From NCBI RefSeq assembly GCF_014284335.1, contig NZ_JACOGF010000002.1:638659-702658 (forward strand): DNA of 64,000 nucleotides, given 5' to 3'. Source of the stretch: Undibacterium hunanense (GTDB taxonomy: Bacteria; Pseudomonadota; Gammaproteobacteria; Burkholderiales; Burkholderiaceae_D). The position numbers and the translations under genes are program-made. The notes below the pieces were generated by a model. It searched no databases and was not told where the DNA came from. It worked only from the letters and a program-made list of their open reading frames with translations. Shown one piece after another: positions 1-64,000 of the stretch; within the stretch, counting starts at the first letter, position 1, and each line of letters opens with the position of its first letter.

Positions 1-1083
1 GTCACCAAAGAATTGAACTTCAACCTTGCGGTACGTGACGATCATTTCAGTGATTTCGGCAACACCATCAATCCTAAGGCCAGCTTCCGCTATCAGCCTA
101 TGAAGAACCTGATGTTCCGTGGTTCTGCCAATACCGGTTTCCGTGCTCCGACACTGTTTGACCGTTATGGTTATCGCGTAGCAGGTGCGAATACCACGAC
201 AGCAGCAAAATGGGATGATCCGGTGCAATGTCCTGGCGGCACTCCTGGTGTAGCTGGTACAGGCAAGGCCTTGCCTGGTCTGGTAGCATCCGCTGTTTGT
301 AATGTTGCCCTGCCACGTCAGACTGGTAGTAACGCTGATCTGATCCCGGAAAAATCCCGTGGTTTCACTCTGGGTGTCGTGACAGAACCAGTACAGAACC
401 TGACTGTGTCTGCCGATTACTGGCATATCGAAATGAAGGACATGCTGGCTAACTTGCCAGAACAAGTGTACTTCCTGAACCCAACCAAATATGCTGATCT
501 GTTTGTGCGTAATCCAGATGGTTCCCTGGCTTACATCAAAAACATCACCATGAATCTGGGCGGCCAAAAAGCTTCCGGTATCGATCTTGGCCTGGCGTAT
601 TCGATTCCTAAAACTGCAGTCGGTAACTTCAAGTTTGAACTGAATGGTACTTACCTGACACAGTTTGATAACCAACTGGAAAAAGACAGTGCGTATATTT
701 CCAATATTGGTCGTTTCGGCGTAGCCAGCAATGGTACAACCAGCAGCTTGCCTATCATTACTTTCCGCTGGAAACACACGCTGACCATGTCCTGGAGCCA
801 AGGTAACTGGACTTCACAACTGACTCAGAACTACAACACTGGTTACCATGATCAAAACCTGGTTGCAGCTGAATATTTCCGTGATATCGAGCCGTACCAG
901 GTATGGAACTGGACAGCAAGCTACCGTGGTTTCAAAAATCTGACATTGTCAGCTGGTATCACCAATCTGGCCAATGCAAGACCACCGATCACTAACCACA
1001 GCGGTTACACCTATGGTTACCTGAGCAGTGCTGCTAGCCCAATAGGTCGCGCGTTCAATGCACGCATGACTTATAACTTCTAA
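1..1083 (+). CDS. TonB-dependent receptor, C-terminal part (5' end outside window)
   Basis: The frame is open from the first base, so this is the last 360 residues of an outer-membrane receptor whose plug and first strands lie upstream of the window. It shows alternating amphipathic strands typical of a TonB-receptor barrel, a 'GFRAPTLFDRYG' segment common in these barrels, and a final phenylalanine (TYNF), the usual signal for outer-membrane barrel insertion. Such receptors import large or scarce ligands using TonB energy. The following genes encode pectin-degrading enzymes, so uptake of pectic oligosaccharides is a reasonable inference, but ligand specificity cannot be read from this fragment. 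Confidence 0.88.
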   Translation, partial: VTKELNFNLAVRDDHFSDFGNTINPKASFRYQPMKNLMFRGSANTGFRAPTLFDRYGYRVAGANTTTAAKWDDPVQCPGGTPGVAGTGKALPGLVASAVCNVALPRQTGSNADLIPEKSRGFTLGVVTEPVQNLTVSADYWHIEMKDMLANLPEQVYFLNPTKYADLFVRNPDGSLAYIKNITMNLGGQKASGIDLGLAYSIPKTAVGNFKFELNGTYLTQFDNQLEKDSAYISNIGRFGVASNGTTSSLPIITFRWKHTLTMSWSQGNWTSQLTQNYNTGYHDQNLVAAEYFRDIEPYQVWNWTASYRGFKNLTLSAGITNLANARPPITNHSGYTYGYLSSAASPIGRAFNARMTYNF

Positions 1084-1093
1084 AAAAGAGTTC

Positions 1094-1117
1094 CCCCCCA
1101 CGCTAGCGCGTGGGGGG
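1094..1117. terminator. Perfect 10-bp hairpin after the TonB receptor
   Basis: Arms 1094-1103 and 1108-1117 are exact reverse complements around a 4-nt loop (tagc), starting 10 bases past the receptor stop. No T-run follows on the plus strand, although the minus strand reads a run of T after the stem. It probably ends or protects the receptor transcript. Confidence 0.6.
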
Positions 1118-1466
1118 TGTGGAGCGATAATGCGAAACACCCTTTTGAACAGCGCGTTCTGTCTGACACAGATACAGCGCAGTCAGTTTTTACCAGCAGT
1201 AGCTACGACCATAGTCGTGCCCTTGAGTAGTCCAGTGAGCCGCAAATTCTATACTTGCCCATGCTCATGCCCATGTTGCATCCAGCAGTTTTCCCAGCCT
1301 TTGCGATCCCGCAAGCAAGAATTCCAGAAATTCCCATTGATTAAAAAAGCATCGTGCGGCCCTGTGCCCACCGCGACCAGACACGACTTGCTCCACTGAT
1401 CCGATACGGATGACAGGGGATGCTTGCAGCCCCTGTTTTTTTGAATTTACCGACATAGAGAATGAC
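1118..1466. other. Intergenic gap, no gene recognised
   Basis: About 350 bases between the receptor hairpin and the acetylesterase start. Open frames here (for example 1130-1399 plus) have no recognisable product and unlikely composition. The only assigned signal is an AGAG ribosome-binding stretch just before 1467; a promoter for the pectinase operon is expected here but no convincing -35/-10 pair was seen. Confidence 0.5.
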
Positions 1467-2351
1467 ATGAAACTGTTTTCCCGTTCCTTCATATTGACTG
1501 CGATCAGTGCCCTGGTTTTTGGCGCATACAGTACTGCCGCCAGCGCAGATAGCGCCAGCACCGACAAACCGGTGCGTATGATCCTGGTTGGCGATTCCAC
1601 CATGGCACCGAATAGCGGCTACGGCGACGCTTTTTGCAAACGCTTCAAACCGGAAGTGACCTGTCTGAACCTTGCCAAAGGCGGACGCAGTTCCAGCAGT
1701 TACCGCGCAGAAGGATCATGGGACATCGTGCAGAATTTATTGAAGAACCGTGAACAGTTTAGCCAGACTTACGTGCTGATACAGTTTGGGCATAACGACC
1801 AGCCGGGCAAGCCTGGTCGCTCTACCGATCTGGCGACAGAGTTCCCGGTCAATATCGCTCGTTATGTGGATGATTTACAGGCAGCCGGTGCACAAGCCGT
1901 ACTGGTGACACCACTGACACGCCGCACTTTCAAAGGCAGCCAATTACAAAACGACCTCAGGCCATGGGCAGAAGCCAGCATGACCGTTGCCGCCAACAAA
2001 CATGTGCCGCTGCTGGACCTGAATGCAGACAGCTATCGTTCAGTGCAAGCCATGGGACAGGCCGAGGCCGATACCCTGGCAATGGCACCGCCACCACCAG
2101 CTACCACTGATACACCTGCGCCTGCATCAGTAACCGTGTCTGCACCGGTGTCTACACCTGCACCCGCATCGGCGAGTGCTCCCAGTGCCGACATCGTCAA
2201 AACCGAACGTGCCGGTGCAGCGCGTCCTTTGTTTGACCGCACCCATCTGGGTAGCAAAGGTGCGGCACATTTTTCTGCCATCGTCCTGACTGAACTGCTG
2301 CAAGCCGTGCCGGCACTGGATGCCAAAGTCAGCAAGGAAGCCCGTCCATGA
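1467..2351 (+). CDS. SGNH/GDSL hydrolase, rhamnogalacturonan acetylesterase-like (CE12)
   Basis: Predicted to remove acetyl groups from the rhamnogalacturonan backbone of pectin outside the cytoplasm. The 294-residue protein has a signal peptide (about 1-27). It carries the SGNH blocks: GDSTMAP with nucleophile Ser44, the glycine block near residue 73, GHND with Asn110, and DRTH with Asp257 and His260. An Ala/Pro/Ser/Thr-rich insert at about 207-242 separates the body from the Asp-His block. ATG 1467 is chosen over an upstream in-frame start because it is preceded by AGAG and begins the signal peptide. Its stop overlaps the next gene by 4 bases (ATGA), so the two are probably translationally coupled. 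Confidence 0.87.
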   Translation: MKLFSRSFILTAISALVFGAYSTAASADSASTDKPVRMILVGDSTMAPNSGYGDAFCKRFKPEVTCLNLAKGGRSSSSYRAEGSWDIVQNLLKNREQFSQTYVLIQFGHNDQPGKPGRSTDLATEFPVNIARYVDDLQAAGAQAVLVTPLTRRTFKGSQLQNDLRPWAEASMTVAANKHVPLLDLNADSYRSVQAMGQAEADTLAMAPPPPATTDTPAPASVTVSAPVSTPAPASASAPSADIVKTERAGAARPLFDRTHLGSKGAAHFSAIVLTELLQAVPALDAKVSKEARP

Positions 2352-5053
2352 ATTTCTTTAAAACCCTGCCGGTAGTATCCGCTGCCCTGATGCTGCATGC
2401 CACACCTGCCAGTGCCCAGGACAGTCGCCAGGTCAAGGAACCGCAGACCCCGGTTATTTGTAGCGTACTGCCAGCCCAGCTTGAATCCGGCAAGGCAGAA
2501 TCGACAGATGCCCGCGCACCGGATACCCGTCGCCTGCAAGCTGCGATTGATGCCTGCCAGTCGGGCCAGGCTGTCAGGCTGATCAGCCGTAATGGAAAAA
2601 CTGCCTTCCTGTCTGGCGCCCTGCAATTGCGCAGCGGAGTTTCGATTGTACTGGATGCCGGTGTCACTGTATATACGTCGACCAATCCCAAAGATTTTGA
2701 CCGGGGTAACGGCGCTTGCGGTACCAATGATGACAAGGGCAAGGGATGCAAGCCGTTTATCACCGCTGACCGCACGCAGGGCAGTGGTATTTATGGTGAC
2801 GGCGTGATCGATGGACAGGGCGGTGAACGCATACTGGGCAAGGACGAATCCTGGTGGCAGATCGCCCGTCGTGCGCAAAAAGAAAACAATCGCCAGAATG
2901 TGCCCAGGCTGCTGGAAGTGACCCAGTCAGACAATTTCACCCTGCACCGCATCACGCTCAGGAATTCGCCTAATTTCCATGTGACATTGAATCAGGTGAA
3001 TGGTTTTACTGCCTGGGGTGTGCGTATTGATACACCCGCCAATGCCAGGAATACGGATGGCATAGACCCGATTTCTTCGCGCAACATCACCATCGCCAAC
3101 ACGTATATCCGCACCGGTGACGATAATGTTGCCATCAAGGCTGGCAACAATGGCCCAACAGAAAACATCACCATACGCAACAGCCATTTTTATTCCGGCC
3201 ATGGCATGTCCATAGGCAGTGAAACCAATGGCGGCGTCAGCAATGTGCTGGTGGATAATCTGAGCATGGATGGCACGACGTCCGGCTTGCGCATCAAGAG
3301 CGATGTCTCGCGCGGTGGGCTGGTGCAGAATATCAACTATCGCAATGTTTGCATACGCAATGTCAAGGCCCCGATAGATTTTGATACCCACTATGGCAAA
3401 GATGCCAGGGGATCACAGATACCGCAATACCGGGACATCAAACTGGAACATGTGCAGGTATTGACACCGGGCCGTATCATCCTGCAAGGTTATGATGCGA
3501 GCCACCCCATGACCGTGCGCCTGCAAGATGTCGTGATTGATGCCAGCAGTGCCATACAGCGTGAACACCTGCAGTTGTTGGGTGATGCGGGCGCTGCAGC
3601 GCAATCTGGTTTCAATGCAGAATCGGCCAATCCCAAACAATGCGACCAGGCATTTGCCGCCTTTCCTGACAACGTGGTGACGCTTAAAAGACCGCAACTG
3701 GATGCAGTAGCAGCCCAGCAGTTTTCTTATGCCGAAGTATTGAAATATGCCGGTATGCCGGGCAATGAAAAGGCTGATCCCTGGGACCCCTTGTCGGCAC
3801 CGATTGCTGCCAATCCTGATCTGCTTCCTGATTACATCGTTGATGCCGGCGTTAAGGCAGATGATGTACACAGCTTCAATCGCGTACAGGATGCCGTCAG
3901 CCGTGCGATTGCCGATGCCGAAAAAAAAGCGGATAAGGGCAAGCGCATTTATATCCTCGTCAAACCCGGCACATACCGTGAGCTGGTGTATGTCCCAGCC
4001 GTCGATAGCCCTATCACCCTTTATGGTACGGATGCGGCAAAGACCAAAATCAGTGCCAATCTGGATGCCGCTGTGACTGGCAGCGTTTATCAGTCACGTT
4101 TTGCCAGCCAGTTCAACAAGACCCATGCCAGCATTACTGCCATGTATGAAAGCCTGAAAGACCGGCCTGCACTGGGCACGTTTGGTACAGGCGTATTGTG
4201 GGTCAAGAGTAAGAGTTTTGAAGCAAAGAACCTGACCATAGAAAACGCCTATAACAAAGACGTGGGCAATGCACGGGCTGACTGCCCGGCCGGTGTCTGC
4301 CCTGACGCCGGTGTGTATGCGCAGACCAAAATGGTGCATCACCAGGCGCTGGCAGTTATGCTTGATGGTGCGGATAAAACACATTTTGACGGCGTACGCA
4401 TGCTGGGGTTCCAGGACACCCTGTACATGAGATCAGGTGCCAATGGCGAGACTGCCCGCTACTTCTTCAATCATGCGTATGTCGAAGGTGATGTTGATTT
4501 CATTTTCGGTGATGCGACCGCCTATTTCTACCAGTCTGAAATCAAGGCGCTGGGGGATCGCGGTAATGCCTACATGGCCGCACCCAGCACCAATATCAAT
4601 TCCAGATATGGTTTTGTCTTTGACCATTGCCGTTTTACCCATGACGGTAGCGCCAATTCCCTGGCAGGCAAATTTTACCTGGCACGCCAGTGGTTCCATA
4701 ACGAGCGTTGCACGCCATATGGTGTAGTGCCGGTTCCTGGTTATGACTGCCAGTTGGGGCAGGTCGACGTGTATGCAGCACCCAATGGAACCATCACCAA
4801 AAAGACCCTGGAATCAGTCGGCAAAATGGTGGTCATGAATTCTGTCATTGGTGCCCATATCCATCCATTGCAACCCTGGTCTGACTGGAACAAATATGGC
4901 ACCTTGCCCTATCGCCCCGCTCAGTATTCTTCGGACGACTATTGGGCCAACCTGAAGGCCAGCAAGATTGATCCGGTCAAACAACTGGGTTATCCAGGGC
5001 CGATGACACCGATGCGTGTTTTCCTCGCAGAATTGAATAATACCGATGAATGA
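2348..5053 (+). CDS. Fused polygalacturonase (GH28) - pectin methylesterase (CE8)
   Basis: A 901-residue exported protein (signal peptide about 1-24) joining two pectin enzymes. The GH28 part, about 40-450, keeps the family residues: NTD at 235-237, GDD at 257-259, GHG at 284-286 and RIK at 315-317. The CE8 part, about 495-890, keeps Gln666, GFQD with Gln689 and Asp690, DFIFG with Asp717, and Arg780 (ARQW where LGRPW is more usual). CE8 would demethylate homogalacturonan and GH28 would hydrolyse the product, so both activities on one chain are logical. Each half is about normal length for its family, so this is a true fusion and not two decayed genes. It overlaps the upstream acetylesterase. 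Confidence 0.93.
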   Translation: MNFFKTLPVVSAALMLHATPASAQDSRQVKEPQTPVICSVLPAQLESGKAESTDARAPDTRRLQAAIDACQSGQAVRLISRNGKTAFLSGALQLRSGVSIVLDAGVTVYTSTNPKDFDRGNGACGTNDDKGKGCKPFITADRTQGSGIYGDGVIDGQGGERILGKDESWWQIARRAQKENNRQNVPRLLEVTQSDNFTLHRITLRNSPNFHVTLNQVNGFTAWGVRIDTPANARNTDGIDPISSRNITIANTYIRTGDDNVAIKAGNNGPTENITIRNSHFYSGHGMSIGSETNGGVSNVLVDNLSMDGTTSGLRIKSDVSRGGLVQNINYRNVCIRNVKAPIDFDTHYGKDARGSQIPQYRDIKLEHVQVLTPGRIILQGYDASHPMTVRLQDVVIDASSAIQREHLQLLGDAGAAAQSGFNAESANPKQCDQAFAAFPDNVVTLKRPQLDAVAAQQFSYAEVLKYAGMPGNEKADPWDPLSAPIAANPDLLPDYIVDAGVKADDVHSFNRVQDAVSRAIADAEKKADKGKRIYILVKPGTYRELVYVPAVDSPITLYGTDAAKTKISANLDAAVTGSVYQSRFASQFNKTHASITAMYESLKDRPALGTFGTGVLWVKSKSFEAKNLTIENAYNKDVGNARADCPAGVCPDAGVYAQTKMVHHQALAVMLDGADKTHFDGVRMLGFQDTLYMRSGANGETARYFFNHAYVEGDVDFIFGDATAYFYQSEIKALGDRGNAYMAAPSTNINSRYGFVFDHCRFTHDGSANSLAGKFYLARQWFHNERCTPYGVVPVPGYDCQLGQVDVYAAPNGTITKKTLESVGKMVVMNSVIGAHIHPLQPWSDWNKYGTLPYRPAQYSSDDYWANLKASKIDPVKQLGYPGPMTPMRVFLAELNNTDE

Positions 5054-5110
5054 GCCTGGTGAGTACAGCAGGCCAAGATACTGGACAACTTAATGAACAG
5101 AGACACTATA

Positions 5111-6997
5111 ATGAAAAAACACGCAACACAAACTGAAGGCACATCATCCCCCCGTCGGGATTTCATGAAGAAAATGTCATTGACAGGATTGTCGCTTGGC
5201 GCTGGTGCAGCTCTGCCGGTTGGGCAGGCGCTGGCTGCACCTTTGATAGAAGACCCATGGCTGAAAGCCCAGGCGATTGTTGATCGCCTGTCCGTGCCGC
5301 TCAAATTTCGTCAGGCTGATTACCGGATTACCGATTTTGGTGCGGTTACCTGTGAATTGAAAACCGTGAAAGCCTGGATTTCATTTGAAGCGCAGGATAA
5401 TCTGCCGACGCCGGTGGCAAATTCCAAAGATATTTACCCCGCCATCACCGAAGCGATTGCCACCTGCCATAAGGCTGGTGGTGGCCGTGTTATTGTGCCG
5501 TCGGGTAACTGGTTTTGCGCTGGCCCTATCGTCTTGCTGTCGAATGTGAATGTGCATTTGCAGTCTGGCGCGCATATCTACTTCAGCAATAATCCCGAAG
5601 ATTATGCCAAGTACGGTAATTTCGATTGCGGCCTGAATGGCAAGCTGACGATTTCACGCTGGCAAAGCAATGATTGCCTGAATTTTTCCCCCATGGTGTA
5701 TGCCTATGCGCAAGACCATATCGCATTGACCGGTGATGACTGGACCAGCATACTCGATGGCCAGGGCGGTGTCCCCTTCGATGAAAGCGGCGATTGCTGG
5801 TGGACCTGGAAAGGCAAGCAAAAGACCATCAATTCGATAGGACAAGGTTCCACGCCCAATTACAAGAGTGGCAAGCGTTCTGAAAATACACCGAATGAAC
5901 TGAATGCCGCATCTCTTGAGAAACTGGCACCACAGCTGGATGAAAAACAGCGCTTGCGTATCCAGGGGGAAGGCGATAAATGGCGCGCTGACGGTAGCTA
6001 TCTGCCAGCCCTGTCCGAGGCCGGTGTGCCCCTGGGCAAGCGCATCTTTGGTCTGGGCCATAATCTGCGTCCACCGATGATACAGTTCATCGGCTGCACC
6101 AATGTGCTGATGCAGGGTTACCAGGTCAACAATACGCCATTCTGGCAGCATCACCCTGTGCATTGCCGCAACGTTGTCATCCGCAATGTCATGGCGAAAA
6201 GCCATGGCCCCAACAGCGATGGTTTTGATCCTGAAGCCTGCGACCACGTACTGATCGAATCCTGCACCTTTGATTCCGGTGATGACTGCATCGCCATCAA
6301 GGCTGGCAAAAATCTGGATACCCAGTATGGACCTTCGCAAAATATCGTGATTCAGAATTGCACTATGCAAAGCGGCCACGGCGCGGTGACGCTGGGCAGT
6401 GAAATGGCGGGCGGCATACAGAATGTCTACGCACAAAACCTGTTGTTTGAAAACATACACTGGGACACGGATCCGCTCAATACGGCGATTCGCCTGAAAA
6501 CCAATATGAACCGTGGCGGCTACCTGAAGAATTTCTTTGTCCGCAATATCTCGATTCCGAATGGTGTGCAGACCAGTCCTTCATTCTACACATCCCTGCC
6601 AAATTCACCCATCCATTCAAAAACCGTGGCAACGGCAGCTGGTGCGGTTATTACCTTTGATTGTGATTATGCACCGGTAAGTGACAATGTCAGGACGCGC
6701 GCCCCTGTGGTTGATAATGTGCATATCTCGAATGTCAAAGTGGGCAACGTCGCCACCAAGAAAGGCAAGTTTTCCTGTTACCAGGCGATCGTGATTCTTG
6801 GCCCGGTGGCCTCGGACTACAACGGTGACGAGAAAAATCCGCTGGTGTTCCCGGTGACCAATGTCACCATCAGTGATTGTCAGTTCGGTACACCGGTAAA
6901 CGCCGACAGCCCGCTGTATCTGTACAACGTCAAGGGTCTGGAACTGAAGAATGTGAAGATAGGCGACAAGCTGCATAACAGCATCCTGTCGGTCTAG
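5111..6997 (+). CDS. Polygalacturonase-like GH28 glycosidase, Tat-exported
   Basis: A 628-residue GH28 parallel beta-helix enzyme, probably an exo- or oligogalacturonide-acting polygalacturonase given its long N-terminal half. Catalytic signatures are in order: NSDGFDP near residue 368, GDDCIAIKAG near 390, GHGAVTLGSE near 422 and RLK near 460. The N-terminus has a twin-arginine signal (SPRRDFMKK, arginines at 15-16) followed by a hydrophobic stretch and an ALAAP cleavage region, which predicts export in folded form. ATG 5111 is preferred to ATG 5093 because AGAGA lies at the right distance before it. It follows the fusion gene by about 57 bases in the same direction and likely shares its operon. 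Confidence 0.9.
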   Translation: MKKHATQTEGTSSPRRDFMKKMSLTGLSLGAGAALPVGQALAAPLIEDPWLKAQAIVDRLSVPLKFRQADYRITDFGAVTCELKTVKAWISFEAQDNLPTPVANSKDIYPAITEAIATCHKAGGGRVIVPSGNWFCAGPIVLLSNVNVHLQSGAHIYFSNNPEDYAKYGNFDCGLNGKLTISRWQSNDCLNFSPMVYAYAQDHIALTGDDWTSILDGQGGVPFDESGDCWWTWKGKQKTINSIGQGSTPNYKSGKRSENTPNELNAASLEKLAPQLDEKQRLRIQGEGDKWRADGSYLPALSEAGVPLGKRIFGLGHNLRPPMIQFIGCTNVLMQGYQVNNTPFWQHHPVHCRNVVIRNVMAKSHGPNSDGFDPEACDHVLIESCTFDSGDDCIAIKAGKNLDTQYGPSQNIVIQNCTMQSGHGAVTLGSEMAGGIQNVYAQNLLFENIHWDTDPLNTAIRLKTNMNRGGYLKNFFVRNISIPNGVQTSPSFYTSLPNSPIHSKTVATAAGAVITFDCDYAPVSDNVRTRAPVVDNVHISNVKVGNVATKKGKFSCYQAIVILGPVASDYNGDEKNPLVFPVTNVTISDCQFGTPVNADSPLYLYNVKGLELKNVKIGDKLHNSILSV

Positions 6998-7006
6998 ATA
7001 AAAAAA

Positions 7007-7036
7007 TGCCGCCGGGCGGTTATCTGCACGGCGGCA
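7007..7036. terminator. Hairpin after the GH28 gene
   Basis: Arms tgccgcc (7007-7013) and ggcggca (7030-7036) enclose a 16-nt loop 10 bases past the GH28 stop. There is no strong T-tract, so intrinsic termination is possible but unproven. Confidence 0.45.
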
Positions 7037-7047
7037 CTCAAAGGCTA

Positions 7048-7209
7048 AGAACCTGTTCACTCTTACTGCGCGGGCGCAATCAGAGACCACGCGGGGCTCA
7101 TGTGCTGCTCAAAATGCTCATGTACTGGAGTACATTCCGCTTTTTGCGCTGCGTTTTTGTTACACTTACCCCGCTGACGCCCGCTCGCTACAGATCGTGA
7201 ACAGGTTCT
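7048..7209. repeat. MITE-like palindromic intergenic element, copy A
   Basis: A 162-bp non-coding unit bounded by a perfect 13-bp inverted repeat: agaacctgttcac at 7048-7060 and gtgaacaggttct at 7197-7209. In the interior a small palindrome gtact-gg-agtac lies at 7122-7133. The architecture matches the element at 44797-44910 (terminal inverted repeats plus an inner gtact-NN-agtac), though the primary sequences differ. It lies between convergent genes and carries no gene. Confidence 0.65.
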
Positions 7210-7262
7210 AAGGGGTGATTGCAACAGGCGATATCGTTGTGACTGGCCTGATGTACAAAAAT

Positions 7263-8189
7263 TCAGTTCAGGGTACTTGCAAAAGGGGTTTCCGGTACAC
7301 CACATACGCCCGGGCGCACCAGTATTACACTGCCAGCCCATTGATCATGCTCGGCCTTGCCGGCACCAATGGATGTCACCAGCAGGGTATCCATATTCGC
7401 GCCGCCAAATGTACACATCGATGGTTTTGCCATCGGCAAAGGAATGGTTCTGTCCAGCCTGCCTGTTGGTGTGAAGCGCAACAGGCAACCACCATCATTA
7501 CCGCATATCCAGTAACAGCCATCGACATCCATGGCTGCGCCATCGGGCCGTCCGGCTAATGGTTTCATATCCATGAACACACGTTGCCCATGCGGCACAC
7601 CGTCGTCCACGTCGTAATCAAATGTCCAGATGGTCTGGCTGGCCGGATGCGAATCCGACAGGTACATGGTCTTGCCGTCCGGTGACCAGGCCAGGCCGTT
7701 TTGCGTCAGCAAATTACTGACGAAAGGTGTGGACAGGCCTTGTTGCTGTGAATAACGATACAGCAGGCCGATTGCCTTGGCGGCAGCCATGTCCATGAAC
7801 ATGGTGCCACTCCAGAACCGGCCCTGACGGTCGCAACGGCCATCATTGAAACGCATGCCTGTGCCCAGCGTATCCGGTGCTGCCAGATGGGTTTGCAGTG
7901 CTGCTGAGCCCGTGCCCAGATGCAGATTGAAAATGCCGCTTTCCATGCCGGCGATAAAATCACCATCGTCTTTTAGCGCGATGCAGGCGACCATTTCAGT
8001 CGTCTGCCATGAGCGCAGCTCACCAGAACCCGCATCCAGCTTCCAGATGGTTTTCGCCGGGATATCCACCCAGTACCAGGCCGCCTGTTGTGCATGCCAC
8101 ATCGGGCTTTCACCGACGGTACAACTGACCGCCGGTATGGCTTCCAGATCTGGAAACGGAGATGTGAGTTGAGCTGAATGCTGAGTCAT
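7263..8189 (-). CDS. SMP-30/gluconolactonase-family sugar-acid lactonase
   Basis: A 308-residue six-bladed propeller hydrolase. Metal-binding residues expected for the family are present: Glu27 (VGESPMW), Asn115-Asp116 (RFNDGRCD), Asn164 (TQNGLAW) and Asp216 (RPDGAAMD). Members open aldonolactones or aldarolactones in the cytoplasm. Placed at the end of a cluster with kdgD and a semialdehyde dehydrogenase, hydrolysis of galactaro- (or glucaro-) lactone formed by uronate dehydrogenase is the most likely role. An L-arabinonolactonase would be the main alternative. It starts 11 bases after the transporter stop, so the two are probably co-translated. Confidence 0.88.
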   Translation of the reverse strand: MTQHSAQLTSPFPDLEAIPAVSCTVGESPMWHAQQAAWYWVDIPAKTIWKLDAGSGELRSWQTTEMVACIALKDDGDFIAGMESGIFNLHLGTGSAALQTHLAAPDTLGTGMRFNDGRCDRQGRFWSGTMFMDMAAAKAIGLLYRYSQQQGLSTPFVSNLLTQNGLAWSPDGKTMYLSDSHPASQTIWTFDYDVDDGVPHGQRVFMDMKPLAGRPDGAAMDVDGCYWICGNDGGCLLRFTPTGRLDRTIPLPMAKPSMCTFGGANMDTLLVTSIGAGKAEHDQWAGSVILVRPGVCGVPETPFASTLN

Positions 8190-8200
8190 GACGCGTGATT

Positions 8201-9574
8201 TTATAAGTCAGTGATTTCTTTATGGGTAGGCACCAGAAATTTCATCATGCTCCACGCCAGCAGATAAGCCACCGCGCAGAATGTAAACATGATGGTGTAA
8301 CCAGTTTGTATATGGCCAAGGCTACCGTAGTAATCGAACAGCCAGCCGCCGATTTTTGAAACCAGCACGCCACCGATACCACCAGCCATACCGCCAATAC
8401 CGACGATGGACGCAACCGATTTTTTCGGGAACATGTCAGACACCGTAGTGAATATATTCGCCGACCAGGCCTGATGGGCAGAAGTACCGACGCCGATCAA
8501 CAGTACGGGTATCCATGGTCCCAGATAGCCCAGCGGTTGTGCCAGCAACACTACCAGCGGGAACAGGGCAATCACCAGCATCGCACGCATACGCCCATCA
8601 TAGGCACTATAACCGCGCTTCATGAAATAGCTGGGGAACCAGCCGCCACCAATACTGCCTATCATGGTCATGCTATACAACACAGCCAGCGGTATGACGA
8701 TGTCGGTTTTATGCATCTGGTACTGCGCTTCCAGATATTTCGGCAACCAGAACAGGAAAAACCACCAGATACCATCCGTCATGAACTTGCCGATGACGAA
8801 TGCCCAGGTCTGTTTATACGACAACAGTTTCATCCATGAGATTTTCTTGCCTGGTGTGTCTTCAGTAGCGACCGGTTCAGCATGCTGAGTGTCGCTGCTA
8901 TTGATATACGCCAGTTCGGCAGCGGACAGGTATTTCTGTTTTTCTGGTTTTTCATAGAACATGTTCCAGAAAATCATCCAGATAAAACCGATGGCACCGA
9001 TGACGATGAAGGCAGTTTCCCAACCCCAGGTTGCTGCGATCCAAGGTACGGTCAGTGGTGCCAGGATGGCGCCGATATTCGCGCCAGAATTGAAAATGCC
9101 GGTCGCAAACGAACGTTCCTGTTTAGGGAAATATTCTGCGGTTGCCTTGATGGCGGCCGGGAAGTTACCCGCTTCACCAAAGGCCAGTACTGCGCGTGAA
9201 ATCATGAAACCAGCGACAGAAACCGGAACGGCAGCCAGACCCAGTGCGGCAAAGGCATTGGCCACACCCTGACCTACAGCGATGGAATACGCATGCATGA
9301 TCGCACCCAACGACCAGACCGCAATCGCCAGCAGATAGGCTTTCTTGGTACCGATCTTGTCGATCAGGCGACCGGCAAACAGCATGGAAATCGCATACAC
9401 GAACTGGAATGCGGCAGTAATATTGGCATAGTCGGTATTCGTCCAGCCAAACTCTTTGGACAGATCAGGTGCCAGCAGGCTGAGTACCTGACGATCAAGA
9501 TAATTGACAGTGGTGGCGAAAAATAACAGGGCACATATGGTCCACCGGTATTTGCCTACGGATTGCTGGCTCAT
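8201..9574 (-). CDS. MFS transporter, hexuronate (ExuT-like, ACS family)
   Basis: A 457-residue major-facilitator protein with 12 predicted helices. The first helix ends in NYLDRQVLS, a hallmark of the anion:cation symporter family that includes ExuT and the galactarate/glucarate porters. A GRLIDKIGTKK loop between helices 2 and 3 fits the MFS motif A. It probably imports galacturonate or galactarate across the inner membrane to feed the adjacent catabolic enzymes. An AAGGAGA ribosome site precedes the ATG. A strong hairpin lies between it and the upstream dehydrogenase gene, which may lower its expression. Confidence 0.88.
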   Translation of the reverse strand: MSQQSVGKYRWTICALLFFATTVNYLDRQVLSLLAPDLSKEFGWTNTDYANITAAFQFVYAISMLFAGRLIDKIGTKKAYLLAIAVWSLGAIMHAYSIAVGQGVANAFAALGLAAVPVSVAGFMISRAVLAFGEAGNFPAAIKATAEYFPKQERSFATGIFNSGANIGAILAPLTVPWIAATWGWETAFIVIGAIGFIWMIFWNMFYEKPEKQKYLSAAELAYINSSDTQHAEPVATEDTPGKKISWMKLLSYKQTWAFVIGKFMTDGIWWFFLFWLPKYLEAQYQMHKTDIVIPLAVLYSMTMIGSIGGGWFPSYFMKRGYSAYDGRMRAMLVIALFPLVVLLAQPLGYLGPWIPVLLIGVGTSAHQAWSANIFTTVSDMFPKKSVASIVGIGGMAGGIGGVLVSKIGGWLFDYYGSLGHIQTGYTIMFTFCAVAYLLAWSMMKFLVPTHKEITDL

Positions 9575-9652
9575 CTGAGCGTCTCCTTGTAGTTGTTCAT
9601 GATTGGCACATCTTGTTTGTGTGCTCGTGTGTACTTTTATACTTGTTACTTA

Positions 9653-9683
9653 CCGGGCTGACCTGCAATGCAGGTCAGCCCGG
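9653..9683 (-). terminator. Long perfect hairpin between dehydrogenase and transporter genes
   Basis: ccgggctgacctgca (9653-9667) and its exact reverse complement (9669-9683) form a very stable stem 7 bases past the dehydrogenase stop. No T-run follows in the minus direction, so it may act as a partial terminator or an mRNA 3'-end stabiliser inside the operon. Confidence 0.55.
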
Positions 9684-9690
9684 TCTGGCA

Positions 9691-11268
9691 TCATGCCAGG
9701 GTCAGTTTTCCATCTATCAAACGAGCCAGTTGCAGCGGATTGTTATCCTGCAATGCTGCCGGCAACAGGTCGGCAGGAATTGCTTGATAACACACAGGGC
9801 GCAAGAAGCGATCTATGGCCTTTGCGCCAACCGAGGTGCTGCGGCTGTCGGATGTGGCAGGGAACGGACCGCCGTGTACCATGGCATGCGCCACTTCAAC
9901 ACCGGTAGGGAAGCCGTTGAATAAAATACGGCCCGCTTTTCTTTCCAGACCTGGCAACAATTTCTTCGCCAGATCATGGTCTGCTGCAGTTGCATGTACG
10001 GTAGCCGTCAATTGGCCTTCCAGCGATTCCGATACTTGCAGGACTTCATTGAAGTCTTTGCACAGGATGGCAATCGAGGATGGACCAAAGACTTCTTCCT
10101 GCAGTGCTGCTGTCGTCAGGAAAGTACTGCCGCTGCAAACAGACAACACGGCTTGTGCCGCACATGGTGATTCTGCTGGCTGGCCTTTGCCGACCAGTGT
10201 CAGGTCAGCGATTTCTGCCAGATGGCTGCTGCCTTTGACATAGGCCTGGTGGATACCAGGTGTCAACATGGTCGAAGCCTGTTTTTTCTCCAGCGCTTGT
10301 CCGGCCAGTTCCAGGAAGCTGCGTGCAGCGTCGCTGTCAATGGCAATTACCAGACCAGGGTTGGTACAGAACTGACCGGCACCGAGTGTCAGTGAATCGA
10401 CAAAGTTTTGTGCCAGCTGGGCTGTTTGTGTTTTCAAGGCATCATCCAGCAAGAAAACCGGATTGATACTGCTCATCTCTGCATACACAGGGATAGGTTC
10501 TTTTCTTTGGCTGGCTGTACGTACCAAAGCCAGACCGCCCGAGCGTGAACCAGTGAAGCCAACTGCCTTGATGGCAGGATGTCCAACCAGTTGTTGACCA
10601 ACCTGGCTACCGGCACCGACCAGCATGGAGAATACGCCTTCAGGCAGACCGCAATCAGCGACTGCTTTTTGTATGACGCGACCAACCAGTTCCGCTGTAC
10701 CCAGATGGGCATTATGGGCCTTGACGACGACCGGGCACCCGGCAGCCAGCGCCGATGCGGTATCGCCGCCTGCAACGGAAAATGCCAGCGGGAAATTGCT
10801 GGCACCAAATACTGCAACCGGGCCCAGCGCAATTTTGCGCAGGCGCAGATCTGGCCTTGGTGGTGCACGTTCCGGCAGAGCGGAATCAATCGTCGCATCG
10901 AGGAAGTAACCGTCGCGTACCACTTTGGCAAACAGGCGCAACTGATTGACTGTACGACCGCGTTCGCCTTCCAGACGTGCTACCGGCAGGCCGGTTTCTT
11001 GTGCTGCACGCTCGATCAGGACAGGGCCCAGATCCATGATGCCGGTCGCAATTGTTTCCAGGAAGCTGGCACGTTGTTCCAGACTGGTTTCGCGATAGGT
11101 ATCAAATGCCTGACCTGCCAGATCGCAAGCTTGTTGAACATCGTCAGCGGTGGCGAAGCCGAAAACGGGTTCGATTTGCTGGTTGGTGGATGGATCGATG
11201 GCGTTGATGTTGCCAGCCAGGCCAAACACCGAATTTTTACCGATAAGCATTTTGCCGGTAATCTGCAT
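9691..11268 (-). CDS. 2-oxoglutarate semialdehyde dehydrogenase (NADP+-type ALDH)
   Basis: Oxidises 2,5-dioxopentanoate to 2-oxoglutarate, the last step of the oxidative galacturonate/galactarate route. The 525-residue protein has the ALDH catalytic set: Asn158 (GASNFP), Lys183, Glu264 (YAEMSSINP) and nucleophile Cys301 (GAGQFCTNPG). The EMSSINP context is characteristic of the ketoglutarate-semialdehyde group. An AAGGAG ribosome site lies before ATG 11268. It follows kdgD by 122 bases, a gap that contains a terminator-like hairpin. Its position next to kdgD makes the substrate assignment firm. Confidence 0.92.
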   Translation of the reverse strand: MQITGKMLIGKNSVFGLAGNINAIDPSTNQQIEPVFGFATADDVQQACDLAGQAFDTYRETSLEQRASFLETIATGIMDLGPVLIERAAQETGLPVARLEGERGRTVNQLRLFAKVVRDGYFLDATIDSALPERAPPRPDLRLRKIALGPVAVFGASNFPLAFSVAGGDTASALAAGCPVVVKAHNAHLGTAELVGRVIQKAVADCGLPEGVFSMLVGAGSQVGQQLVGHPAIKAVGFTGSRSGGLALVRTASQRKEPIPVYAEMSSINPVFLLDDALKTQTAQLAQNFVDSLTLGAGQFCTNPGLVIAIDSDAARSFLELAGQALEKKQASTMLTPGIHQAYVKGSSHLAEIADLTLVGKGQPAESPCAAQAVLSVCSGSTFLTTAALQEEVFGPSSIAILCKDFNEVLQVSESLEGQLTATVHATAADHDLAKKLLPGLERKAGRILFNGFPTGVEVAHAMVHGGPFPATSDSRSTSVGAKAIDRFLRPVCYQAIPADLLPAALQDNNPLQLARLIDGKLTLA

Positions 11269-11344
11269 TATGTTCTCCTTCTTTCCTGCATCAAATGCAG
11301 GGATGACAGCATGGTGTTAATGATGAGTTTTGTAAAACGCAAAA

Positions 11345-11379
11345 ACGAAGCTGCGACAGCACCGGCTGCGCAGCTTCGT
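11345..11379 (-). terminator. Hairpin downstream of kdgD
   Basis: Arms acgaagctgcg (11345-11355) and cgcagcttcgt (11369-11379) pair over 11 bp. In the minus direction the stem is followed by tttttgcgtttt, which fits a rho-independent terminator or attenuator between kdgD and the dehydrogenase gene. Confidence 0.65.
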
Positions 11380-11390
11380 CTTTATACAGC

Positions 11391-12302
11391 TTATTGTGGA
11401 CCTTGTTTCAGAATCAGTTTGAGCAGCATTTCATCTTCTGCTGCTGTCAGGTCTGTCAATGGTGCACGGACTGGACCGGCACTATGACCAACCAGACGGG
11501 CACCAGCCTTGACGATACTGACAGCATAACCGGATTTGCGATTGCGGATTTCCAGGTAAGGCAGGAAGAAGTCATCAATCAGGCGATTGACTGTAGTGCT
11601 GTCGTCCGCTGCAACGGCGTGGTAGAAGTCCATTGCCAGTTTTGGCATGAAATTGAATACGGCGGAAGAATAGACTGGAACACCCAGTGCTTTGTAAGCG
11701 GCTGCATAGACTTCAGCAGTAGGCAAGCCACCCAGGTAGCTGAAACGGTCGCCCATACGACGCCAGATGGAAACCATCAGTTCAATATCACCGATACCGT
11801 CTTTGAAACCGATCAGGTTAGGGCAACGTGCTGCCAGTATTTCCAGGGAATCAGCAGTCAGGCGGCAAATGCCACGGTTATAGACCACGACGCCAAAATC
11901 GACGGATGCGCAGACTTCTTCCACGTGACGGATCAGGCCGTCCTGGCTGGCTTCAGTCAGGTAATGTGGCAACAACAGGATACCGTGGGCACCAAGGCGC
12001 TGTGCTTCTTGCGCATAAGCGATTGCCTGACGGGTAGGGCCACCGGCACCAGCCAGGATAGGTACTTTGCCACGGCAGGTATCAACAGCAGTGCGGATCA
12101 CGTCCGAATATTCATTGGCTGTCAAAGAAAAGAATTCGCCTGTGCCGCCAGCAGCAAACAGGGCGCTGGCACCGTAAGGAGCCAGCCATTCGAGGCGCTC
12201 AGCATAGGTTTTTGCATTGAAATCACCAGCCGCGTCAAAGTCGGTCAGTGGGAAAGAGAGCAGGCCAGAGGAAAGTATCTGTTTCAGATCTTGTGGGTTC
12301 AT
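11391..12302 (-). CDS. kdgD: 5-dehydro-4-deoxyglucarate dehydratase
   Basis: Decarboxylating dehydratase that turns 5-keto-4-deoxyglucarate into 2-oxoglutarate semialdehyde. The 303-residue protein belongs to the DapA/NAL class I aldolase superfamily: GGTGE loop at 52-56, Tyr141 (VVYNRG) and Schiff-base Lys167 (IGFKDG). The length equals that usual for KdgD. ATG 12302 is chosen over upstream in-frame codons because AGGAGA sits just before it and the N-terminus [10 protein letters not shown] is typical of the family. It is the first gene of the reverse-strand catabolic set and lies about 100 bases downstream of a palindromic operator candidate. Confidence 0.94.
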
Positions 12303-12400
12303 GATGTCTCCTGAATGTAGGTAGAGATAAGTGGAATAAGGATGAAAATCGGTTTGTAAGGTATTCGTCTTGCGTAATCTTTGGATGATTCTTGTTAGGA

Positions 12401-12417
12401 TGTACGTCATCGTACAA
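12401..12417 (-). promoter_or_regulatory. Operator candidate 1 for the FadR-type regulator
   Basis: Minus strand reads TTGTACGATGACGTACA, containing the perfect inverted repeat tgtacg-tcat-cgtaca (12401-12416), about 100 bases upstream of kdgD. It shares TTGTAYGATGACGTAY with a second site in front of the regulator gene. Confidence 0.68.
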
Positions 12418-12673
12418 CTTAAAATCAAAGACTGCAAGCATCGTTTTTATTTATTGTGGTTTATTTTATTTATCGCGCCGGGTCACTTTTAAATGCACAG
12501 GGGCAGGCGGGGAAATGCTGGCCGGATTTGCCGTGACTACATTAATTACGATGCAGTTAACGTAGTTACGGCCAGGCAGTCATGTCTTGATATTGCTTAT
12601 TTGATTACTTGTATGTATTGCTTATTTCGTTGCTTGTCTGTATTGCTCATTCAAGCTTTTGAAGATGCCGGCA
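12418..12673. other. Intergenic, AT-rich with imperfect tandem repeat
   Basis: Holds no recognised gene. At about 12590-12655 there are roughly two and a half imperfect copies of a 25-27 bp unit containing attgcttattt. The upstream part should contain the kdgD promoter. Confidence 0.5.
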
Positions 12674-13453
12674 TCAGGTTGCCGGATTTTCAGCCTGACC
12701 AGAAGAGGCTTCTTCTTCCATGCGTAGTTGTGCCTGGCGCAGTCTTTCCCTGCTATTGCTCAGGTGGGTGCGCATGGCGGCGCGGGCTGCTTCCGGGTCT
12801 TTGCGCAGGATGGCGCTATAGATATCTTCATGCTCATGATTGACTTTATCTATATAACTACTGGTGGTGCCCAGATTCAGGGCCGCAGAATTGAGCCTCG
12901 CACGGGGGATGATGGTGGTGCCCAGATCACTGAGAATATCGACAAAATAGCGGTTCCCGGTTGCCTGGGCGATCAGCAGGTGGAAGCGTACATCGGCATT
13001 CACCGATTCCGTATCCCTGGTTTTTTTGGTCAGGATATCGTTCAGGGCGGTGGCCAGTTCCGCCAATTGCGCTTCCGTACGGCGTGATGCTGCCAGCCAG
13101 GCCGCTTCGGTTTCCAGGCTGATCCTCAGTTCCAGTATGTCGAGCACATCCCTGACCGTGATAATGGCTTCACGCGAAATCCCCAGGGTACTGCTGACTG
13201 GCTCAAGGATGAAGGTGCCTATGCCGTGTCGTGTCTGTACCAGCCCGGCTGCCTGCAAATGCGAAATCGCTTCACGCACCACAGTGCGGCTGACCCCATA
13301 CAATTGCATGATGGCGGATTCGGTAGGAAGCTTTTCACCGGGTTTGAATACGGCATTTTTGATGTTGTTCGTAATGTTCTCAACCAGCCCTTGGGACAGA
13401 CTCTTGTGACGCCTTACGCTAAGGGGGGAATTGGCTATTTGCTGAGTTTCCAT
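12674..13453 (-). CDS. GntR-family regulator, FadR subfamily (FCD domain)
   Basis: A 259-residue transcription factor. An N-terminal winged helix-turn-helix (about 20-85; PGEKLPTESAIMQLYGVSR, then REAISHLQAAGLVQTRHGIGTF) is followed by an alpha-helical FCD ligand domain that binds carboxylate effectors. It lies directly behind the kdgD cluster on the same strand, and matching palindromes precede both it and kdgD. It therefore probably represses the pathway and itself, with a uronate or aldarate as inducer (inference). AAGGT precedes ATG 13453. Confidence 0.9.
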   Translation of the reverse strand: METQQIANSPLSVRRHKSLSQGLVENITNNIKNAVFKPGEKLPTESAIMQLYGVSRTVVREAISHLQAAGLVQTRHGIGTFILEPVSSTLGISREAIITVRDVLDILELRISLETEAAWLAASRRTEAQLAELATALNDILTKKTRDTESVNADVRFHLLIAQATGNRYFVDILSDLGTTIIPRARLNSAALNLGTTSSYIDKVNHEHEDIYSAILRKDPEAARAAMRTHLSNSRERLRQAQLRMEEEASSGQAENPAT

Positions 13454-13511
13454 TGTGGCAAGCTTACCTTACGAAGATGCACTGATTTTACATCAAGTCG
13501 CCATCATGATG

Positions 13512-13529
13512 TTGTATGATGACGTATCA
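13512..13529 (+). promoter_or_regulatory. Operator candidate 2 for the FadR-type regulator
   Basis: Reads TTGTATGATGACGTATCA about 60 bases upstream of the regulator's start, matching the kdgD-proximal site at nearly every position of its core. This is consistent with autoregulation. Confidence 0.65.
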
Positions 13530-13956
13530 CTTACATAAATGACACTATTTGTGGTTTATTCGCATGTCATGCGACAAAGGGGCATGCCAGTGTAATGGTA
13601 TTGGCCACTTGGCCGCTTTCGATTTCTTGCTGACAGCTGAGCCTGGTCCGGCAAAAACAAGTCCCGTTCATTCGAATCAATGATGCTGCCACGAAAAAAA
13701 TGACAAAGCAATCATGACTTTCATGGGTAACGTAGACAAGGTGGACAATGTTGACAACGTGGATGGTAGATGACATTTGTCACCTGCAATTGCTGACACT
13801 TTGCTCTGATATGCAATGCCGCGATTGCCCATACTGTCACTCATGCGTGCGGCTCAGAGTACATAAGTTTGAACAAACAAGCTTGCACAACATTGACCTG
13901 GTCGCTGTTGAAAATACAACAGCACCTTTTATCTAGAATCTAGATTGGAAAATAAC
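13530..13956. other. Intergenic gap, nothing recognised
   Basis: About 430 bases between divergent genes. Short frames here look like chance. A short attctagatt-type palindrome near 13931-13945 lies just before the next gene's ribosome site. No clear promoter or RNA structure was identified. Confidence 0.4.
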
Positions 13957-14532
13957 ATGCCTTTCAATTCCGGCCCCGTTGCCACAGCGTTTGCTAATCG
14001 TCTCAAAGGTGCCATGGTGTATGCCGTCTTCGGCAGTTTCTGGATGGTCTTGTGGAATCAGCGCGCTTTTGCCGGCAACAACATGATCAATGCGGTTGTT
14101 GCCGCTGCAGGGCTGCTTATTTTGATGCTGGCGATGAACAGGTATCGTAGTTTCAAACCCGCACTTGAGGAAGAAAATGCAGCGCAAAAACAAAGCAGGA
14201 TGCGTCGTTTTTATATCGTCAATGCAGTGCAGTGGGGTGCGCTTCTGGTCATCATCAATGTACTGAACAATATCGGTCTGGCAGCGTGGGTGACTCCGGC
14301 GGCCATAATGGTGATCGGCCTGCATTTCTTTCCGCTGGCGACGATATTTCAAAATCCCGGACATACGTTGATGGGGACAGTCATCTGCCTGTTTGCATGT
14401 GTCTTCCCGTTTGTATTGTCTGGTGGCCCGGCTGATCCCTATGCCTGTGCTGGCATGGCCCTGATCTTGTGGACAGGGGCGATACGCAACATAAGCAAGA
14501 CTTTTCATGCTGCTCAGACCGTGTCGCAATAA
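13957..14532 (+). CDS. Uncharacterised integral membrane protein
   Basis: A 191-residue protein with about five to six hydrophobic segments (roughly 22-40, 45-62, 90-108, 113-133, 140-158, 163-180) and a charged cytoplasmic loop (about 63-88, EEENAAQKQSRMRR). No catalytic motif is visible. It resembles small conserved DUF-type membrane proteins (DUF7010-like is a guess). ATG 13957 is preferred over the in-frame TTG at 13945 because GGAAAAT lies in front of it. It stands alone between a regulator and the amtB unit. Confidence 0.7.
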   Translation: MPFNSGPVATAFANRLKGAMVYAVFGSFWMVLWNQRAFAGNNMINAVVAAAGLLILMLAMNRYRSFKPALEEENAAQKQSRMRRFYIVNAVQWGALLVIINVLNNIGLAAWVTPAAIMVIGLHFFPLATIFQNPGHTLMGTVICLFACVFPFVLSGGPADPYACAGMALILWTGAIRNISKTFHAAQTVSQ

Positions 14533-14669
14533 CATGGTACTGCCTGTGCAAGGCACAATCACGGGCTTGGCCCACAGCATGAGGGCCAGAGAGTGGTTTG
14601 CAATACGCCTGGCTTGTGGTCAAGCCCGCACAGCGTAGCAATGTCGCAGCGTCGCAGTGTCTGCGCGGT

Positions 14670-15083
14670 TTAGCGCAGCCTGCCTATATAGGTCTGGTCG
14701 ACCATGGCGTTGTGGTCAGGCGGGGGCATGGGCACCTGCATGATACTGTCATCTTCCAGACTTGGGGCTTTGGGGCGTAATTTCTGGGCTGTGGACATGG
14801 AGGACAGCCTGGCCAGCAAAGGGCCTGCTGGCGGTGGTGCAACAAACAGGCCATCTTCACCAAAGTAGATGTCTTCCAGCTTCAGGCAGATTTCATGCAG
14901 GTCGTCGTTTGGCAAGCCCATCGACAGATCCAGCATTGCCCGGCAATAGGCCGGGTTGACGCGCATGTATTCAATGTCTGTCACGCGGCCAATTTGTCGC
15001 CGTAAAATCACGTGCAGACGTGCCATGAGGGAAAACGCGAGATTGTCTGACATGGCATTCTGGACTAAGGTACTGGTGCTCAT
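14670..15083 (-). CDS. Hypothetical protein coupled to amtB
   Basis: A 137-residue soluble protein that I do not recognise. The first 90 residues look helical (SLMARLHVILRRQIGRVTDIEYM, then DLHEICLKLEDIYFG) and the C-terminal third is proline-rich with low complexity (QVPMPPPDHN). Its ATG overlaps the amtB stop by 4 bases (ATGA), so translation is probably coupled to the ammonium channel. That position is usually taken by a PII protein such as GlnK, to which this shows no likeness. A role linked to nitrogen or to AmtB is inference from position only. Confidence 0.7.
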   Translation of the reverse strand: MSTSTLVQNAMSDNLAFSLMARLHVILRRQIGRVTDIEYMRVNPAYCRAMLDLSMGLPNDDLHEICLKLEDIYFGEDGLFVAPPPAGPLLARLSSMSTAQKLRPKAPSLEDDSIMQVPMPPPDHNAMVDQTYIGRLR

Positions 15084-16507
15084 AAGATATGCTCCCCGTG
15101 AAGTTCAAGATCAAGCCCTTCTCTTTCCTGCTCTTTAGTAACGCGCAAACCAATGGTCACTTTGACCAGCCATAAAATGACGGCAGTCACAGCGCCCGAA
15201 TAAATCACCGTGACGATGACGCCAAAGGCCTGTGTGGCCAGACTGCCATCAGCACCGCCTATGCTCTTCAGCGCGAAGACACCAGTCAACAGCGCACCGA
15301 CGATGCCACCAATGGCATGTACACCAAATACATCGAGCGAATCATCGTAGCCTCCCATGGATTTGAGCGAAGTGGCACCCCAGTAGCAGGCGACACCGGC
15401 AACTGCACCAATCGCCAGGGCACCGGTCAGGTCGACAAAACCCGAAGCCGGCGTGATCGCCACCAAACCAGCGACCGCACCGGAAACAATACCCAGTACA
15501 GAGGGTTTGCCACGACGCAGCCACTCCACGAGCATCCAGGCCAGTGCAGACATTGCAGTAGCCACCTGTGTCACCAGCATGGCCAGCCCGGCGCGGCCAT
15601 CTGCTGCGCCGGCAGAGCCGGCATTGAAGCCGAACCAGCCCACCCACAGCAGGGACGCGCCAATGGCTGTCAGCAATAAATTATGTGGTGGCATCGGTTC
15701 CTTGCCAAACCCCAGGCGTGGCCCGACGATCAGTGCTGCCACCAGGCCAGACACACCGGCATTGATATGCACTACCGTGCCGCCGGCAAAGTCCAGCACG
15801 CCACGTGCCGCCAGCCAGCCTGCCGGTTCCCATACCCAGTGGGCAACCGGCACATATACCAGCAGTGACCAGAGGGTAATGAATAGCAGCAGGGCAGAAA
15901 ATTTCATGCGTTCTGCAAAGGCACCAGTGATCAGGGCAGGCGTGATGATGGCAAACGTCATCTGGAACATCAGAAATACGCTTTCTGGTATTGTCGGTGC
16001 CAGTTGATGCACACTGAGCTGGCCAGCTTCCTTCAAAAAGCTCACGCCATGCAGCATGAACCTGTCCAGGCCACCCAGATACGGCGACCCCGCCGTGAAT
16101 ACCAGGCTGTAACCCAGCACCACCCACAAAACGGTAACGATGCAGGTGGTTGCCAGACTATGTGCCATTGTGCCCAGGGCATTCTTTTTGCGCACCATGC
16201 CGGTATAAAACAGGGCCAGGCCAGGGATGGTCATCAGTAATACCAATGCTGTCGAAGTCAGCATCCAGGCAGTGTCGCCAGCATTGATCTTATCTGCCGC
16301 AATCATGCCTGGCTTGGCCATTGCAGGTGGGGCCGCAACTGGGGTAACGGGTGCATCCGCTGCCACTGCAGGTGCTGTCGTTGCAGTAACCGAAGCCGCA
16401 GCCGCAGTTGCAGCGGGGGGCTCAGTTTGTGCATTGCAGGTGCCGCTGTACAGGGACAGGCTGAAAGAGAAAGAAAGCAATAAGCTGGAAAGTATGCGTA
16501 TTTTCAT
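15080..16507 (-). CDS. amtB: Ammonium channel AmtB
   Basis: Conducts ammonia/ammonium across the inner membrane. The 475-residue protein has a cleavable signal peptide (about 1-25), an Ala/Pro/Thr/Val-rich linker to about residue 70, then 11 membrane helices. The twin pore histidines lie in VHINAGVSGLVAAL and FGVHAIGGIVGALLTG. ATG 16507 is chosen over the GTG at 16543: AAAAGG precedes it and it begins a clean signal peptide. Upstream is a sigma-54-type promoter (16564-16579), as expected for an NtrC-controlled gene. Instead of glnK, an unknown gene overlaps its stop. Confidence 0.93.
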   Translation of the reverse strand: MKIRILSSLLLSFSFSLSLYSGTCNAQTEPPAATAAAASVTATTAPAVAADAPVTPVAAPPAMAKPGMIAADKINAGDTAWMLTSTALVLLMTIPGLALFYTGMVRKKNALGTMAHSLATTCIVTVLWVVLGYSLVFTAGSPYLGGLDRFMLHGVSFLKEAGQLSVHQLAPTIPESVFLMFQMTFAIITPALITGAFAERMKFSALLLFITLWSLLVYVPVAHWVWEPAGWLAARGVLDFAGGTVVHINAGVSGLVAALIVGPRLGFGKEPMPPHNLLLTAIGASLLWVGWFGFNAGSAGAADGRAGLAMLVTQVATAMSALAWMLVEWLRRGKPSVLGIVSGAVAGLVAITPASGFVDLTGALAIGAVAGVACYWGATSLKSMGGYDDSLDVFGVHAIGGIVGALLTGVFALKSIGGADGSLATQAFGVIVTVIYSGAVTAVILWLVKVTIGLRVTKEQEREGLDLELHGEHIL

Positions 16508-16563
16508 CAAGCTAGCCTTTTCAAAAAACATCGTCAATGACACACAAGTATTGTTTGCGATGC

Positions 16564-16579
16564 AGCATTTTTCATGCCA
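16564..16579 (-). promoter_or_regulatory. Sigma-54 (RpoN) promoter of amtB
   Basis: Minus strand reads TGGCATGAAAAATGCT, matching TGGCACG-N4-TTGCW at all but two positions, with the GG and GC doublets correctly 10 bases apart. The predicted transcript start is about 45 bases before the amtB ATG. An inverted pair gtgca-N9-tgcac at 16689-16707, some 110-130 bases upstream, is a candidate NtrC enhancer site. Confidence 0.72.
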
Positions 16580-16787
16580 AGGCTGATACCAGTGAATTTG
16601 AGCTTGCTGATGGCTATTTAGGGGAATTACCTAGCCGGTAATACCAGTGACGGCGCACGCATGCACCAAAATGTAAGCAAATATTACTGTGCAGCATGAC
16701 TATGCACGGACAAGGTGCTAAGCATGTTTTCTCATGATTTCCCTTGCAGGTGCAGATATGCCTGCCCTGTTTTGCCTGCATCCATGA
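16580..16787. other. amtB upstream region
   Basis: Contains no gene. It holds the gtgca-N9-tgcac inverted pair (16689-16707) and another tgcacc half near 16659, both plausible NtrC-binding elements for the sigma-54 promoter. Confidence 0.5.
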
Positions 16788-16824
16788 AAAACGCCGCTTA
16801 GCCCGGAGGCCAAAGCGGCGTTTT
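16788..16824. terminator. Bidirectional rho-independent terminator
   Basis: A 12-bp perfect stem (16788-16799 with 16813-16824), GC-rich at its centre and ending in A/T runs on both sides. It ends the nitronate monooxygenase-like gene coming from the right. Confidence 0.8.
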
Positions 16825-16864
16825 ATACTTTGTACTTTGTATTCAGCTCAGCGGCTTATACGAG

Positions 16865-16908
16865 AACTTGTAGCGACAACTTGTAGCGACAACTTGTAGC
16901 GACAACTT
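16865..16908. repeat. Short tandem repeat, 13 bp x 3.4
   Basis: Three exact copies of aacttgtagcgac followed by a partial fourth (aactt), which runs into the stop codon of the reverse-strand gene at 16907. Confidence 0.9.
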
Positions 16909-18151
16909 ATGCCGGCAAGGCAATCTGGTGATCGACACTGAACTGGTAATCGCGGAACACATGTTCAGCACTCAGCAATTCATAGGTGCCATCCGGCAAT
17001 TTGCGGGTGGTGTCTTTCAGGCGATACGTCATTTGCCCACAAGTCCAGCAATTGAAATTGCGCATATGGGTGCACAGGCAAGTCTTGTCCATGACCGAGA
17101 CTTTCTTGGCATCAGGGTGTGCTGCCACTTCACGGTTATAGGACGTGATATAGGCGCAGTTGCCATTGCCGTCCAGCAAGTAGCCATACGATTCACAGCC
17201 AGGGCGTATGCCATCGCCAATCGCTGGCGTGTTTTTCAGCATGCGCATGGGGTAGCCGGTAGGCGAGATATTGTTGACTTCGATATCGTTTTCACTGGCT
17301 TTGAAGTATTCCTGCTTCACACTGGCAGGCAAGCCGCATTCATTGGTAACGGTAAAGCGGGTCGCCACCTGCACGCCGGCAGCACCGTTTTCCATGAAAG
17401 ACACGGCATCGCTGCCGGTGAAAATACCGCCAGCCGCAATCAACGGGATATCCAGGTTTTCTGCCTTCAGATACTGGACGATTTCGGTAATGATGGTTTG
17501 CAGATCGTATTCAGCCCAGTCCATGCCAAAGCCAAGATGACCGCCAGCCAGCGGGCCTTCAACGATGACATAGTCCGGCAGACGGTTCAGGCGGGAATTC
17601 TTGCGCAGGAATAATTGCAATGCACGCACTGAAGAAACGATGATGCCCAGTTTGGCATCGCGAAAGCGCGGATGATCAGCGATCAGGCCAAATGAGCCCA
17701 GGTGCAGGCCGGCGCTCATGGTGATGCCATCAATACCGGCATCCAGTGAAGATTCCAGGCGTACCTTCAGGGTTTCGCGTGGACCATTCATGGTCAGCTT
17801 TTCCATGCAATTGACAAAGATCATGCCTGTGCCCTGCTTGGCTTCCATGGTCTTGCCTATATGCAGGCGTGTGGCTTCGGCCAGTTGATCCAGGTTGAAC
17901 TTGATGTCAGTTTTGTCGGAGTTGTTAATATTGTATTTGTAGAACTTGGTCTTTTCCTTGACAAAGCTGGTATCGAAACGACGATCAGAGACATCCTGCA
18001 CCATGGCATCAGAAATATGGCCAATACCACCGAGACGTGCAGCAACCAGAGCCAGTTCAGCAGTGGAAATATCGACGCCCATGCCACCGATCATGATAGG
18101 AACCAGCTCATCTTTGCCCAGTTTCAGGCGGAAATCATCTACACGTTTCAT
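16907..18151 (-). CDS. Nitronate monooxygenase/2-nitropropane dioxygenase-like flavoprotein
   Basis: A 414-residue TIM-barrel flavoprotein of the NPD family. Signs include an N-terminal PIMIGGMGVDIS strand, the catalytic-type histidine in EGPLAGGHLGF, and FMN phosphate-binding segments AAGGIFTGSDAVSFMENGAAGVQVATRF. Members oxidise nitronates or act as NAD(P)H-FMN oxidoreductases. The last 90 residues form an extra region with a cysteine cluster (CLCTHMRNFNCWTCGQ) that could bind metal or a cofactor, which is not part of the minimal NPD fold. ATG 18151 is preferred over GTG 18166 because AAGGAT precedes it. Substrate unknown. Confidence 0.82.
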   Translation of the reverse strand: MKRVDDFRLKLGKDELVPIMIGGMGVDISTAELALVAARLGGIGHISDAMVQDVSDRRFDTSFVKEKTKFYKYNINNSDKTDIKFNLDQLAEATRLHIGKTMEAKQGTGMIFVNCMEKLTMNGPRETLKVRLESSLDAGIDGITMSAGLHLGSFGLIADHPRFRDAKLGIIVSSVRALQLFLRKNSRLNRLPDYVIVEGPLAGGHLGFGMDWAEYDLQTIITEIVQYLKAENLDIPLIAAGGIFTGSDAVSFMENGAAGVQVATRFTVTNECGLPASVKQEYFKASENDIEVNNISPTGYPMRMLKNTPAIGDGIRPGCESYGYLLDGNGNCAYITSYNREVAAHPDAKKVSVMDKTCLCTHMRNFNCWTCGQMTYRLKDTTRKLPDGTYELLSAEHVFRDYQFSVDHQIALPA

Positions 18152-18355
18152 TGTTATCCTTGACACATTTTGCTCAAAAGTAAATCACGCGATGCACATA
18201 CTGCCAGACCAGATTGCTTATTTATTGCTTACTTATTGTTTATTTCTTGATTGTTTCGGCTTGCAATCCAGAAGACGAACGAGATTGTAAGCCAGCCCTT
18301 GCCCGCACAGGTAAAATTATATTCTGTACAGCGTTTAATTTCCTCGGCCCGTGTT
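18152..18355. other. Intergenic, AT-rich imperfect repeats
   Basis: At about 18205-18250 the plus strand reads repeated ttgcttattt/ttgcttactt units, similar to motifs in other gaps of this window. No gene or clear terminator was seen. Confidence 0.4.
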
Positions 18356-19351
18356 TTATTTCTTGTTGTTTTGCCAGCGTAATTTGGCCCAGGCAGCGTG
18401 TTGGCCGGTATTCAGGAAGGTCCAGGCGACCAGGCGGCTCTCTTTATTACCCTGACTCATGATAATGGTTTTCTGATCACAGACTTTGACCTGCTTCAAG
18501 GCCGCGTTGATTGCAGGCAAATTGGCTGATTTCGATACCAGGCTGGAAAACCATAAAATTTTTGTGGGTATAGCCGCACTTTCTGCGATCATTTTCTTGA
18601 TAAACGCCAGTTCCCCGCCTTCGCACCAGAGTTCGGCATCGTGGCCGCTGAAGTTCAGAACGGGCGTGGCCTGATCCAGCTTGCCGGTTTTTTTCAGGTT
18701 TTCCCACTTGCGCATGCTGCCAGCCTGTGCTTCTGCCGCAGAAGTATGGAAAGGCGGATTACACAGGCTGACATCAAACCATTCATCATCCGCAACTATG
18801 TTTTTGAACAGAGATTGCGCATAGCTCTGGTGACGTAGCTGTATCTGCGCGCCCAGGCCGGGATTACGGTCGAGTATGGCCCGGGCATTGGCCAGTGAGT
18901 CTGCATTGATATCGCTGGCACAAAATGACCAGCCATATTCACTGCAGCCTAATAATGGGTAAATGCAACTGGCACCCGTACCTATATCCAAAGCACATAC
19001 CTGCCGGCCTTTGGGGATGCGCCCCTGATTGCTGCCAGCCAGCAAATCAGCCAGATAATGCAGATAATCGGCCCGGCCTGGCACTGGCGGGCAAAGATTG
19101 TCTGGCGGAATGTCCCAGTCACGTACGCCGTAGCTGCTTTGCAGCAGAGCCTTGTTCAGTAATTTGACTGCCAGCGGATCGGCAAAATCGACGGTGGTAT
19201 CGCCAGCCGGATTGTGTGTCAGGCATTGCAGCAATGCCGGTTCGGCTTTGATCAGATCGGCGAAGTCATAGCGGCCCTGATGGCGATTGCGTGCATGCAG
19301 CAATTGCCCGGCAGTCTGCTTTCTGTTTTCCTTGTTGTTCTTGTCGCTCAT
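18356..19351 (-). CDS. rlmF: 23S rRNA (adenine(1618)-N(6))-methyltransferase
   Basis: Methylates A1618 of 23S rRNA using S-adenosylmethionine. The 331-residue protein opens with the RlmF-type N-terminus (LHARNRHQGRYDF). It has the SAM loop CALDIGTGASCIYPLLG and the N6-adenine methylase motif NPPF (CNPPFHTSAAEA). ATG 19351 is chosen over an upstream TTG since CAGG lies in front of it. It is a monocistronic housekeeping gene with no functional link to its neighbours. Confidence 0.93.
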   Translation of the reverse strand: MSDKNNKENRKQTAGQLLHARNRHQGRYDFADLIKAEPALLQCLTHNPAGDTTVDFADPLAVKLLNKALLQSSYGVRDWDIPPDNLCPPVPGRADYLHYLADLLAGSNQGRIPKGRQVCALDIGTGASCIYPLLGCSEYGWSFCASDINADSLANARAILDRNPGLGAQIQLRHQSYAQSLFKNIVADDEWFDVSLCNPPFHTSAAEAQAGSMRKWENLKKTGKLDQATPVLNFSGHDAELWCEGGELAFIKKMIAESAAIPTKILWFSSLVSKSANLPAINAALKQVKVCDQKTIIMSQGNKESRLVAWTFLNTGQHAAWAKLRWQNNKK

Positions 19352-19792
19352 GAAACCTGATCCACCCATTCGCAATGCTGGCCTGTGCTCAGGCAGGATG
19401 CCCGGCCCATATTTGATCTATATTTGACCTGTATTCGACCCGTATTGTCCCATGAAGGCCCGGTGCCTGTTCACTACAAAACGAAGCTAATTTATCTGAG
19501 GCCATGATCCGCAGCTCTATTTAAGTCAAGGGGCTTGTATGCCCGGCGTGAGGATGTAAAATTCCGTAAGTGTTTTATTTTTTTTGAAACACTATTGCTA
19601 AAATCTGCCCAAACAAACTTGGGCCCCCGCAGCAGGGGCGAACCAGTGCACCTCATTCGCGCCCATGGCAGAGCAGGCTTATGCAGGCTTATACCAGCGC
19701 TTGATGGAATGCCAAACCACGGGATAGATCAGGCATTGGCTGTCGCTTGCGGTGATTGAGTGCCTTGAACATCTTATTGAAAGGTATAAGAA
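19352..19792. other. Divergent intergenic region, no gene
   Basis: About 440 bases separating divergent rlmF and the DUF3455 gene. It contains short imperfect direct repeats near 19418-19450 (atttgacc/attcgacc/attgtcc). A short frame at 19535-19759 shows no recognisable product. Promoters for both genes should lie here. Confidence 0.4.
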
Positions 19793-20368
19793 ATGAAGAA
19801 AATCGCTCTTGTCGGCAGCTTGTCTGCCATTGCTGTCCTGTCCGCCTGTTCGACCGCACCCGTCAAACATACAGCGGCCCCTGTCGCTCCGGTAACACAG
19901 GTAGTCAGCGTACCCGCCAACCTGAAAGCACCAGCCAGTGAAGTGCTGGCATTTCAAATGGCTGCAACTGGCGTACAGATTTATGAATGCAAGGCGAATA
20001 AGGGCGGCCCCAAAAAATTTGAATGGGTATTCCGCGCGCCTTTGGCAGAGTTATATGCCAGTCACGATGCAAACAGCGTGAAGCTGGGCAAGCACTATGA
20101 AGGCCCAACCTGGGAAGCGAATGACGGCAGCAAAGTCGTGGCAGAGGTCGTCGCCAAAAGTGAAAGCATGGATACCAATGCTATCCCCTGGTTATTGCTG
20201 AAAGCCAAATCCAGCTCAGACAGCGGCACATTTTCCGGTATTACCAGCGTACAGCGTGTGGTAACCGTCGGCGGCAAAGCGCCACTGACCGGTTGTTCAG
20301 ACTTCCAACTGGGGGCAGAATCACGCACACCGTACAAAGCCACTTACTATTTTTTCAAGGCAAACTGA
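19793..20368 (+). CDS. DUF3455 domain lipoprotein
   Basis: A 191-residue predicted lipoprotein: signal peptide with lipobox LSAC and lipidated Cys19, then a short Ala/Pro/Val linker and a DUF3455 domain (FQMAATGVQIYECKAN, then GKHYEGPTWEANDGSKVVAEVV). Two cysteines (in YECKAN and TGCSDF) may form a disulfide. Its function is not established. GAAAGG lies in front of ATG 19793. It converges on the response-regulator gene with only 28 bases between stops and no visible terminator. Confidence 0.85.
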   Translation: MKKIALVGSLSAIAVLSACSTAPVKHTAAPVAPVTQVVSVPANLKAPASEVLAFQMAATGVQIYECKANKGGPKKFEWVFRAPLAELYASHDANSVKLGKHYEGPTWEANDGSKVVAEVVAKSESMDTNAIPWLLLKAKSSSDSGTFSGITSVQRVVTVGGKAPLTGCSDFQLGAESRTPYKATYYFFKAN

Positions 20369-20396
20369 TTGCCGGTTAGTGGACTGCTACAGCTCA

Positions 20397-21077
20397 CTAG
20401 GGCAATTCAAAACGGTAGCCCACGCCATACACAGAGTGCAGGCATTCATTGCCTGGTAGCCTGCCCTGTATTTTTTTGCGTATGTTCTTGATATGCGTAT
20501 CTACGGTTCTGTCATTGATGTCGCGCTGGTCTTCATGCGCAAAGTCCAGCAATTGCTGGCGTGAAAATACCCGCTCAGGGTGGCTGATGAATTCGGACAG
20601 CAGGCGAAATTCCACTGGTGTCAGGTTCAAAGGCTGGGCATCCACCAGTATGCGCAATTGCTGTTTGTCGATGAAGAAGCGGGATTGCCCGGCAGCAGAC
20701 AGGCTAGCCATGCTGCGGCGCAAATGCACTCTGACGCGCGCCACCACCTCACGCGGACTAAAGGGTTTGCATACATAATCATCCGCGCCCGTATCCAGGC
20801 CCAGCAGGCGGTCTACTTCTTCCACCCTGGCGGTCAGCATGATGATGGGTACCTGGCTGAACTGGCGTACTTCCCGGCAGATGCTGATGCCATCGACTTC
20901 AGGCAACATCAGGTCGAGCAAGATCAGGTCAGGTTGCGATAGTCTGAGTTGTTCCAGCGCCAGCCTGCCATTTGCTTCATGGCTGACCTGATACCCGGCG
21001 GCCAGCAAATAATCCTTGAGCAGGGCAGCGATCTTCAGATCATCTTCAACGATGAGTATGCGGGTGCCGCTGTCCAT
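20397..21077 (-). CDS. OmpR-family response regulator (BaeR-like)
   Basis: A 226-residue regulator. The receiver domain (about 1-120) has the acidic pair in IVEDD, phosphoacceptor Asp in LILLDLMLPEVDG and Lys in VCKPFSP. A C-terminal winged helix (about 130-225) carries the LTPVEFRLLSEFISHPERVFSRQQLLD recognition region. It is transcribed after its partner kinase, 32 bases downstream; that gap contains a repeated AAGGAAATAAGC unit supplying two possible ribosome sites. BaeSR-like systems sense envelope stress, but the input here is unknown. Confidence 0.9.
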   Translation of the reverse strand: MDSGTRILIVEDDLKIAALLKDYLLAAGYQVSHEANGRLALEQLRLSQPDLILLDLMLPEVDGISICREVRQFSQVPIIMLTARVEEVDRLLGLDTGADDYVCKPFSPREVVARVRVHLRRSMASLSAAGQSRFFIDKQQLRILVDAQPLNLTPVEFRLLSEFISHPERVFSRQQLLDFAHEDQRDINDRTVDTHIKNIRKKIQGRLPGNECLHSVYGVGYRFELP

Positions 21078-21109
21078 ATTATTTCCTTGCTTATTTCCTT
21101 GTTTATGTC
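21078..21109 (-). repeat. Tandem 12-bp repeat carrying duplicated ribosome site
   Basis: In the transcript sense the kinase-regulator spacer reads two successive AAGGAAATAA units (12-bp period) before the regulator ATG. The proximal one is at normal Shine-Dalgarno distance. Confidence 0.6.
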
Positions 21110-22630
21110 CTATGTGTTCCTGGGACTGATGCAGGGTAATTGCAGGCTTATTTTTACTCCCCCCAGTAATGAAGCGGCAGCATGGATACGTCCACCATGT
21201 GCTTCAACAATCACTTTGCAAATCGCCAGCCCCAGACCACTGCCGCCACTGCTGCGGTTGCGTGCGCTGTCTGCGCGGTACAGGCGATCAAACAGCAAGG
21301 CATGGCTGCTGTCCGGGACACCCGGGGCGCTGTCTTCCAGGCTCAGTTCCAGCATCGCACCGTTACGTGCCAGTGTACACAAAATCATGCCACCGCTATC
21401 GGTATAACGTATGCTGTTTTCCAGCAAATTGCCCAGTACCTGGGTCAGGCGGCTACCATCGGCATTCACCCAGACAGGCAGCTCACCCAGATGACTTTCC
21501 AGGCGCAAGCCAGCCTGTTCCATGCGCAATGCAAAGCGTTGCAACATGTCTTGCAACAAAGGGCGCAAATCCATGGCCTGGAATTGATAATGCAAATCAC
21601 CGGCATCGGCCAGGGTCAACTGCCGTATATCATCCACCAGCTTGTTCAGATGGCGCACTTCGGCGTGCAGGGATTCCAGTGCCGCCGGCGAGATATTGCG
21701 TATCCCATCGATCAGGGCTTCTATCTCACCCTGTATCACCGTCAGTGGAGTGCGCAGTTCATGTGAGATATCGGCCAGCATGCGGCTTCTTTGTGCCTCA
21801 TTCCTTTCCAGGTTTTGCGCCATGATATTGATATCCTGCGCCAGATCACCCAGCTCATCCTGGCTGATGATGTCGGCCCTGGCCTGAAACTGCCCCTTGG
21901 AAATGCGTGCCGTTACTGCATGCAGGGATTTCAGTGGCCTTAGCAGATGCCTGGCCAGCCATAGTGAAAACCCGACCGCAACCAGTATCAGTGCACCTGC
22001 CAGCAGCAAGGTATGGCGTACCTGCACACTGACAAAGTCGATGGCGCTGGCATTGGATAGCTGACGTAAAGGTGCCAGTCGCAGCGTGCCCACTCTTTCC
22101 GGACCCAGCATGATGGCCTGCACGCTGCCCGGTGCATCGGCAGGGCCAATCAGTGCATGGCCATTTTTATCTATGAGTGACAGGCGTTGTCCGAACCGCA
22201 TGGGGTCAACCGGTGGTCTTTGCTCTGGTGGCGTGCCGGTATCCCGTGTCGGTGGTGGCGGCGGTGGTGTTTCCCCGGACCTGACTGGCGGTGGTGGTGG
22301 CGGTCTGTCATCGTCTTCGGCTGCCTGACGCCGTCTGGGCGGAGGAGACTGTGGGTCTTCATTATCAGGGCGCGGCTTGCTGCGCAACTGATCCAGCAAA
22401 TCCCGCATGGGGCGGCGATCTGCCTGGAAACGGTCAAAATTGCCGTATTGCCGGTAATCTTCGGCCAGCATGGTACTTAGCCTGACCAGGTCCTGTTTTT
22501 CCAGGTCGCTCAGATAGGCAATGAAGCCACTCTTCAGATTCTGACTGGTCACCCAGGCCAGCGTACCTATGCTGATGATCACGATGGCCGTGATGGCCAA
22601 GGCTAATTTGCGGGCTATGGTGAGACGCAT
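21110..22630 (-). CDS. Sensor histidine kinase (BaeS-like) with proline-rich periplasmic segment
   Basis: A 506-residue membrane kinase. It has an N-terminal helix (about 8-28), a periplasmic domain to about 200 with long proline runs alternating with acidic and arginine stretches (about 95-145), a second helix, HAMP, HisKA with the phospho-His in ISHELRTPLTVIQGE, and an HATPase with N-box (LGNLLENSIRYT) and G-boxes. It forms an operon with the downstream response regulator. The polyproline-rich stretch is unusual for a sensory domain and may be a flexible linker. Confidence 0.9.
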   Translation of the reverse strand: MRLTIARKLALAITAIVIISIGTLAWVTSQNLKSGFIAYLSDLEKQDLVRLSTMLAEDYRQYGNFDRFQADRRPMRDLLDQLRSKPRPDNEDPQSPPPRRRQAAEDDDRPPPPPPVRSGETPPPPPPTRDTGTPPEQRPPVDPMRFGQRLSLIDKNGHALIGPADAPGSVQAIMLGPERVGTLRLAPLRQLSNASAIDFVSVQVRHTLLLAGALILVAVGFSLWLARHLLRPLKSLHAVTARISKGQFQARADIISQDELGDLAQDINIMAQNLERNEAQRSRMLADISHELRTPLTVIQGEIEALIDGIRNISPAALESLHAEVRHLNKLVDDIRQLTLADAGDLHYQFQAMDLRPLLQDMLQRFALRMEQAGLRLESHLGELPVWVNADGSRLTQVLGNLLENSIRYTDSGGMILCTLARNGAMLELSLEDSAPGVPDSSHALLFDRLYRADSARNRSSGGSGLGLAICKVIVEAHGGRIHAAASLLGGVKISLQLPCISPRNT

Positions 22631-22916
22631 GCGGTAAGAACCTTGCTGAGAATGGTATCAATTTGCCATATTGCCAGCCAATTATGGAGCAATCGTGAAG
22701 TAAACATGGTGTTCCGCGAATAAATATTTGATGTGGTTTTATTGTTTCCTGCGCCTGAAAAAGTCTCGTTATCTTCATTTTTTCTCCATATTCGGCCTTC
22801 ATCCTGTATCCAGTCTCAGAACTTCGTGCAGAGAATGCCAGGCTTCTTGAGTAAAAAAATAACTGGAACTCATCCCTATTGGTGAAATGAGTTCTTAACT
22901 CGAAGGAGGACTTCAA

Positions 22917-24542
22917 ATGAGATCTCATATAGTGTCAAACATAGTGTCAAACGCCGTGCTCAAGCTGCATGGCATTCAGCGCAGAGCGCAATTGCCGGTT
23001 GCCATGCTCCTGTTATTGAATCTGGCCGCATGCGGTGGCGATGCCGGAACTTCCATTGCAGGATCAACTGCCAGTCCGCAGGCCGTACCGCCCGTCAGTA
23101 GCGCAGCCGCACTGGCTGCCCCCGTCCCCCCTACCTCCCCTGCAGCAGCGCCAGTCGAACAGCCATCGCTGGTACCTATCGTCAATGGTGAAGGGGCAGC
23201 ATTGACGGTATCGACCACCGGCAGCATAGACAAGGGCAATGCCTTCTTTAAAGCCTTTGGCAATGGCCGTAGTTGCGCCAGCTGTCACCAGGAAAGCCAG
23301 GGCTGGAGCATACGTCCTGATAATCTGCAGGACAGATTCACGCAAACCAATGGCAGCGATCCGGTTTTTGCCTTGAATGACGGTGCCAATTCTCCCAATG
23401 CCCTGACCGCTACCATAGATCAGAAACGCCTTGCCTATAGCATGTTGTTGACCAAGGGGCTTATCAGGGTGGGGCTGGCTGTTCCTGCCGATGCAGAATT
23501 TACCCTGGTCAAAGTCGACGATCCCTATGGTTATGCCAGCACCAAAGAGCTGTCGCTATTCCGTCGCCCCATGCCAACCACCAATCTGAAGTTTCTCAGT
23601 ACCGTGATGTGGGATGCGCGTGAAACCTTCGCCGATGCGCGATCAAATCTGTGCATACGCAATAGTCGCCCCCTGCAATGTTTTGCAACTACCGACTTTG
23701 ACCTGCTGCATCAGTCCAATAGCGCAGTGACTGGCCATGCGCAAGCTGCACAGGGGCTGACTGCTGCGGAACAGCGCAGCATCGTTGATTTTGAAAAAAC
23801 CTTGTTCACTGCACAGATCACCAGCCTGGCTGCTGGTAATCTGACCGATGCCGGTGCCAAAGGTGGTCCGCTGGAACTGGCAAAGAACAATTTTTATTTC
23901 GGGATCAACGACATCGACGTAGGTGACTACGTCAGCGGTGCGTCATTTGACCGTAATGTCATGGCCATGTTCACCACATGGCGCGGGCTTGACCGGCCAA
24001 CCCCACCTATCCCGCCGGCTCAGGGCCGCCCCGGGCAGCCAGGACAGCCACCTTCGGCTATCAACATTGCCAGGGCATCTGTCGCCAGGGGCGAGCAGAT
24101 TTTCAATAACAAACCCTTCAATGTCACCGGTGTTGCCGGTTTCAATGGTGAATTACGCGTGGCTTTGCAAAGGGCGACCTGCACCAGTTGTCACAGCGTA
24201 GGTAATGTCGGTTCACATTCGGTGCCACGACTGTTCAACACCGGCGTATCCGATGCCAGCCTGCGCACACCGGATATGCCCCTGTACACGCTAAGGAATA
24301 AACTGACTGGTGAGGTCATGGAAACCACCGATCCCGGCAGGGCCATGAACACTGGCAAATGGCAGGACATCGGTCGCTTCAAGGTACCCAGTCTGCGCGC
24401 CATCGAAGCGCGTTCACCTTACTTCCATAACGGCGGTATGATAGAGCTGACCGACGTCGTAAAGTTCTATGACAAGCGTTTCAATATAGGATTGACGCCG
24501 CAGGAAATTATCGATTTGACAGAGTTTCTGAAGGTACTCTGA
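22917..24542 (+). CDS. Dihaem cytochrome c peroxidase/MauG-like lipoprotein
   Basis: A 541-residue predicted lipoprotein (lipobox LAAC, Cys39) with two c-type haem sites: CASCH near residue 120 and CTSCH near residue 421. An FHNGGMIEL segment near the C-terminus, typical of the CCP/MauG family, supplies a conserved histidine. About 300 residues separate the haem sites, more than in compact bacterial peroxidases; a Pro/Gly/Gln-rich segment (about 360-385) lies between. It could reduce peroxide or oxidise an unknown periplasmic substrate. A strong GAAGGAGG ribosome site precedes the ATG. Confidence 0.82.
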   Translation: MRSHIVSNIVSNAVLKLHGIQRRAQLPVAMLLLLNLAACGGDAGTSIAGSTASPQAVPPVSSAAALAAPVPPTSPAAAPVEQPSLVPIVNGEGAALTVSTTGSIDKGNAFFKAFGNGRSCASCHQESQGWSIRPDNLQDRFTQTNGSDPVFALNDGANSPNALTATIDQKRLAYSMLLTKGLIRVGLAVPADAEFTLVKVDDPYGYASTKELSLFRRPMPTTNLKFLSTVMWDARETFADARSNLCIRNSRPLQCFATTDFDLLHQSNSAVTGHAQAAQGLTAAEQRSIVDFEKTLFTAQITSLAAGNLTDAGAKGGPLELAKNNFYFGINDIDVGDYVSGASFDRNVMAMFTTWRGLDRPTPPIPPAQGRPGQPGQPPSAINIARASVARGEQIFNNKPFNVTGVAGFNGELRVALQRATCTSCHSVGNVGSHSVPRLFNTGVSDASLRTPDMPLYTLRNKLTGEVMETTDPGRAMNTGKWQDIGRFKVPSLRAIEARSPYFHNGGMIELTDVVKFYDKRFNIGLTPQEIIDLTEFLKVL

Positions 24543-24560
24543 AACAGTTTTCTAGATGTA

Positions 24561-24589
24561 AAAAGAGCAGACCCTGAGTCTGCTCTTTT
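24561..24589. terminator. Bidirectional terminator
   Basis: An 11-bp stem, aaaagagcaga (24561-24571) with tctgctctttt (24579-24589) and a 7-nt loop, between the cytochrome and thymidine kinase genes, which converge here. Confidence 0.88.
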
Positions 24590-24642
24590 GTCTTGAGGGC
24601 AGAAGCTGCACAGCCCCTGCATCTTCGTGTGCATGTCCTGAA

Positions 24643-25194
24643 TTAAGCAGCGTAAAAGCAGCGCCCACAAACATGCTGATAGCGCTCATTGCCACCGATA
24701 TCAATCTGCTCGCCGGTTTTCATGCGCTTGCCGTTGGCATCAACACGAATGTTCATCGTCGCTTTTTTCCCGCAGCCGCAGATGTTTTTTAATTCTTCTA
24801 TATCATCGGCCAGTGCCAGCAGATAAGCTGAGCCGGTAAAAGGTTCACCCAGAAAATCACTGCGCAAGCCATAACAGATCACCGGCACACCACGCACTTG
24901 CGCCAGTTGATGTAATTGCCTGACCTGGTCGGCGGACAAAAATTGTGCTTCATCCACCAGTACGCAACTGACCTTCGGTGCTTCCGCCAGAAAATCAAAA
25001 TGCGTATCGAAAACTTCAGCCTGTCTTTGTGGGCCCAGGCGTGAAGTGACTTTGCCGGCGCCATAACGATTGTCTATGGCTGCCGTGTACAGATGGACTT
25101 TTTGTCCCTGTTCTTCATAGTTGTGGGCCACCTGTAAAAGTGCTGTGGATTTTCCTGCGTTCATTGCTGAATATCTGAAGTAGAGCTTGGCCAT
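24643..25194 (-). CDS. tdk: Thymidine kinase
   Basis: Phosphorylates thymidine with ATP in the salvage pathway. The 183-residue type II enzyme has the P-loop NAGKST (12-17), catalytic DEAQF (Asp81-Glu82), the lasso-side YGLRSDFLGEPF and a zinc site from Cys139/Cys141 and Cys176/Cys179. The first cysteine pair is CxC in this copy. CAGGAAA precedes the ATG. It is a single gene with its own terminator. Confidence 0.95.
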   Translation of the reverse strand: MAKLYFRYSAMNAGKSTALLQVAHNYEEQGQKVHLYTAAIDNRYGAGKVTSRLGPQRQAEVFDTHFDFLAEAPKVSCVLVDEAQFLSADQVRQLHQLAQVRGVPVICYGLRSDFLGEPFTGSAYLLALADDIEELKNICGCGKKATMNIRVDANGKRMKTGEQIDIGGNERYQHVCGRCFYAA

Positions 25195-25308
25195 GCATGT
25201 TTCCTGTTGGTTCCTTAAAACTGTTACAAGTGTTGCTGGTGAGAACAGTCGGTTTGTTGTTGATTTTATTGAAGCAAAAAATTTTCGAAAAAAATTTGAT
25301 CTCAGGGC

Positions 25309-25336
25309 CTTGAAACTATTTGGCTAAGCGCCATTT
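25309..25336 (+). promoter_or_regulatory. Sigma-32 heat-shock promoter of hsp20
   Basis: CTTGAAA at 25309-25315, a 13-base spacer, then CGCCATTT at 25329-25336, one mismatch from the RpoH -10 consensus CCCCATNT. The predicted start near 25343 gives a leader of about 110 bases. Confidence 0.8.
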
Positions 25337-25422
25337 TCTACTCAGCAGATGCTCGAACATGAGGTTTGCTACAGCAGTCCCGAAGTAACCGTTTTAAAAA
25401 ATAGTTTCCAAACATTTAATTT

Positions 25423-25447
25423 ATATCGCTTCAATTTAAAAGGATAT
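25423..25447 (+). ncRNA. ROSE-type RNA thermometer hairpin in hsp20 leader
   Basis: The last leader hairpin pairs ATATC/CTT (25423-25427, 25429-25431) with AAGGATAT (25440-25447), leaving G25428 bulged opposite the Shine-Dalgarno. The strand opposite the ribosome site reads UCGCU, the ROSE signature U(U/C)GCU. The AAGGA is thus sequestered 8 bases before the ATG and should open on heating. Confidence 0.75.
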
Positions 25448-25451
25448 TATC

Positions 25452-25934
25452 ATGCGCAATTTTGACTTCGCTCCCCTGTATCGTTCCGCTATCGGTTTTG
25501 ACCGTCTGGCCCAGTTATTTGATGATGCTCAACGTGCTGAAACAGCACCCAGCTATCCCCCTTACAATATCGAACTGATTGCAGAAGATAAATATGCAAT
25601 CACCATGGCAGTTGCAGGCTTTGACCGCAGTGAAATCGATATCGAATCTGAACGCGATACCCTGAAAATCGTCGGTCGCCGTCAAAAAGCCGAAGGCACA
25701 CGCAACTTCCTGCACCGTGGCATTGCCTCGCGTGATTTCGAGCACCGTTTCCGCCTCGCCGATCACGTCAAAGTCATCAGTGCCCGTCTGGACAATGGCT
25801 TGCTGAATATCGAACTGGTGCGTGAAATTCCAGAAGCCCACAAACCTCGTCGCATTCTGATTGATGCTGATAACCTGCAACTGGTAGAGCCACAAAATCA
25901 GGCGCAAAACCAATTGCAACGTCAGGTCGCCTAA
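25452..25934 (+). CDS. Small heat shock protein Hsp20 (IbpA-like)
   Basis: ATP-independent chaperone that holds unfolding proteins and joins inclusion bodies. The 160-residue protein has an N-terminal arm beginning MRNFDFAPLYRSAIGFDRL (class A/IbpA type), an alpha-crystallin domain (about 38-125) ending in the family mark ARLDNGLLNIEL, and a Gln/Asn-rich tail. The IxI-type C-terminal motif is represented by RRILID. Expression is probably heat-controlled twice, by a sigma-32 promoter and a ROSE thermometer. A terminator at 26021-26050 ends the transcript. Confidence 0.95.
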   Translation: MRNFDFAPLYRSAIGFDRLAQLFDDAQRAETAPSYPPYNIELIAEDKYAITMAVAGFDRSEIDIESERDTLKIVGRRQKAEGTRNFLHRGIASRDFEHRFRLADHVKVISARLDNGLLNIELVREIPEAHKPRRILIDADNLQLVEPQNQAQNQLQRQVA

Positions 25935-25936
25935 GT

Positions 25937-25980
25937 AATAAATTAAGCAATAAATTAAGCAATAAATTAAGCAATAAATT
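25937..25980. repeat. Tandem repeat, 12 bp x 3.7
   Basis: aataaattaagc is repeated three times plus a partial copy, starting 2 bases after the hsp20 stop. A small gcccatg/catgggc hairpin (25983-26000) follows. Confidence 0.9.
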
Positions 25981-26020
25981 GGGCCCATGTATGCATGGGC
26001 TCAGTCGCCGAAAATGAAAT

Positions 26021-26050
26021 AAAAAAGCATGGGCAAGCCCATGCTTTTTT
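26021..26050. terminator. Bidirectional rho-independent terminator
   Basis: A 14-bp perfect stem with A6/T6 ends (26021-26034 with 26037-26050), between the convergent hsp20 and efflux operon ends. Confidence 0.93.
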
Positions 26051-26091
26051 ACTTTCGTTTGCCTGCAATGCAAATGCCTTACTCCACAGCG

Positions 26092-27444
26092 TTATTTCAT
26101 CTGATCAGCCGTACTTTGCTGTAGCTTGACTCTGGCAATCGCCAGGGTGGCTTCTGCCTGCAGATAAGCCTGATAAATTTCATCGGCATTGCGCTGGGCA
26201 TTCAAGAGTTCCAGCATGGACGCAGCTCCTTTGCGATAGCTGGTACGCACACCCTGCAACAGGCGTTCGGAATCATCCAGTACGTGTTCCTTGTAGTTTT
26301 TGATATTTTGCAAGGCAGCCTGATATTGCAGATAGCTGCTCCTTACTTCGGTTTCTGCTTTTATCAGAGTTGAACGCAATTGCAGTTGCGCCTGTGTCAG
26401 CGCCGATTGTGCCTGGCTTAATTCACCGCTTTGTGTGCGTGAAAAAGGAATCGGAATCGTGACAGTCAGGCTGAGCGCGTTTGATCGTTCTGCCGGAGAA
26501 TTCGTCACCATGCCGCTGGCATTCTGTATCGCGTTGACCCTGGGTGTATTCTTGATGCCAAGATTGACCACAGGATCAATCCAGCGATTGGCTTTTGCCA
26601 GTTCTATATTATCCTTCGCATTGTCACTGGCTGAGCGCGCTACCTGTACGTCTTCCCGTTTTTCCAGGGCTTGCCGGGTCAGGGTGGCCAGGTCTGTGGT
26701 CATCTCGTTTTGGCTGCCGCTGCAGTCGATTTTTTTGCCTGCAAAAATCTCTTGATAGCTTGTTCCGAGGAAATTTGATAACTGTGCTTCAGCATTGATG
26801 GTATCAGCACGGGCGCTGGTGACATCCATGGCAAAACGATCGGCTTCGACTTTTGACTGCACCAACTCCAGCTTGCCTAGATCACCGGTTTTAAAGCGTG
26901 TTTCATTCATCTTCACAATATCGCGCATGGCAAGCAGGCTGCTGTCCCGGCGTGCCAGCGACATCGCAGAACGGCAGGCTTCTATAAATGCGTTGGAGGC
27001 GTCGCTCAATAGTTGCCGCCGGTAGGCCGAGACACCGGCCTCGGTCAGGCGTACATTGCTTTCTGCGGCCTGTATCCTTGCACCTCTCTTGTTGGCGGTT
27101 TCCAGGGTAATGGCGATGCCTGCGGTGGACGTTGTGGCAGTATTGGGCTTGTTCGGGCCATACAATTCCTTGGAGTCGATGCCCGCCGTTAGTTGTGGAT
27201 CTGGCCGTACACCGGCGATGGAAATACCAGCCCTGGCACTTGCTATAAGTTCTTGCTGCGCCTGTAAATCGAGGCTATTGTTTTCTACTGCAGCCAGGTA
27301 TTGTTGCATGCTGACCGTCGCTGTCGGCGCAGTGACCTGTGCATGGGCAGGCAACTGCAGCAATAGTGGTAACAGTGGCAACAGCGGCAGCAGACCGCAC
27401 ATCAGCGGGAGGGCACGAGATTTTTGCTTCTTAAATTTTTGCAT
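26092..27444 (-). CDS. Outer membrane efflux protein, CzcC type
   Basis: A 450-residue TolC-family outer-membrane channel that completes a tripartite metal pump. The signal peptide has a leucine-rich core (about 1-35, ending AHAQ). The two OEP repeats show long heptad-like helices, and the second contains the typical YRKGAASMLELLNAQR segment. It is the last gene of the czcB-czcA-czcC-type operon, starting 9 bases after the pump gene with AAGGA in front of its ATG. Confidence 0.9.
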   Translation of the reverse strand: MQKFKKQKSRALPLMCGLLPLLPLLPLLLQLPAHAQVTAPTATVSMQQYLAAVENNSLDLQAQQELIASARAGISIAGVRPDPQLTAGIDSKELYGPNKPNTATTSTAGIAITLETANKRGARIQAAESNVRLTEAGVSAYRRQLLSDASNAFIEACRSAMSLARRDSSLLAMRDIVKMNETRFKTGDLGKLELVQSKVEADRFAMDVTSARADTINAEAQLSNFLGTSYQEIFAGKKIDCSGSQNEMTTDLATLTRQALEKREDVQVARSASDNAKDNIELAKANRWIDPVVNLGIKNTPRVNAIQNASGMVTNSPAERSNALSLTVTIPIPFSRTQSGELSQAQSALTQAQLQLRSTLIKAETEVRSSYLQYQAALQNIKNYKEHVLDDSERLLQGVRTSYRKGAASMLELLNAQRNADEIYQAYLQAEATLAIARVKLQQSTADQMK

Positions 27445-27453
27445 GATGATTCC

Positions 27454-30400
27454 TTACACTGCATCCGCGACGCTGGCATCATGGTGCGTGGCAGCTTTAT
27501 TGTTTTTGTTTTCCATATATTTTTCTATCAGGTAGTAGAGACCTGGCAGCCATACCAGGGTCAGGCCGGTTGCCGTGATCAAACCACCCACCACGACAGT
27601 TGCCAGCGGGCGCTGCACGTCACTGCCCAGGCCGTGGGCGATGGCAGCGGGCAGCAATCCCAGCGCAGCAACGCTGGCGGTCATCAGTACTGGCCGAAAA
27701 CGCTCGCGTGCGCCTTGCAGTACCACATCCCGTAATGACAATTTGCCTTCGGCACGCAGGCGATTCAGGTTCGACACCATCAAAATCCCATCCATCACGG
27801 CAACCCCAAACAGGGCGATAAAACCCACCGCGCTGGATACATTCAGCGTCATGCCGCGCAAATGCAGGGCGCACAAACCACCGATAGCACCCAGTGGCAC
27901 GGCCATCAGTATCAGCGCCGGTTGGCGCAGGTTCCTGAATTGTCCAAACAGCAGAATGAACATCAAGGCCACTACAACAGGCAAAATCACCGCCAGTCTG
28001 GCCTGGGCCCGTTGCTGATTTTCAAACTGGCCACCCCAGGTAATCTGGAATTTGGAATGATCGTAGTTGACTTTGGCTTCCACCTGTTCCTTGGCATCAT
28101 CGAGGAAAGAAGCAAGATCACGTCCTTTCAGCCCCAGCCCTACAGTCAGGTGGCGCTTGCCCATTTCCCGCGTGATGGTGCTCTCACCATCATCGAGACG
28201 TATGCTGGCTACCTGCGCCAATGGGATCCTGGCACCGCTGGAGGAGGTCAGCATCAGGTTGCCCAGGGCATCCGGGGTATTGCGGGATTCCTTGCTGAAG
28301 CGTACGCCTATGTCATAGTGACGTTCATCAATAAACAACTGGGCGATGGGTTTGCCACCTATGCCTGTGCCTATCAGGTCGGTGATATCAGCGACGTTGA
28401 CGCCGTACCTGGCAGATGCTGCACGATCGACTTCGATGCGTATCTGCGGCAAAGGTGGTTCCTGTTCGATAATGACATTTTCTGCACCAGGTACGGCTTT
28501 CAGCGTGTTTTCCACTTCTTTGGCTATGCGGCGCGATTCCTTGAAATCATTACCATATACTTTGGCTACCAGGTCACTGTGGGCGCCGGCAAGCTTGTCC
28601 AGTACACCATCTATCATCGGTTGTGTGAAACCGACATGGGTGCCGGGCAGTTTCTCAAAGCGCTGCGCCATTTTTTCTATGAGTTCCTGCTTGCTCCAGC
28701 CAGATTGCCAGGTGTCATACGGATGCAGGGTGACGCTGACCTCGATGTGAGAAGGTGTCCATGGGTCCGTGCCTTCATCGTTGCGCCCCAGTTGCGTGAC
28801 GATGGCGGACACTTCCTTGAACTCCATCGTAGCTTTTCTCAGTTCATCAGACATGCTGCCAGCCTTTTCCAGCGAGATACCTGGCGGCAAAGTGACCTGC
28901 AGCCAGATCGAACCCTCATCCAGGGTAGGCAAAAAATCACGGCCTATGCTGGCGCCCAGGCCCACGACGGCGGCAAAGGCAAATACAAATGCCGCAATCG
29001 TCAGGCGCGGTGAGTTGACGACTTTTTCCAGGACGGGTTTATAGATGGAAGCAAATTTTTCCAGCACCGGGTTATGGAATACCTTGCGCGGCTTTTTATA
29101 CGCTTCATAGGCCAGGCCGGGTATCAGTACCAGCGACACCACCAGTGCACCGAACAGGGCAAAGCCTATCGCAAATGCCATTGGTGAAAACAATTTGTAC
29201 TCTATGCGCTGAAACATGAACAGCGGCAGGTAGGCAGTGATAATCACGACCATGCCGAAAAAGATGGGTTTGCTGACCTGCAAGGCGGCTGTCATCACAT
29301 CTTTGGCCGTCAGGGGTTTGCCGCCGTCTTCTTCAAACTTGCGCAGTATCTGCTCCATGACCACAATCGCACCATCCACCACGATACCGAAATCGATGGA
29401 ACCGAGCGACAGCAAATTGGCCGGTATCTTGAAGTGGTGCATGAAGATGAATGCCGTCAGCAAAGACATGGGTATCGTCACCGCAACAATCAGCGCAGCA
29501 CGCGGGCTACCAAGAAAAAGCAGCAACACCAGCGTCACCAGAACCATGCCTTCGAGCAGGGTTCTGCCTACCGTGTGCAGGGTGGCCTCCACCAGCATGG
29601 TGCGGTCCAGGTAAGGCACCACCTTGACATCCTTGGGCAAGACATTTTCATTCAAGTCCTTGACTGCGGCATGCACACCTTCCAGTACCTTGGATGGATT
29701 TTGGCCTTTCAGCAGTAAAGTGATGCCCTCTACCGTGTCAGGATTTTCATTCTTGCCGAGTATGCCACTGCGTTCCTGATTGCCGAGCTTGACTTCACCC
29801 AGGTCTTTCAGCAAGACCGGTACGCCATTTTTTTGCGTGATCATGATATTGCCCAGATCATCCAGGCCGCTGATCAGACCTATGCCGCGCACGACAAAAC
29901 CTTGCTGTCCACGTGTCAGTATGCTGCCGCCAGCACTGGCGTTATTGGCATTGATGGCTTGCGTGATTTGCGCCAGACTCAGGTTGTATTTGCTGAGTTT
30001 TTCAGGTTCAAATTCCAGCTGGAACTGGGTGGTGATGCCACCAAAATTGGTGACATCGGCCACACCCGCCACCTGTTTCAGACGCGGTATCACTTTCCAG
30101 AACTGTAGCTCGGACAATTCACGCAGGTCACGGCTTTTGGATTCCAGCGTGTAGCGATATATCTCGCCTATGGGAGATGTCAGGGGATCAAGGCCGGGCT
30201 GCGCACCATAGGGCAGGGTAACGGCGCTGATACGCTCCTGCAAACGCTGGCGTGACCAGTAATCTTCAGTCCCATCCTGGAATACGACGGTGATCAGGGA
30301 CAGACCGAAAGTGCTCTTGGAGCGCATCACATGCATGCCGGGCGTACCCATGATTTCGCGTTCCAGCGGTATTGTGATCTGCTTTTCAACTTCTTCAGCC

Positions 30401-30570
30401 GCCAGGCCGCTGACCTGTGTCACTACCTGTGACGTGGTATCGGCGATATCCGGATACGCTTCCAGCGGCAACTGATTCCAGCAGTAGATGCCATACATGG
30501 CGACCAGGATAAAGACCAGCCAGACGATGCCGCGCCGGGCGAAACTGACTTTGACGATATGTTCAATCAT
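27454..30570 (-). CDS. Heavy-metal efflux RND pump, CzcA family
   Basis: Proton-driven inner-membrane transporter of 1038 residues. Helix 4 reads IDFGIVVDGAIVVME (about 391-405), the DFGxxxDGAxxxxE form typical of pumps for divalent cations (Zn, Co, Cd, Ni). Copper/silver pumps of the CusA type have a different helix-4 motif. Two large periplasmic loops and the duplicated 6+6 helix layout are present. ATG 30570 is chosen over 30606 for the typical MIEHIVKVSFARRG start and a GGGAG ribosome site. It overlaps the adaptor gene's end by 8 bases. Confidence 0.93.
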   Translation of the reverse strand: MIEHIVKVSFARRGIVWLVFILVAMYGIYCWNQLPLEAYPDIADTTSQVVTQVSGLAAEEVEKQITIPLEREIMGTPGMHVMRSKSTFGLSLITVVFQDGTEDYWSRQRLQERISAVTLPYGAQPGLDPLTSPIGEIYRYTLESKSRDLRELSELQFWKVIPRLKQVAGVADVTNFGGITTQFQLEFEPEKLSKYNLSLAQITQAINANNASAGGSILTRGQQGFVVRGIGLISGLDDLGNIMITQKNGVPVLLKDLGEVKLGNQERSGILGKNENPDTVEGITLLLKGQNPSKVLEGVHAAVKDLNENVLPKDVKVVPYLDRTMLVEATLHTVGRTLLEGMVLVTLVLLLFLGSPRAALIVAVTIPMSLLTAFIFMHHFKIPANLLSLGSIDFGIVVDGAIVVMEQILRKFEEDGGKPLTAKDVMTAALQVSKPIFFGMVVIITAYLPLFMFQRIEYKLFSPMAFAIGFALFGALVVSLVLIPGLAYEAYKKPRKVFHNPVLEKFASIYKPVLEKVVNSPRLTIAAFVFAFAAVVGLGASIGRDFLPTLDEGSIWLQVTLPPGISLEKAGSMSDELRKATMEFKEVSAIVTQLGRNDEGTDPWTPSHIEVSVTLHPYDTWQSGWSKQELIEKMAQRFEKLPGTHVGFTQPMIDGVLDKLAGAHSDLVAKVYGNDFKESRRIAKEVENTLKAVPGAENVIIEQEPPLPQIRIEVDRAASARYGVNVADITDLIGTGIGGKPIAQLFIDERHYDIGVRFSKESRNTPDALGNLMLTSSSGARIPLAQVASIRLDDGESTITREMGKRHLTVGLGLKGRDLASFLDDAKEQVEAKVNYDHSKFQITWGGQFENQQRAQARLAVILPVVVALMFILLFGQFRNLRQPALILMAVPLGAIGGLCALHLRGMTLNVSSAVGFIALFGVAVMDGILMVSNLNRLRAEGKLSLRDVVLQGARERFRPVLMTASVAALGLLPAAIAHGLGSDVQRPLATVVVGGLITATGLTLVWLPGLYYLIEKYMENKNNKAATHHDASVADAV

Positions 30571-31714
30571 TGAGGAGCACTCCCTCTTTGACGACGATGC
30601 GTTCACCCGCTTTCAGGCCAGACAGGATTTCCAGTTTGTCGCCCACTTGCGCACCGGTCTTGACGATGCGTGGTTCAAACACCCAGGGTGTTTTTTCTAC
30701 AAACACACGGGTATTGAAACCATTCTGTACCACGGCTGACGCAGGAATGGCCGGTGCCTGATGGGCTTGACCGCTGAGATTGACCTTCGCATACATGCCA
30801 GGTTTGAAACGTCCCGACTTGTTGTCAATGGCAATCCTGACCTTGACGCTGCGGGTATCTGCATCAATCACATCACCGACATAGCGTATCTTGCCTTCAA
30901 AGACTTCATTGTCATAGGCATTCAGGGTGATTTTGGCGGCCTGTCCGGCAAATACCAGTGGCAAGTCTTTCTCGGCGACACTGGCGGTCATCCAGACAGT
31001 GGACAAGTCAGCCACAGTCATCAGGGGCGCATTGGTGTCATTCCAGAAACCACCTTGTGCGGCGCTTAATTCAATGACACGTCCGGCTATTGGCGAACGT
31101 AACTGGTAGTGGTGACCGGCACCAGCATCCTTGCTGACACCAAGTTGCGCCAGCCGCGCTTTGGTGCGGCCCACTTCCGAGCTGGCCTGGGAATAATCTG
31201 CTTCTGCCTGTTCATAATCTTTACGTGCAGCAATCTCTGCGTCCACCAGATCTTTCTGGCGCTGCAAGTTGCGTTTTGCCAATAAAAGCGCACTTTGTGC
31301 CTTGCTGGCATCGCTGTAGGCCGTGGCAATATCGGCAGAATCTATGGAAAACAGTACGTCGCCTGCGTTGACTTTGTCGCCCAGACGTTTGTTCAACTGC
31401 AGTATGCGCCCGGCTACCGGGGGCACCACCTTGATCGACGTTGCCGCATCCAGCTCTATCGTGCCGGGAATGATGATGGCGCGTTCTACCGTTTGTTCAG
31501 TCACGGCAGCAACAGCGATCGATTTCCGTAGCGGCGATGTCTCAGGCAGGCGTATCCCTGCCGCTTCCCGGATCAGGGGTAGTTTGGCTTCGTCCGCCGC
31601 TTCTTTTTTGGATGCGGGTACCTCTGCCTTGTTGCAGCCAGACAGCAACATGCCCAGACAGACGGGGGCGAGCAGTACGCCCAGCGTATGCAGACTGATA
31701 TTGTTTTTATTCAT
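30563..31714 (-). CDS. Periplasmic adaptor (membrane fusion protein), CzcB type
   Basis: A 383-residue lipoprotein adaptor linking the RND pump to the outer-membrane channel. The lipobox is LLSGC (Cys27). It has a barrel-sandwich hybrid (RILQLNKRLGDKVNAGDVLFSID), an alpha-helical hairpin (about 130-195), then beta-barrel and membrane-proximal domains. No His-rich metal-binding head is visible. The internal ATG at 31714 is used since the upstream part of the frame starts with TTG and lacks secretory character. It is the first gene of the operon, divergent from a two-component system 228 bases away. Confidence 0.9.
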   Translation of the reverse strand: MNKNNISLHTLGVLLAPVCLGMLLSGCNKAEVPASKKEAADEAKLPLIREAAGIRLPETSPLRKSIAVAAVTEQTVERAIIIPGTIELDAATSIKVVPPVAGRILQLNKRLGDKVNAGDVLFSIDSADIATAYSDASKAQSALLLAKRNLQRQKDLVDAEIAARKDYEQAEADYSQASSEVGRTKARLAQLGVSKDAGAGHHYQLRSPIAGRVIELSAAQGGFWNDTNAPLMTVADLSTVWMTASVAEKDLPLVFAGQAAKITLNAYDNEVFEGKIRYVGDVIDADTRSVKVRIAIDNKSGRFKPGMYAKVNLSGQAHQAPAIPASAVVQNGFNTRVFVEKTPWVFEPRIVKTGAQVGDKLEILSGLKAGERIVVKEGVLLND

Positions 31715-31942
31715 TTTCACCTCAAGGGAATGCACCTGACAGCAAAGCAAACCAAGGCCGTCAGGTGTTTGCCGCAGCAAATAGTCAATTACAAATTTCC
31801 GGGCAGGATAGCAAGGCATTCTGTCGTCAACATGACAGGAGGCTGACAATAAGCTGACAATGAAAAATAGCGTGGAGGAGGCATGGAGCAGGGGCAAAAG
31901 AGTAAAATACGCAAGTTGTTCATATGCTCATCTGGATATTCT

Positions 31943-32608
31943 ATGCATGTCTTGTTGGTTGAAGATGACACCGTGATCGCGGATGGCATCTCCAAAAATC
32001 TCAAAGCGCACGGTATGGTGATTGACGTCGTTCACAATGGTCACGATGCACTGGCGGCATTGCAACGCTCAGAAATTTCCGTGATGGTGCTCGATATTGG
32101 TATTCCAGGTATTGATGGCTTTGAGGTTGTCAGGCGTTTGCGTAGCCAGAATGCCAATTTGCCAGTGTTGCTGCTGACGGCAAGAGATTCCATCCAGGAC
32201 CGTGTGCACGGGCTGGAGCTGGGTGCCGATGATTACCTGGTCAAACCCTTCGCCACGCCAGAATTGGTGGCACGCATCAAGGCGCTGGTCAGACGCAGTG
32301 CACCAGAAGCAACAGCCCTGCAACTGGCTGGATTGACCCTGGACCAGACTGCCAAACGCGCCCGTGTGAATGGTCAGGCAATCGAATTGTCGGTACGTGA
32401 ATGGGCTGTGCTGGAATACCTCATGCAGCAGGTTGCCCGTGTGGTGTCCAAGCAGCAAATCATTGATGCCATCCTGCCCTGGGGCGAAGACATTACGCTG
32501 AATGCCGTTGAAGTCTATGTTTCACGCATACGCAGTAAAATCCTCGATGCCGGTGTCACCATCAGAACCATCAGGGGTTTTGGCTACATGCTGGAGAAAG
32601 CCAGTTGA
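31943..32608 (+). CDS. OmpR-family response regulator (QseB/PmrA-like)
   Basis: A 221-residue regulator: receiver with LVEDD acidic pair, phospho-Asp in VMVLDIGIPGIDG and Lys in LVKPFATPE, followed by a winged helix (about 125-218; LSVREWAVLEYLMQQVARVVSKQQIID). The start at 31943 gives the canonical MHVLLVEDD; the upstream in-frame extension has no family match. It is coupled to the kinase (TGATG) and divergent from the metal efflux operon, so it may control that operon (inference from position). Confidence 0.9.
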   Translation: MHVLLVEDDTVIADGISKNLKAHGMVIDVVHNGHDALAALQRSEISVMVLDIGIPGIDGFEVVRRLRSQNANLPVLLLTARDSIQDRVHGLELGADDYLVKPFATPELVARIKALVRRSAPEATALQLAGLTLDQTAKRARVNGQAIELSVREWAVLEYLMQQVARVVSKQQIIDAILPWGEDITLNAVEVYVSRIRSKILDAGVTIRTIRGFGYMLEKAS

Positions 32609-33972
32609 TGAATGCCAGCATACGCCTGCGCCTGCTGAAATGGCTGATTGCCCCCTTGTTGATCACCAACATCCTTGGTGCCATCCTGATTTATCGCCTG
32701 GCCTGGGAGCCAGCCAATGCTGCCTTTGATGAAGGCCTGACAGATACCGCCTGGGCACTGGTGCCGAGGTTGAAACTGGCCAGCGCCGATGTCGCCATCG
32801 ATTTGCCACCGCAAGCTGAACAGGTATTGCGGGTTGGTCATTTTGATCCTATCTATTTCATTGTCAGGAATGCTGGCGGGAAGACCATCGCCGGTGATGC
32901 TGATTTCCCATCCTTGCGTACATCTGAACAATTGAATGACCCCCTGGCTTACGACAGCATGATGCGCGGTGGCGGGATACGCGTTATTTCTCTTAAAGCC
33001 ATGGTCGATGGCAAGCCGGTTTTTATCGGTGTAGGGGAGACCCTGAGACGCAGGAACAATATCCGCTCTGAAATCTTTACCACCCTGCTGCTGATGGAAG
33101 GCTTGCTGGCAGTCATGTCCATCCTCATCGTCTGGTTTGCGGTGTCAAAAGGCTTGTTGCCTTTGAAGAAAATGCGTGCTGACCTGGATTCGCGCAGCTA
33201 TGATGATTTGTCCCTGATTGACGTCGAGCATAACGCTCTGGAATTGCGGCCCTTGGTAATGGCACTCAATGATTTATTGAGCAAAGTACAGGTAGGCGCT
33301 GCTGCACAGCGTGATTTTGTTGCGAATGTGGCGCATCAGTTGAGGACCCCACTGGCCGGCCTGAAAATGCAGATCGAATGGCTACAGCAGCGCTATATGG
33401 CCGATGAAGAAACCAGTCGCTCTATAGAATTGATGCTGTCCTCCAGCGAGCGCGTGATACGCCAGACCAATCAGTTCCTGTCACTGGCCAGGGCCGAACC
33501 CAGCCAGTTTGTTGAAGCCTATCTGGAGAAAGTGTCGCTGGACAAGCTGGTGGAAGAAGCGATACAGCATTTTATTGAAGAAGCCGACAAGAAAAATATC
33601 GATCTGGGCTTTGATTTGTCCCCTGGCGATATCATGGGGAATCGCTTTTTGTTGCGTGACCTGATTGATAACCTGATCGATAACGCGATTCGTTATACGC
33701 CTGCACGCGGGACCATTACCGTCAGTTGTCTGAGTCTGGAAGATATGGTGGTGTTGAAGGTCGATGATTCCGGCCCTGGCATTGCACCTTCAGATCAGGA
33801 ATTGATATTCAACCGTTTTTATCGCATCAGCGATCAGTCAAACGGCAGTGGCCTGGGGTTGGCCATCGTCAGGGATATCGCAACAGACCATAAGGCCGAG
33901 ATCAAGGTATTGACTGGCAGTCAGGGGCAGGGAACCCTGTTTGAGGTGATATTTCCCCGGTATAAGAACTGA
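32608..33972 (+). CDS. Sensor histidine kinase (QseC/TctE-like)
   Basis: A 454-residue kinase. It has a first helix at about 11-31, an extracytoplasmic 2CSK_N-type sensor domain containing AFDEGLTDTAWAL, a second helix at about 160-180, HisKA with phospho-His in VAHQLRTPLAGLKMQ, and HATPase boxes (LIDNLIDNAIRYT, DDSGPGIAP, GSGLGLAIV). No obvious metal-binding cluster is visible in the sensor. The ATG overlaps the regulator stop by one base. A hairpin terminator follows. Confidence 0.9.
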   Translation: MNASIRLRLLKWLIAPLLITNILGAILIYRLAWEPANAAFDEGLTDTAWALVPRLKLASADVAIDLPPQAEQVLRVGHFDPIYFIVRNAGGKTIAGDADFPSLRTSEQLNDPLAYDSMMRGGGIRVISLKAMVDGKPVFIGVGETLRRRNNIRSEIFTTLLLMEGLLAVMSILIVWFAVSKGLLPLKKMRADLDSRSYDDLSLIDVEHNALELRPLVMALNDLLSKVQVGAAAQRDFVANVAHQLRTPLAGLKMQIEWLQQRYMADEETSRSIELMLSSSERVIRQTNQFLSLARAEPSQFVEAYLEKVSLDKLVEEAIQHFIEEADKKNIDLGFDLSPGDIMGNRFLLRDLIDNLIDNAIRYTPARGTITVSCLSLEDMVVLKVDDSGPGIAPSDQELIFNRFYRISDQSNGSGLGLAIVRDIATDHKAEIKVLTGSQGQGTLFEVIFPRYKN

Positions 33973-34008
33973 AGCGTGCAGCCAGGCAACACTGGCGCGC
34001 ACGCTTCA
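33970..34008 (+). terminator. Terminator after the sensor kinase
   Basis: A two-part stem: tgaagcgtgc (33970-33979) with gcacgcttca (33999-34008), enclosing gccag/ctggc, followed by gttttgttctt. Confidence 0.85.
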
Positions 34009-34079
34009 GTTTTGTTCTTGTCCGTATTCCTGTCTTTGTTGTTTCCCCTGTTGCTTTCTCTCTTGCTTCCGACCTTGGC

Positions 34080-35216
34080 CTAAGTCCGGATAATGTTCGA
34101 AGTATTCACTTCGCGAATATCTTTGGTACCGGTCAATGCCATGCTGACATCCAGTTCCTTCTGCAAGATTTCCAGCATCTTGGTGACACCAGCTTCGCCC
34201 ATGGCACCCAGTCCATACAAAAAGGCACGGCCTACCATGCTGCCCTTTGCACCCAGTGCCGTGGCTTTCAATATGTCTTGCCCGGTGCGTATGCCGCCGT
34301 CAAACCAGACTTCAGTCTGATGACCTACAGCGTCGACAATTGCTGGCAGAGCCTGTATCGACGACATCGCACCGTCCAGCTGACGACCACCATGATTGCT
34401 GACGACGATGGCATCGGCACCGGCAGCTACTGCCAGTCTGGCATCTTCCACATCCAGTATGCCTTTCAGTATCAGTTTGCCACCCCATTCCTTCTTGATC
34501 CAGGCAACGTCATCCCAGCTCAGCGTAGGGTCGAACTGGCTGGCCGTCCATTGGCTCAGCGTCAGTATGCCGTCGCCACCTTTGACATGGCCGACCAGGT
34601 TGCCAAAGGTCTTGCGACCTGACAGTGCACGCAAGGCCCAGGCGGGTTTGGTGGCCAGGTCAAGAATATTGGCCAGCGTCAGTTTCGGCGGTACCGACAT
34701 GCCGTTCTTCAAGTCTTTATGGCGTTGCCCCAAAATCTGCAAATCCAGCGTCAATACCAGGGCCGAGCATTTGGCGTCTTTGGCGCGCTGTATCATCTCT
34801 TTCACAAAACCACGGTCACGCATGACATACAACTGGAACCAGAAAGGTTTGGTGGTCACACTGGCCACATCTTCTATCGAGCATATGCTCATGGTCGACA
34901 GGGTGAAAGGCACGCCGAATTTTTCGGCCGCAATGGCACCTAGCATTTCGCCATTGGCCCATTGCATGCCAGTCAGACCGGTGGGCGCTATCGCCACCGG
35001 CATGCTGACTTCCTGACCTATCATGGTGGTGCGGGTTGAGCGGTGTTCCACATTGATGGCAACGCGTTGCCTTAACTTGATGGCAGCCAGGTCGCTGGTA
35101 TTGGCTTTGTAAGTGGATTCTGTGTAAGAACCGCTGTCGGCGTAATCATAAAAAGCTTTGGGTACGCGCTTTTTGGCGAGCAGGCGCAGGTCTTCTACAC
35201 AGGTAATGACAGGCAT
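34080..35216 (-). CDS. lldD: FMN-dependent alpha-hydroxyacid dehydrogenase (L-lactate dehydrogenase-like)
   Basis: Oxidises an L-2-hydroxy acid, most likely L-lactate, passing electrons to the respiratory chain. The 378-residue TIM-barrel flavoenzyme has the N-terminal FYDYADSGSYTE, the FMN-binding Lys (KLILKGIL), catalytic His-Arg in SNHGGRQLDG, and the phosphate site FDGGIRTGQDILKA. ATG 35216 (MPVITCVEDL) is preferred because GGAG precedes it; the longer frame has no family match. Mandelate- or glycolate-type substrates cannot be excluded. The upstream same-strand LysR gene may control it. Confidence 0.87.
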   Translation of the reverse strand: MPVITCVEDLRLLAKKRVPKAFYDYADSGSYTESTYKANTSDLAAIKLRQRVAINVEHRSTRTTMIGQEVSMPVAIAPTGLTGMQWANGEMLGAIAAEKFGVPFTLSTMSICSIEDVASVTTKPFWFQLYVMRDRGFVKEMIQRAKDAKCSALVLTLDLQILGQRHKDLKNGMSVPPKLTLANILDLATKPAWALRALSGRKTFGNLVGHVKGGDGILTLSQWTASQFDPTLSWDDVAWIKKEWGGKLILKGILDVEDARLAVAAGADAIVVSNHGGRQLDGAMSSIQALPAIVDAVGHQTEVWFDGGIRTGQDILKATALGAKGSMVGRAFLYGLGAMGEAGVTKMLEILQKELDVSMALTGTKDIREVNTSNIIRT

Positions 35217-35349
35217 GGGGGTTACTCCGGCTAAAATATTTGACAGGGCAAGTGTAGATGATAAGTAACTTGCCATGGCGGAAAAGCTTTCAGACTTATG
35301 ATGAAGGATTTTCAGCATCATTCATGATATACGCCCGAAAACTGTCCAT

Positions 35350-36255
35350 TTACTCAAGAAAATGATCAGATATCAGGCTGCGCATCCATTGGTTGCCTGC
35401 ATCCTGATTATAGCGGCGGTGCCAGAACATATTGGTTTGCAGAGCTGGCAAACGCAAAGGGGACTTGACATAGCGCAAACCAAAGGGGGCCGCAGCACGT
35501 TCGGCCAGCTTTTGCGGCACGGTTACCAGTAAATCATTGCAACTGACTATATACGGAACGGCAACAAAATGCGGGACACGCAAATGACTGGCCGCGCTGA
35601 TGCCGGCTTTCTCCAGACTTTGATTGACTTTGGCATACGGGTTTTCTTTGGATGCAACAATCAAATGGCGTGCCGCCAGAAAATCCTTCATGTCCAGTTT
35701 GTCTGCCGCCAGCGGGTGGCTTTGCCGGAACAGGCAGACATAATTTTGCCGGAACAGACGGCGCTGATACCATGCATCCGACAAATGATCAAAGGCACCA
35801 ATGGCCAGATCAACCCGGCCTGATTCCATTTCCGTTTTCAAATCGATATCACTGGCGCGCACGGTGGACAATTGCACGTGTGGTGCCTGGGTATGCAGGT
35901 GTTCTGCCAGGATGGGCATGAAATACACTTCACCGACATCAGTCATGGCGATGGTGAAATGACGCTTGCTGCTGGCAGGGTCAAAGTTTTCCTGCCGGTT
36001 CAGTGCCTGGGTGATATGCGTCAGTGCCAGCGCCACGGGTTCAGCCAGTTGCTCTGCCAGTGCCGTGGGTTGCATTCCTGTTGCCGTACGTACAAACAAT
36101 TCATCATCAAAACAGCGCCGCAACCTGGCAAGGGCATTGCTGACAGCAGGCTGCGACAGGTTCAGCTTGCGGGCGACAGAGGATATCTGGCGGTCTTGAT
36201 ACACTTCCTGAAACACTACCAGCAGGTTCAAGTCTATGTCTTTGGGTTCCAGCAT
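35350..36255 (-). CDS. LysR-family transcriptional regulator
   Basis: A 301-residue LTTR: N-terminal winged helix (about 8-67; ARKLNLSQPAVSNALARLRRCFDDELFVRT) and a C-terminal periplasmic-binding-like effector domain. The DLNLL start and helix type resemble NahR/NodD-like LTTRs that sense aromatic acids. It is divergent from hmgA and upstream of the hydroxyacid dehydrogenase. LTTRs usually act on the divergent gene, so control of homogentisate degradation is likely but unproven. Confidence 0.88.
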   Translation of the reverse strand: MLEPKDIDLNLLVVFQEVYQDRQISSVARKLNLSQPAVSNALARLRRCFDDELFVRTATGMQPTALAEQLAEPVALALTHITQALNRQENFDPASSKRHFTIAMTDVGEVYFMPILAEHLHTQAPHVQLSTVRASDIDLKTEMESGRVDLAIGAFDHLSDAWYQRRLFRQNYVCLFRQSHPLAADKLDMKDFLAARHLIVASKENPYAKVNQSLEKAGISAASHLRVPHFVAVPYIVSCNDLLVTVPQKLAERAAAPFGLRYVKSPLRLPALQTNMFWHRRYNQDAGNQWMRSLISDHFLE

Positions 36256-36396
36256 AATATTTCAGTCTTATAGTTTAGTATTGTTGTCCAGCATTATTGA
36301 TTCTGTGAATGTAGTACATTTTTGTATTTATATCGTAAAACAGCAAGCTTTGCATTAAAGTCAGGTTCTGATTACATACACATGGCAGGAATTGAC
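36256..36396. promoter_or_regulatory. Divergent LysR/hmgA promoter region
   Basis: AT-rich, 141 bases, gene-free and between divergent starts. It should hold the LTTR operator (T-N11-A type), but no single site stands out clearly. An AGGA ribosome site lies just before the hmgA ATG. Confidence 0.4.
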
Positions 36397-37728
36397 ATGA
36401 GCAAGCACGATGCACAAGAAGGTCAGCTTCATTATCAACTTCAATACCAGACTGGATTGGGTAATGAATTCGCCACCGAAGCATTGCCAGGGGCCTTGCC
36501 TGAGAGCCAGAATTCCCCGCAGAAATGCGCCTATGGCCTGTACGCCGAACAAATCTCTGGCACCGCGTTTACCGCGCCGCGCCATGTGAATCGTCGTTCT
36601 TGGTTTTACCGCATACGTCCTGCGGCCATGCATCAGCCTTTCCAGCAAGCCAGCAATGGCCGCATGACAAATGACTTTGGTGCAACACCAAGCACACCGA
36701 ATCAACTGCGCTGGGACCCCATGCCCATGCCGGCCGAGGCAACGGATTTCATAGCTGGCTGGTTGACCATGGCTGGCAATGGCTCGGCTGACGCGCAAAA
36801 TGGTTGTGCCATCCATATCTATACGGCTAACCGTGACATGACCACGCGTTTCTTTTATAACGCCGATGCTGAATTACTTATCATTCCCCAGCAAGGCCGC
36901 CTGCATATCCGTACCGAAATGGGTTTGCTGGACATAGAACCACAAGAAATCGCCGTCATTCCGCGTGGCATACGCTTCCAGGTTCATCTGCCAGATGGTG
37001 AAGCACGTGGGTATGTGTGTGAGAACTTTGGTTCCATACTGAAGTTGCCTGACCTAGGCGTCATCGGTTCCAACGGCCTGGCCAATCCGCGTGATTTCCA
37101 GACGCCTGTTGCCTGGTATGAAGACCGGGAAGGTGATTTTGAATTGCTGGCCAAGTTCAGCGGTAATCTATGGTCGGCAAAAATAGGCCATTCACCGCTG
37201 GATGTGGTGGCCTGGCATGGCAATTTTGCGCCTTACAAATATGACTTGCGTCACTTCAACACCATAGGTTCCATCAGTTATGATCATCCTGATCCTTCGA
37301 TTTTCCTGGTCTTGCAGGCAGCCAGCGATACCCCGGGTGTGGATACCATCGATTTTGTGATCTTCCCGCCGCGTTGGCTGGTCGCAGAAAATACCTTCCG
37401 CCCGCCATGGTTCCACCGCAATATCGCCAGCGAATTCATGGGCCTCATCCATGGTCAGTATGATGCCAAATCGACGGGCTTCCGTCCCGGTGGTGCCAGT
37501 CTGCATAATTGCATGAGCGGTCATGGCCCGGATGCACCGACCTTTGACAAGGCATCCGCCGCTGATACCAGCAAGCCACATAAAGTCGATGATACGATGG
37601 CCTTCATGATAGAAACGCGTACTATCATCAAACCTACCCGTGCGGCGATGGAATCTGCGCAATTGCAGGCTGACTATTACCAGTGCTGGCAAGGCATTAA
37701 GAAAAATTTTAATCCGGAGCAAAAATAA
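36397..37728 (+). CDS. hmgA: Homogentisate 1,2-dioxygenase
   Basis: Opens the homogentisate ring to maleylacetoacetate in phenylalanine/tyrosine breakdown. The 443-residue protein starts with the typical [19 protein letters not shown]. Iron ligands lie in the region [26 protein letters not shown] (His and Glu) and in [13 protein letters not shown] 36397 is selected over 36382 and 36322 because AGGA sits 7 bases before it and the length then fits the family. The fahA ATG follows its stop directly. Confidence 0.95.
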
Positions 37729-39060
37729 ATGACGGTACAACTTAACGAAACCCATGACGTCGCCTTGCGCAGCTGGGTCGCTTCGGCCAACCAGGCTGAC
37801 ACGGATTTCCCTCTGCAAAACTTGCCGTATGGCGTGTTTCGTCGCCAGGGCAGCAGCCAGTCTTATCGTATCGGTATTGCCATCGGTGACCAGATACTTG
37901 ATCTGGCAGCCGCCCATGCCGCCCATGCTTTTGCCGGTTATACCGAATTGCAGGGCGGGCATTTCACCAATGCCGTCAATGCCAGCAACCTGAATGCCCT
38001 GATGGGTCTGGGCGCACCAGTGTGGTCGGCACTGCGCCTGGCGTTGTCGCGGGTTTTGCGTGAAGGTGCAAGCCTGCAAGGCGCATTGCAAGCCTGCCTG
38101 CTGGCGCAAAGCGCGGCAGAATTTGCCCTGCCGGCGCACATTGGGGACTACACCGACTTTTATACATCCGTCCATCATGCAACGGCAGTTGGCAAATTGT
38201 TCCGTCCGGATAATCCTTTACTGCCGAATTACAAATGGGTGCCTATCGGCTACCATGGCCGTGCATCTTCCATCGGCGTCTCTGGCCAGCAATTCCGTCG
38301 CCCTGTTGGTCAGACCAAGCCACCTGCATCTGATACGCCGGTGTTTGGCCCTGCCAAACGCATGGACTATGAAATGGAAATCGGCATTTTCGTCGGCCCC
38401 GGCAATGCCCTTGGTGACGTCATCAATATGGACAAGGCAGAATCGCATATCTTTGGCCTGTGTCTGTTGAATGACTGGTCGGCCCGCGATGTGCAGGCGT
38501 GGGAATACCAGCCGCTTGGCCCTTTCCTGGCAAAGAATTTCGCCTCCACCATTTCCCCCTGGGTAGTGACGCTGGAAGCGCTGGCACCTTACCGCCATGC
38601 CTGGACACGCGATGTCGAAGACCCACAGCCCATGGCGTATCTGGATGCACCTGGTTTGCGCGACAGCGGTGCTTTCGATATACAACTGGAAGTCTTGTTG
38701 CAGACAGAAAAAATGCGTGCCGCTGGCGTGCCTGCCGAGCGTTTGTCGTTATCGAATTTCCGTCATTCATATTGGACAATTGCGCAACTGATCACGCATC
38801 ATACTGTCAACGGCTGCAATCTCAATCCGGGTGATTTGCTGGGGTCGGGTACGCAATCTGGTCCTTTTGCAGAAGAAGCTGGTTCCTTGCTGGAGTTGAC
38901 CGAAGGCGGCAAGAAGGCACTGACTTTGACAAATGGTGAGCAGCGTATTTTCATGGAAGATGGAGATGCCATCGTCATGCGCGGTTGGGCGCAGAAAGAA
39001 GGTTGTGCGCGGATAGGCTTTGGTGACGTGGTGGGGACTTTGTTGCCAGCCAGGGTTTAA
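37729..39060 (+). CDS. fahA: Fumarylacetoacetase
   Basis: Splits fumarylacetoacetate into fumarate and acetoacetate, the last step of the tyrosine pathway. The 443-residue protein has the family's N-terminal SH3-like domain (FPLQNLPYGVFRRQG) and the catalytic metal region: DYTDFYTSVHHATAVGKLFRP, YEMEIGIFVGPGNALG, LNDWSARDVQAWEYQPLGPFLAKNF. A CGGAG site overlaps the hmgA end. No maleylacetoacetate isomerase gene lies in the window. A long repeat island follows. Confidence 0.95.
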   Translation: MTVQLNETHDVALRSWVASANQADTDFPLQNLPYGVFRRQGSSQSYRIGIAIGDQILDLAAAHAAHAFAGYTELQGGHFTNAVNASNLNALMGLGAPVWSALRLALSRVLREGASLQGALQACLLAQSAAEFALPAHIGDYTDFYTSVHHATAVGKLFRPDNPLLPNYKWVPIGYHGRASSIGVSGQQFRRPVGQTKPPASDTPVFGPAKRMDYEMEIGIFVGPGNALGDVINMDKAESHIFGLCLLNDWSARDVQAWEYQPLGPFLAKNFASTISPWVVTLEALAPYRHAWTRDVEDPQPMAYLDAPGLRDSGAFDIQLEVLLQTEKMRAAGVPAERLSLSNFRHSYWTIAQLITHHTVNGCNLNPGDLLGSGTQSGPFAEEAGSLLELTEGGKKALTLTNGEQRIFMEDGDAIVMRGWAQKEGCARIGFGDVVGTLLPARV

Positions 39061-39078
39061 ATACCGTGTTCTAATTGT

Positions 39079-40078
39079 CGTCGCTCCAGCGCAGGCTGGA
39101 GCCCAGCGGCGTTTATCACGTTGCCGTACTTTGATTAAAAGATTGCCCTTCGTGGGTACTAGCCGGGTTTGGGGGCAATCAACGGCAATCTATAATATCG
39201 TCGCTCCAGCGCAGGCTGGAGCCCAGTGGCGTTCGTTGCATGCCGTACTTTGATTATAAGATTGCCCTACGTGGATACAAGCCGGGTCTCGGCCCGGCGG
39301 CCGAATTCCTTTCTTTGCTTCGCCAAAGAAAGGAATCAAAGAAAGGCGACCGCAGACTCGCCCTACGGGTGCTTACGCTACGCTTCAGCATAATTTGTGC
39401 ATCCCAAAAAATGGGAAAGCTTCGAAACTCGCTACGCTCAAACACGAAGCTTTCTGATCCATTTTCTGTGAAGCACAAATTACATCGTCCCAAGCGGTTG
39501 AAGGTCAACAACAACTTCAAAAGCAACCCCAAAGTCAAAACCAAAACCAACGTCAACACAACCTCATTCATATTTAGTTGAATGCCGTCAATTAACGATA
39601 GTGTAGGGGTTGTGGTTGTTTTTGACGTTGGGGTTGTTGTTACTGTTGTTTTTGACCTTGTTGTTGACTTTAATCCGCTTGGGACGAAGCCATTTGTGTA
39701 GTGCAGAAAATGGAAAAAGAAGGTCCGATGTTTGAGCGTAGCGAGTTGCGGACCTTCCCATTTTTTGCGCTACATAAATGGGCACTCCCGCAGGGAGCGA
39801 GTCTGCGGTCGCCTTTCTTTGAATACGTTCTTTGGCGAAGCAAAGAAAGTATTTCGGCCGCCGGGCCGAGACCCGGCTTGTGTCCACGGAGTGTAATCGA
39901 GTTAATTAACGACACGGCATATCACGACAGACACTAGGCTTCAGCCTGCGCTGGAGCGACGATAATATGATTGCCGTTATTGACCGGGACCCGGCTTGTG
40001 TCCACGAAGGGCAATCGTTTTAATAACAACTCAAGCATACAACAAACGCCACTAGGCTCCAGCCTGCGCTGGAGCGAC
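39079..40078. repeat. About 1 kb imperfect inverted repeat built of palindromic units
   Basis: Four copies of a 22-23 bp core, cgtcgctccagc-gcaggctggag, itself a hairpin (ctccagc/gctggag). Two are forward (39079-39101 and 39199-39221, exactly 120 bases apart) and two reverse (39939-39961 and 40057-40078). Between them lie inverted arms (about 39282-39500 and 39680-39876) sharing long stretches, such as the ccgggtctcggcccggcggccga block and an internal 13-bp hairpin. The centre is near 39590. Short frames inside are by-products of the repeat. It sits between convergent fahA and the anti-sigma gene. Confidence 0.85.
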
Positions 40079-40114
40079 AGGGTTACGATTGCCGTTTTTC
40101 GACAGTCCCCGCTC

Positions 40115-40840
40115 CTAAATCTGCACCCAGTTACCCTTGAATATAATCGGCCCAGACGGTTTTTCAGGATTACCCGAACCACCTTTTGGTTCCAGCGTGA
40201 CTGCCAGCAAAGGCACGCTGTCGGCAGTCATGTTGGCAGGCATGGGCAGGGTGATGATGCCCTTGTCGGCGACCAGGCCCAGGGATCTGACCTTGCCATC
40301 CTTGCCTACTGCCCACAGTTCCAGACTCTTGTCGGCGGCGATGTTTTGCGCGGTGACCATGCGGATCTGCAACTGACCGCGTTTGCTGTCACCGGTAATG
40401 ACGGCAATGGCCTGTGCTTTATCATCCGACAGGGTTGCCACATAATTATTCTGTGGCACAACTGGCTGGTCTACCTGCTTGTTGAGCATGACAGAGATCA
40501 AGACCACTGCAACCGTGGTCGAGAACATGCCCAGGCCACGCCAGAATGCCAGGTCTTCACGCAGATTGCGCCAGTATGCCCAGCGATCTTCAGTTGGCTG
40601 TAGTTTCAGGCGTTTTTCCAATGCGGGCCAGATGCTGGCGGGTGCTGCCACGGCCTGTGTAAATTCAGCCATGGGTACCAGATGGGCTTCCCATTGACCC
40701 ACTACCTGGCGCAAGGCAGCATCCTGTTTTATCCATGCTTCAAAGCGGCGGCGGGCACCACCACGCAGGGTTCCCAGTACATATTCGGAAGCCAGTTTTT
40801 CCTGCAGGCCCGGATTATTTTTAACTTGGTGTAAATTCAT
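40115..40840 (-). CDS. Anti-sigma factor, RskA family
   Basis: A 241-residue membrane protein expected to hold the ECF sigma factor inactive at the membrane. An N-terminal cytoplasmic domain (LASEYVLGTLRGGARRRFEAWI, the anti-sigma-K signature) is followed by one helix (about 102-120) and a periplasmic RskA domain (KSLELWAVGKDGKVRSLGLV, then LAVTLEPKGGSGNPEKPSGPIIFKG). Its ATG overlaps the sigma gene stop by one base, so the pair are co-translated. Confidence 0.92.
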   Translation of the reverse strand: MNLHQVKNNPGLQEKLASEYVLGTLRGGARRRFEAWIKQDAALRQVVGQWEAHLVPMAEFTQAVAAPASIWPALEKRLKLQPTEDRWAYWRNLREDLAFWRGLGMFSTTVAVVLISVMLNKQVDQPVVPQNNYVATLSDDKAQAIAVITGDSKRGQLQIRMVTAQNIAADKSLELWAVGKDGKVRSLGLVADKGIITLPMPANMTADSVPLLAVTLEPKGGSGNPEKPSGPIIFKGNWVQI

Positions 40841-41589
40841 TATGCCTCCAGACGAGTGAGGCAGGTACGCAACTTGTCGAGTCCGCGTCTGATCCAGGTT
40901 TTAACTGTGCCTATGGGCAATTTCATATGTTCTGCCACTTCGCTATGTGACAGATCGTGGAAAAATGCCATCGCCATCGCTTGCCTGTGCAATCCTTCCA
41001 GACGCGACATGCAGGAAGCCAGTGCTCTGGCATCCTGTGTCAGTTCCAGCGTCTGTGCGGGTGTCGGTTCACTGCTTTCCATGGCTTGCATGATTCCCAT
41101 ATCAAAATTGTCAGCATCAATTTCCACATCGTGATCAACACGACGTAAGAGATCGAAAGCACGATTGCGTACGATAGTTGTCATCCAGGTCATGGGCGCT
41201 GCCAGACCGGCCTGATAACTGCCTGCGTTATTCCAGATGTTGACAAAACTCTCTTGTAAAACCTCTTCTGCCAACTCACGCTTAACTAATATACGCAGCG
41301 CGAAGCCAAACAGTTTCGCTGAAGTGGCGTCATACAGAAATTTAAATGCCTGCGCGTCTTTGCGGGCGACGGCGGCTAGCCAATTTTGTAGCTGGCTGGT
41401 ATCCAGAGCGGCAGTGGGCAATTGCGTATCCAATCTTGGCTGTCGGTTATATGAAGGGGCAAATGCACTGGAAACACTGACAGGGTGCAGATTACCTGAT
41501 TTTAGTCGATTTCCAGTTTGTAACGCAGTGTACGATATCAGGACTTGCCATTTTATGCATGTATAAACAGAGATGGATGTTGTTTGCAT
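40840..41589 (-). CDS. ECF sigma factor (SigK/RpoE-like)
   Basis: An alternative sigma factor with region 2 (FKFLYDATSAKLFGFALRILVKRELAEEVLQESFVNIW) and region 4 (MAFFHDLSHSEVAEHMKLPIGTVKTWIRRGLDKLR). The downstream gene is its RskA-type anti-sigma. The start is uncertain: two adjacent ATGs (41592 and 41589) lack a clear ribosome site, and the first 50 or so residues do not look like sigma factor. A TTG nearer residue 55 (LDTQLPTAAL) is possible. The stimulus is unknown. Confidence 0.85.
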   Translation of the reverse strand: MQTTSISVYTCIKWQVLISYTALQTGNRLKSGNLHPVSVSSAFAPSYNRQPRLDTQLPTAALDTSQLQNWLAAVARKDAQAFKFLYDATSAKLFGFALRILVKRELAEEVLQESFVNIWNNAGSYQAGLAAPMTWMTTIVRNRAFDLLRRVDHDVEIDADNFDMGIMQAMESSEPTPAQTLELTQDARALASCMSRLEGLHRQAMAMAFFHDLSHSEVAEHMKLPIGTVKTWIRRGLDKLRTCLTRLEA

Positions 41590-41682
41590 CATCCGGGCAA
41601 GCGATTCCAGACCATACACAGCTTTTGCAGACCATATGAGACTTGTTGCTACGGATTGATCGGTCGTTTTTGCAAAGTTATG

Positions 41683-42246
41683 TCAATCTTGCTCAGAAAG
41701 AAACTCTCTCCTGAGCAGGGAATAACATTTAAGATCAATATAGCGCCCATGTTTGTATTCACATTCGCGCAATACACCTTCTAGCTGGAAGCCCAGCTTT
41801 TCCAGCAGGTGCCAACTGGGTATATTTTCTGGCTCGACCATGGCCTGCATACGGTGCAGGCCCAGGTGCCGGAAGCAATGGGCAATCATGACATTCAGGC
41901 ATTCGGATATGACGGCCTTGCCCCAATGGTCCGGCAAAAGCCAGAAGCCGGTTTCGGCGCAATGATGTTCTTGTTCCCATTCATGCAGACCGCAAGTGCC
42001 GATCAGGTGCTCAGGGGCATCCTTACTGCAAATACCCCACCAGATGCCGGTGCCGGCTTGCCAGACTTCTTCATACCAGTCCATCTGTGCCTGGGTTGAT
42101 GCCAGGGTATCGTAGCTGACGCCATAATAATCAATCACACGCGGATCGGATAAGCCCTGGAAAACTGCAGGCATATCGGCAGCAACGATGCGGCGGAGTT
42201 GATAGTTTTGAGTGTGCAGTATCGGGAAGGGCTTGGTTTCAGGCAT
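41683..42246 (-). CDS. GNAT-family N-acetyltransferase (RimJ/RimL-like)
   Basis: A 187-residue acetyltransferase. It opens with LRRIVAADMPAVFQGLSDPRVIDYYG, typical of the RimJ/L group, followed by the acetyl-CoA region LLPDHWGKAVISECLNVMIAHCF and the motif B segment VEPENIPSWHLLEKLGFQLEGVLRE. The target may be a ribosomal protein N-terminus or a small amine. It stands alone between the sigma gene and a divergent DUF4272 gene. Confidence 0.88.
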   Translation of the reverse strand: MPETKPFPILHTQNYQLRRIVAADMPAVFQGLSDPRVIDYYGVSYDTLASTQAQMDWYEEVWQAGTGIWWGICSKDAPEHLIGTCGLHEWEQEHHCAETGFWLLPDHWGKAVISECLNVMIAHCFRHLGLHRMQAMVEPENIPSWHLLEKLGFQLEGVLRECEYKHGRYIDLKCYSLLRREFLSEQD

Positions 42247-42392
42247 ATATGCTTTGCAATAGTAGGTGACAGATGGGCATTTTAATACTCATTGGGACTG
42301 TATTGTTCCTGCACGCTGTAGTGCCGCAAAATCTGGGATAATTCGGCTGCTCGTTGATAGCGAGTGATTTGATTAACGAGATTGAAGAAATA

Positions 42393-43040
42393 ATGAGCCC
42401 CGAGCAACGCAAAGAAGCTTCCGAACTGGAATTGCATAAACGTGGTATCCGCATCAATGTGCAGTTGCATGTGATCGAATCCGATGAAGAAGTGGAATTA
42501 CGTCAGCCTGAAGAATTGATGCAGCGCATGCTGGCCCTGTGGGCCGTGACAGCAGTTGCAACTGGCGAAGATACTGCACGGTATCGTACTTATCTCGAAA
42601 CGCATGGCCTGATGCACTGTTTGTCGACACAGGAACAGGCATTTCTATTGGCCGGTGAACCGTCTGCAGAACTGCGTGCACAATTTGTACAAAGACAGGA
42701 AGCCCTGTATTTCCTGGCCTGGGCCGCAGGTCTGACGGACAAACTGGCCGTACCTACGCAAGCAGTGAATCTGAAGCAAGTCCTGAAATTCTTCCCACAT
42801 GCAATGGAAGCGCCAGAGCGCTTGCAGGCAGCCTTGAAGCCGCGCCGCAAAGGGCAGGTGCTGGACTGGTCTGACTTACTGTATCGCCTGCACTGGGCAG
42901 TTCGCCATGCGCATATTACCGGGCGGGATGCCCCCGGCAATCTGAATGCGTATGCCGTGCGTGAATGGCATCAGGCAGCCAACTGGTTGTGCCAGTATGA
43001 AGAAGAACATGACTGGGACAGAGTCAGCACCGAAACTTGA
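42393..43040 (+). CDS. DUF4272 domain protein
   Basis: A 215-residue soluble, mostly helical protein of unknown function. Recognisable features are the N-terminal RKEASELELHKRGIRIN and a C-terminal LDWSDLLYRLHWAVRHAHITG, as in the DUF4272 family. ATG 42393 is used; the upstream extension begins with TTG. It is close to but divergent from the GNAT gene and shows no functional context. Confidence 0.75.
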   Translation: MSPEQRKEASELELHKRGIRINVQLHVIESDEEVELRQPEELMQRMLALWAVTAVATGEDTARYRTYLETHGLMHCLSTQEQAFLLAGEPSAELRAQFVQRQEALYFLAWAAGLTDKLAVPTQAVNLKQVLKFFPHAMEAPERLQAALKPRRKGQVLDWSDLLYRLHWAVRHAHITGRDAPGNLNAYAVREWHQAANWLCQYEEEHDWDRVSTET

Positions 43041-43056
43041 TGCTTCATCATGCGGC

Positions 43057-43084
43057 GATAGTTGATAGTTGATAGTCGATAGTT
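43057..43084. repeat. Tandem repeat, 7 bp x 4
   Basis: gatagtt is repeated four times (third copy gatagtc), ending inside the stop codon of the reverse-strand LysR gene at 43083. Confidence 0.85.
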
Positions 43085-44045
43085 AAAATGCTTTCATGCT
43101 TCTGCGCTCTGATTTGCAGACATTGACATCCTCACGCATTTTCAGACAGCGCGGGCCCGAGAATTCCGCCTGCAGGATATCCAGAAAAACACGGGTGCGG
43201 GCTGGCATCAGGCGACGACCTGGAAAAACGGCCCAGACATTGACATCCGGCAGCTTCCAGTCTTCCAGCAAGGGGACCAGTTCACCATTTTGTACATGCT
43301 GTCCAGCAAAATGATCTGCCAGCATGGTGATACCTTTATCACGTACTGCCAGGCGCGTCAGCAATTCCGGTGAATTGGCACTGGCACGGCCCGGTGGTAT
43401 GCCTTCCCAGACGGCGCCATCTTTTTCCATGCGCCATATGGATGGCTCGCCATTGCGTGCAGTCAGACGCAGACAGTCATGCTCCATCAGGGCTTCGGGC
43501 TCGCTGGGTGTGCCGTGTGATTTCAAATAGGCTGGTGATGCATACAGACCTATGCTGAAGCGGGCCAGTCCCCGTGCTGCCAATGACGCATCATCGGGCA
43601 AGTCACCGACGCGGATGGCCACATCAAAGTTTTCACCTATCAGATCCACCCTGCGTGGTGACAAATCCAGTTCCAGGTTCACGGAAGGGTATTTGCTGAT
43701 GAAGTCCGACAATAATTCGCTCATTTGATGATTGGCGAAATCGCCGGGCATCGACACTTTCAGTTTGCCATTCGGTTCCACTTGTCTATGTTGTGTCAGG
43801 GCCAGTGTGGCATTCACTTCTTCCTGCACATGTTGCGCATGGAGTAAGACATTTTGCCCCAGGTCTGTCACTGTCAGCTTGCGTGTCGTGCGCAAGATCA
43901 GGCGTTCGCCCAGTTGTGCTTCCAGAGCAGAAATACGGCGTGACAGAGTAGATTTGGGTACCCCCAGTCTGTCTGCTGCCCTGCTGAAACTACCTTCTTC
44001 AACTACACGGGCAAATAGCAAAAGGTCATTGGCTTCCAGCGTCAT
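43083..44045 (-). CDS. LysR-family transcriptional regulator
   Basis: A 320-residue LTTR of the common AaeR/CrgA-like group: winged helix (about 5-62; VVEEGSFSRAADRLGVPKSTLSRRISALEAQLGERL) and effector domain. It is divergent from the azoreductase gene with 128 bases between starts, a classic LTTR-target arrangement. Quinone- or electrophile-responsive control of azoR is the natural guess. Confidence 0.9.
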   Translation of the reverse strand: MTLEANDLLLFARVVEEGSFSRAADRLGVPKSTLSRRISALEAQLGERLILRTTRKLTVTDLGQNVLLHAQHVQEEVNATLALTQHRQVEPNGKLKVSMPGDFANHQMSELLSDFISKYPSVNLELDLSPRRVDLIGENFDVAIRVGDLPDDASLAARGLARFSIGLYASPAYLKSHGTPSEPEALMEHDCLRLTARNGEPSIWRMEKDGAVWEGIPPGRASANSPELLTRLAVRDKGITMLADHFAGQHVQNGELVPLLEDWKLPDVNVWAVFPGRRLMPARTRVFLDILQAEFSGPRCLKMREDVNVCKSERRSMKAF

Positions 44046-44080
44046 GATCGATTCCTCATTTTAATTCTTTATTTTCCTAT

Positions 44081-44130
44081 TTTTGGAACAATGATATCCA
44101 TTTTAACGTCTTCCGGAATGTTTTTGGAAC
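44081..44130. promoter_or_regulatory. Candidate LysR/azoR control sites
   Basis: Within the divergent gap, ttttggaac occurs twice in direct orientation (44081-44089 and 44122-44130), about four helical turns apart, with the palindrome ttccggaa (44111-44118) between. These fit a binding array for the adjacent LTTR. Confidence 0.45.
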
Positions 44131-44173
44131 GATTAAAGTACGTCCATCAACTCTTTTCTGAAAGGAACACAAA

Positions 44174-44776
44174 ATGAACATCCTGCAAATCAACTCCAGC
44201 GCCCGTGTCCAAGGTTCTCATTCCACTCAACTGGCGAATAGCCTGGTTGAGGTTTTATTGGAAGCCACGTCTGGCGCTACCGTGAATGTACGTAATCTCG
44301 GCAGCAATCCCCATCCCATACTTGATGAAACAGCATTGCAAGCCCTGTTCACACCGGCAGACCAGCGTACCGCAGAACAACAAGCCCGCGTTGCCCTGGA
44401 CGATGCACTGATTGCCGAAATCCAGGCTGCGGATGTGGTCGTGCTGGGTGCACCCATGTATAACTTTGGTATTTCTGCCCAGTTGAAAAACTGGATCGAT
44501 GCAGTGTCCCGTGCCCAGGTCACTTTCCGTTATACCGCCAACGGCCCTGAAGGTTTGTTGACTGGCAAGAAAGTGTATGTCGTGCTGACACGTGGCGGTC
44601 TGTATCGCAATACACCAAACGACACACAAATGCCTTACCTGAAAACCTTTTTTGGCTTCCTGGGCATGACCGATGTAGAGTTTGTCTATGCAGAAGGTTT
44701 GGCCATGGGCCCGGATGCAGAAAAAGCATCACTGGCTTCAGCACATCAGCAAATTAATGATTTACTGCCTGCTTAA
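44174..44776 (+). CDS. azoR: FMN-dependent NADH-azoreductase
   Basis: A 200-residue flavodoxin-like quinone/azo reductase. It begins [21 protein letters not shown] (FMN phosphate loop) and contains [29 protein letters not shown] and the [22 protein letters not shown] end region typical of AzoR. The physiological role is probably two-electron reduction of quinones or electrophiles. A GAAAGGAA ribosome site precedes the ATG. A palindromic element follows before the pirin gene. Confidence 0.93.
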
Positions 44777-44796
44777 TAATTTACCGGCAATTTATC

Positions 44797-44910
44797 AGGA
44801 CTTATGCAAAATTGTCCCAACAAGGCGTCAGCGACGAAGACAGTACTTTAGTACCGAATCTTGCTAAATGCGGGAGCTGCAACGCTTTGGGGCAGTTTTG
44901 CGTAAGTCCT
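44797..44910. repeat. MITE-like palindromic intergenic element, copy B
   Basis: A 114-bp unit with 22-base imperfect terminal inverted repeats: aggacttatgcaaaattgtc (from 44797) against gcagttttgcgtaagtcct (to 44910). An inner palindrome gtact-tt-agtac lies at 44843-44854. It has the same layout as the 7048-7209 element. A solitary end resembling its arm occurs at 46642-46661. Confidence 0.7.
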
Positions 44911-44930
44911 ACTTACAAGGACGATGGATC

Positions 44931-45836
44931 ATGGAAACGACAGATGTAGTTGCAAGCAATACAGCAGTTCAACAAGCGGAAAACGTTACACATTCACGCG
45001 TGGTGGAGCAACTGGTCGCAGGGCAGCCTACTTCAGATGGTGCCGGTGTCAAGCTGACACGGGTATTGACGCAGCCACTGCAATACCGGCTGGACCCCTT
45101 CCTCATGCTGGATGCGTTCGGCAGTGATGAGGCAGGCGACTACATCGCCGGTTTCCCCAGCCATCCGCACCGGGGTTTTGAAACCATCACCTATATGCTG
45201 GCTGGCCGTATGCGTCACCGCGACAGTGCCGGTAATGAAGGCCTGTTGCAAAACGGTGGCGTGCAATGGATGACGGCCGGTCGTGGTGTGATTCATTCAG
45301 AAATGCCGGAACAGGAAGAAGGCCGCATGGCAGGCTTTCAGTTATGGCTGAACCTGCCAGCGAAAGACAAGATGATAGCGCCCTGGTACCGCGACATCCA
45401 GAGCGGCACCATCCCTGAATTGCTGACGGCAGCCGGTGTCAAAGTGCGCATCATTGCTGGCAGCAGCCATGGTGTGGCAGGTGCCGTGCAACGTGAAGTC
45501 ACCCAGCCTTTGTACCTGGATATACACATGCCAGCCGGTAGCAGTTTTAGCCACAACCTGCCCGCCAGTTTTAATGCTTTTGTGTATGTATATGAAGGTG
45601 AAGTGCAGATAGCTGAGCGCGATGTGCCCGTGCAGCGCATGGCAATATTGAAAAAATCGCCGGATGCAGATGGTGTTGTGATTGATGCCAAAGTCGATAG
45701 CCGCTTCTTGCTGATTGCTGGTCAGCCCCTGGGTGAAACGATTGTTCAGTATGGGCCGTTTGTGATGAATAGTCAGGCGGAGATTTTTAAAGCGATCAGT
45801 GATTTTCGCGAGGGCAAACTAGCGGAAGTTGTTTGA
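44931..45836 (+). CDS. Pirin family protein
   Basis: A 301-residue bicupin. The N-terminal cupin has the metal-binding pattern HPHRGFETITYMLAGRMRHRDSAGNEG and the pirin signature GRGVIHSEMPEQEEGRMAGFQLWLNLPAKDKM; a C-terminal cupin domain follows. Bacterial pirins can act as quercetinases or metabolic modulators. ATG 44931 has AAGGA before it and starts past the palindromic element, which supports it over the longer frame. Same direction as azoR, so possibly one redox-related unit. Confidence 0.9.
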   Translation: METTDVVASNTAVQQAENVTHSRVVEQLVAGQPTSDGAGVKLTRVLTQPLQYRLDPFLMLDAFGSDEAGDYIAGFPSHPHRGFETITYMLAGRMRHRDSAGNEGLLQNGGVQWMTAGRGVIHSEMPEQEEGRMAGFQLWLNLPAKDKMIAPWYRDIQSGTIPELLTAAGVKVRIIAGSSHGVAGAVQREVTQPLYLDIHMPAGSSFSHNLPASFNAFVYVYEGEVQIAERDVPVQRMAILKKSPDADGVVIDAKVDSRFLLIAGQPLGETIVQYGPFVMNSQAEIFKAISDFREGKLAEVV

Positions 45837-45972
45837 TAAGAGTACAGATACTCCTTCCCCTTCAAGGGGATGTCGTCGGGGTTTAACAAAGCATGCTTTG
45901 TGCCGACAGAATCTAAGCCGCTTGCAAGCGGCGCAGTGGACGAGCCGGGATGGGGATGGGGCTCTGTAGCTT

Positions 45973-46092
45973 CGTAGGTTGGGCTACGGTTTACCAGCCC
46001 AACACTGTGCGCTTAATAAACGTATACCTTATTTTGAGGCCGAGTGTTGGGCTGATACCCCGTAGCCTAGCGAGGCCCGGCCCAACCTCCGA
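45973..46092. repeat. Nested palindromic intergenic element
   Basis: The inner arms agcccaacact (45996-46006) and agtgttgggct (46043-46053) are exact inverted copies. Outer arms cgtaggttgggctacgg (from 45973) and the complementary ccgtagcc...cccaacctccg (46060-46092) pair imperfectly. It is gene-free and just upstream of the DoxX gene. Confidence 0.65.
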
Positions 46093-46129
46093 CCCTATCG
46101 ATAAAAATTCTACATGTAAGGAAAACAAA

Positions 46130-46546
46130 ATGAAACAAATACAAACCATCGGTCCCGTCTTCGGTTCCTTCATCGCCCGCGTGCTGATCGCCCTGATTTT
46201 CGTGGCATCCGGTGCCGGCAAGATCACGGGTTTTGAACAGACCGTTGGCTATATCGCCAGCAAGGGTCTGCCTTTGCCTGCTTTGGGCGCCATTGCTGCC
46301 ATCGTGGTGGAACTGGGTGGCGGCATTATGGTCATTGTTGGCTGGCGTGCACGCTGGGCAGCGGCGGCGATGATCTTGTTCACGCTGGCAGCGGCTTTCA
46401 TCTTCCATAATTTCTGGGGTGTACCGGCTGAAGCAGCACAAAACCAGATGATCCATTTCATGAAAAATATCTCCATGGCTGGCGGCCTGCTGTATGTCCT
46501 GATACATGGCAGCGGTGGCTGGAGCCTGGATGGCCGTAAAGCCTGA
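46130..46546 (+). CDS. DoxX family membrane protein
   Basis: A 138-residue protein with four helices. It has the DoxX N-terminal pattern FIARVLIALIFVASGAGKITGFEQTVGYIASKGLP followed by GAIAAIVVELGGGIMVIVGWRARW. The biochemical role is unsettled (links to redox and thiol stress are known). ATG 46130 is chosen because AAGGA lies just before it; the longer frame runs through a palindromic repeat. It follows azoR and pirin in the same direction. Confidence 0.9.
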   Translation: MKQIQTIGPVFGSFIARVLIALIFVASGAGKITGFEQTVGYIASKGLPLPALGAIAAIVVELGGGIMVIVGWRARWAAAAMILFTLAAAFIFHNFWGVPAEAAQNQMIHFMKNISMAGGLLYVLIHGSGGWSLDGRKA

Positions 46547-46600
46547 GCAGGAAAGAGTTGATTTCCCCGATTCCTGCGCTCACACCCGGGATTCCTTCAG

Positions 46601-46637
46601 CAGCGGATTTGCCGTAAGGTAAGGCCGCTGTTTTTTT
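46601..46637 (+). terminator. Rho-independent terminator after DoxX gene
   Basis: cagcgg (46601-46606) pairs with ccgctg (46625-46630), with inner ttgcc/ggtaa pairing, followed by seven T. Confidence 0.88.
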
Positions 46638-46641
46638 ATTC

Positions 46642-46661
46642 AGGACTTGCGCAGAACTGTC
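46642..46661. repeat. Solitary end of a copy-B-like palindromic element
   Basis: aggacttgcgcagaactgtc closely matches the terminal arms of the element at 44797-44910 (aggactta-gcaaaa-tg). No partner arm lies nearby, so it looks like a remnant half. Confidence 0.5.
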
Positions 46662-46686
46662 GCCGTTTCATCGTCCGGTAATCCTG

Positions 46687-46704
46687 CTTTCATACGCCTG
46701 ACAT
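46687..46704 (+). promoter_or_regulatory. PhoB-box candidate upstream of phnC
   Basis: CTTTCATACGCCTGACAT matches CTGTCATAAATCTGTCAC at 12 of 18 positions with the 11-base period kept. A -10-like AATACT follows after 10 bases (46715-46720). Confidence 0.55.
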
Positions 46705-46759
46705 ATTCTTGTCCAATACTCCCGTGGATTAGCTTAATTGTCCAGCCGGAGCAGATGCG

Positions 46760-47605
46760 ATGAAGATAGAAATCAATGGGATTTCCAAGACCTTTAAAGG
46801 CGGCTATCAGGCGCTCGACAATATAGCGCTGACATTTGCGCCGGGTGAAATGGTGGCGCTGATTGGCGCCTCCGGTTCTGGCAAGTCGACTTTATTGCGA
46901 CATATCTCTGGCCTCATCACGGCCAATGCAGACAAGAATGATATACGCCTGGGTGATCAGGTATTGCAGGCGAATGGAGTAATAGGCAGGCAGATACGGC
47001 ATTTGCGTTCGCAAATTGGTTTTGTCTTCCAGCAATTCAATCTGGTCGGGCGTTTGCCTGTATTGACCAATGTGTTGACAGGCGGCATTGCGCGCATACC
47101 CTTGTGGCGTAGTTGTTTCCGTATTTTTACCAAAGAAGAAAAAGCTCTGGGTCTGGCTGCGCTGGCAAGGGTGGGTATCGCGGAACATGCTTACAAACGT
47201 GCATCCGCCTTGTCCGGTGGTCAGCAACAACGCGCAGCGATTGCCCGTACCATAGTGCAACAGGCCAGGGTCATACTGGCCGATGAACCGATTGCCTCGC
47301 TGGATCCGGAATCTGCACGCCGCGTCATGCAGACCCTGGCTGACCTGAATCGTCAGGATGGTACGACGGTCGTGGTGTCCCTGCACCAGGTGGATGTGGC
47401 CCTGCGCTTTTGTCCGCGTACGGTTGCCCTGTCACGTGGACGTGTCGTTTATGACGGCCCTTCCTGTGAACTCACCATCCCCATGCTGCGTGATTTATAT
47501 GGTGCAGAAGCCGAAGAGTTGCTGAGCCCTGCACCTGTGAAGGCCGCCAGCGATGTGCCTGCTGGCATAGAAATTTCCCTACCCACTCTTGCGGCTGCCG
47601 CCTGA
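46760..47605 (+). CDS. phnC: Phosphonate ABC transporter, ATP-binding protein
   Basis: Energises phosphonate uptake. The 281-residue ABC ATPase has Walker [11 protein letters not shown]-loop [19 protein letters not shown] (typical of PhnC), signature [13 protein letters not shown] and Walker [13 protein letters not shown]. It is the first gene of phnCDE and lies about 55 bases past a PhoB-box candidate, as expected for phosphate-starvation control. Confidence 0.95.
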
Positions 47606-47633
47606 GTTTTCTTTCCCCATCAGGAGTATCTCC

Positions 47634-48614
47634 ATGTTTCGTAAATTCGTGCGTAGTTTCACGTTAGGCCTGGCCATGGCAGCATCCGCTTCCATCGTCA
47701 TGGCAGAAGATGCCGTCAAGACCTTGAACTTTGGCATCATTTCGACTGAATCTTCACAAAACCTGAAGCAGGACTGGCAGCCTGTGCTGGACGATATGAG
47801 CAAAAAATTAGGCATCAAGATCACTGCCTTTTTCGCCCCTGACTATGCCGGTGTCATCGAAGGCATGCGGTTCAATAAAGTGCAGTTTGCCTGGTTGGGT
47901 AACAAATCCGCGATCGAGGCCGTAGACCGCGCCAACGCTGAAGTGTTTGCACAAATGGTCAATGCTGATGGGACCGTGGGGTACTACAGCATGATCAGCG
48001 TACACAAGGACAGCCCTTATCAAACGGTGGAAGATGTATTGAAAAACGCCAAGGCGCTTAATTTTGGTATTGGTGATCCCAATTCCACATCCGGCTTCCT
48101 GGTGCCCAGTTATTATGTGTTTGCGCAAAACAATGTCAACCCGAAGTCGGCCTTCAAGACCGTGCGCAGCGCCAATCATGAAACCAATATCCTGGCTGTA
48201 GCCAACAAGCAGGTCGATGCAGCAGTCCACAGCTCGGATGTGCTGGACAGAATCATCGCGCGTCAGCCAGAAACGGCTGCTCAATTGCGTCAGGTATGGA
48301 AATCACCGTTGATCGCTGCCGATCCTATCGTCTGGCGCAAGGATTTGCCGGCAGATGTCAAAACCAAAATCAGGGATTTCTTTGTCGGCTATGGCAAAAC
48401 CGGTCCTGATGCAGCGCGTGAGAAAGCACAGTTGAATAAATTGACACTGGGTGGTTTCCAGGTGTCCAGCAATGCACAGCTGAAACCTGTGCGCCAGTTG
48501 GAACTGTTCAAGGAAAAAATCAAGATTGAAGCCGATGTTGCCATGACAGCTGACGAGAAAAAACTCAAGCTGGAAGACATCAATCGCAAGCTGACCGACA
48601 TCGCCAAATCCTGA
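47634..48614 (+). CDS. phnD: Phosphonate ABC transporter, substrate-binding protein
   Basis: Periplasmic receptor of 326 residues with a signal peptide (about 1-24, ending VMAED). Its body has the PhnD features [34 protein letters not shown] and [23 protein letters not shown], the latter being the phosphonate-contact strand. ATG 47634 is supported by AGGAG; the upstream frame lies in the intergenic spacer. It sits between phnC and phnE. Confidence 0.95.
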
Positions 48615-48618
48615 TCGC

Positions 48619-49428
48619 ATGACTACCTCACCATCCATGCGCACGCAGACAACGGCTACCATACCGGCAGCACCCAAACAGGATTTCGTCAAGCTGCTGG
48701 TCTGGGGCGTTGTCCTGGCCTTGCTGGCAATGTCCTGGGAAGGTGCTGACATGCGGCCGCTGGAACTGATACGCGACAGCGGCAATATGGTGACGTATGT
48801 AGCCAGTTTTTTTCCGCCAGATTTTCATGAATGGCGTATTTACCTGCAGGAATTGCTGGTAACCCTGCAAATCGCTGTCTGGGGTACGGTATTGGCAGTC
48901 ATATGTGCCGTGCCCCTGGGTTTGTTGAGTTCTTCCAACATCGCCCCGGCCTGGATCAGCCAGCCGGTGCGTCGTCTGATGGATGCTGCCCGCGCCATCA
49001 ATGAGATGGTGTTTGCCATGTTGTTTGTGGTGGCCGTTGGTCTGGGTCCTTTTGCTGGTGTACTGGCCCTGTTTGTGCATACCACGGGTATTTTGTCCAA
49101 GCTGTTTTCCGAAGCGGTGGAAGCCATAGATCCGCAACCGGTAGAGGGCATACGCGCCACCGGTGCTCATGCACTGGAAGAAATCGTGTACGGCGTATTG
49201 CCCCAAGTTATGCCTCTGTGGATATCGTTTGCCCTGTATCGTTTTGAATCGAATGTGCGTTCTGCTACCGTGGTTGGCATGGTAGGGGCTGGTGGCATAG
49301 GCGTTATTCTATGGGAAGTCATCCGTGCCTTTCAGTATGCACAAACCTGTGCCGTACTGTTGATGATCGTATTGACGGTCAGCCTGATCGACGTAGTGTC
49401 ATCCCGGTTGAGAAAAATTTTCATTTAA
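48619..49428 (+). CDS. phnE: Phosphonate ABC transporter, permease
   Basis: Inner-membrane permease of 269 residues with about six helices. The ABC coupling EAA-like loop is [32 protein letters not shown], and [21 protein letters not shown] is characteristic of PhnE. It starts 4 bases after phnD, with no second permease gene. The HD-domain gene follows after 50 bases. Confidence 0.95.
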
Positions 49429-49478
49429 AAGTTCACCATAGATTTCCATAAATCCCTCATAAATTTCCATTCGCCCGC

Positions 49479-50066
49479 ATGAATATCAAACGACGCCAGG
49501 CCCAGCCTGTTGATTTTTTCACTCTGGTCACCTGGTTACAGCAACGTGCCGGCGGATTATATGGTGGCGAAGCCATCACACAGCTCGAACACGCCTTGCA
49601 ATGTGCCAGTCAGGCGCAGCGGGAAGGGGCGACGGATGCACTGGTCGTTGCGGCCCTGCTGCACGACATCGCCCATCTGGCTGATAATGAAACGGATGAG
49701 ACTTTCCCCCACGGCGAAATGGCAGCGCAACTGTTATCCGAGCTGTTTCATACAGACGTGACCGAACCCATACGCCTGCATGTGGAAGCCAAGCGTTATC
49801 TGTGTGCTGCCGATCCCTTGTACTGGTCTGGCCTGTCACCAGCGTCACAGCGTAGCCTGATCTGGCAGGGTGGACCTTATTCTGTTGCGCAGGCAACGGA
49901 GTTCATGAACATGCCTTATGCCGAAGATGCCGTGCGCCTGCGGCTATGGGATGATGCGGCCAAAGTGATTGATGCCGTTACGCCGGATCTGGACCATTTC
50001 ATCGCCCTGATGGAAGAAATTCGTTTGCCACAGCAAGTGATCCAGCTTCAAACGGCAACAGTCTGA
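49479..50066 (+). CDS. Phosphonate-operon HD-domain protein (PhnZ-like oxygenase candidate)
   Basis: A 195-residue HD protein of the type found in phosphonate operons. Visible residues are Tyr28, Glu31, His38, His62-Asp63 (LLHDIAHL) and His78. The spacing of Tyr28/Glu31/His38/His62-Asp63 equals, with an offset of 4, the Tyr24/Glu27/His34/His58-Asp59 set I recall for PhnZ, the diiron oxygenase that cleaves 1-hydroxy-2-aminoethylphosphonate. An oxygenase role is therefore plausible. The usual partner hydroxylase (PhnY type) is absent here. It ends 16 bases from the convergent phnN fusion. Confidence 0.82.
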   Translation: MNIKRRQAQPVDFFTLVTWLQQRAGGLYGGEAITQLEHALQCASQAQREGATDALVVAALLHDIAHLADNETDETFPHGEMAAQLLSELFHTDVTEPIRLHVEAKRYLCAADPLYWSGLSPASQRSLIWQGGPYSVAQATEFMNMPYAEDAVRLRLWDDAAKVIDAVTPDLDHFIALMEEIRLPQQVIQLQTATV

Positions 50067-50082
50067 AGTTGCGCTGGTCATC

Positions 50083-51357
50083 TCAGCTATGGTGACCAGC
50101 GACCAGAATATCGAGTAACTGCTGACCAGCCAGCTCAATCGAGCCGCTGTTGTCGATGCGGATGATATCGTTTTCTTCAGGTATGGCAAACCTGCTGCCA
50201 CGATCCAGCCGGTTCAGCAGGGCGGCACCGGATTCGCGCTGGCGTTTTTCTACCCTTTGCCTGATCAGGTCCGGGTCCGCCACTATCCAGACAATTTTTG
50301 CGTCAGGAAAAAGCTGCCTGATTTGTGGCAGATATTCGCGTGAACCGTTGACCACGACATCCTGGCCACATCTGAGCTGGACTTCAATATTCCTGCGTAT
50401 GCCATAGCAAAGTCCATTGGCCTGCCATTGCAGGCAGAAATGGCCGGCTGCAGCCGCCTGCCAATAGGCTTCCTGGCTCATGGCTTCATGTTGTTCGCTG
50501 TCATGCTGTGGACGGGTAATCACCCTTTGGGCAAACACCAGATCAGCGCTGGCTGACGCCTGGTTTTTTACCCATTGCAACAGCGTGTCCTTGCCGGCAC
50601 CAGAGGGGCCAACGACATAAAACAGTTGCCCTGTGCGTGGCAGGGCTTTTTGCTGAAATACCGCCTGGAAGGGAAAGCGTCGCCAGAAGGTCAACGGCGC
50701 ACCCGGATGTTCTTCCCTGAATATCGTCAATGCATCAAGGGTGAGCGGCTGTGTATCCAGCAGGCGGCCAAAATGTTCTTCTGCTGCCTTGCGCAAGGCA
50801 TACTGCGCATCGGCATCGAGTTCACCCAGGGTGTCGCTGAGGCTGATGTGGAAACGGTATTCTTCTTCCGTATAGGGATAGCCCCATTGCTGCAACAAGG
50901 CTTCCTGTCTGGCACTTAAGCCTGCATGCCGGCGCTTGGCCAGATAGGCAGCATCCGGTGCACTGCGCAAGACATCAAAAAAACTGACACAACGCATGGC
51001 GAGCGCATTGATTTCTGCCGTGTTGCCGGATGGACGCAAGGCCAGAAAATCTCCCATCATGCCGACCTGTAGCTTATCCAGCCTGATGCTGTGCTGCACT
51101 TTGGCAAATGCACTGGCCATGGCAATCAGTTCGTTTTCCTGAAAACCTTCCAGCAGGCTGAAAGGCGCTTTCAGTGTCGCGTGAAAGCCGTAGCGGCTGG
51201 GAGCGCTGGTCATCTTTTCCAGCATGATGTCAGGCAGGCCCGGGATATGATTTTGTGCCATACGGCCAGTCTGCATGGCATCCCGCCCCAGCCAGCGTGA
51301 ACCGGCTTCCCACCAGGCAGAGTCCGGCGCAGGACAAAAATACAGGGCGTAGCGCAT
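50083..51357 (-). CDS. phnN: DUF1045 (2H phosphoesterase-like) fused to ribose 1,5-bisphosphokinase PhnN
   Basis: A 424-residue two-domain protein. Residues 1-235 match the DUF1045 family found in phosphonate operons and carry two H-x-[T/S] motifs, HAT (59-61) and HIS (170-172), the signature of 2H cyclic phosphoesterases. Residues about 243-424 are PhnN with P-loop GPSGAGKDT (250-258), which makes PRPP from ribose 1,5-bisphosphate. phnP, the usual cyclic-phosphate esterase, is missing from the locus. The N-terminal half may supply that activity, so one chain would do both last steps (inference). The ATG overlaps the second phnM stop by one base. Confidence 0.88.
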   Translation of the reverse strand: MRYALYFCPAPDSAWWEAGSRWLGRDAMQTGRMAQNHIPGLPDIMLEKMTSAPSRYGFHATLKAPFSLLEGFQENELIAMASAFAKVQHSIRLDKLQVGMMGDFLALRPSGNTAEINALAMRCVSFFDVLRSAPDAAYLAKRRHAGLSARQEALLQQWGYPYTEEEYRFHISLSDTLGELDADAQYALRKAAEEHFGRLLDTQPLTLDALTIFREEHPGAPLTFWRRFPFQAVFQQKALPRTGQLFYVVGPSGAGKDTLLQWVKNQASASADLVFAQRVITRPQHDSEQHEAMSQEAYWQAAAAGHFCLQWQANGLCYGIRRNIEVQLRCGQDVVVNGSREYLPQIRQLFPDAKIVWIVADPDLIRQRVEKRQRESGAALLNRLDRGSRFAIPEENDIIRIDNSGSIELAGQQLLDILVAGHHS

Positions 51358-52562
51358 CACGCTGCCAGTTCCAGCGAACGCTGATGTGACAGGCGCTGTG
51401 GTTCGGCGCAAAATACCAGCTTGCCGGCGGCGATGGTGGCTATCAGGCGTGGGCTGCCATCTGCCTGCCTTTCCACCAGCACCAAGTCGGCACGTTGCTG
51501 TTCTGCGATGTGACCGCGTTCATGCAGACCCAGCACCCTGGCCGGGTTGCGCGATACCAGTTGCCATGCCTGTTCCAGGCTGCATGCACCGTCCTGCTCA
51601 AGACGGAATGGAGCGTGCAGCAGGGCAGGGTAATAATAATCAGATGCCAGGATATCGCACAGGCCACGGCGGATCGCCTCGGTAGCTGACAGGCCGCCGC
51701 AATGGCTGCCACCCAGCAAGACATTCGGTGCGCCCATGATGACATGGTTATTCAATGTATGGGCAAGCTGCAATGCTTCTTCCGTTTTCGGAAATTCACT
51801 GATCTCTGCGCCCAGTGCCTGGAAACGTTCACGGTCCTGCCTGCATTCATCATCATGCGATGCCATGGGTATGCCATGTTCCCGACAGGCCGCTGCCAGT
51901 TGCTGTATGGTCTGCACGACGCGGGTAGAACGCGATTGCGCCTTGTGCAAACGTTCCAGAAAAACCGGGACATCACAGCGCGCGCGTTCGGCATAGGTCT
52001 GCAATTTTTCTGGTGAAGCAGATTTTTTCAGAATCGATGGCAGGTGCTCATTGAAGGCAAAGAATGCCACCATGCCGGCGTTGATCCATTCCAGCGCATC
52101 ATGCAGGCCATCTGCATGGTGGTTTTCAAAACGCAGATGAATGCGATGATCAGCATGCACGTGACTGCGTTGCGCAGCCACCTGATCAAGTGTTGCCATG
52201 GCAGCATCGCGGCCACGCAAACCACCTTCCCACGAAAAGGTGACACCATGGCAGGCAGTGGTGATGCCATTGGTAATCAATTGCCTGTCGGTATCTGCAA
52301 ACGCAATATCATAGGCAAAGCTGGTAGCTGGACGCGGTTGCAACTGTCTCTCAAAGGCATCGCCATGAATATCCACCAGGCCCGGCAAGATCAGCAGGCC
52401 GCTGGCATCCAGTACCGGTAAGCCGGCATGGCTGCTAAAGCCGGATGTGCCGATGCGGGCAATTTGTGTGCTGGCCAGATGCAGGCTGGCATCACTCCAG
52501 CCATATTGGTTGTCTGCACCGTGCAGGTAACTGCCACCTTGTATCGACAAATGCGCATTCAT
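51357..52562 (-). CDS. phnM: Second PhnM-type amidohydrolase (phosphonate metabolism)
   Basis: A 401-residue amidohydrolase. It has PGLVDIHGDAFERQLQPRP (metal site), the MASHDDE segment, and GAPNVLLGGSHCGGLSATEAI, all parallel to PhnM, which releases pyrophosphate from alkylphosphonate ribose triphosphates. It differs clearly from the copy at 57432-58574 and is likely a paralogue with its own substrate preference or a separate role. It is the first gene of a reverse unit with the DUF1045-PhnN fusion, directly downstream of a PhoB-box-like promoter. AAGG precedes the ATG. Confidence 0.87.
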   Translation of the reverse strand: MNAHLSIQGGSYLHGADNQYGWSDASLHLASTQIARIGTSGFSSHAGLPVLDASGLLILPGLVDIHGDAFERQLQPRPATSFAYDIAFADTDRQLITNGITTACHGVTFSWEGGLRGRDAAMATLDQVAAQRSHVHADHRIHLRFENHHADGLHDALEWINAGMVAFFAFNEHLPSILKKSASPEKLQTYAERARCDVPVFLERLHKAQSRSTRVVQTIQQLAAACREHGIPMASHDDECRQDRERFQALGAEISEFPKTEEALQLAHTLNNHVIMGAPNVLLGGSHCGGLSATEAIRRGLCDILASDYYYPALLHAPFRLEQDGACSLEQAWQLVSRNPARVLGLHERGHIAEQQRADLVLVERQADGSPRLIATIAAGKLVFCAEPQRLSHQRSLELAA

Positions 52563-52589
52563 GGTCAGCCTTCTTTATCTTGATACTTC

Positions 52590-52623
52590 ATCATAAACAG
52601 AAAATGTGACTGGAAATTGACAA
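52590..52623 (-). promoter_or_regulatory. PhoB-box promoter of the phnM2-phnN unit
   Basis: Minus strand: TTGTCAATTTCCAGTCAC (52606-52623), with the TGTCA/GTCAC halves in the 11-base period of a Pho box, then exactly 10 bases and TATGAT (52590-52595) as -10. The leader would be about 20 bases. Confidence 0.65.
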
Positions 52624-52673
52624 ATGTAAACTTGCTGATTTTTCCTTGGTAAGTACATTTTTTGATAGTGGGT

Positions 52674-52707
52674 ATGTCATCAAGACTTCATTTAATGGTG
52701 ATGTAAT
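52674..52707 (+). promoter_or_regulatory. PhoB-box promoter of phnG-M
   Basis: ATGTCAT (52674-52680) and ACTTCAT (52685-52691) form an 11-base-period direct repeat. Ten bases later TGTAAT (52702-52707) can serve as -10. The expected start lies within about 2 bases of the phnG ATG, and no Shine-Dalgarno is present, so the message may be leaderless. Confidence 0.55.
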
Positions 52708-52715
52708 AAGTCCCC

Positions 52716-53183
52716 ATGAAAACTGATCCGCATATCAATCTGACACAGCAGGACAGGGCGCACTGGATGTCTGTCCTGGCCAGGGCGCCGACAGACAGGC
52801 TGGCACAGGCAGTCACACAGTTTGGTGAATTGCCGCCCTATCTATGGCTCAGGAAACCGGAAGCAGGCCTGGCCATGGTGCGGGCCAGAACTGGTGGCAG
52901 TGGTGCCCAGTTCAATCTGGGTGAAATGTCCGTGATACGTTGTGCCTTGCGCCTGGATAGCGGTGAAACCGGCATTGCCTATGTGGCTGGCCGTAATCCT
53001 CGTCATGCTGAATGGGCTGCTCTGTTTGATGCCTTGTTGCAGACCGATGCCAGATCTATGGTGCAGACAAATGTGATTGCACCACTGGAGCAGTGGCTGC
53101 AAGAAAAGCGCGCCCGTGCAGTGGCCGAAGCAAAGGCCAGCAAGGTCGAATTCATGACCATGGTACGTGGAGAAGATGCATGA
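52716..53183 (+). CDS. phnG: Carbon-phosphorus lyase complex subunit PhnG
   Basis: A 155-residue core subunit of the PhnGHIJ complex. It shows the PhnG pattern RAHWMSVLARAPTDRLAQAV, LRKPEAGLAMVRARTGGSGAQFNLGEMSVIRCALRL and GRNPRHAEWAALFDALLQ. The core converts MgATP and phosphonate into the ribose triphosphate adduct with PhnI. First gene of the seven-gene unit. It overlaps phnH by 4 bases. No ribosome site is visible before its ATG. Confidence 0.95.
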   Translation: MKTDPHINLTQQDRAHWMSVLARAPTDRLAQAVTQFGELPPYLWLRKPEAGLAMVRARTGGSGAQFNLGEMSVIRCALRLDSGETGIAYVAGRNPRHAEWAALFDALLQTDARSMVQTNVIAPLEQWLQEKRARAVAEAKASKVEFMTMVRGEDA

Positions 53184-53806
53184 ATACAGCAACAACCCAG
53201 GGCTTGCTGCCAGCCTGGAATGACAGCGTGCATGATGCACAGTCAGCATTTCGCAGTCTGTTGACCGCCATGGCAGAACCAGGCCACATACAGCAACTGA
53301 CGATCCGGTTCGAGCCCCCCGAACCCTTGCATCTGGCAACCGCTGCCGCCTGCCTGGTATTGATGGATTTTGAAACACCAGTCTGGCTGGCACCGGAATT
53401 TGATACCGACGCGTTAAAGTCATATCTGCGTTTCCATTGCGGTCTGCCGCTGGTGGCTGATCCGGCGCAAGCCCACTTTGCAGTGCTGGATACGGTGCCT
53501 GAACACCTGGACCTGAACCGCTATTCCCAGGGTAGTACCAGCTATCCGGATAAATCAGCGACTTTGCTGATACAGGTCAGCGACCTGGAAAACGGACCGG
53601 CACGCTATCTGACCGGCCCCGGCATACAAGGCCACGCCAATTTCCGCGTCAGCGGTTTGCCGGATGATTTTGTCAGCCGCTGGAACCAGAATCACGCTTC
53701 TTTCCCGCAAGGAGTGGATATCCTGTTTTGCAGTGGCAATGCAGTCTTGGGTTTGCCGCGTACCAGCCGTATTCACGATGGGGAAATGCCATGTACGTCG
53801 CAGTAA
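53180..53806 (+). CDS. phnH: Carbon-phosphorus lyase complex subunit PhnH
   Basis: A 208-residue subunit of the C-P lyase core; structurally a PLP-transferase-like fold without PLP. It contains DAQSAFRSLLTAMAEPGHI, LAPEFDTDALKSYLRFHCGLPL, GSTSYPDKSATLLIQV and LTGPGIQGHANFRVSGLP, all typical. ATG 53180 (ATGA overlap with phnG) is chosen over the longer frame, which reads antiparallel-like low-quality sequence upstream. Confidence 0.95.
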   Translation: MNTATTQGLLPAWNDSVHDAQSAFRSLLTAMAEPGHIQQLTIRFEPPEPLHLATAAACLVLMDFETPVWLAPEFDTDALKSYLRFHCGLPLVADPAQAHFAVLDTVPEHLDLNRYSQGSTSYPDKSATLLIQVSDLENGPARYLTGPGIQGHANFRVSGLPDDFVSRWNQNHASFPQGVDILFCSGNAVLGLPRTSRIHDGEMPCTSQ

Positions 53807-54969
53807 AAGGTGGCGAAAAGGCCATTGCCCAGTCCTATATAGCACTGGAAAAATTGCGCCGTGGTGATACGGCTGTACCAGAACTCAGCATCGCCCAGAT
53901 TCGCGAACAGATGTCGCTGGCGGTGGCCAGGGTGATGACAGAAGCCTCTTTGTATGACAAGGATCTGGCCGCGCTAGCCATCAAACAGGCCAGCGGTGAT
54001 CTGATAGAGGCCATCTTCCTGCTGCGTGCCTACCGCACCACCCTGCCGCGCCTGCTGGCAACCATGCCTGTCGATACCTCGGCCATGCTGATACAAAGAC
54101 GTATTTCGGCTACCTTCAAAGACGTGCCTGGCGGGCAGGTACTGGGGGCTACTTATGACTATACCCAGCGTCTGCTGGATTTTTCGCTGGTGGCAGAATC
54201 CCTGGCTGGGGCAGATCAGGCAACAGAAACGGCCTTGTCTGAAGCGAAGGCAGAAGCGGAAGCCGAAGCCTGCCCACGTGTACTGGATTTTTTGAATCAG
54301 GAAGGCCTGATCGAAGCCGATGACATGCCTGACGGCGATCCCGAACCATCCGACCTGACGCGTGATCCTTTGCAGTTTCCGGCTTCGCGCGCGCTGCGCC
54401 TGCAGAGCCTGGCGCGTGGTGACGAAGGCTTCTTGCTGGCGCTGGCATATTCCACCCAGCGCGGCTATGCCCGCAATCATCCGTTTGCCGGTGAGATACG
54501 CCACGGCCTTGTTGATGTGCAGGTGATACCGGAAGAACTGGGTTTTGCCATCGATATCGGTGAAATTGAAATTACCGAATGCCAGATGGTGAACCAGTTT
54601 GCCGGCTCGCATACCGAAGCGCCACGATTCACACGCGGCTATGGCCTCAGTTTTGGGTATGGTGAACGCAAAGCCATGGCGATGGCCCTGGTTGATCGCG
54701 CACTGCGTGCCGAAGAACTCAAGGAAGAAATTACGGCACCGGCACAAATGCAGGAATTTGTTTTGTACCATGCCGACAATGTAGAAGCTTCCGGTTTTGT
54801 CCAGCATTTGAAATTGCCCCATTACGTGGATTTTCAGTCTGAACTGAATCTGCTGCGCAGCCTGCGGCAAGCAATACAGAAAAACCAGCAAGAGCAGGCC
54901 CCCACGATAGAAGATGAAGTTAGTACAGCAGATGATCCAGAAAACAAATCAGGTCAGAAAGCCGCATGA
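53791..54969 (+). CDS. phnI: Carbon-phosphorus lyase complex subunit PhnI
   Basis: The nucleosidase-like subunit that couples phosphonate to ribose triphosphate, releasing adenine. The 392-residue protein starts MYVAVKGGEKAI, the invariant PhnI N-terminus, and contains LSIAQIREQMSLAVARVMTEASLYD, SLARGDEGFLLALAYSTQRGYARNHPFAGEIRHG and FGYGERKAMAMALVDRAL. The C-terminal tail is Gln/Glu-rich. It overlaps phnH by 16 bases and phnJ by 4. Confidence 0.96.
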   Translation: MYVAVKGGEKAIAQSYIALEKLRRGDTAVPELSIAQIREQMSLAVARVMTEASLYDKDLAALAIKQASGDLIEAIFLLRAYRTTLPRLLATMPVDTSAMLIQRRISATFKDVPGGQVLGATYDYTQRLLDFSLVAESLAGADQATETALSEAKAEAEAEACPRVLDFLNQEGLIEADDMPDGDPEPSDLTRDPLQFPASRALRLQSLARGDEGFLLALAYSTQRGYARNHPFAGEIRHGLVDVQVIPEELGFAIDIGEIEITECQMVNQFAGSHTEAPRFTRGYGLSFGYGERKAMAMALVDRALRAEELKEEITAPAQMQEFVLYHADNVEASGFVQHLKLPHYVDFQSELNLLRSLRQAIQKNQQEQAPTIEDEVSTADDPENKSGQKAA

Positions 54970-55913
54970 TGACTAGCCTATTTTCACAAAGTGCTGAGGC
55001 CAGCGAAGTGGACGCACACGATCCGGCGCATGCAACACCGCAGTCAGGCTCAGGTCGTAATGTGGCAGAAGCTGGTTATAACTTTGCCTACCTGGATGAA
55101 CAAACCAAGCGCATGATACGCCGCGCCATCCTGAAGGCTGTCGCCATACCGGGTTATCAAGTGCCTTTCGGGGGCCGTGAAATGCCTTTGCCATATGGCT
55201 GGGGTACCGGTGGCATACAGGTGACAGCTGCCATCATCGGCCAGGACGATGTGTTGAAAGTCATCGACCAGGGTTCGGACGATACCACCAATGCCGTCAA
55301 TATCCGCCGCTTCTTCAAGCGCACCACGGGTGTCGCCACGACAGAAAAAACCACTGAGGCAAGCGTCATACAGACGCGCCACCGGATACCGGAAACACCA
55401 CTGGCCGCCGGGCAGATCATGGTCTACCAGGTGCCGATTCCCGAGCCGCTGCGCTGGCTGGAACCAAGCGAAACCGAAACACGGAAGTATCATGCCATGG
55501 CTGATTATGGGCTGATGAGCGTCAAGCTGTATGAAGACATCGCCCGTTTGGGAAAGATTGAAACGTCCTACGATTATCCGGTCATCGTCAATGGTCGTTA
55601 TCTGATGCGTCCTTCACCCATTCCTAAATTTGATAATCCAAAAATGCATCAGAATCCGGCCTTGCAACTGTTTGGGGCCGGGCGCGAAAAACGCATTTTT
55701 GCAGTACCGCCGTATACCGATGTCAAAAGCCTGGATTTTGAAGATTATCCTTTTGAAATCGAACGCTGGGAACACCGTTGCGCTATGTGTGATGCAGACG
55801 ACAGTTTTCTGGATGAAGTGATCGTCGATGACCAGGGTGTGCGCATGTTTGTATGCAGTGACACTGACTATTGCCGTACACGTCGTGAAACCCAGGGCAA
55901 GGCAGAGGCATGA
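54966..55913 (+). CDS. phnJ: Carbon-phosphorus lyase (radical SAM) PhnJ
   Basis: The enzyme that breaks the C-P bond using SAM and an iron-sulfur cluster. The 315-residue protein carries Cys272, Cys275, Cys297 and Cys303, spaced C-x2-C-x21-C-x5-C exactly as in the characterised enzyme. A glycine in GWGTGGIQVT (near residue 82) fits the glycyl-radical position. An extra N-terminal arm of about 30 residues precedes the conserved YNFAYLDEQTKRMIRRAILKA. It overlaps phnI and phnK. Confidence 0.97.
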   Translation: MMTSLFSQSAEASEVDAHDPAHATPQSGSGRNVAEAGYNFAYLDEQTKRMIRRAILKAVAIPGYQVPFGGREMPLPYGWGTGGIQVTAAIIGQDDVLKVIDQGSDDTTNAVNIRRFFKRTTGVATTEKTTEASVIQTRHRIPETPLAAGQIMVYQVPIPEPLRWLEPSETETRKYHAMADYGLMSVKLYEDIARLGKIETSYDYPVIVNGRYLMRPSPIPKFDNPKMHQNPALQLFGAGREKRIFAVPPYTDVKSLDFEDYPFEIERWEHRCAMCDADDSFLDEVIVDDQGVRMFVCSDTDYCRTRRETQGKAEA

Positions 55914-56701
55914 TGCACATTATGGAAGACAGAAGTCCACTGTTGCAGGCGATTGATGTCAGCAAGTTTTATGCGGGCAAACTGGCTTGTGGACCGGTCA
56001 GTCTGGACCTGTATCCGGGTGAAGTACTGGGTATAGTCGGTGAATCAGGTTCAGGCAAATCCACTCTGTTGAATTGCCTTGCCGGCCAACTGGCACCGGA
56101 ACAGGGGCAGGTGCTGTTTCATACGCGTGATGAAGGTGTGGTTGAACTGTTTTCCATCAGCGAAGCCAGGCGACGCCTGCTTTCGCGCACCGACTGGGGC
56201 TTTGTGCACCAGAGCGCCAGAGATGGTTTGCGCGTCGAAGTATCTGCCGGTGCGAATGTCGGTGAACGCCTGATGGCAGTCGGCGCCCGGCACTACGGCA
56301 AGATACGTGCTGAAGCCACAGACTGGCTGCAAAGAGTGGAAATCGATGTCTCACGCATTGATGATTTGCCGCGCGATTTTTCTGGTGGCATGCAACAGCG
56401 CCTGCAAATTGCCCGCAATCTGGTGACCAAACCGCGTCTGATCTTCATGGATGAACCGACCGCCAGCCTGGATGTATCCGTGCAGGCGCGCCTGCTGGAT
56501 TTGTTACGGCAACTGGTGTCGCAATTGCAGGTTGCTGCCGTCATCGTGACCCATGACCTGGCCGTGGCACGCCTGCTGGCCCACCGCCTGATGGTGATGC
56601 GTCAGGGGCAGGTGGTGGAACAGGGTCTGACCGATCAGGTGCTTGATGATCCGCAACATCCCTACACCCAGCTACTGGTTTCTTCCGTCCTGCAGGCATG
56701 A
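55910..56701 (+). CDS. phnK: C-P lyase-associated ABC ATPase PhnK
   Basis: A 263-residue ABC-type protein that binds the PhnGHIJ core. It has Walker A GESGSGKST, Q-loop WGFVHQSARDGLRVEVSAGANVGERLMA (the PhnK-specific ARDGLR), signature FSGGMQQRLQIAR and Walker B LIFMDEPTASLD. No permease partner exists, consistent with a structural or energetic role in the lyase complex. Two adjacent ATGs (55910 and 55913) overlap the phnJ stop. Confidence 0.95.
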   Translation: MMHIMEDRSPLLQAIDVSKFYAGKLACGPVSLDLYPGEVLGIVGESGSGKSTLLNCLAGQLAPEQGQVLFHTRDEGVVELFSISEARRRLLSRTDWGFVHQSARDGLRVEVSAGANVGERLMAVGARHYGKIRAEATDWLQRVEIDVSRIDDLPRDFSGGMQQRLQIARNLVTKPRLIFMDEPTASLDVSVQARLLDLLRQLVSQLQVAAVIVTHDLAVARLLAHRLMVMRQGQVVEQGLTDQVLDDPQHPYTQLLVSSVLQA

Positions 56702-56710
56702 GGAAAGCAT

Positions 56711-57421
56711 ATGTCACGACGAATTGAAGTGAATGGCCTGAGCAAGGATTTCACCCTGCATTTGCAGGGCGGCCAGCAGATGTCCATCCTGTCCGGCATA
56801 GACATGCAGGTGGATGCCGGTGAATGTGTGGTGATCCATGCACCATCCGGTGCCGGCAAGAGTACCTTGCTGCGCAGCCTGTATGCGAATTATCGCGCCA
56901 GCAGCGGCCAGGTCAATATCTGGCATGACGGTGCATGGGTGGATGTGCAGTCCGCCCCGGCAAGACAGGTGCTGACTGTGCGGCATCATACCCTGGGTTT
57001 TGTCACCCAGTTCCTGCGCGTAATACCCCGCATTTCCACACTGGATCTGGTGGCCGAACCCCTGATCAATCGCGGCGTGGAAAAACAGGTCGCACATGAA
57101 CAGGCGGAAGAATTATTGTCGCGCCTGCGCATACCAAAGCGCTTGTGGCACATCCCGCCAGCCACTTTTTCTGGCGGTGAGCAACAGCGGGTAAACATTG
57201 CGCGCACCATGATTTGTGATTATCCGATTTTATTGCTGGACGAACCCACCGCCTCACTGGATGAAGCAAATCGTGGCACAGTGATAGACATGATCAATGC
57301 AGCGCGTGAACGCGGTGTAGCTGTCGTCGGCATTTTCCATGATGAAGCAGTGCGCCAGGCCCTGGCGACCCGGATTTTTTCCATACCCGCAGCGCAAGCT
57401 GTTTCTTTGGTCGCAGCATGA
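56711..57421 (+). CDS. phnL: C-P lyase-associated ABC ATPase PhnL
   Basis: A 236-residue ABC protein that joins PhnK on the lyase core. It has FTLHLQGGQQMSIL near the start, Walker A APSGAGKST, LGFVTQFLRVIPRISTLDLVAEPL, signature FSGGEQQRVNIAR and Walker B LLLDEPTASLD. It starts 9 bases after phnK with GAGGAAAG before the ATG, and phnM follows. Confidence 0.95.
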   Translation: MSRRIEVNGLSKDFTLHLQGGQQMSILSGIDMQVDAGECVVIHAPSGAGKSTLLRSLYANYRASSGQVNIWHDGAWVDVQSAPARQVLTVRHHTLGFVTQFLRVIPRISTLDLVAEPLINRGVEKQVAHEQAEELLSRLRIPKRLWHIPPATFSGGEQQRVNIARTMICDYPILLLDEPTASLDEANRGTVIDMINAARERGVAVVGIFHDEAVRQALATRIFSIPAAQAVSLVAA

Positions 57422-57431
57422 CGAATAGAAT

Positions 57432-58574
57432 ATGAACAGAATAGAAAACGCACACATCGTCCTGGCTGACGAAATCATGCATGGCATGATGGTGACAGAG
57501 CAGGGCAGGATAAGCGATCTGGCAGAAGCCGCCCGTATGTCTGCTGTAACTGCAACCGAAGACTGGGAAGGCGATTATCTGCTGCCCGGCATGGTAGAAC
57601 TGCATACCGATAATCTGGAAAAGCACTTGATGCCCCGACCCAAGGTCAGGTGGCCTACACTGCCTGCCATTCTTGCGCATGATGTCCAGGTCGCTGCATC
57701 TGGCATTACCACGGTGCTGGATGCGATTTCAGTCGGTGATATCGATACCGACAGCATGCGTAATGACACTTTACAAGCCTGTACTGAAGGCTTGCGTCTG
57801 GCCGCTGATGCCGGTATTTTGCGTGCCGATCATTTCCTGCACATGCGTCTGGAACTGGCAGAAGAAAATCTGCTGGACATGTTTGCCCCTTATCTGAATG
57901 ACGACAGATTGAAACTGGTTTCGCTGATGGACCATACTCCTGGCCAAAGGCAATGGACAGATCTGAGCCATTATCGCACCTATGTATCCGGCAAGCGTGG
58001 CTGGAGCGAGGATAAGGTCGAATCCATGCTTGAACATCTGTTCATTCGTCAGCAAGCCTATGCTGCATCCAATCGTCGCAGCATAGTCAGCAGTTGTCGC
58101 GCTCTGGATAATCCCGTGCCTCTGGCGACCCATGATGACACAACGGTAGAGCATGTGGCCGAAGGCGTCGACGATGGTGTGACGATTTCCGAATTCCCGA
58201 CCACCGTGGCTGCTGCCAAGGCTGCGCGTGAACAAGGCCTGGGCATCATCATGGGCGCACCAAATGTGGTGCGTGGCGGATCGCATTCGGGCAATGTATC
58301 TGCTGCTGAACTCGCCAGACTCGATTTACTGGATGTATTGTCGTCCGATTATGTTCCAGCCAGCCTGTTGCATGCGGCTTTCCTGTTGCAGGATGAAGGC
58401 TTCAGCCTGCCCAAGGCTGTGGCAACCGTGACGCGTAATCCGGCCCGCATGATAGGTCTGCATGACAGGGGAGAAATTGCCGTGGGCTTGCGTGCCGACT
58501 ATTTGCGTGTGCGCGTGGTGCAGGGCATACCTGTGGTAATGGGTGTGTGGAAGGCGGGGCGGCAGATCGCTTGA
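57432..58574 (+). CDS. phnM: Alpha-D-ribose 1-methylphosphonate 5-triphosphate diphosphatase PhnM
   Basis: Removes pyrophosphate from the ribose triphosphate adduct before C-P cleavage. The 380-residue amidohydrolase matches the canonical enzyme: PGMVELHTDNLEKHLMPRPKVRW, AGILRADHFLHMRLEL, PLATHDDTTVEHV, GAPNVVRGGSHSGNVSAAELA. It is the last gene of the phnGHIJKLM unit and ends at a strong terminator. It is the standard copy, whereas the gene at 51357-52562 is the divergent one. Confidence 0.96.
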   Translation: MNRIENAHIVLADEIMHGMMVTEQGRISDLAEAARMSAVTATEDWEGDYLLPGMVELHTDNLEKHLMPRPKVRWPTLPAILAHDVQVAASGITTVLDAISVGDIDTDSMRNDTLQACTEGLRLAADAGILRADHFLHMRLELAEENLLDMFAPYLNDDRLKLVSLMDHTPGQRQWTDLSHYRTYVSGKRGWSEDKVESMLEHLFIRQQAYAASNRRSIVSSCRALDNPVPLATHDDTTVEHVAEGVDDGVTISEFPTTVAAAKAAREQGLGIIMGAPNVVRGGSHSGNVSAAELARLDLLDVLSSDYVPASLLHAAFLLQDEGFSLPKAVATVTRNPARMIGLHDRGEIAVGLRADYLRVRVVQGIPVVMGVWKAGRQIA

Positions 58575-58591
58575 TTCTGCTAAAAATAGGA

Positions 58592-58623
58592 ACAAAGGCA
58601 GCTTGCAAGCTGCCTTTGTTTTT
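58592..58623. terminator. Bidirectional rho-independent terminator
   Basis: A perfect palindrome, acaaaggcagctt-gc-aagctgcctttgt (58592-58619), followed by a T-run, between convergent phnM and ttcA. Confidence 0.92.
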
Positions 58624-58634
58624 CCGGACGCAGT

Positions 58635-59576
58635 TTAATCCTGATCCAGATGCAGGGAAATCACACCGGTAGCCGGTGTCGCACAAGGCTCATCGTCAAA
58701 GGCGATATCGCCGTTGGGGTTCGCTTCGCCATCGATTTTCAGGTCAGTGAAATTGAACAGTTTCTTGTCCATCAGATGGGAAGGGGCGACGGTAGACAGT
58801 GATGCAAAAATATTGTCCACGCGGCCAGGGAATTTCTTGTCCCATTCACGCATCAAACCCTTGATCTGCTTGCGTTGCAGGTTTTCTTGCGAGCCGCACA
58901 GGTCGCAGGGGATGATGGGGAAGTTTTTGACTTCGGCATAGCGTTCAGTGTCAGATTCTTTCACATAGGCCAGCGGGCGGATGACGATGTGTTTGCCGTC
59001 ATCGGATTGCAGCTTGGCCGGCATGCCTTTCAGCTTGCCACCGAAGAACATATTCAGGAAAAAAGTCTCAAGGATATCGTCACGGTGATGGCCGAGGGCA
59101 ATTTTGGTTGCACCCAGCTCATCCGCCACGCGGTACAAAATACCGCGACGCAGGCGTGAACACAGCGAGCAGGTGGTTTTACCTTCTGGTATCAGGCGTT
59201 TGACGATGCTATAGGTATCCTGATTTTCGATATGGTAAGGAATCCCCAGTTTTTCCAGATAGGCCGGCAGGATATGATCAGGGAAGTTGGGTTGCTTCTG
59301 ATCCAGGTTGACGGCGACGATATCGAAATTGATAGGCGCACGTTCACGCAGGGTCATCAGGATATCCAGCAGGGCATAGCTATCCTTGCCACCGGACAGG
59401 CAGACCATGACCTTGTCGCCTTCTTCTATCATATTGAAATCACCAATCGCCTGGCCAACCAGGCGACACAAGCGTTTGTGCAGCTTATTGTTTTCGTAGG
59501 TGATTTTTTCTTGCGATTTGGCCGTGGTTTTTACTTCCACCTCGGCTTCCATCAATGTTTCAGTCAGAGCTTGCAT
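58635..59576 (-). CDS. ttcA: tRNA 2-thiocytidine biosynthesis protein TtcA
   Basis: Thiolates cytidine 32 of certain tRNAs. The 313-residue enzyme has the PP-loop SGGKDS (61-66), the CxxC pairs Cys136/Cys139 ([11 protein letters not shown]) and Cys224/Cys227 (IPCDLCGS), and the [19 protein letters not shown] segment. These cysteines bind the Fe-S cluster in the family. A short family-variable tail follows. The unit with folB and an SDR gene is common in Burkholderiales. Confidence 0.96.
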
Positions 59577-59596
59577 GATAGGTTTTAAATTAAGGC

Positions 59597-59995
59597 TTAA
59601 ATGTCGGTTTTGATCTGGAATACTTCCACGCCTACGCCTTCGCAGTCAGGATAGACGTCGGGTTTCATGGTGGAGATGCGTACCGCACGTACTCGTGGGT
59701 GTGCCAGCATGATTCTGGCGACATCGTCACACAGGGTTTCCTGCAAGTGTACATGACCCTTGGCAATGCGGTCAGCAATCGTGCAGCGCATGAAATCATA
59801 GTCTACAACTTCTTCCAGCTGGTCGTTTTTGGGTGTGGACAAGGCCAATGGAATATACAGATCCACATTGAAGAGCACACGTTGTTCGCCTTTTTTCTCG
59901 AACTCATGCACACCGATATTGATGGAAATTTCATAATCGCGCAAAAACAGGCGACGGCAATCGGCGAGCTGGGGGTGGTGCAGGATGGATAACAT
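59597..59995 (-). CDS. folB: Dihydroneopterin aldolase
   Basis: Folate pathway enzyme of 132 residues that cleaves dihydroneopterin to hydroxymethyl-dihydropterin. The FolB fold is shown by [33 protein letters not shown], a [15 protein letters not shown] helix and [33 protein letters not shown] 59995 ([10 protein letters not shown]) has AGGA before it; the longer frame reads out-of-phase SDR sequence. It lies between the SDR gene and ttcA. Confidence 0.93.
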
Positions 59996-60009
59996 AATGG
60001 TCCTGATGA

Positions 60010-60813
60010 TTAAGTTGGAATAGGGTTGTTGGCAGTCGCCAGAAACATGACGTCGCGCTGCAGGGGAATCAGATGCTGGCCCCCGTCCACCAGTACCGTG
60101 GTACCGGTGATGGCCGGACTGTCCGCCAGAAAACAGATGGTACGGGCAATATCTTCCGGTGTGCTTGACTGACCCAGTGGCGTGACTTGATGCGCCTGCT
60201 GGAAATCGGCCGCACTCTGGTGGCCGGATACCATGGTAATGCCAGGTGCCACACCGACTACCCGCACGGTCGGTGCCAGCGCTTGCGCCAGCGTCGTGGT
60301 CGCGCATTGCAGGGCGGCCTTGGACAGGGTGTAAGACAAGAAATCGGGATTGAGGTTATACAGCTTCTGATCCAGCAGGTTGATGACGCAGGCCTGTGTG
60401 CCGCTTGCAGTTGCTGTATGCAGCGCCTGCGCCAGTATCACCGGAGCTGCCAGATTCGCGTGCATGTGCCGGTCCAGACTCAATTGGCTGAAACTGTGGA
60501 CATCATCTTCTGCAAATAACGAGGCATTGTTGACGATGCAGTCTATCTTGCCCATTGCAGCGATTGCTGCCGGTAACAGCGCGCGCGTCGCCGCTTCATC
60601 GGCAAGGTCTGCCTGCAAGGCATGGGCACGACGACCCAGTGCCTGGATTTCTGTGACCAGTGTCTGCGCCTCTTCCGCCGAATTGCCATAATGGACAGCA
60701 ATATCCCAGCCCCTGTGCGCCATGTACAGGGCGATATGCCGCCCTATGCGTTTGGCTGCACCGGTGATCAGCGCAGTGCGGGCAGTGTGATTATTGCTGC
60801 TTATATTACTCAT
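60010..60813 (-). CDS. SDR-family oxidoreductase, FolM/pteridine reductase-like
   Basis: A 267-residue Rossmann NAD(P)H reductase. It has the nucleotide loop TGAAKRIGRHIA (with the Arg typical of pteridine reductases), NNAS, and the catalytic YTLSK (Tyr-x3-Lys). It ends near VLVDGGQHL. Directly before folB, it probably reduces dihydromonapterin or dihydrofolate (inference from the RIG loop and context). ATG 60813 is taken as start. Confidence 0.87.
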   Translation of the reverse strand: MSNISSNNHTARTALITGAAKRIGRHIALYMAHRGWDIAVHYGNSAEEAQTLVTEIQALGRRAHALQADLADEAATRALLPAAIAAMGKIDCIVNNASLFAEDDVHSFSQLSLDRHMHANLAAPVILAQALHTATASGTQACVINLLDQKLYNLNPDFLSYTLSKAALQCATTTLAQALAPTVRVVGVAPGITMVSGHQSAADFQQAHQVTPLGQSSTPEDIARTICFLADSPAITGTTVLVDGGQHLIPLQRDVMFLATANNPIPT

Positions 60814-60858
60814 GGAAATTCTTAACAAGGATTAAGGCGTTTTTAATACAATGCGGCT

Positions 60859-62031
60859 ATGCATAAATTATCTCTACCTGTGCCGGGCGATGATGCGCTG
60901 GCTGCTTCATCTGCTTTGCAACAACTGATTATCGACGACATCTGCCAACATCAGGGCTGGATACCATTTTCGCGTTACATGGAACTGGCACTGTATGCGC
61001 CGGATCTGGGTTATTACAGCGGTGGTGCCACCAAACTGGGCAAAGACGGTGATTTTACAACCGCACCGGAAATGTCATCCTTGTTTGGTGCTGCGCTGGC
61101 TACACTGGCGAGCCACATTTTTACCCATACCCGGGCCGAAATCATGGAGTTCGGTGCTGGTACAGGTAAGCTCGCGCTTGATTTTTTGTCGGAATGTCAA
61201 TTGTCTGGAATAGCGATAGACCGCTATTTTATCGTGGAATTGTCTGGTGAGCTGCGTGCACGGCAGGAAGAATTGTTGAAAAGCTTCCCACAGGTGACAT
61301 GGTTGCAAGAAATGCCAGATTCTTTTTCTGGCCTGGTGCTGGGGAATGAGGTGCTGGATGCGATGCCGGTTGACCTGGTCATCAAGACTGCGGATGGCTG
61401 GCGTGAGGTCGGTGTTGCCGTTGTTGATGAAGACAGCAGCCCCAGGTTGATTTACCGGGAACTTGCCGGGCAGCTTTGTCATCCGGACAAGATTGCACAA
61501 ATCCCGGATGCGGATGCGCTGCCGGTAGGTTACCTGACCGAAGTGCATGCCGTCGCCAGCGGTTTCATGCGCAGTATTGCCAGGATGCTGCTGAAAAGCC
61601 AGGGAACTACGGCTGCCATTTTCATTGATTATGGTTTTCCGGCGGCAGAGTATTATCATCCGCAACGCCTGCAAGGCAGCCTGATGTGCCATTACCGGCA
61701 TCATGCTCATCCTGATCCGTTTTACCTGCCCGGCTTGCAGGACATTACTGCGCACGTTGATTTTACTGCCATGGCCAGGGCTGCTCTGGATGAGGGACTG
61801 GAGCTGTTGAGCTACAGCAGTCAGGCCGGGTTTTTAATGGCCGCCGGCATCGCCGGTTTGCTGACACGTACCCCGGCAGACCAGGTCATGCAGTATCTGC
61901 CACAGGCAAATGCGCTGCAAAAACTGGTGTCGCCAGCAGAAATGGGTGAGTTGTTCAAGGTGTTGATCGTGGGTCAGCGACTGGAACTGCCGGAAAATTT
62001 ACTGCGACTGGATCGCAGCCATCGCTTATGA
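60859..62031 (+). CDS. SAM-dependent methyltransferase, MidA/NDUFAF7 family
   Basis: A 390-residue DUF185-type arginine methyltransferase. It has GWIPFSRYMELALYAPDLGYYSGGATKLGKDGDFTTAPEMSSLFGAALA, then the SAM loop IMEFGAGTGKLALDFL, and VLGNEVLDAMPVDL. The mitochondrial homologue methylates a complex I subunit; the bacterial target is unknown. It is divergent from the SDR-folB-ttcA unit with 45 bases between starts. A short hairpin follows. Confidence 0.92.
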   Translation: MHKLSLPVPGDDALAASSALQQLIIDDICQHQGWIPFSRYMELALYAPDLGYYSGGATKLGKDGDFTTAPEMSSLFGAALATLASHIFTHTRAEIMEFGAGTGKLALDFLSECQLSGIAIDRYFIVELSGELRARQEELLKSFPQVTWLQEMPDSFSGLVLGNEVLDAMPVDLVIKTADGWREVGVAVVDEDSSPRLIYRELAGQLCHPDKIAQIPDADALPVGYLTEVHAVASGFMRSIARMLLKSQGTTAAIFIDYGFPAAEYYHPQRLQGSLMCHYRHHAHPDPFYLPGLQDITAHVDFTAMARAALDEGLELLSYSSQAGFLMAAGIAGLLTRTPADQVMQYLPQANALQKLVSPAEMGELFKVLIVGQRLELPENLLRLDRSHRL

Positions 62032-62038
62032 TGCGTGG

Positions 62039-62066
62039 AAGCTACAATGAGTTCTAGTAGCTTTTT
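62039..62066 (+). terminator. Terminator candidate after midA-like gene
   Basis: aagctac (62039-62045) and gtagctt (62057-62063) form a 7-bp stem followed by ttt. Confidence 0.55.
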
Positions 62067-62113
62067 GAAAACTTATTCACTGGCATATAGACCAATTTGA
62101 TCTGGAGTTTCCT

Positions 62114-62311
62114 TTGCTGCGCTGGGTTGTGACCATCTTCATTGTCGTCGTTGTATTTTCCAGCTTATTGCCATGGCTGGAAAAATTCGGCATAGGTCGC
62201 CTGCCGGGCGATCTGCGTTTTCGGCTGTTTGGCCGGACTTTCTCTTTCCCTTTTGCCTCGACCATCCTGATATCTCTATTGGTTTTGCTGCTGGCGAAGA
62301 TATTCAAATAA
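62114..62311 (+). CDS. DUF2905 small membrane protein
   Basis: A 65-residue protein with two hydrophobic helices (about 2-20 and 46-63) flanking the conserved turn GIGRLPGDLRFRLFGRTFSFPF, the DUF2905 signature. Function unknown. The only in-frame start is TTG 62114, backed by a TGGAG ribosome site 7 bases upstream. Confidence 0.85.
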   Translation: MLRWVVTIFIVVVVFSSLLPWLEKFGIGRLPGDLRFRLFGRTFSFPFASTILISLLVLLLAKIFK

Positions 62312-62553
62312 AAAGCTGTTGCAAAAGCGCGCCTGGCACCCCCAAAACTATTAAATATGTTAAAGCCTTGCAACAATGTTGCTGCTTGGGGGTAAAGTTT
62401 CCATATGAATGCGCCGTCACTTTAATATAATGAAATAGACTTTTTTCTATTTTGAGGCCGTGCTGACTCTCGGGGGAGAGGGGGCAGCATGCCTGACAGC
62501 GATATAAATAATAATTAAATAATAATTAAACAATAATTACGCTAAAGGTTGAA
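62312..62553. other. Intergenic with stem-loop and AT-rich repeat
   Basis: acccccaa (62338-62345) pairs with ttgggggt (62386-62393), enclosing gcaac/gttgc. A TATAAT stands at 62426-62431. An aataataatta-type repeat (62503-62540) precedes the next gene, whose ribosome site is AAAGG. Confidence 0.45.
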
Positions 62554-64000
62554 ATGAGCGAACTCAGCGACATTCGGGCATTGCTCATTGAGCCGCATTC
62601 AGGCATGCGGGTCAGTTTGCACAATATGTTGAATCTGTGCGGCATCACCAAGATAGAACATGGCTTGTCTGCCGGTACGGCAGTGCGCGCGATTCAGGCC
62701 AAAGTCTTTGATCTGATACTGTGCGAGTACGATCTTGGCGTTGGCCAGGATGGTCAGCAATTGCTGGAAGACATGCGCCACCACAAGCTGGCCCCTTTAT
62801 CCACGATTTTCATCATGGTGACGGCAGAGCGTTCTTATGCCAAGGTCGTCAGCGCCGCCGAACTGGCACCCTCTGACTATTTGCTCAAACCCTTTACCGC
62901 CGACATGCTGCTTGAGCGTGTGATCCGTGCGCTGGAAAAACGCAAGGCCTTCGTCGAGGTGCATAACCTGATGGAACAGGGATCTATCCCGGAAGCCATC
63001 ATGGCTTGCCATCACGGCGAGCGCGATCATCCCAAATATGCGATTGACTTCATGCGCCTGCGCGCCGAATTGCATGTCATACAGGGAGAAGCAGCAGAAG
63101 CTGAGGAATTGTATAAACATTTATTTGAACTCAAAGCCGTTGCCTGGGCCCGGCTGGGTCTGGCAAAGACCTTGTTCATGCAGGGTAAATACCAGGAAGC
63201 CGAAGATATACTGAAAAACTTGGTGGCTGAAAATAGCAAGTACATGGATGCCTATGACTGGCTGGCCAAAACCCATGAAATGGCAGGCGAGTTGCCTGAA
63301 GCGAAGGAAGTTCTGGACATTGCAGTCGGTGTCTCACCCCATGCGGTCAGGCGTTTGCGCAAGCTGGGTCGGATAGCGCTGGAAACCGGCGATATAGAAA
63401 CGGCTGAAAATGTCTTGAAAAAAGTCGTCAGCAAGGCCAAGTTTTCTGAGTTCCGCGACCCCGAAGACCATATGAACCTGGTCAATGCCCTGGTCAAGAA
63501 AGGCGATACTGAGCAGGCCAAATCGGTCATCCGCGATCTGGAAAAGAATATGTCGGGCCTGAAGAAAACTGCCGCAGTAAGGGCAATTTCTGCTGCCATG
63601 GTACATGCCAAAACCGGTGATGCAAGGCTGGCAGAAGAATTGGGGGCTGCGGTCGTCGCCTCGCGTGAAGACATCGGCCTGTCCACGGATGCCAAGCTGG
63701 GCCTGGCAAAAAGTTGCCTGGAAAATGATCAGGAAGACAATGCATCCGAAATCATCCTGGATGTGATGAAAAACGCCAGCGACCAAAACGTCATGTCGCG
63801 CGCATTGGGGGTGTTTGAAAGCGCTGGTAAAGGTCACATCGGCAAGGAACTGGCACAACGCAGCCAAAAAGAAGTCATGGATCTGGTGGCGCTGGGTGTG
63901 CAAAAGGCCAAACAGGGTGATTTCCGTGGTTCGGTTGAACTCATGAGTGCGGCTGCCCGCAAATCGCCGGACAACCCTCAGGTGGTATTGAATGCGGCGC
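62554..64000 (+). CDS. Receiver-domain protein with TPR repeats (3' end outside window)
   Basis: The open frame starts at ATG 62554 and runs off the window (482 codons seen). Residues 1-130 form a CheY-like receiver, but the usual acidic pair is Glu13-Pro14 (LLIEPH) and the phosphoacceptor position holds Glu58 (LILCEYDLG). Thr90 and Lys112 (LLKPFT) are kept. From about 135 it is a chain of TPR-like helix pairs (ARLGLAKTLFMQGKYQEAEDIL, AYDWLAKTHEMAGELPEAKEVL). The altered receiver suggests signalling without ordinary phosphorylation, with the TPRs as a protein-binding platform. Confidence 0.88.
   Translation, partial: MSELSDIRALLIEPHSGMRVSLHNMLNLCGITKIEHGLSAGTAVRAIQAKVFDLILCEYDLGVGQDGQQLLEDMRHHKLAPLSTIFIMVTAERSYAKVVSAAELAPSDYLLKPFTADMLLERVIRALEKRKAFVEVHNLMEQGSIPEAIMACHHGERDHPKYAIDFMRLRAELHVIQGEAAEAEELYKHLFELKAVAWARLGLAKTLFMQGKYQEAEDILKNLVAENSKYMDAYDWLAKTHEMAGELPEAKEVLDIAVGVSPHAVRRLRKLGRIALETGDIETAENVLKKVVSKAKFSEFRDPEDHMNLVNALVKKGDTEQAKSVIRDLEKNMSGLKKTAAVRAISAAMVHAKTGDARLAEELGAAVVASREDIGLSTDAKLGLAKSCLENDQEDNASEIILDVMKNASDQNVMSRALGVFESAGKGHIGKELAQRSQKEVMDLVALGVQKAKQGDFRGSVELMSAAARKSPDNPQVVLNAA

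Follow-up and report, generated by a model that had tools for sequence, protein, structure and literature searches.

A DUF1045-PhnN fusion as a probable replacement for PhnP in the C-P lyase pathway of Undibacterium hunanense

The window, a stretch of 64,000 nucleotides from Undibacterium hunanense, carries a C-P lyase locus. Its core lies on the plus strand and comprises phnG (52716-53183, PF06754), phnH (53180-53806, TIGR03292, with a likely ATG start within the open reading frame 53093-53806), phnI (53791-54969, with a likely ATG start within the open reading frame 53728-54969), phnJ (54966-55913, PF06007, 494.3 bits), phnK (55910-56701), phnL (56711-57421, TIGR02324) and the canonical phnM, phnM1 (57432-58574, NF011984 and TIGR02318). 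The phnGHIJKLM set is therefore represented in full, with PhnI and PhnK assigned only by position, phnI lying between phnH and phnJ, and by joint profiles with the E. coli proteins, in each of which the window's own frame was one of the two seeds. Also on the plus strand are phnC (46760-47605, TIGR02315), phnD (47589-48614, PF12974), whose frame opens with TTG and whose true start is probably slightly downstream, and phnE (48619-49428, TIGR01097). The gene that follows phnE encodes an HD-domain oxygenase of the Phn-HD/PhnZ group (49479-50066, plus strand), its 203.1 bits falling slightly under the cut-off of 214.6; relatives of this oxygenase adjoin phnCDE in other clusters. The minus strand holds a second phnM, phnM2 (51357-52562), which NCBIfam places in the NF011987 subfamily and which is directly upstream of the gene that encodes PhnN as part of a fusion. 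The inventory of the earlier note, phnGHIJKLM, phnCDE and phnN with no phnP in the locus, was thus borne out by profile matches and gene positions.

A Pho-box-like site upstream of phnC (46687-46704, plus strand) agrees with 12 of 14 consensus bases, a score reached by none of 500 shuffled sequences; 14 regions were scanned without correction. The spacer between phnM2 and phnG contains a weak site of 10/14 bases, equalled in 77 of 500 shuffles; the corresponding spacer of another locus (L143) has a site of 12/14 bases that no shuffle out of 500 matched. Elsewhere in the window, at 39078-39950, there is a pair of 102-nt inverted repeats, 91% complementary, together with shorter nested ones and a direct repeat with a spacing of 120 bp, which looks like an interspersed repeat element.

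The fusion gene (50083-51357, minus strand) was delimited from the list of open reading frames and from Pfam and NCBIfam profile matches. Stop codons interrupt the reading of the plus strand, and the open frame is that of the minus strand. The longest frame, 50083-51411, begins with TTG, but translation more naturally starts at the ATG at 51357, which gives a protein of 424 amino acids. This ATG overlaps the stop codon of phnM2 as TGATG, so that translation of the two genes is probably coupled. Residues 1-235 (50653-51357, minus strand) form a DUF1045 domain of the 2H phosphoesterase type with His59/Thr61 and His170/Ser172, and residues from about 243 to 418 (50104-50631, minus strand) form a PhnN domain of the ribose 1,5-bisphosphokinase family. 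The two H-x-[T/S] motifs that had been noted in the N-terminal half, HAT at 59-61 and HIS at 170-172, are present in the translated frame. The protein scores 156.9 bits with PF06299 (DUF1045), against a Pfam gathering cut-off of 24.3, and 186.2 bits with TIGR02322 (PhnN), against an NCBIfam cut-off of 156, and the P-loop GPSGAGKD of the kinase is intact. With TIGR03223 (Phn_opern_protn) it reaches 236.3 bits, slightly below the cut-off of 248.95, and it is for this reason filed under PF06299 and not under TIGR03223. The PhnP family, TIGR03307, is absent from the five NCBIfam families that match the fusion at E up to 0.001; the protein may function like PhnP, yet by family it is not a PhnP. A chance or artefactual origin of the fusion was ruled out, since both domains lie in a single open frame and exceed the PF06299 and TIGR02322 cut-offs, and since the same fusion occurs in 12 of 80 loci that had been fetched for their likeness to it.

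The predicted structure of the fusion has a pLDDT of 94.7, that of the DUF1045 domain alone 96.4. Top structural matches of the DUF1045 model were YjcG (Z 14.8), the Arabidopsis Appr>p cyclic phosphodiesterase (Z 13.6), a 2'-5' RNA ligase-like protein of P. horikoshii (Z 13.5) and LigT (Z 13.3), and the kinase half of the fusion model matches guanylate kinases. In the model, the DUF1045 domain is a 2H fold, and its two motifs are those of the 2H phosphoesterase superfamily. With the domain as query, at E up to 1, a sequence search of the PDB gave only chance-level matches, and with an alignment of relatives (A2) it gave none; the 2H assignment therefore rests on the predicted structure, the motifs and weak matches to Pfam families of 2'-5' RNA ligases. 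Among 120 relatives from a family search, His59 is conserved in 118, Thr61 in 114 and His170 in 117. We base the claim of conservation on these rows and not on A2, which consists of 51 of 73 prepared rows plus the window (a further alignment, A3, is a smaller set). In A2 all three residues are invariant (52/52), an invariance that is partly built in for the first motif because RYGFHATL was the pattern used to find the loci.

The Arabidopsis enzyme (1fsi, 1jh6, 1jh7) shares the 2H fold with DUF1045, 1jh6 matching over 167 residues, but the two are only 12-13% identical, and DUF1045 exceeds the plant enzyme in length and is associated with phosphonate genes. Appr>p has a ribose 1,2-cyclic phosphate ring, as does 5-phosphoribosyl 1,2-cyclic phosphate (PRcP), which makes PRcP a chemically plausible substrate of DUF1045. 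The retention of the catalytic residues bears on a different explanation, according to which a PHP-type phosphodiesterase similar to PhnPP, itself an enzyme of this type, opens PRcP from elsewhere in the genome and the DUF1045 half merely supports PhnN. A support domain would have no need of catalytic residues, yet the window protein and almost every relative have retained them, and we regard this explanation as very improbable.

PhnP, a beta-lactamase-fold metalloenzyme, has the same expected reaction and the same position in the pathway as is proposed for DUF1045, from which it differs in that DUF1045 has a predicted 2H fold and does not carry the PhnP set of motifs. The earlier note had suggested looking for phnP in the rest of the genome. 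Across its 108 contigs, listed as 100% complete, no match to TIGR03307 exceeded the cut-off of 272.25 bits; the best reached 25.7 bits and belongs to a beta-lactamase-fold protein with weak matches to ribonuclease Z and cAMP phosphodiesterase. A hidden PhnP is thereby rejected at the level of the family. In profile searches PhnJ occurs once in the genome, at the locus described, and PhnN exceeds its cut-off once, in the fused copy. A second, unfused DUF1045 gene, absent from the earlier note, was found on another contig (C75) with 184.6 bits for PF06299 and 264.7 bits for TIGR03223. It is divergent from a third phnM, 67% identical to phnM1, with the gene of a solute-binding protein between them (L004:7488-10582). 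The two DUF1045 domains of the genome are 49% identical to each other, and in a tree of 195 DUF1045 rows the pair on C75 groups with phnM-DUF1045 pairs of Undibacterium, beside the fused clade of the window.

The idea that DUF1045 acts in place of PhnP has already appeared in three papers (PMC3840354, PMC8235418, PMC10574752). The first proposes "rcsF", a 2H phosphoesterase with no relation to PhnP, as the enzyme that fills the place of PhnP in clusters that have no phnP, and describes a Rhodobacterales fosmid with rcsF and without phnP that enables an E. coli mutant deleted for phnHIJKLMNOP to grow on methylphosphonate, a result obtained with the whole fosmid (PMC3840354). We infer that this rcsF is DUF1045. 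The same substitution is put forward for a DUF1045 protein that adjoins phnM, with reference to a review (PMC8235418), and a SEED survey of 54 operons is cited in which PhnP occurs in 27 and rcsF in the 16 that are devoid of PhnP (PMC10574752). A DUF1045 protein is increased together with PhnI, PhnJ, PhnL and PhnM under phosphorus stress (PMC10132767), and ribose 1,2-cyclic phosphate accumulates in a phnP strain of E. coli (PMC3463581). The DUF1045, or rcsF, of C-P lyase operons (PF06299, TIGR03223) belongs to the same Pfam family as the window copy and is assigned the same role of a PhnP analogue; the window copy differs in its in-frame fusion to PhnN, in its score slightly below TIGR03223 and in being one of two DUF1045 domains in the genome. 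The C-terminal half of the fusion lies over the cut-off of PhnN (TIGR02322) and has a guanylate-kinase fold in the model; the PhnN of E. coli stands alone, whereas that of the window is the second half of a larger protein. Neither the DUF1045-PhnN fusion nor its repeated origin was found in the literature searched, though the review of Hove-Jensen (2014) may mention the fusion.

An anticorrelation between DUF1045 and phnP, for which the earlier note had suggested a survey, was found in two samples. Among the 397 genomes of the phylum sample, 103 have a PhnJ over the cut-off; 76 of these carry DUF1045, 25 PhnP, none both and 2 neither. The 359 genomes of the order sample include 37 with PhnJ, of which 25 have DUF1045, 9 PhnP, 1 both (G664) and 4 neither, 2 of the last at a contig edge. 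The samples share 6 PhnJ genomes, and their union, counted by hand, amounts to 134 PhnJ genomes with DUF1045 in 96, PhnP in 33, both in 1 and neither in 6. In 14 control genomes DUF1045 does not occur, and PhnP exceeds the cut-off in E. coli only. Fisher tests of the exclusion yielded p = 6e-22 (phylum) and 1e-4 (order), values that ignore kinship and overstate the exclusion, because the exclusion is clustered by ancestry: in a PhnJ tree whose 131 rows include 113 with DUF1045 and 11 with PhnP, the label for one or the other requires only 3 changes. The tree excluded L084, L085, L116 and all loci without exactly one long PhnJ; weak DUF1045 matches in G180, G234, G349 and G317, all below 40 bits, and a PhnJ fragment in G040 had been dropped before the counts.

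TIGR03307 matches below the cut-off were excluded from the PhnP counts. In the phylum sample they account for 20 of the 45 genomes with a match at E up to 1e-20, and the four of them with PhnJ (G205, G227, G303, G307) all carry DUF1045; in the order sample they account for 9 of the 18 genomes with a match at E up to 1e-10, 8 of the 9 with DUF1045 and one, G566, with neither gene. By their coordinates, all 13 of these matches lie on a contig other than that of PhnJ or, in G606, more than 2 Mb away from it. The one genome with both genes, G664, is of the same genus as the window; it has a PhnP-type C-P lyase cluster with intact PhnP motifs and, unlinked to it, a phnM-DUF1045 pair (L053, L034). 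Several PhnJ genomes have DUF1045 away from the fetched C-P lyase cluster, and four clusters (L021, L022, L050, L051) have neither PhnP nor DUF1045, L050 also being without a nearby phnN. Second copies of DUF1045 with no annotated phn gene nearby were seen at eight loci (L065, L070, L079, L088, L096, L102, L106, L114), seven of them in family f59.

Only one annotated C-P lyase cluster, in a gammaproteobacterial MAG (L153), contains both DUF1045 and a relative of PhnP, in the order phnJKLM-DUF1045-phnN-phnP. The PhnP relative (L153:5516-6271) is an open frame of 252 amino acids within the cluster that scores 117.9 bits with TIGR03307, below the cut-off. Gone from it are the THxHxDH motif, the histidine conserved next after it and a conserved aspartate, all of which are retained in the 11 other aligned PhnP rows; only the final THxSH motif is kept. 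The missing residues are metal ligands in the PhnP structure. Relaxed selection following a replacement would be expected to produce such decay, but this is a single case in one MAG.

For 127 DUF1045 genes in C-P lyase clusters, the next annotated phn gene is phnM or phnN in 121; phnM is a neighbour in 73 and phnN in 81. In 54 of the 127 a same-strand phnN directly follows DUF1045, and 10 of these 54 pairs form a single open reading frame, a number that is enriched because the loci are a non-random set including those fetched for likeness to the fusion with the pattern RYGFHATL. The 12 fused loci among the 80 fetched include Herminiimonas, Noviherbaspirillum and Glaciimonas; two of them, L149 and L151, were taken to be identical with G450 and G577. 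From the trees and the cluster counts L149, L151, L202, L209 and L216 were removed as duplicates, along with DUF1045 rows below 60 bits. In the DUF1045 tree the fusion label requires 4 changes, the tree being a quick one without bootstraps in which several forks between groups are weak. The window fusion lies in a clade (SH-aLRT 98) of seven fused rows, five of them from Oxalobacteraceae. Outside this clade, L162 and L152 are fused and each has unfused rows as neighbours, and L148, L150, L032 and L035 form one fused group. PhnN is a separate protein in E. coli and in most of the clusters surveyed.

The frequency of phnM beside DUF1045, nearly that of phnN (73 and 81 of 127), might suggest that the substrate of DUF1045 is another cyclic or 2'-linked phosphate connected with PhnM, for example a side product of ribosyl-phosphonate chemistry, and that PRcP is opened by an unrecognised enzyme. 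DUF1045-phnM pairs where PhnJ was not found fit such a function, as do two genomes of family f19 (G320, G323) whose C-P lyase is accompanied by neither PhnP nor DUF1045, for which another solution to PRcP, or none, is possible. However, the recurrent fusion partner is PhnN, the user of the ring-opening product, the PhnP relative is degenerate in the sole cluster that also holds DUF1045, and the fosmid complementation in PMC3840354 likewise speaks for the opening of PRcP. Another substrate in place of PRcP is therefore improbable in our judgement. The earlier note had also cited the pairing with a second phnM as support for the replacement of PhnP. The pairing is real, but it carries less weight than was claimed, since such pairs occur also without a PhnJ match.

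A role in addition to that in C-P lyase is suggested by the genomes without PhnJ. DUF1045 occurs in 11 such genomes of the phylum sample, and 17 of 50 further DUF1045 genomes, chosen from 80 for their gene arrangement, have no PhnJ match; in none of the 50 does PhnP exceed the cut-off. Among the 17 are 13 with phnM beside DUF1045, 3 with the fusion (L144, L145, L146) and 1 with a lone gene. Many of the genomes without a PhnJ match are drafts or MAGs, so that absence of PhnJ is no proof. Five of the 13 pairs come from Undibacterium isolates (U. rivi, U. rugosum, U. aquatile, U. oligocarboniphilum and U. squillarum) with related flanking genes. In Noviherbaspirillum massiliense, which has no PhnJ match, a lone fusion adjoins PstS-like, PhoU and PhoB-like genes (L146:1131-9284), and in Herminiimonas sp. 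KBW02 the fusion stands alone; the lone fusions have Pho-box-like scores of 9/14 and 10/14 bases. A MAG without a PhnJ match (L145) combines two phnM genes, the DUF1045-PhnN fusion and phnCDE with no phnG to phnL between them. From the pairs and the three fusions an additional role outside C-P lyase appears likely, and, on this sequence evidence, PRcP derived from PhnJ is probably not the sole substrate of DUF1045.

One may go further and suppose, tentatively, that the pairs and fusions constitute a salvage of ribosyl 1,2-cyclic phosphates, such as cyclised PRPP, that is free of C-P lyase, and that C-P lyase recruited this route in replacement of PhnP, leaving at least one decayed copy of the latter. 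The salvage would then be the primary, ancestral job of DUF1045 and its use in C-P lyase secondary, which is compatible with the replacement of PhnP and which we hold to be possible, though less likely than not. PRPP decomposition yields a cyclic product, and in a specific form of this explanation, to which we give no greater credence, DUF1045 with PhnN would be a repair enzyme of PRPP, for example for that product; spontaneous cyclisation of PRPP was not found in the literature searched. The pairs kept in Undibacterium without a PhnJ match, five isolates included, agree with a salvage function, as do the lone fusions of N. massiliense, beside genes of the PstS, PhoU and PhoB type, and of Herminiimonas, and the frequent occurrence of DUF1045 with neither phnM nor phnN nearby (23 of 121 rows). 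On the other hand, DUF1045 lies inside a C-P lyase cluster in 127 of the 195 tree rows, repair alone leaves both the mutual exclusion with PhnP and the paired PhnM unexplained, and none of nine phnM-DUF1045 spacers scanned has an outstanding Pho-box-like site, save that of L034 with 11/14 bases.

The explanation that we favour, and consider quite likely on the basis of sequences and models, is that the fusion catalyses both final steps of the C-P lyase pathway as a bifunctional enzyme in which DUF1045 replaces PhnP. PhnJ would form PRcP, which the N-terminal domain, acting as a 2H cyclic phosphodiesterase, would convert to ribose 1,5-bisphosphate; the ring would be opened by His59 and His170, probably without a metal, and the C-terminal PhnN kinase would phosphorylate ribose 1,5-bisphosphate to PRPP. 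The order of the domains is that of the proposed reactions. The domain would thus be a non-homologous replacement of the beta-lactamase-fold PhnP, as the earlier note had surmised, and the lack of a genomic PhnP over the cut-off, the near exclusion of the two genes, the 2H model, the conserved motifs, the recurrent fusion of adjacent genes, the fosmid complementation and the decay in L153 all argue for it. The substrate, the direction of ring opening and the catalysis of DUF1045 we infer.

As far as our searches show, the following are new: a fused architecture that requires four changes in the tree, a PhnP that has decayed, the almost complete mutual exclusion across 134 genomes, and phnM-DUF1045 pairs in genomes without a PhnJ match. 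The degenerate PhnP beside DUF1045, together with the repeated fusions, is good genomic evidence for non-homologous replacement. If the explanation is true, it accounts for how the pathway is finished in C-P lyase systems devoid of PhnP, which are the larger part of those sampled, and it would add a bifunctional enzyme that takes the cyclic product to PRPP. The pairs without a PhnJ match would point beyond phosphonate degradation, to ribosyl cyclic phosphates that arise in ordinary metabolism from a source not yet recognised.
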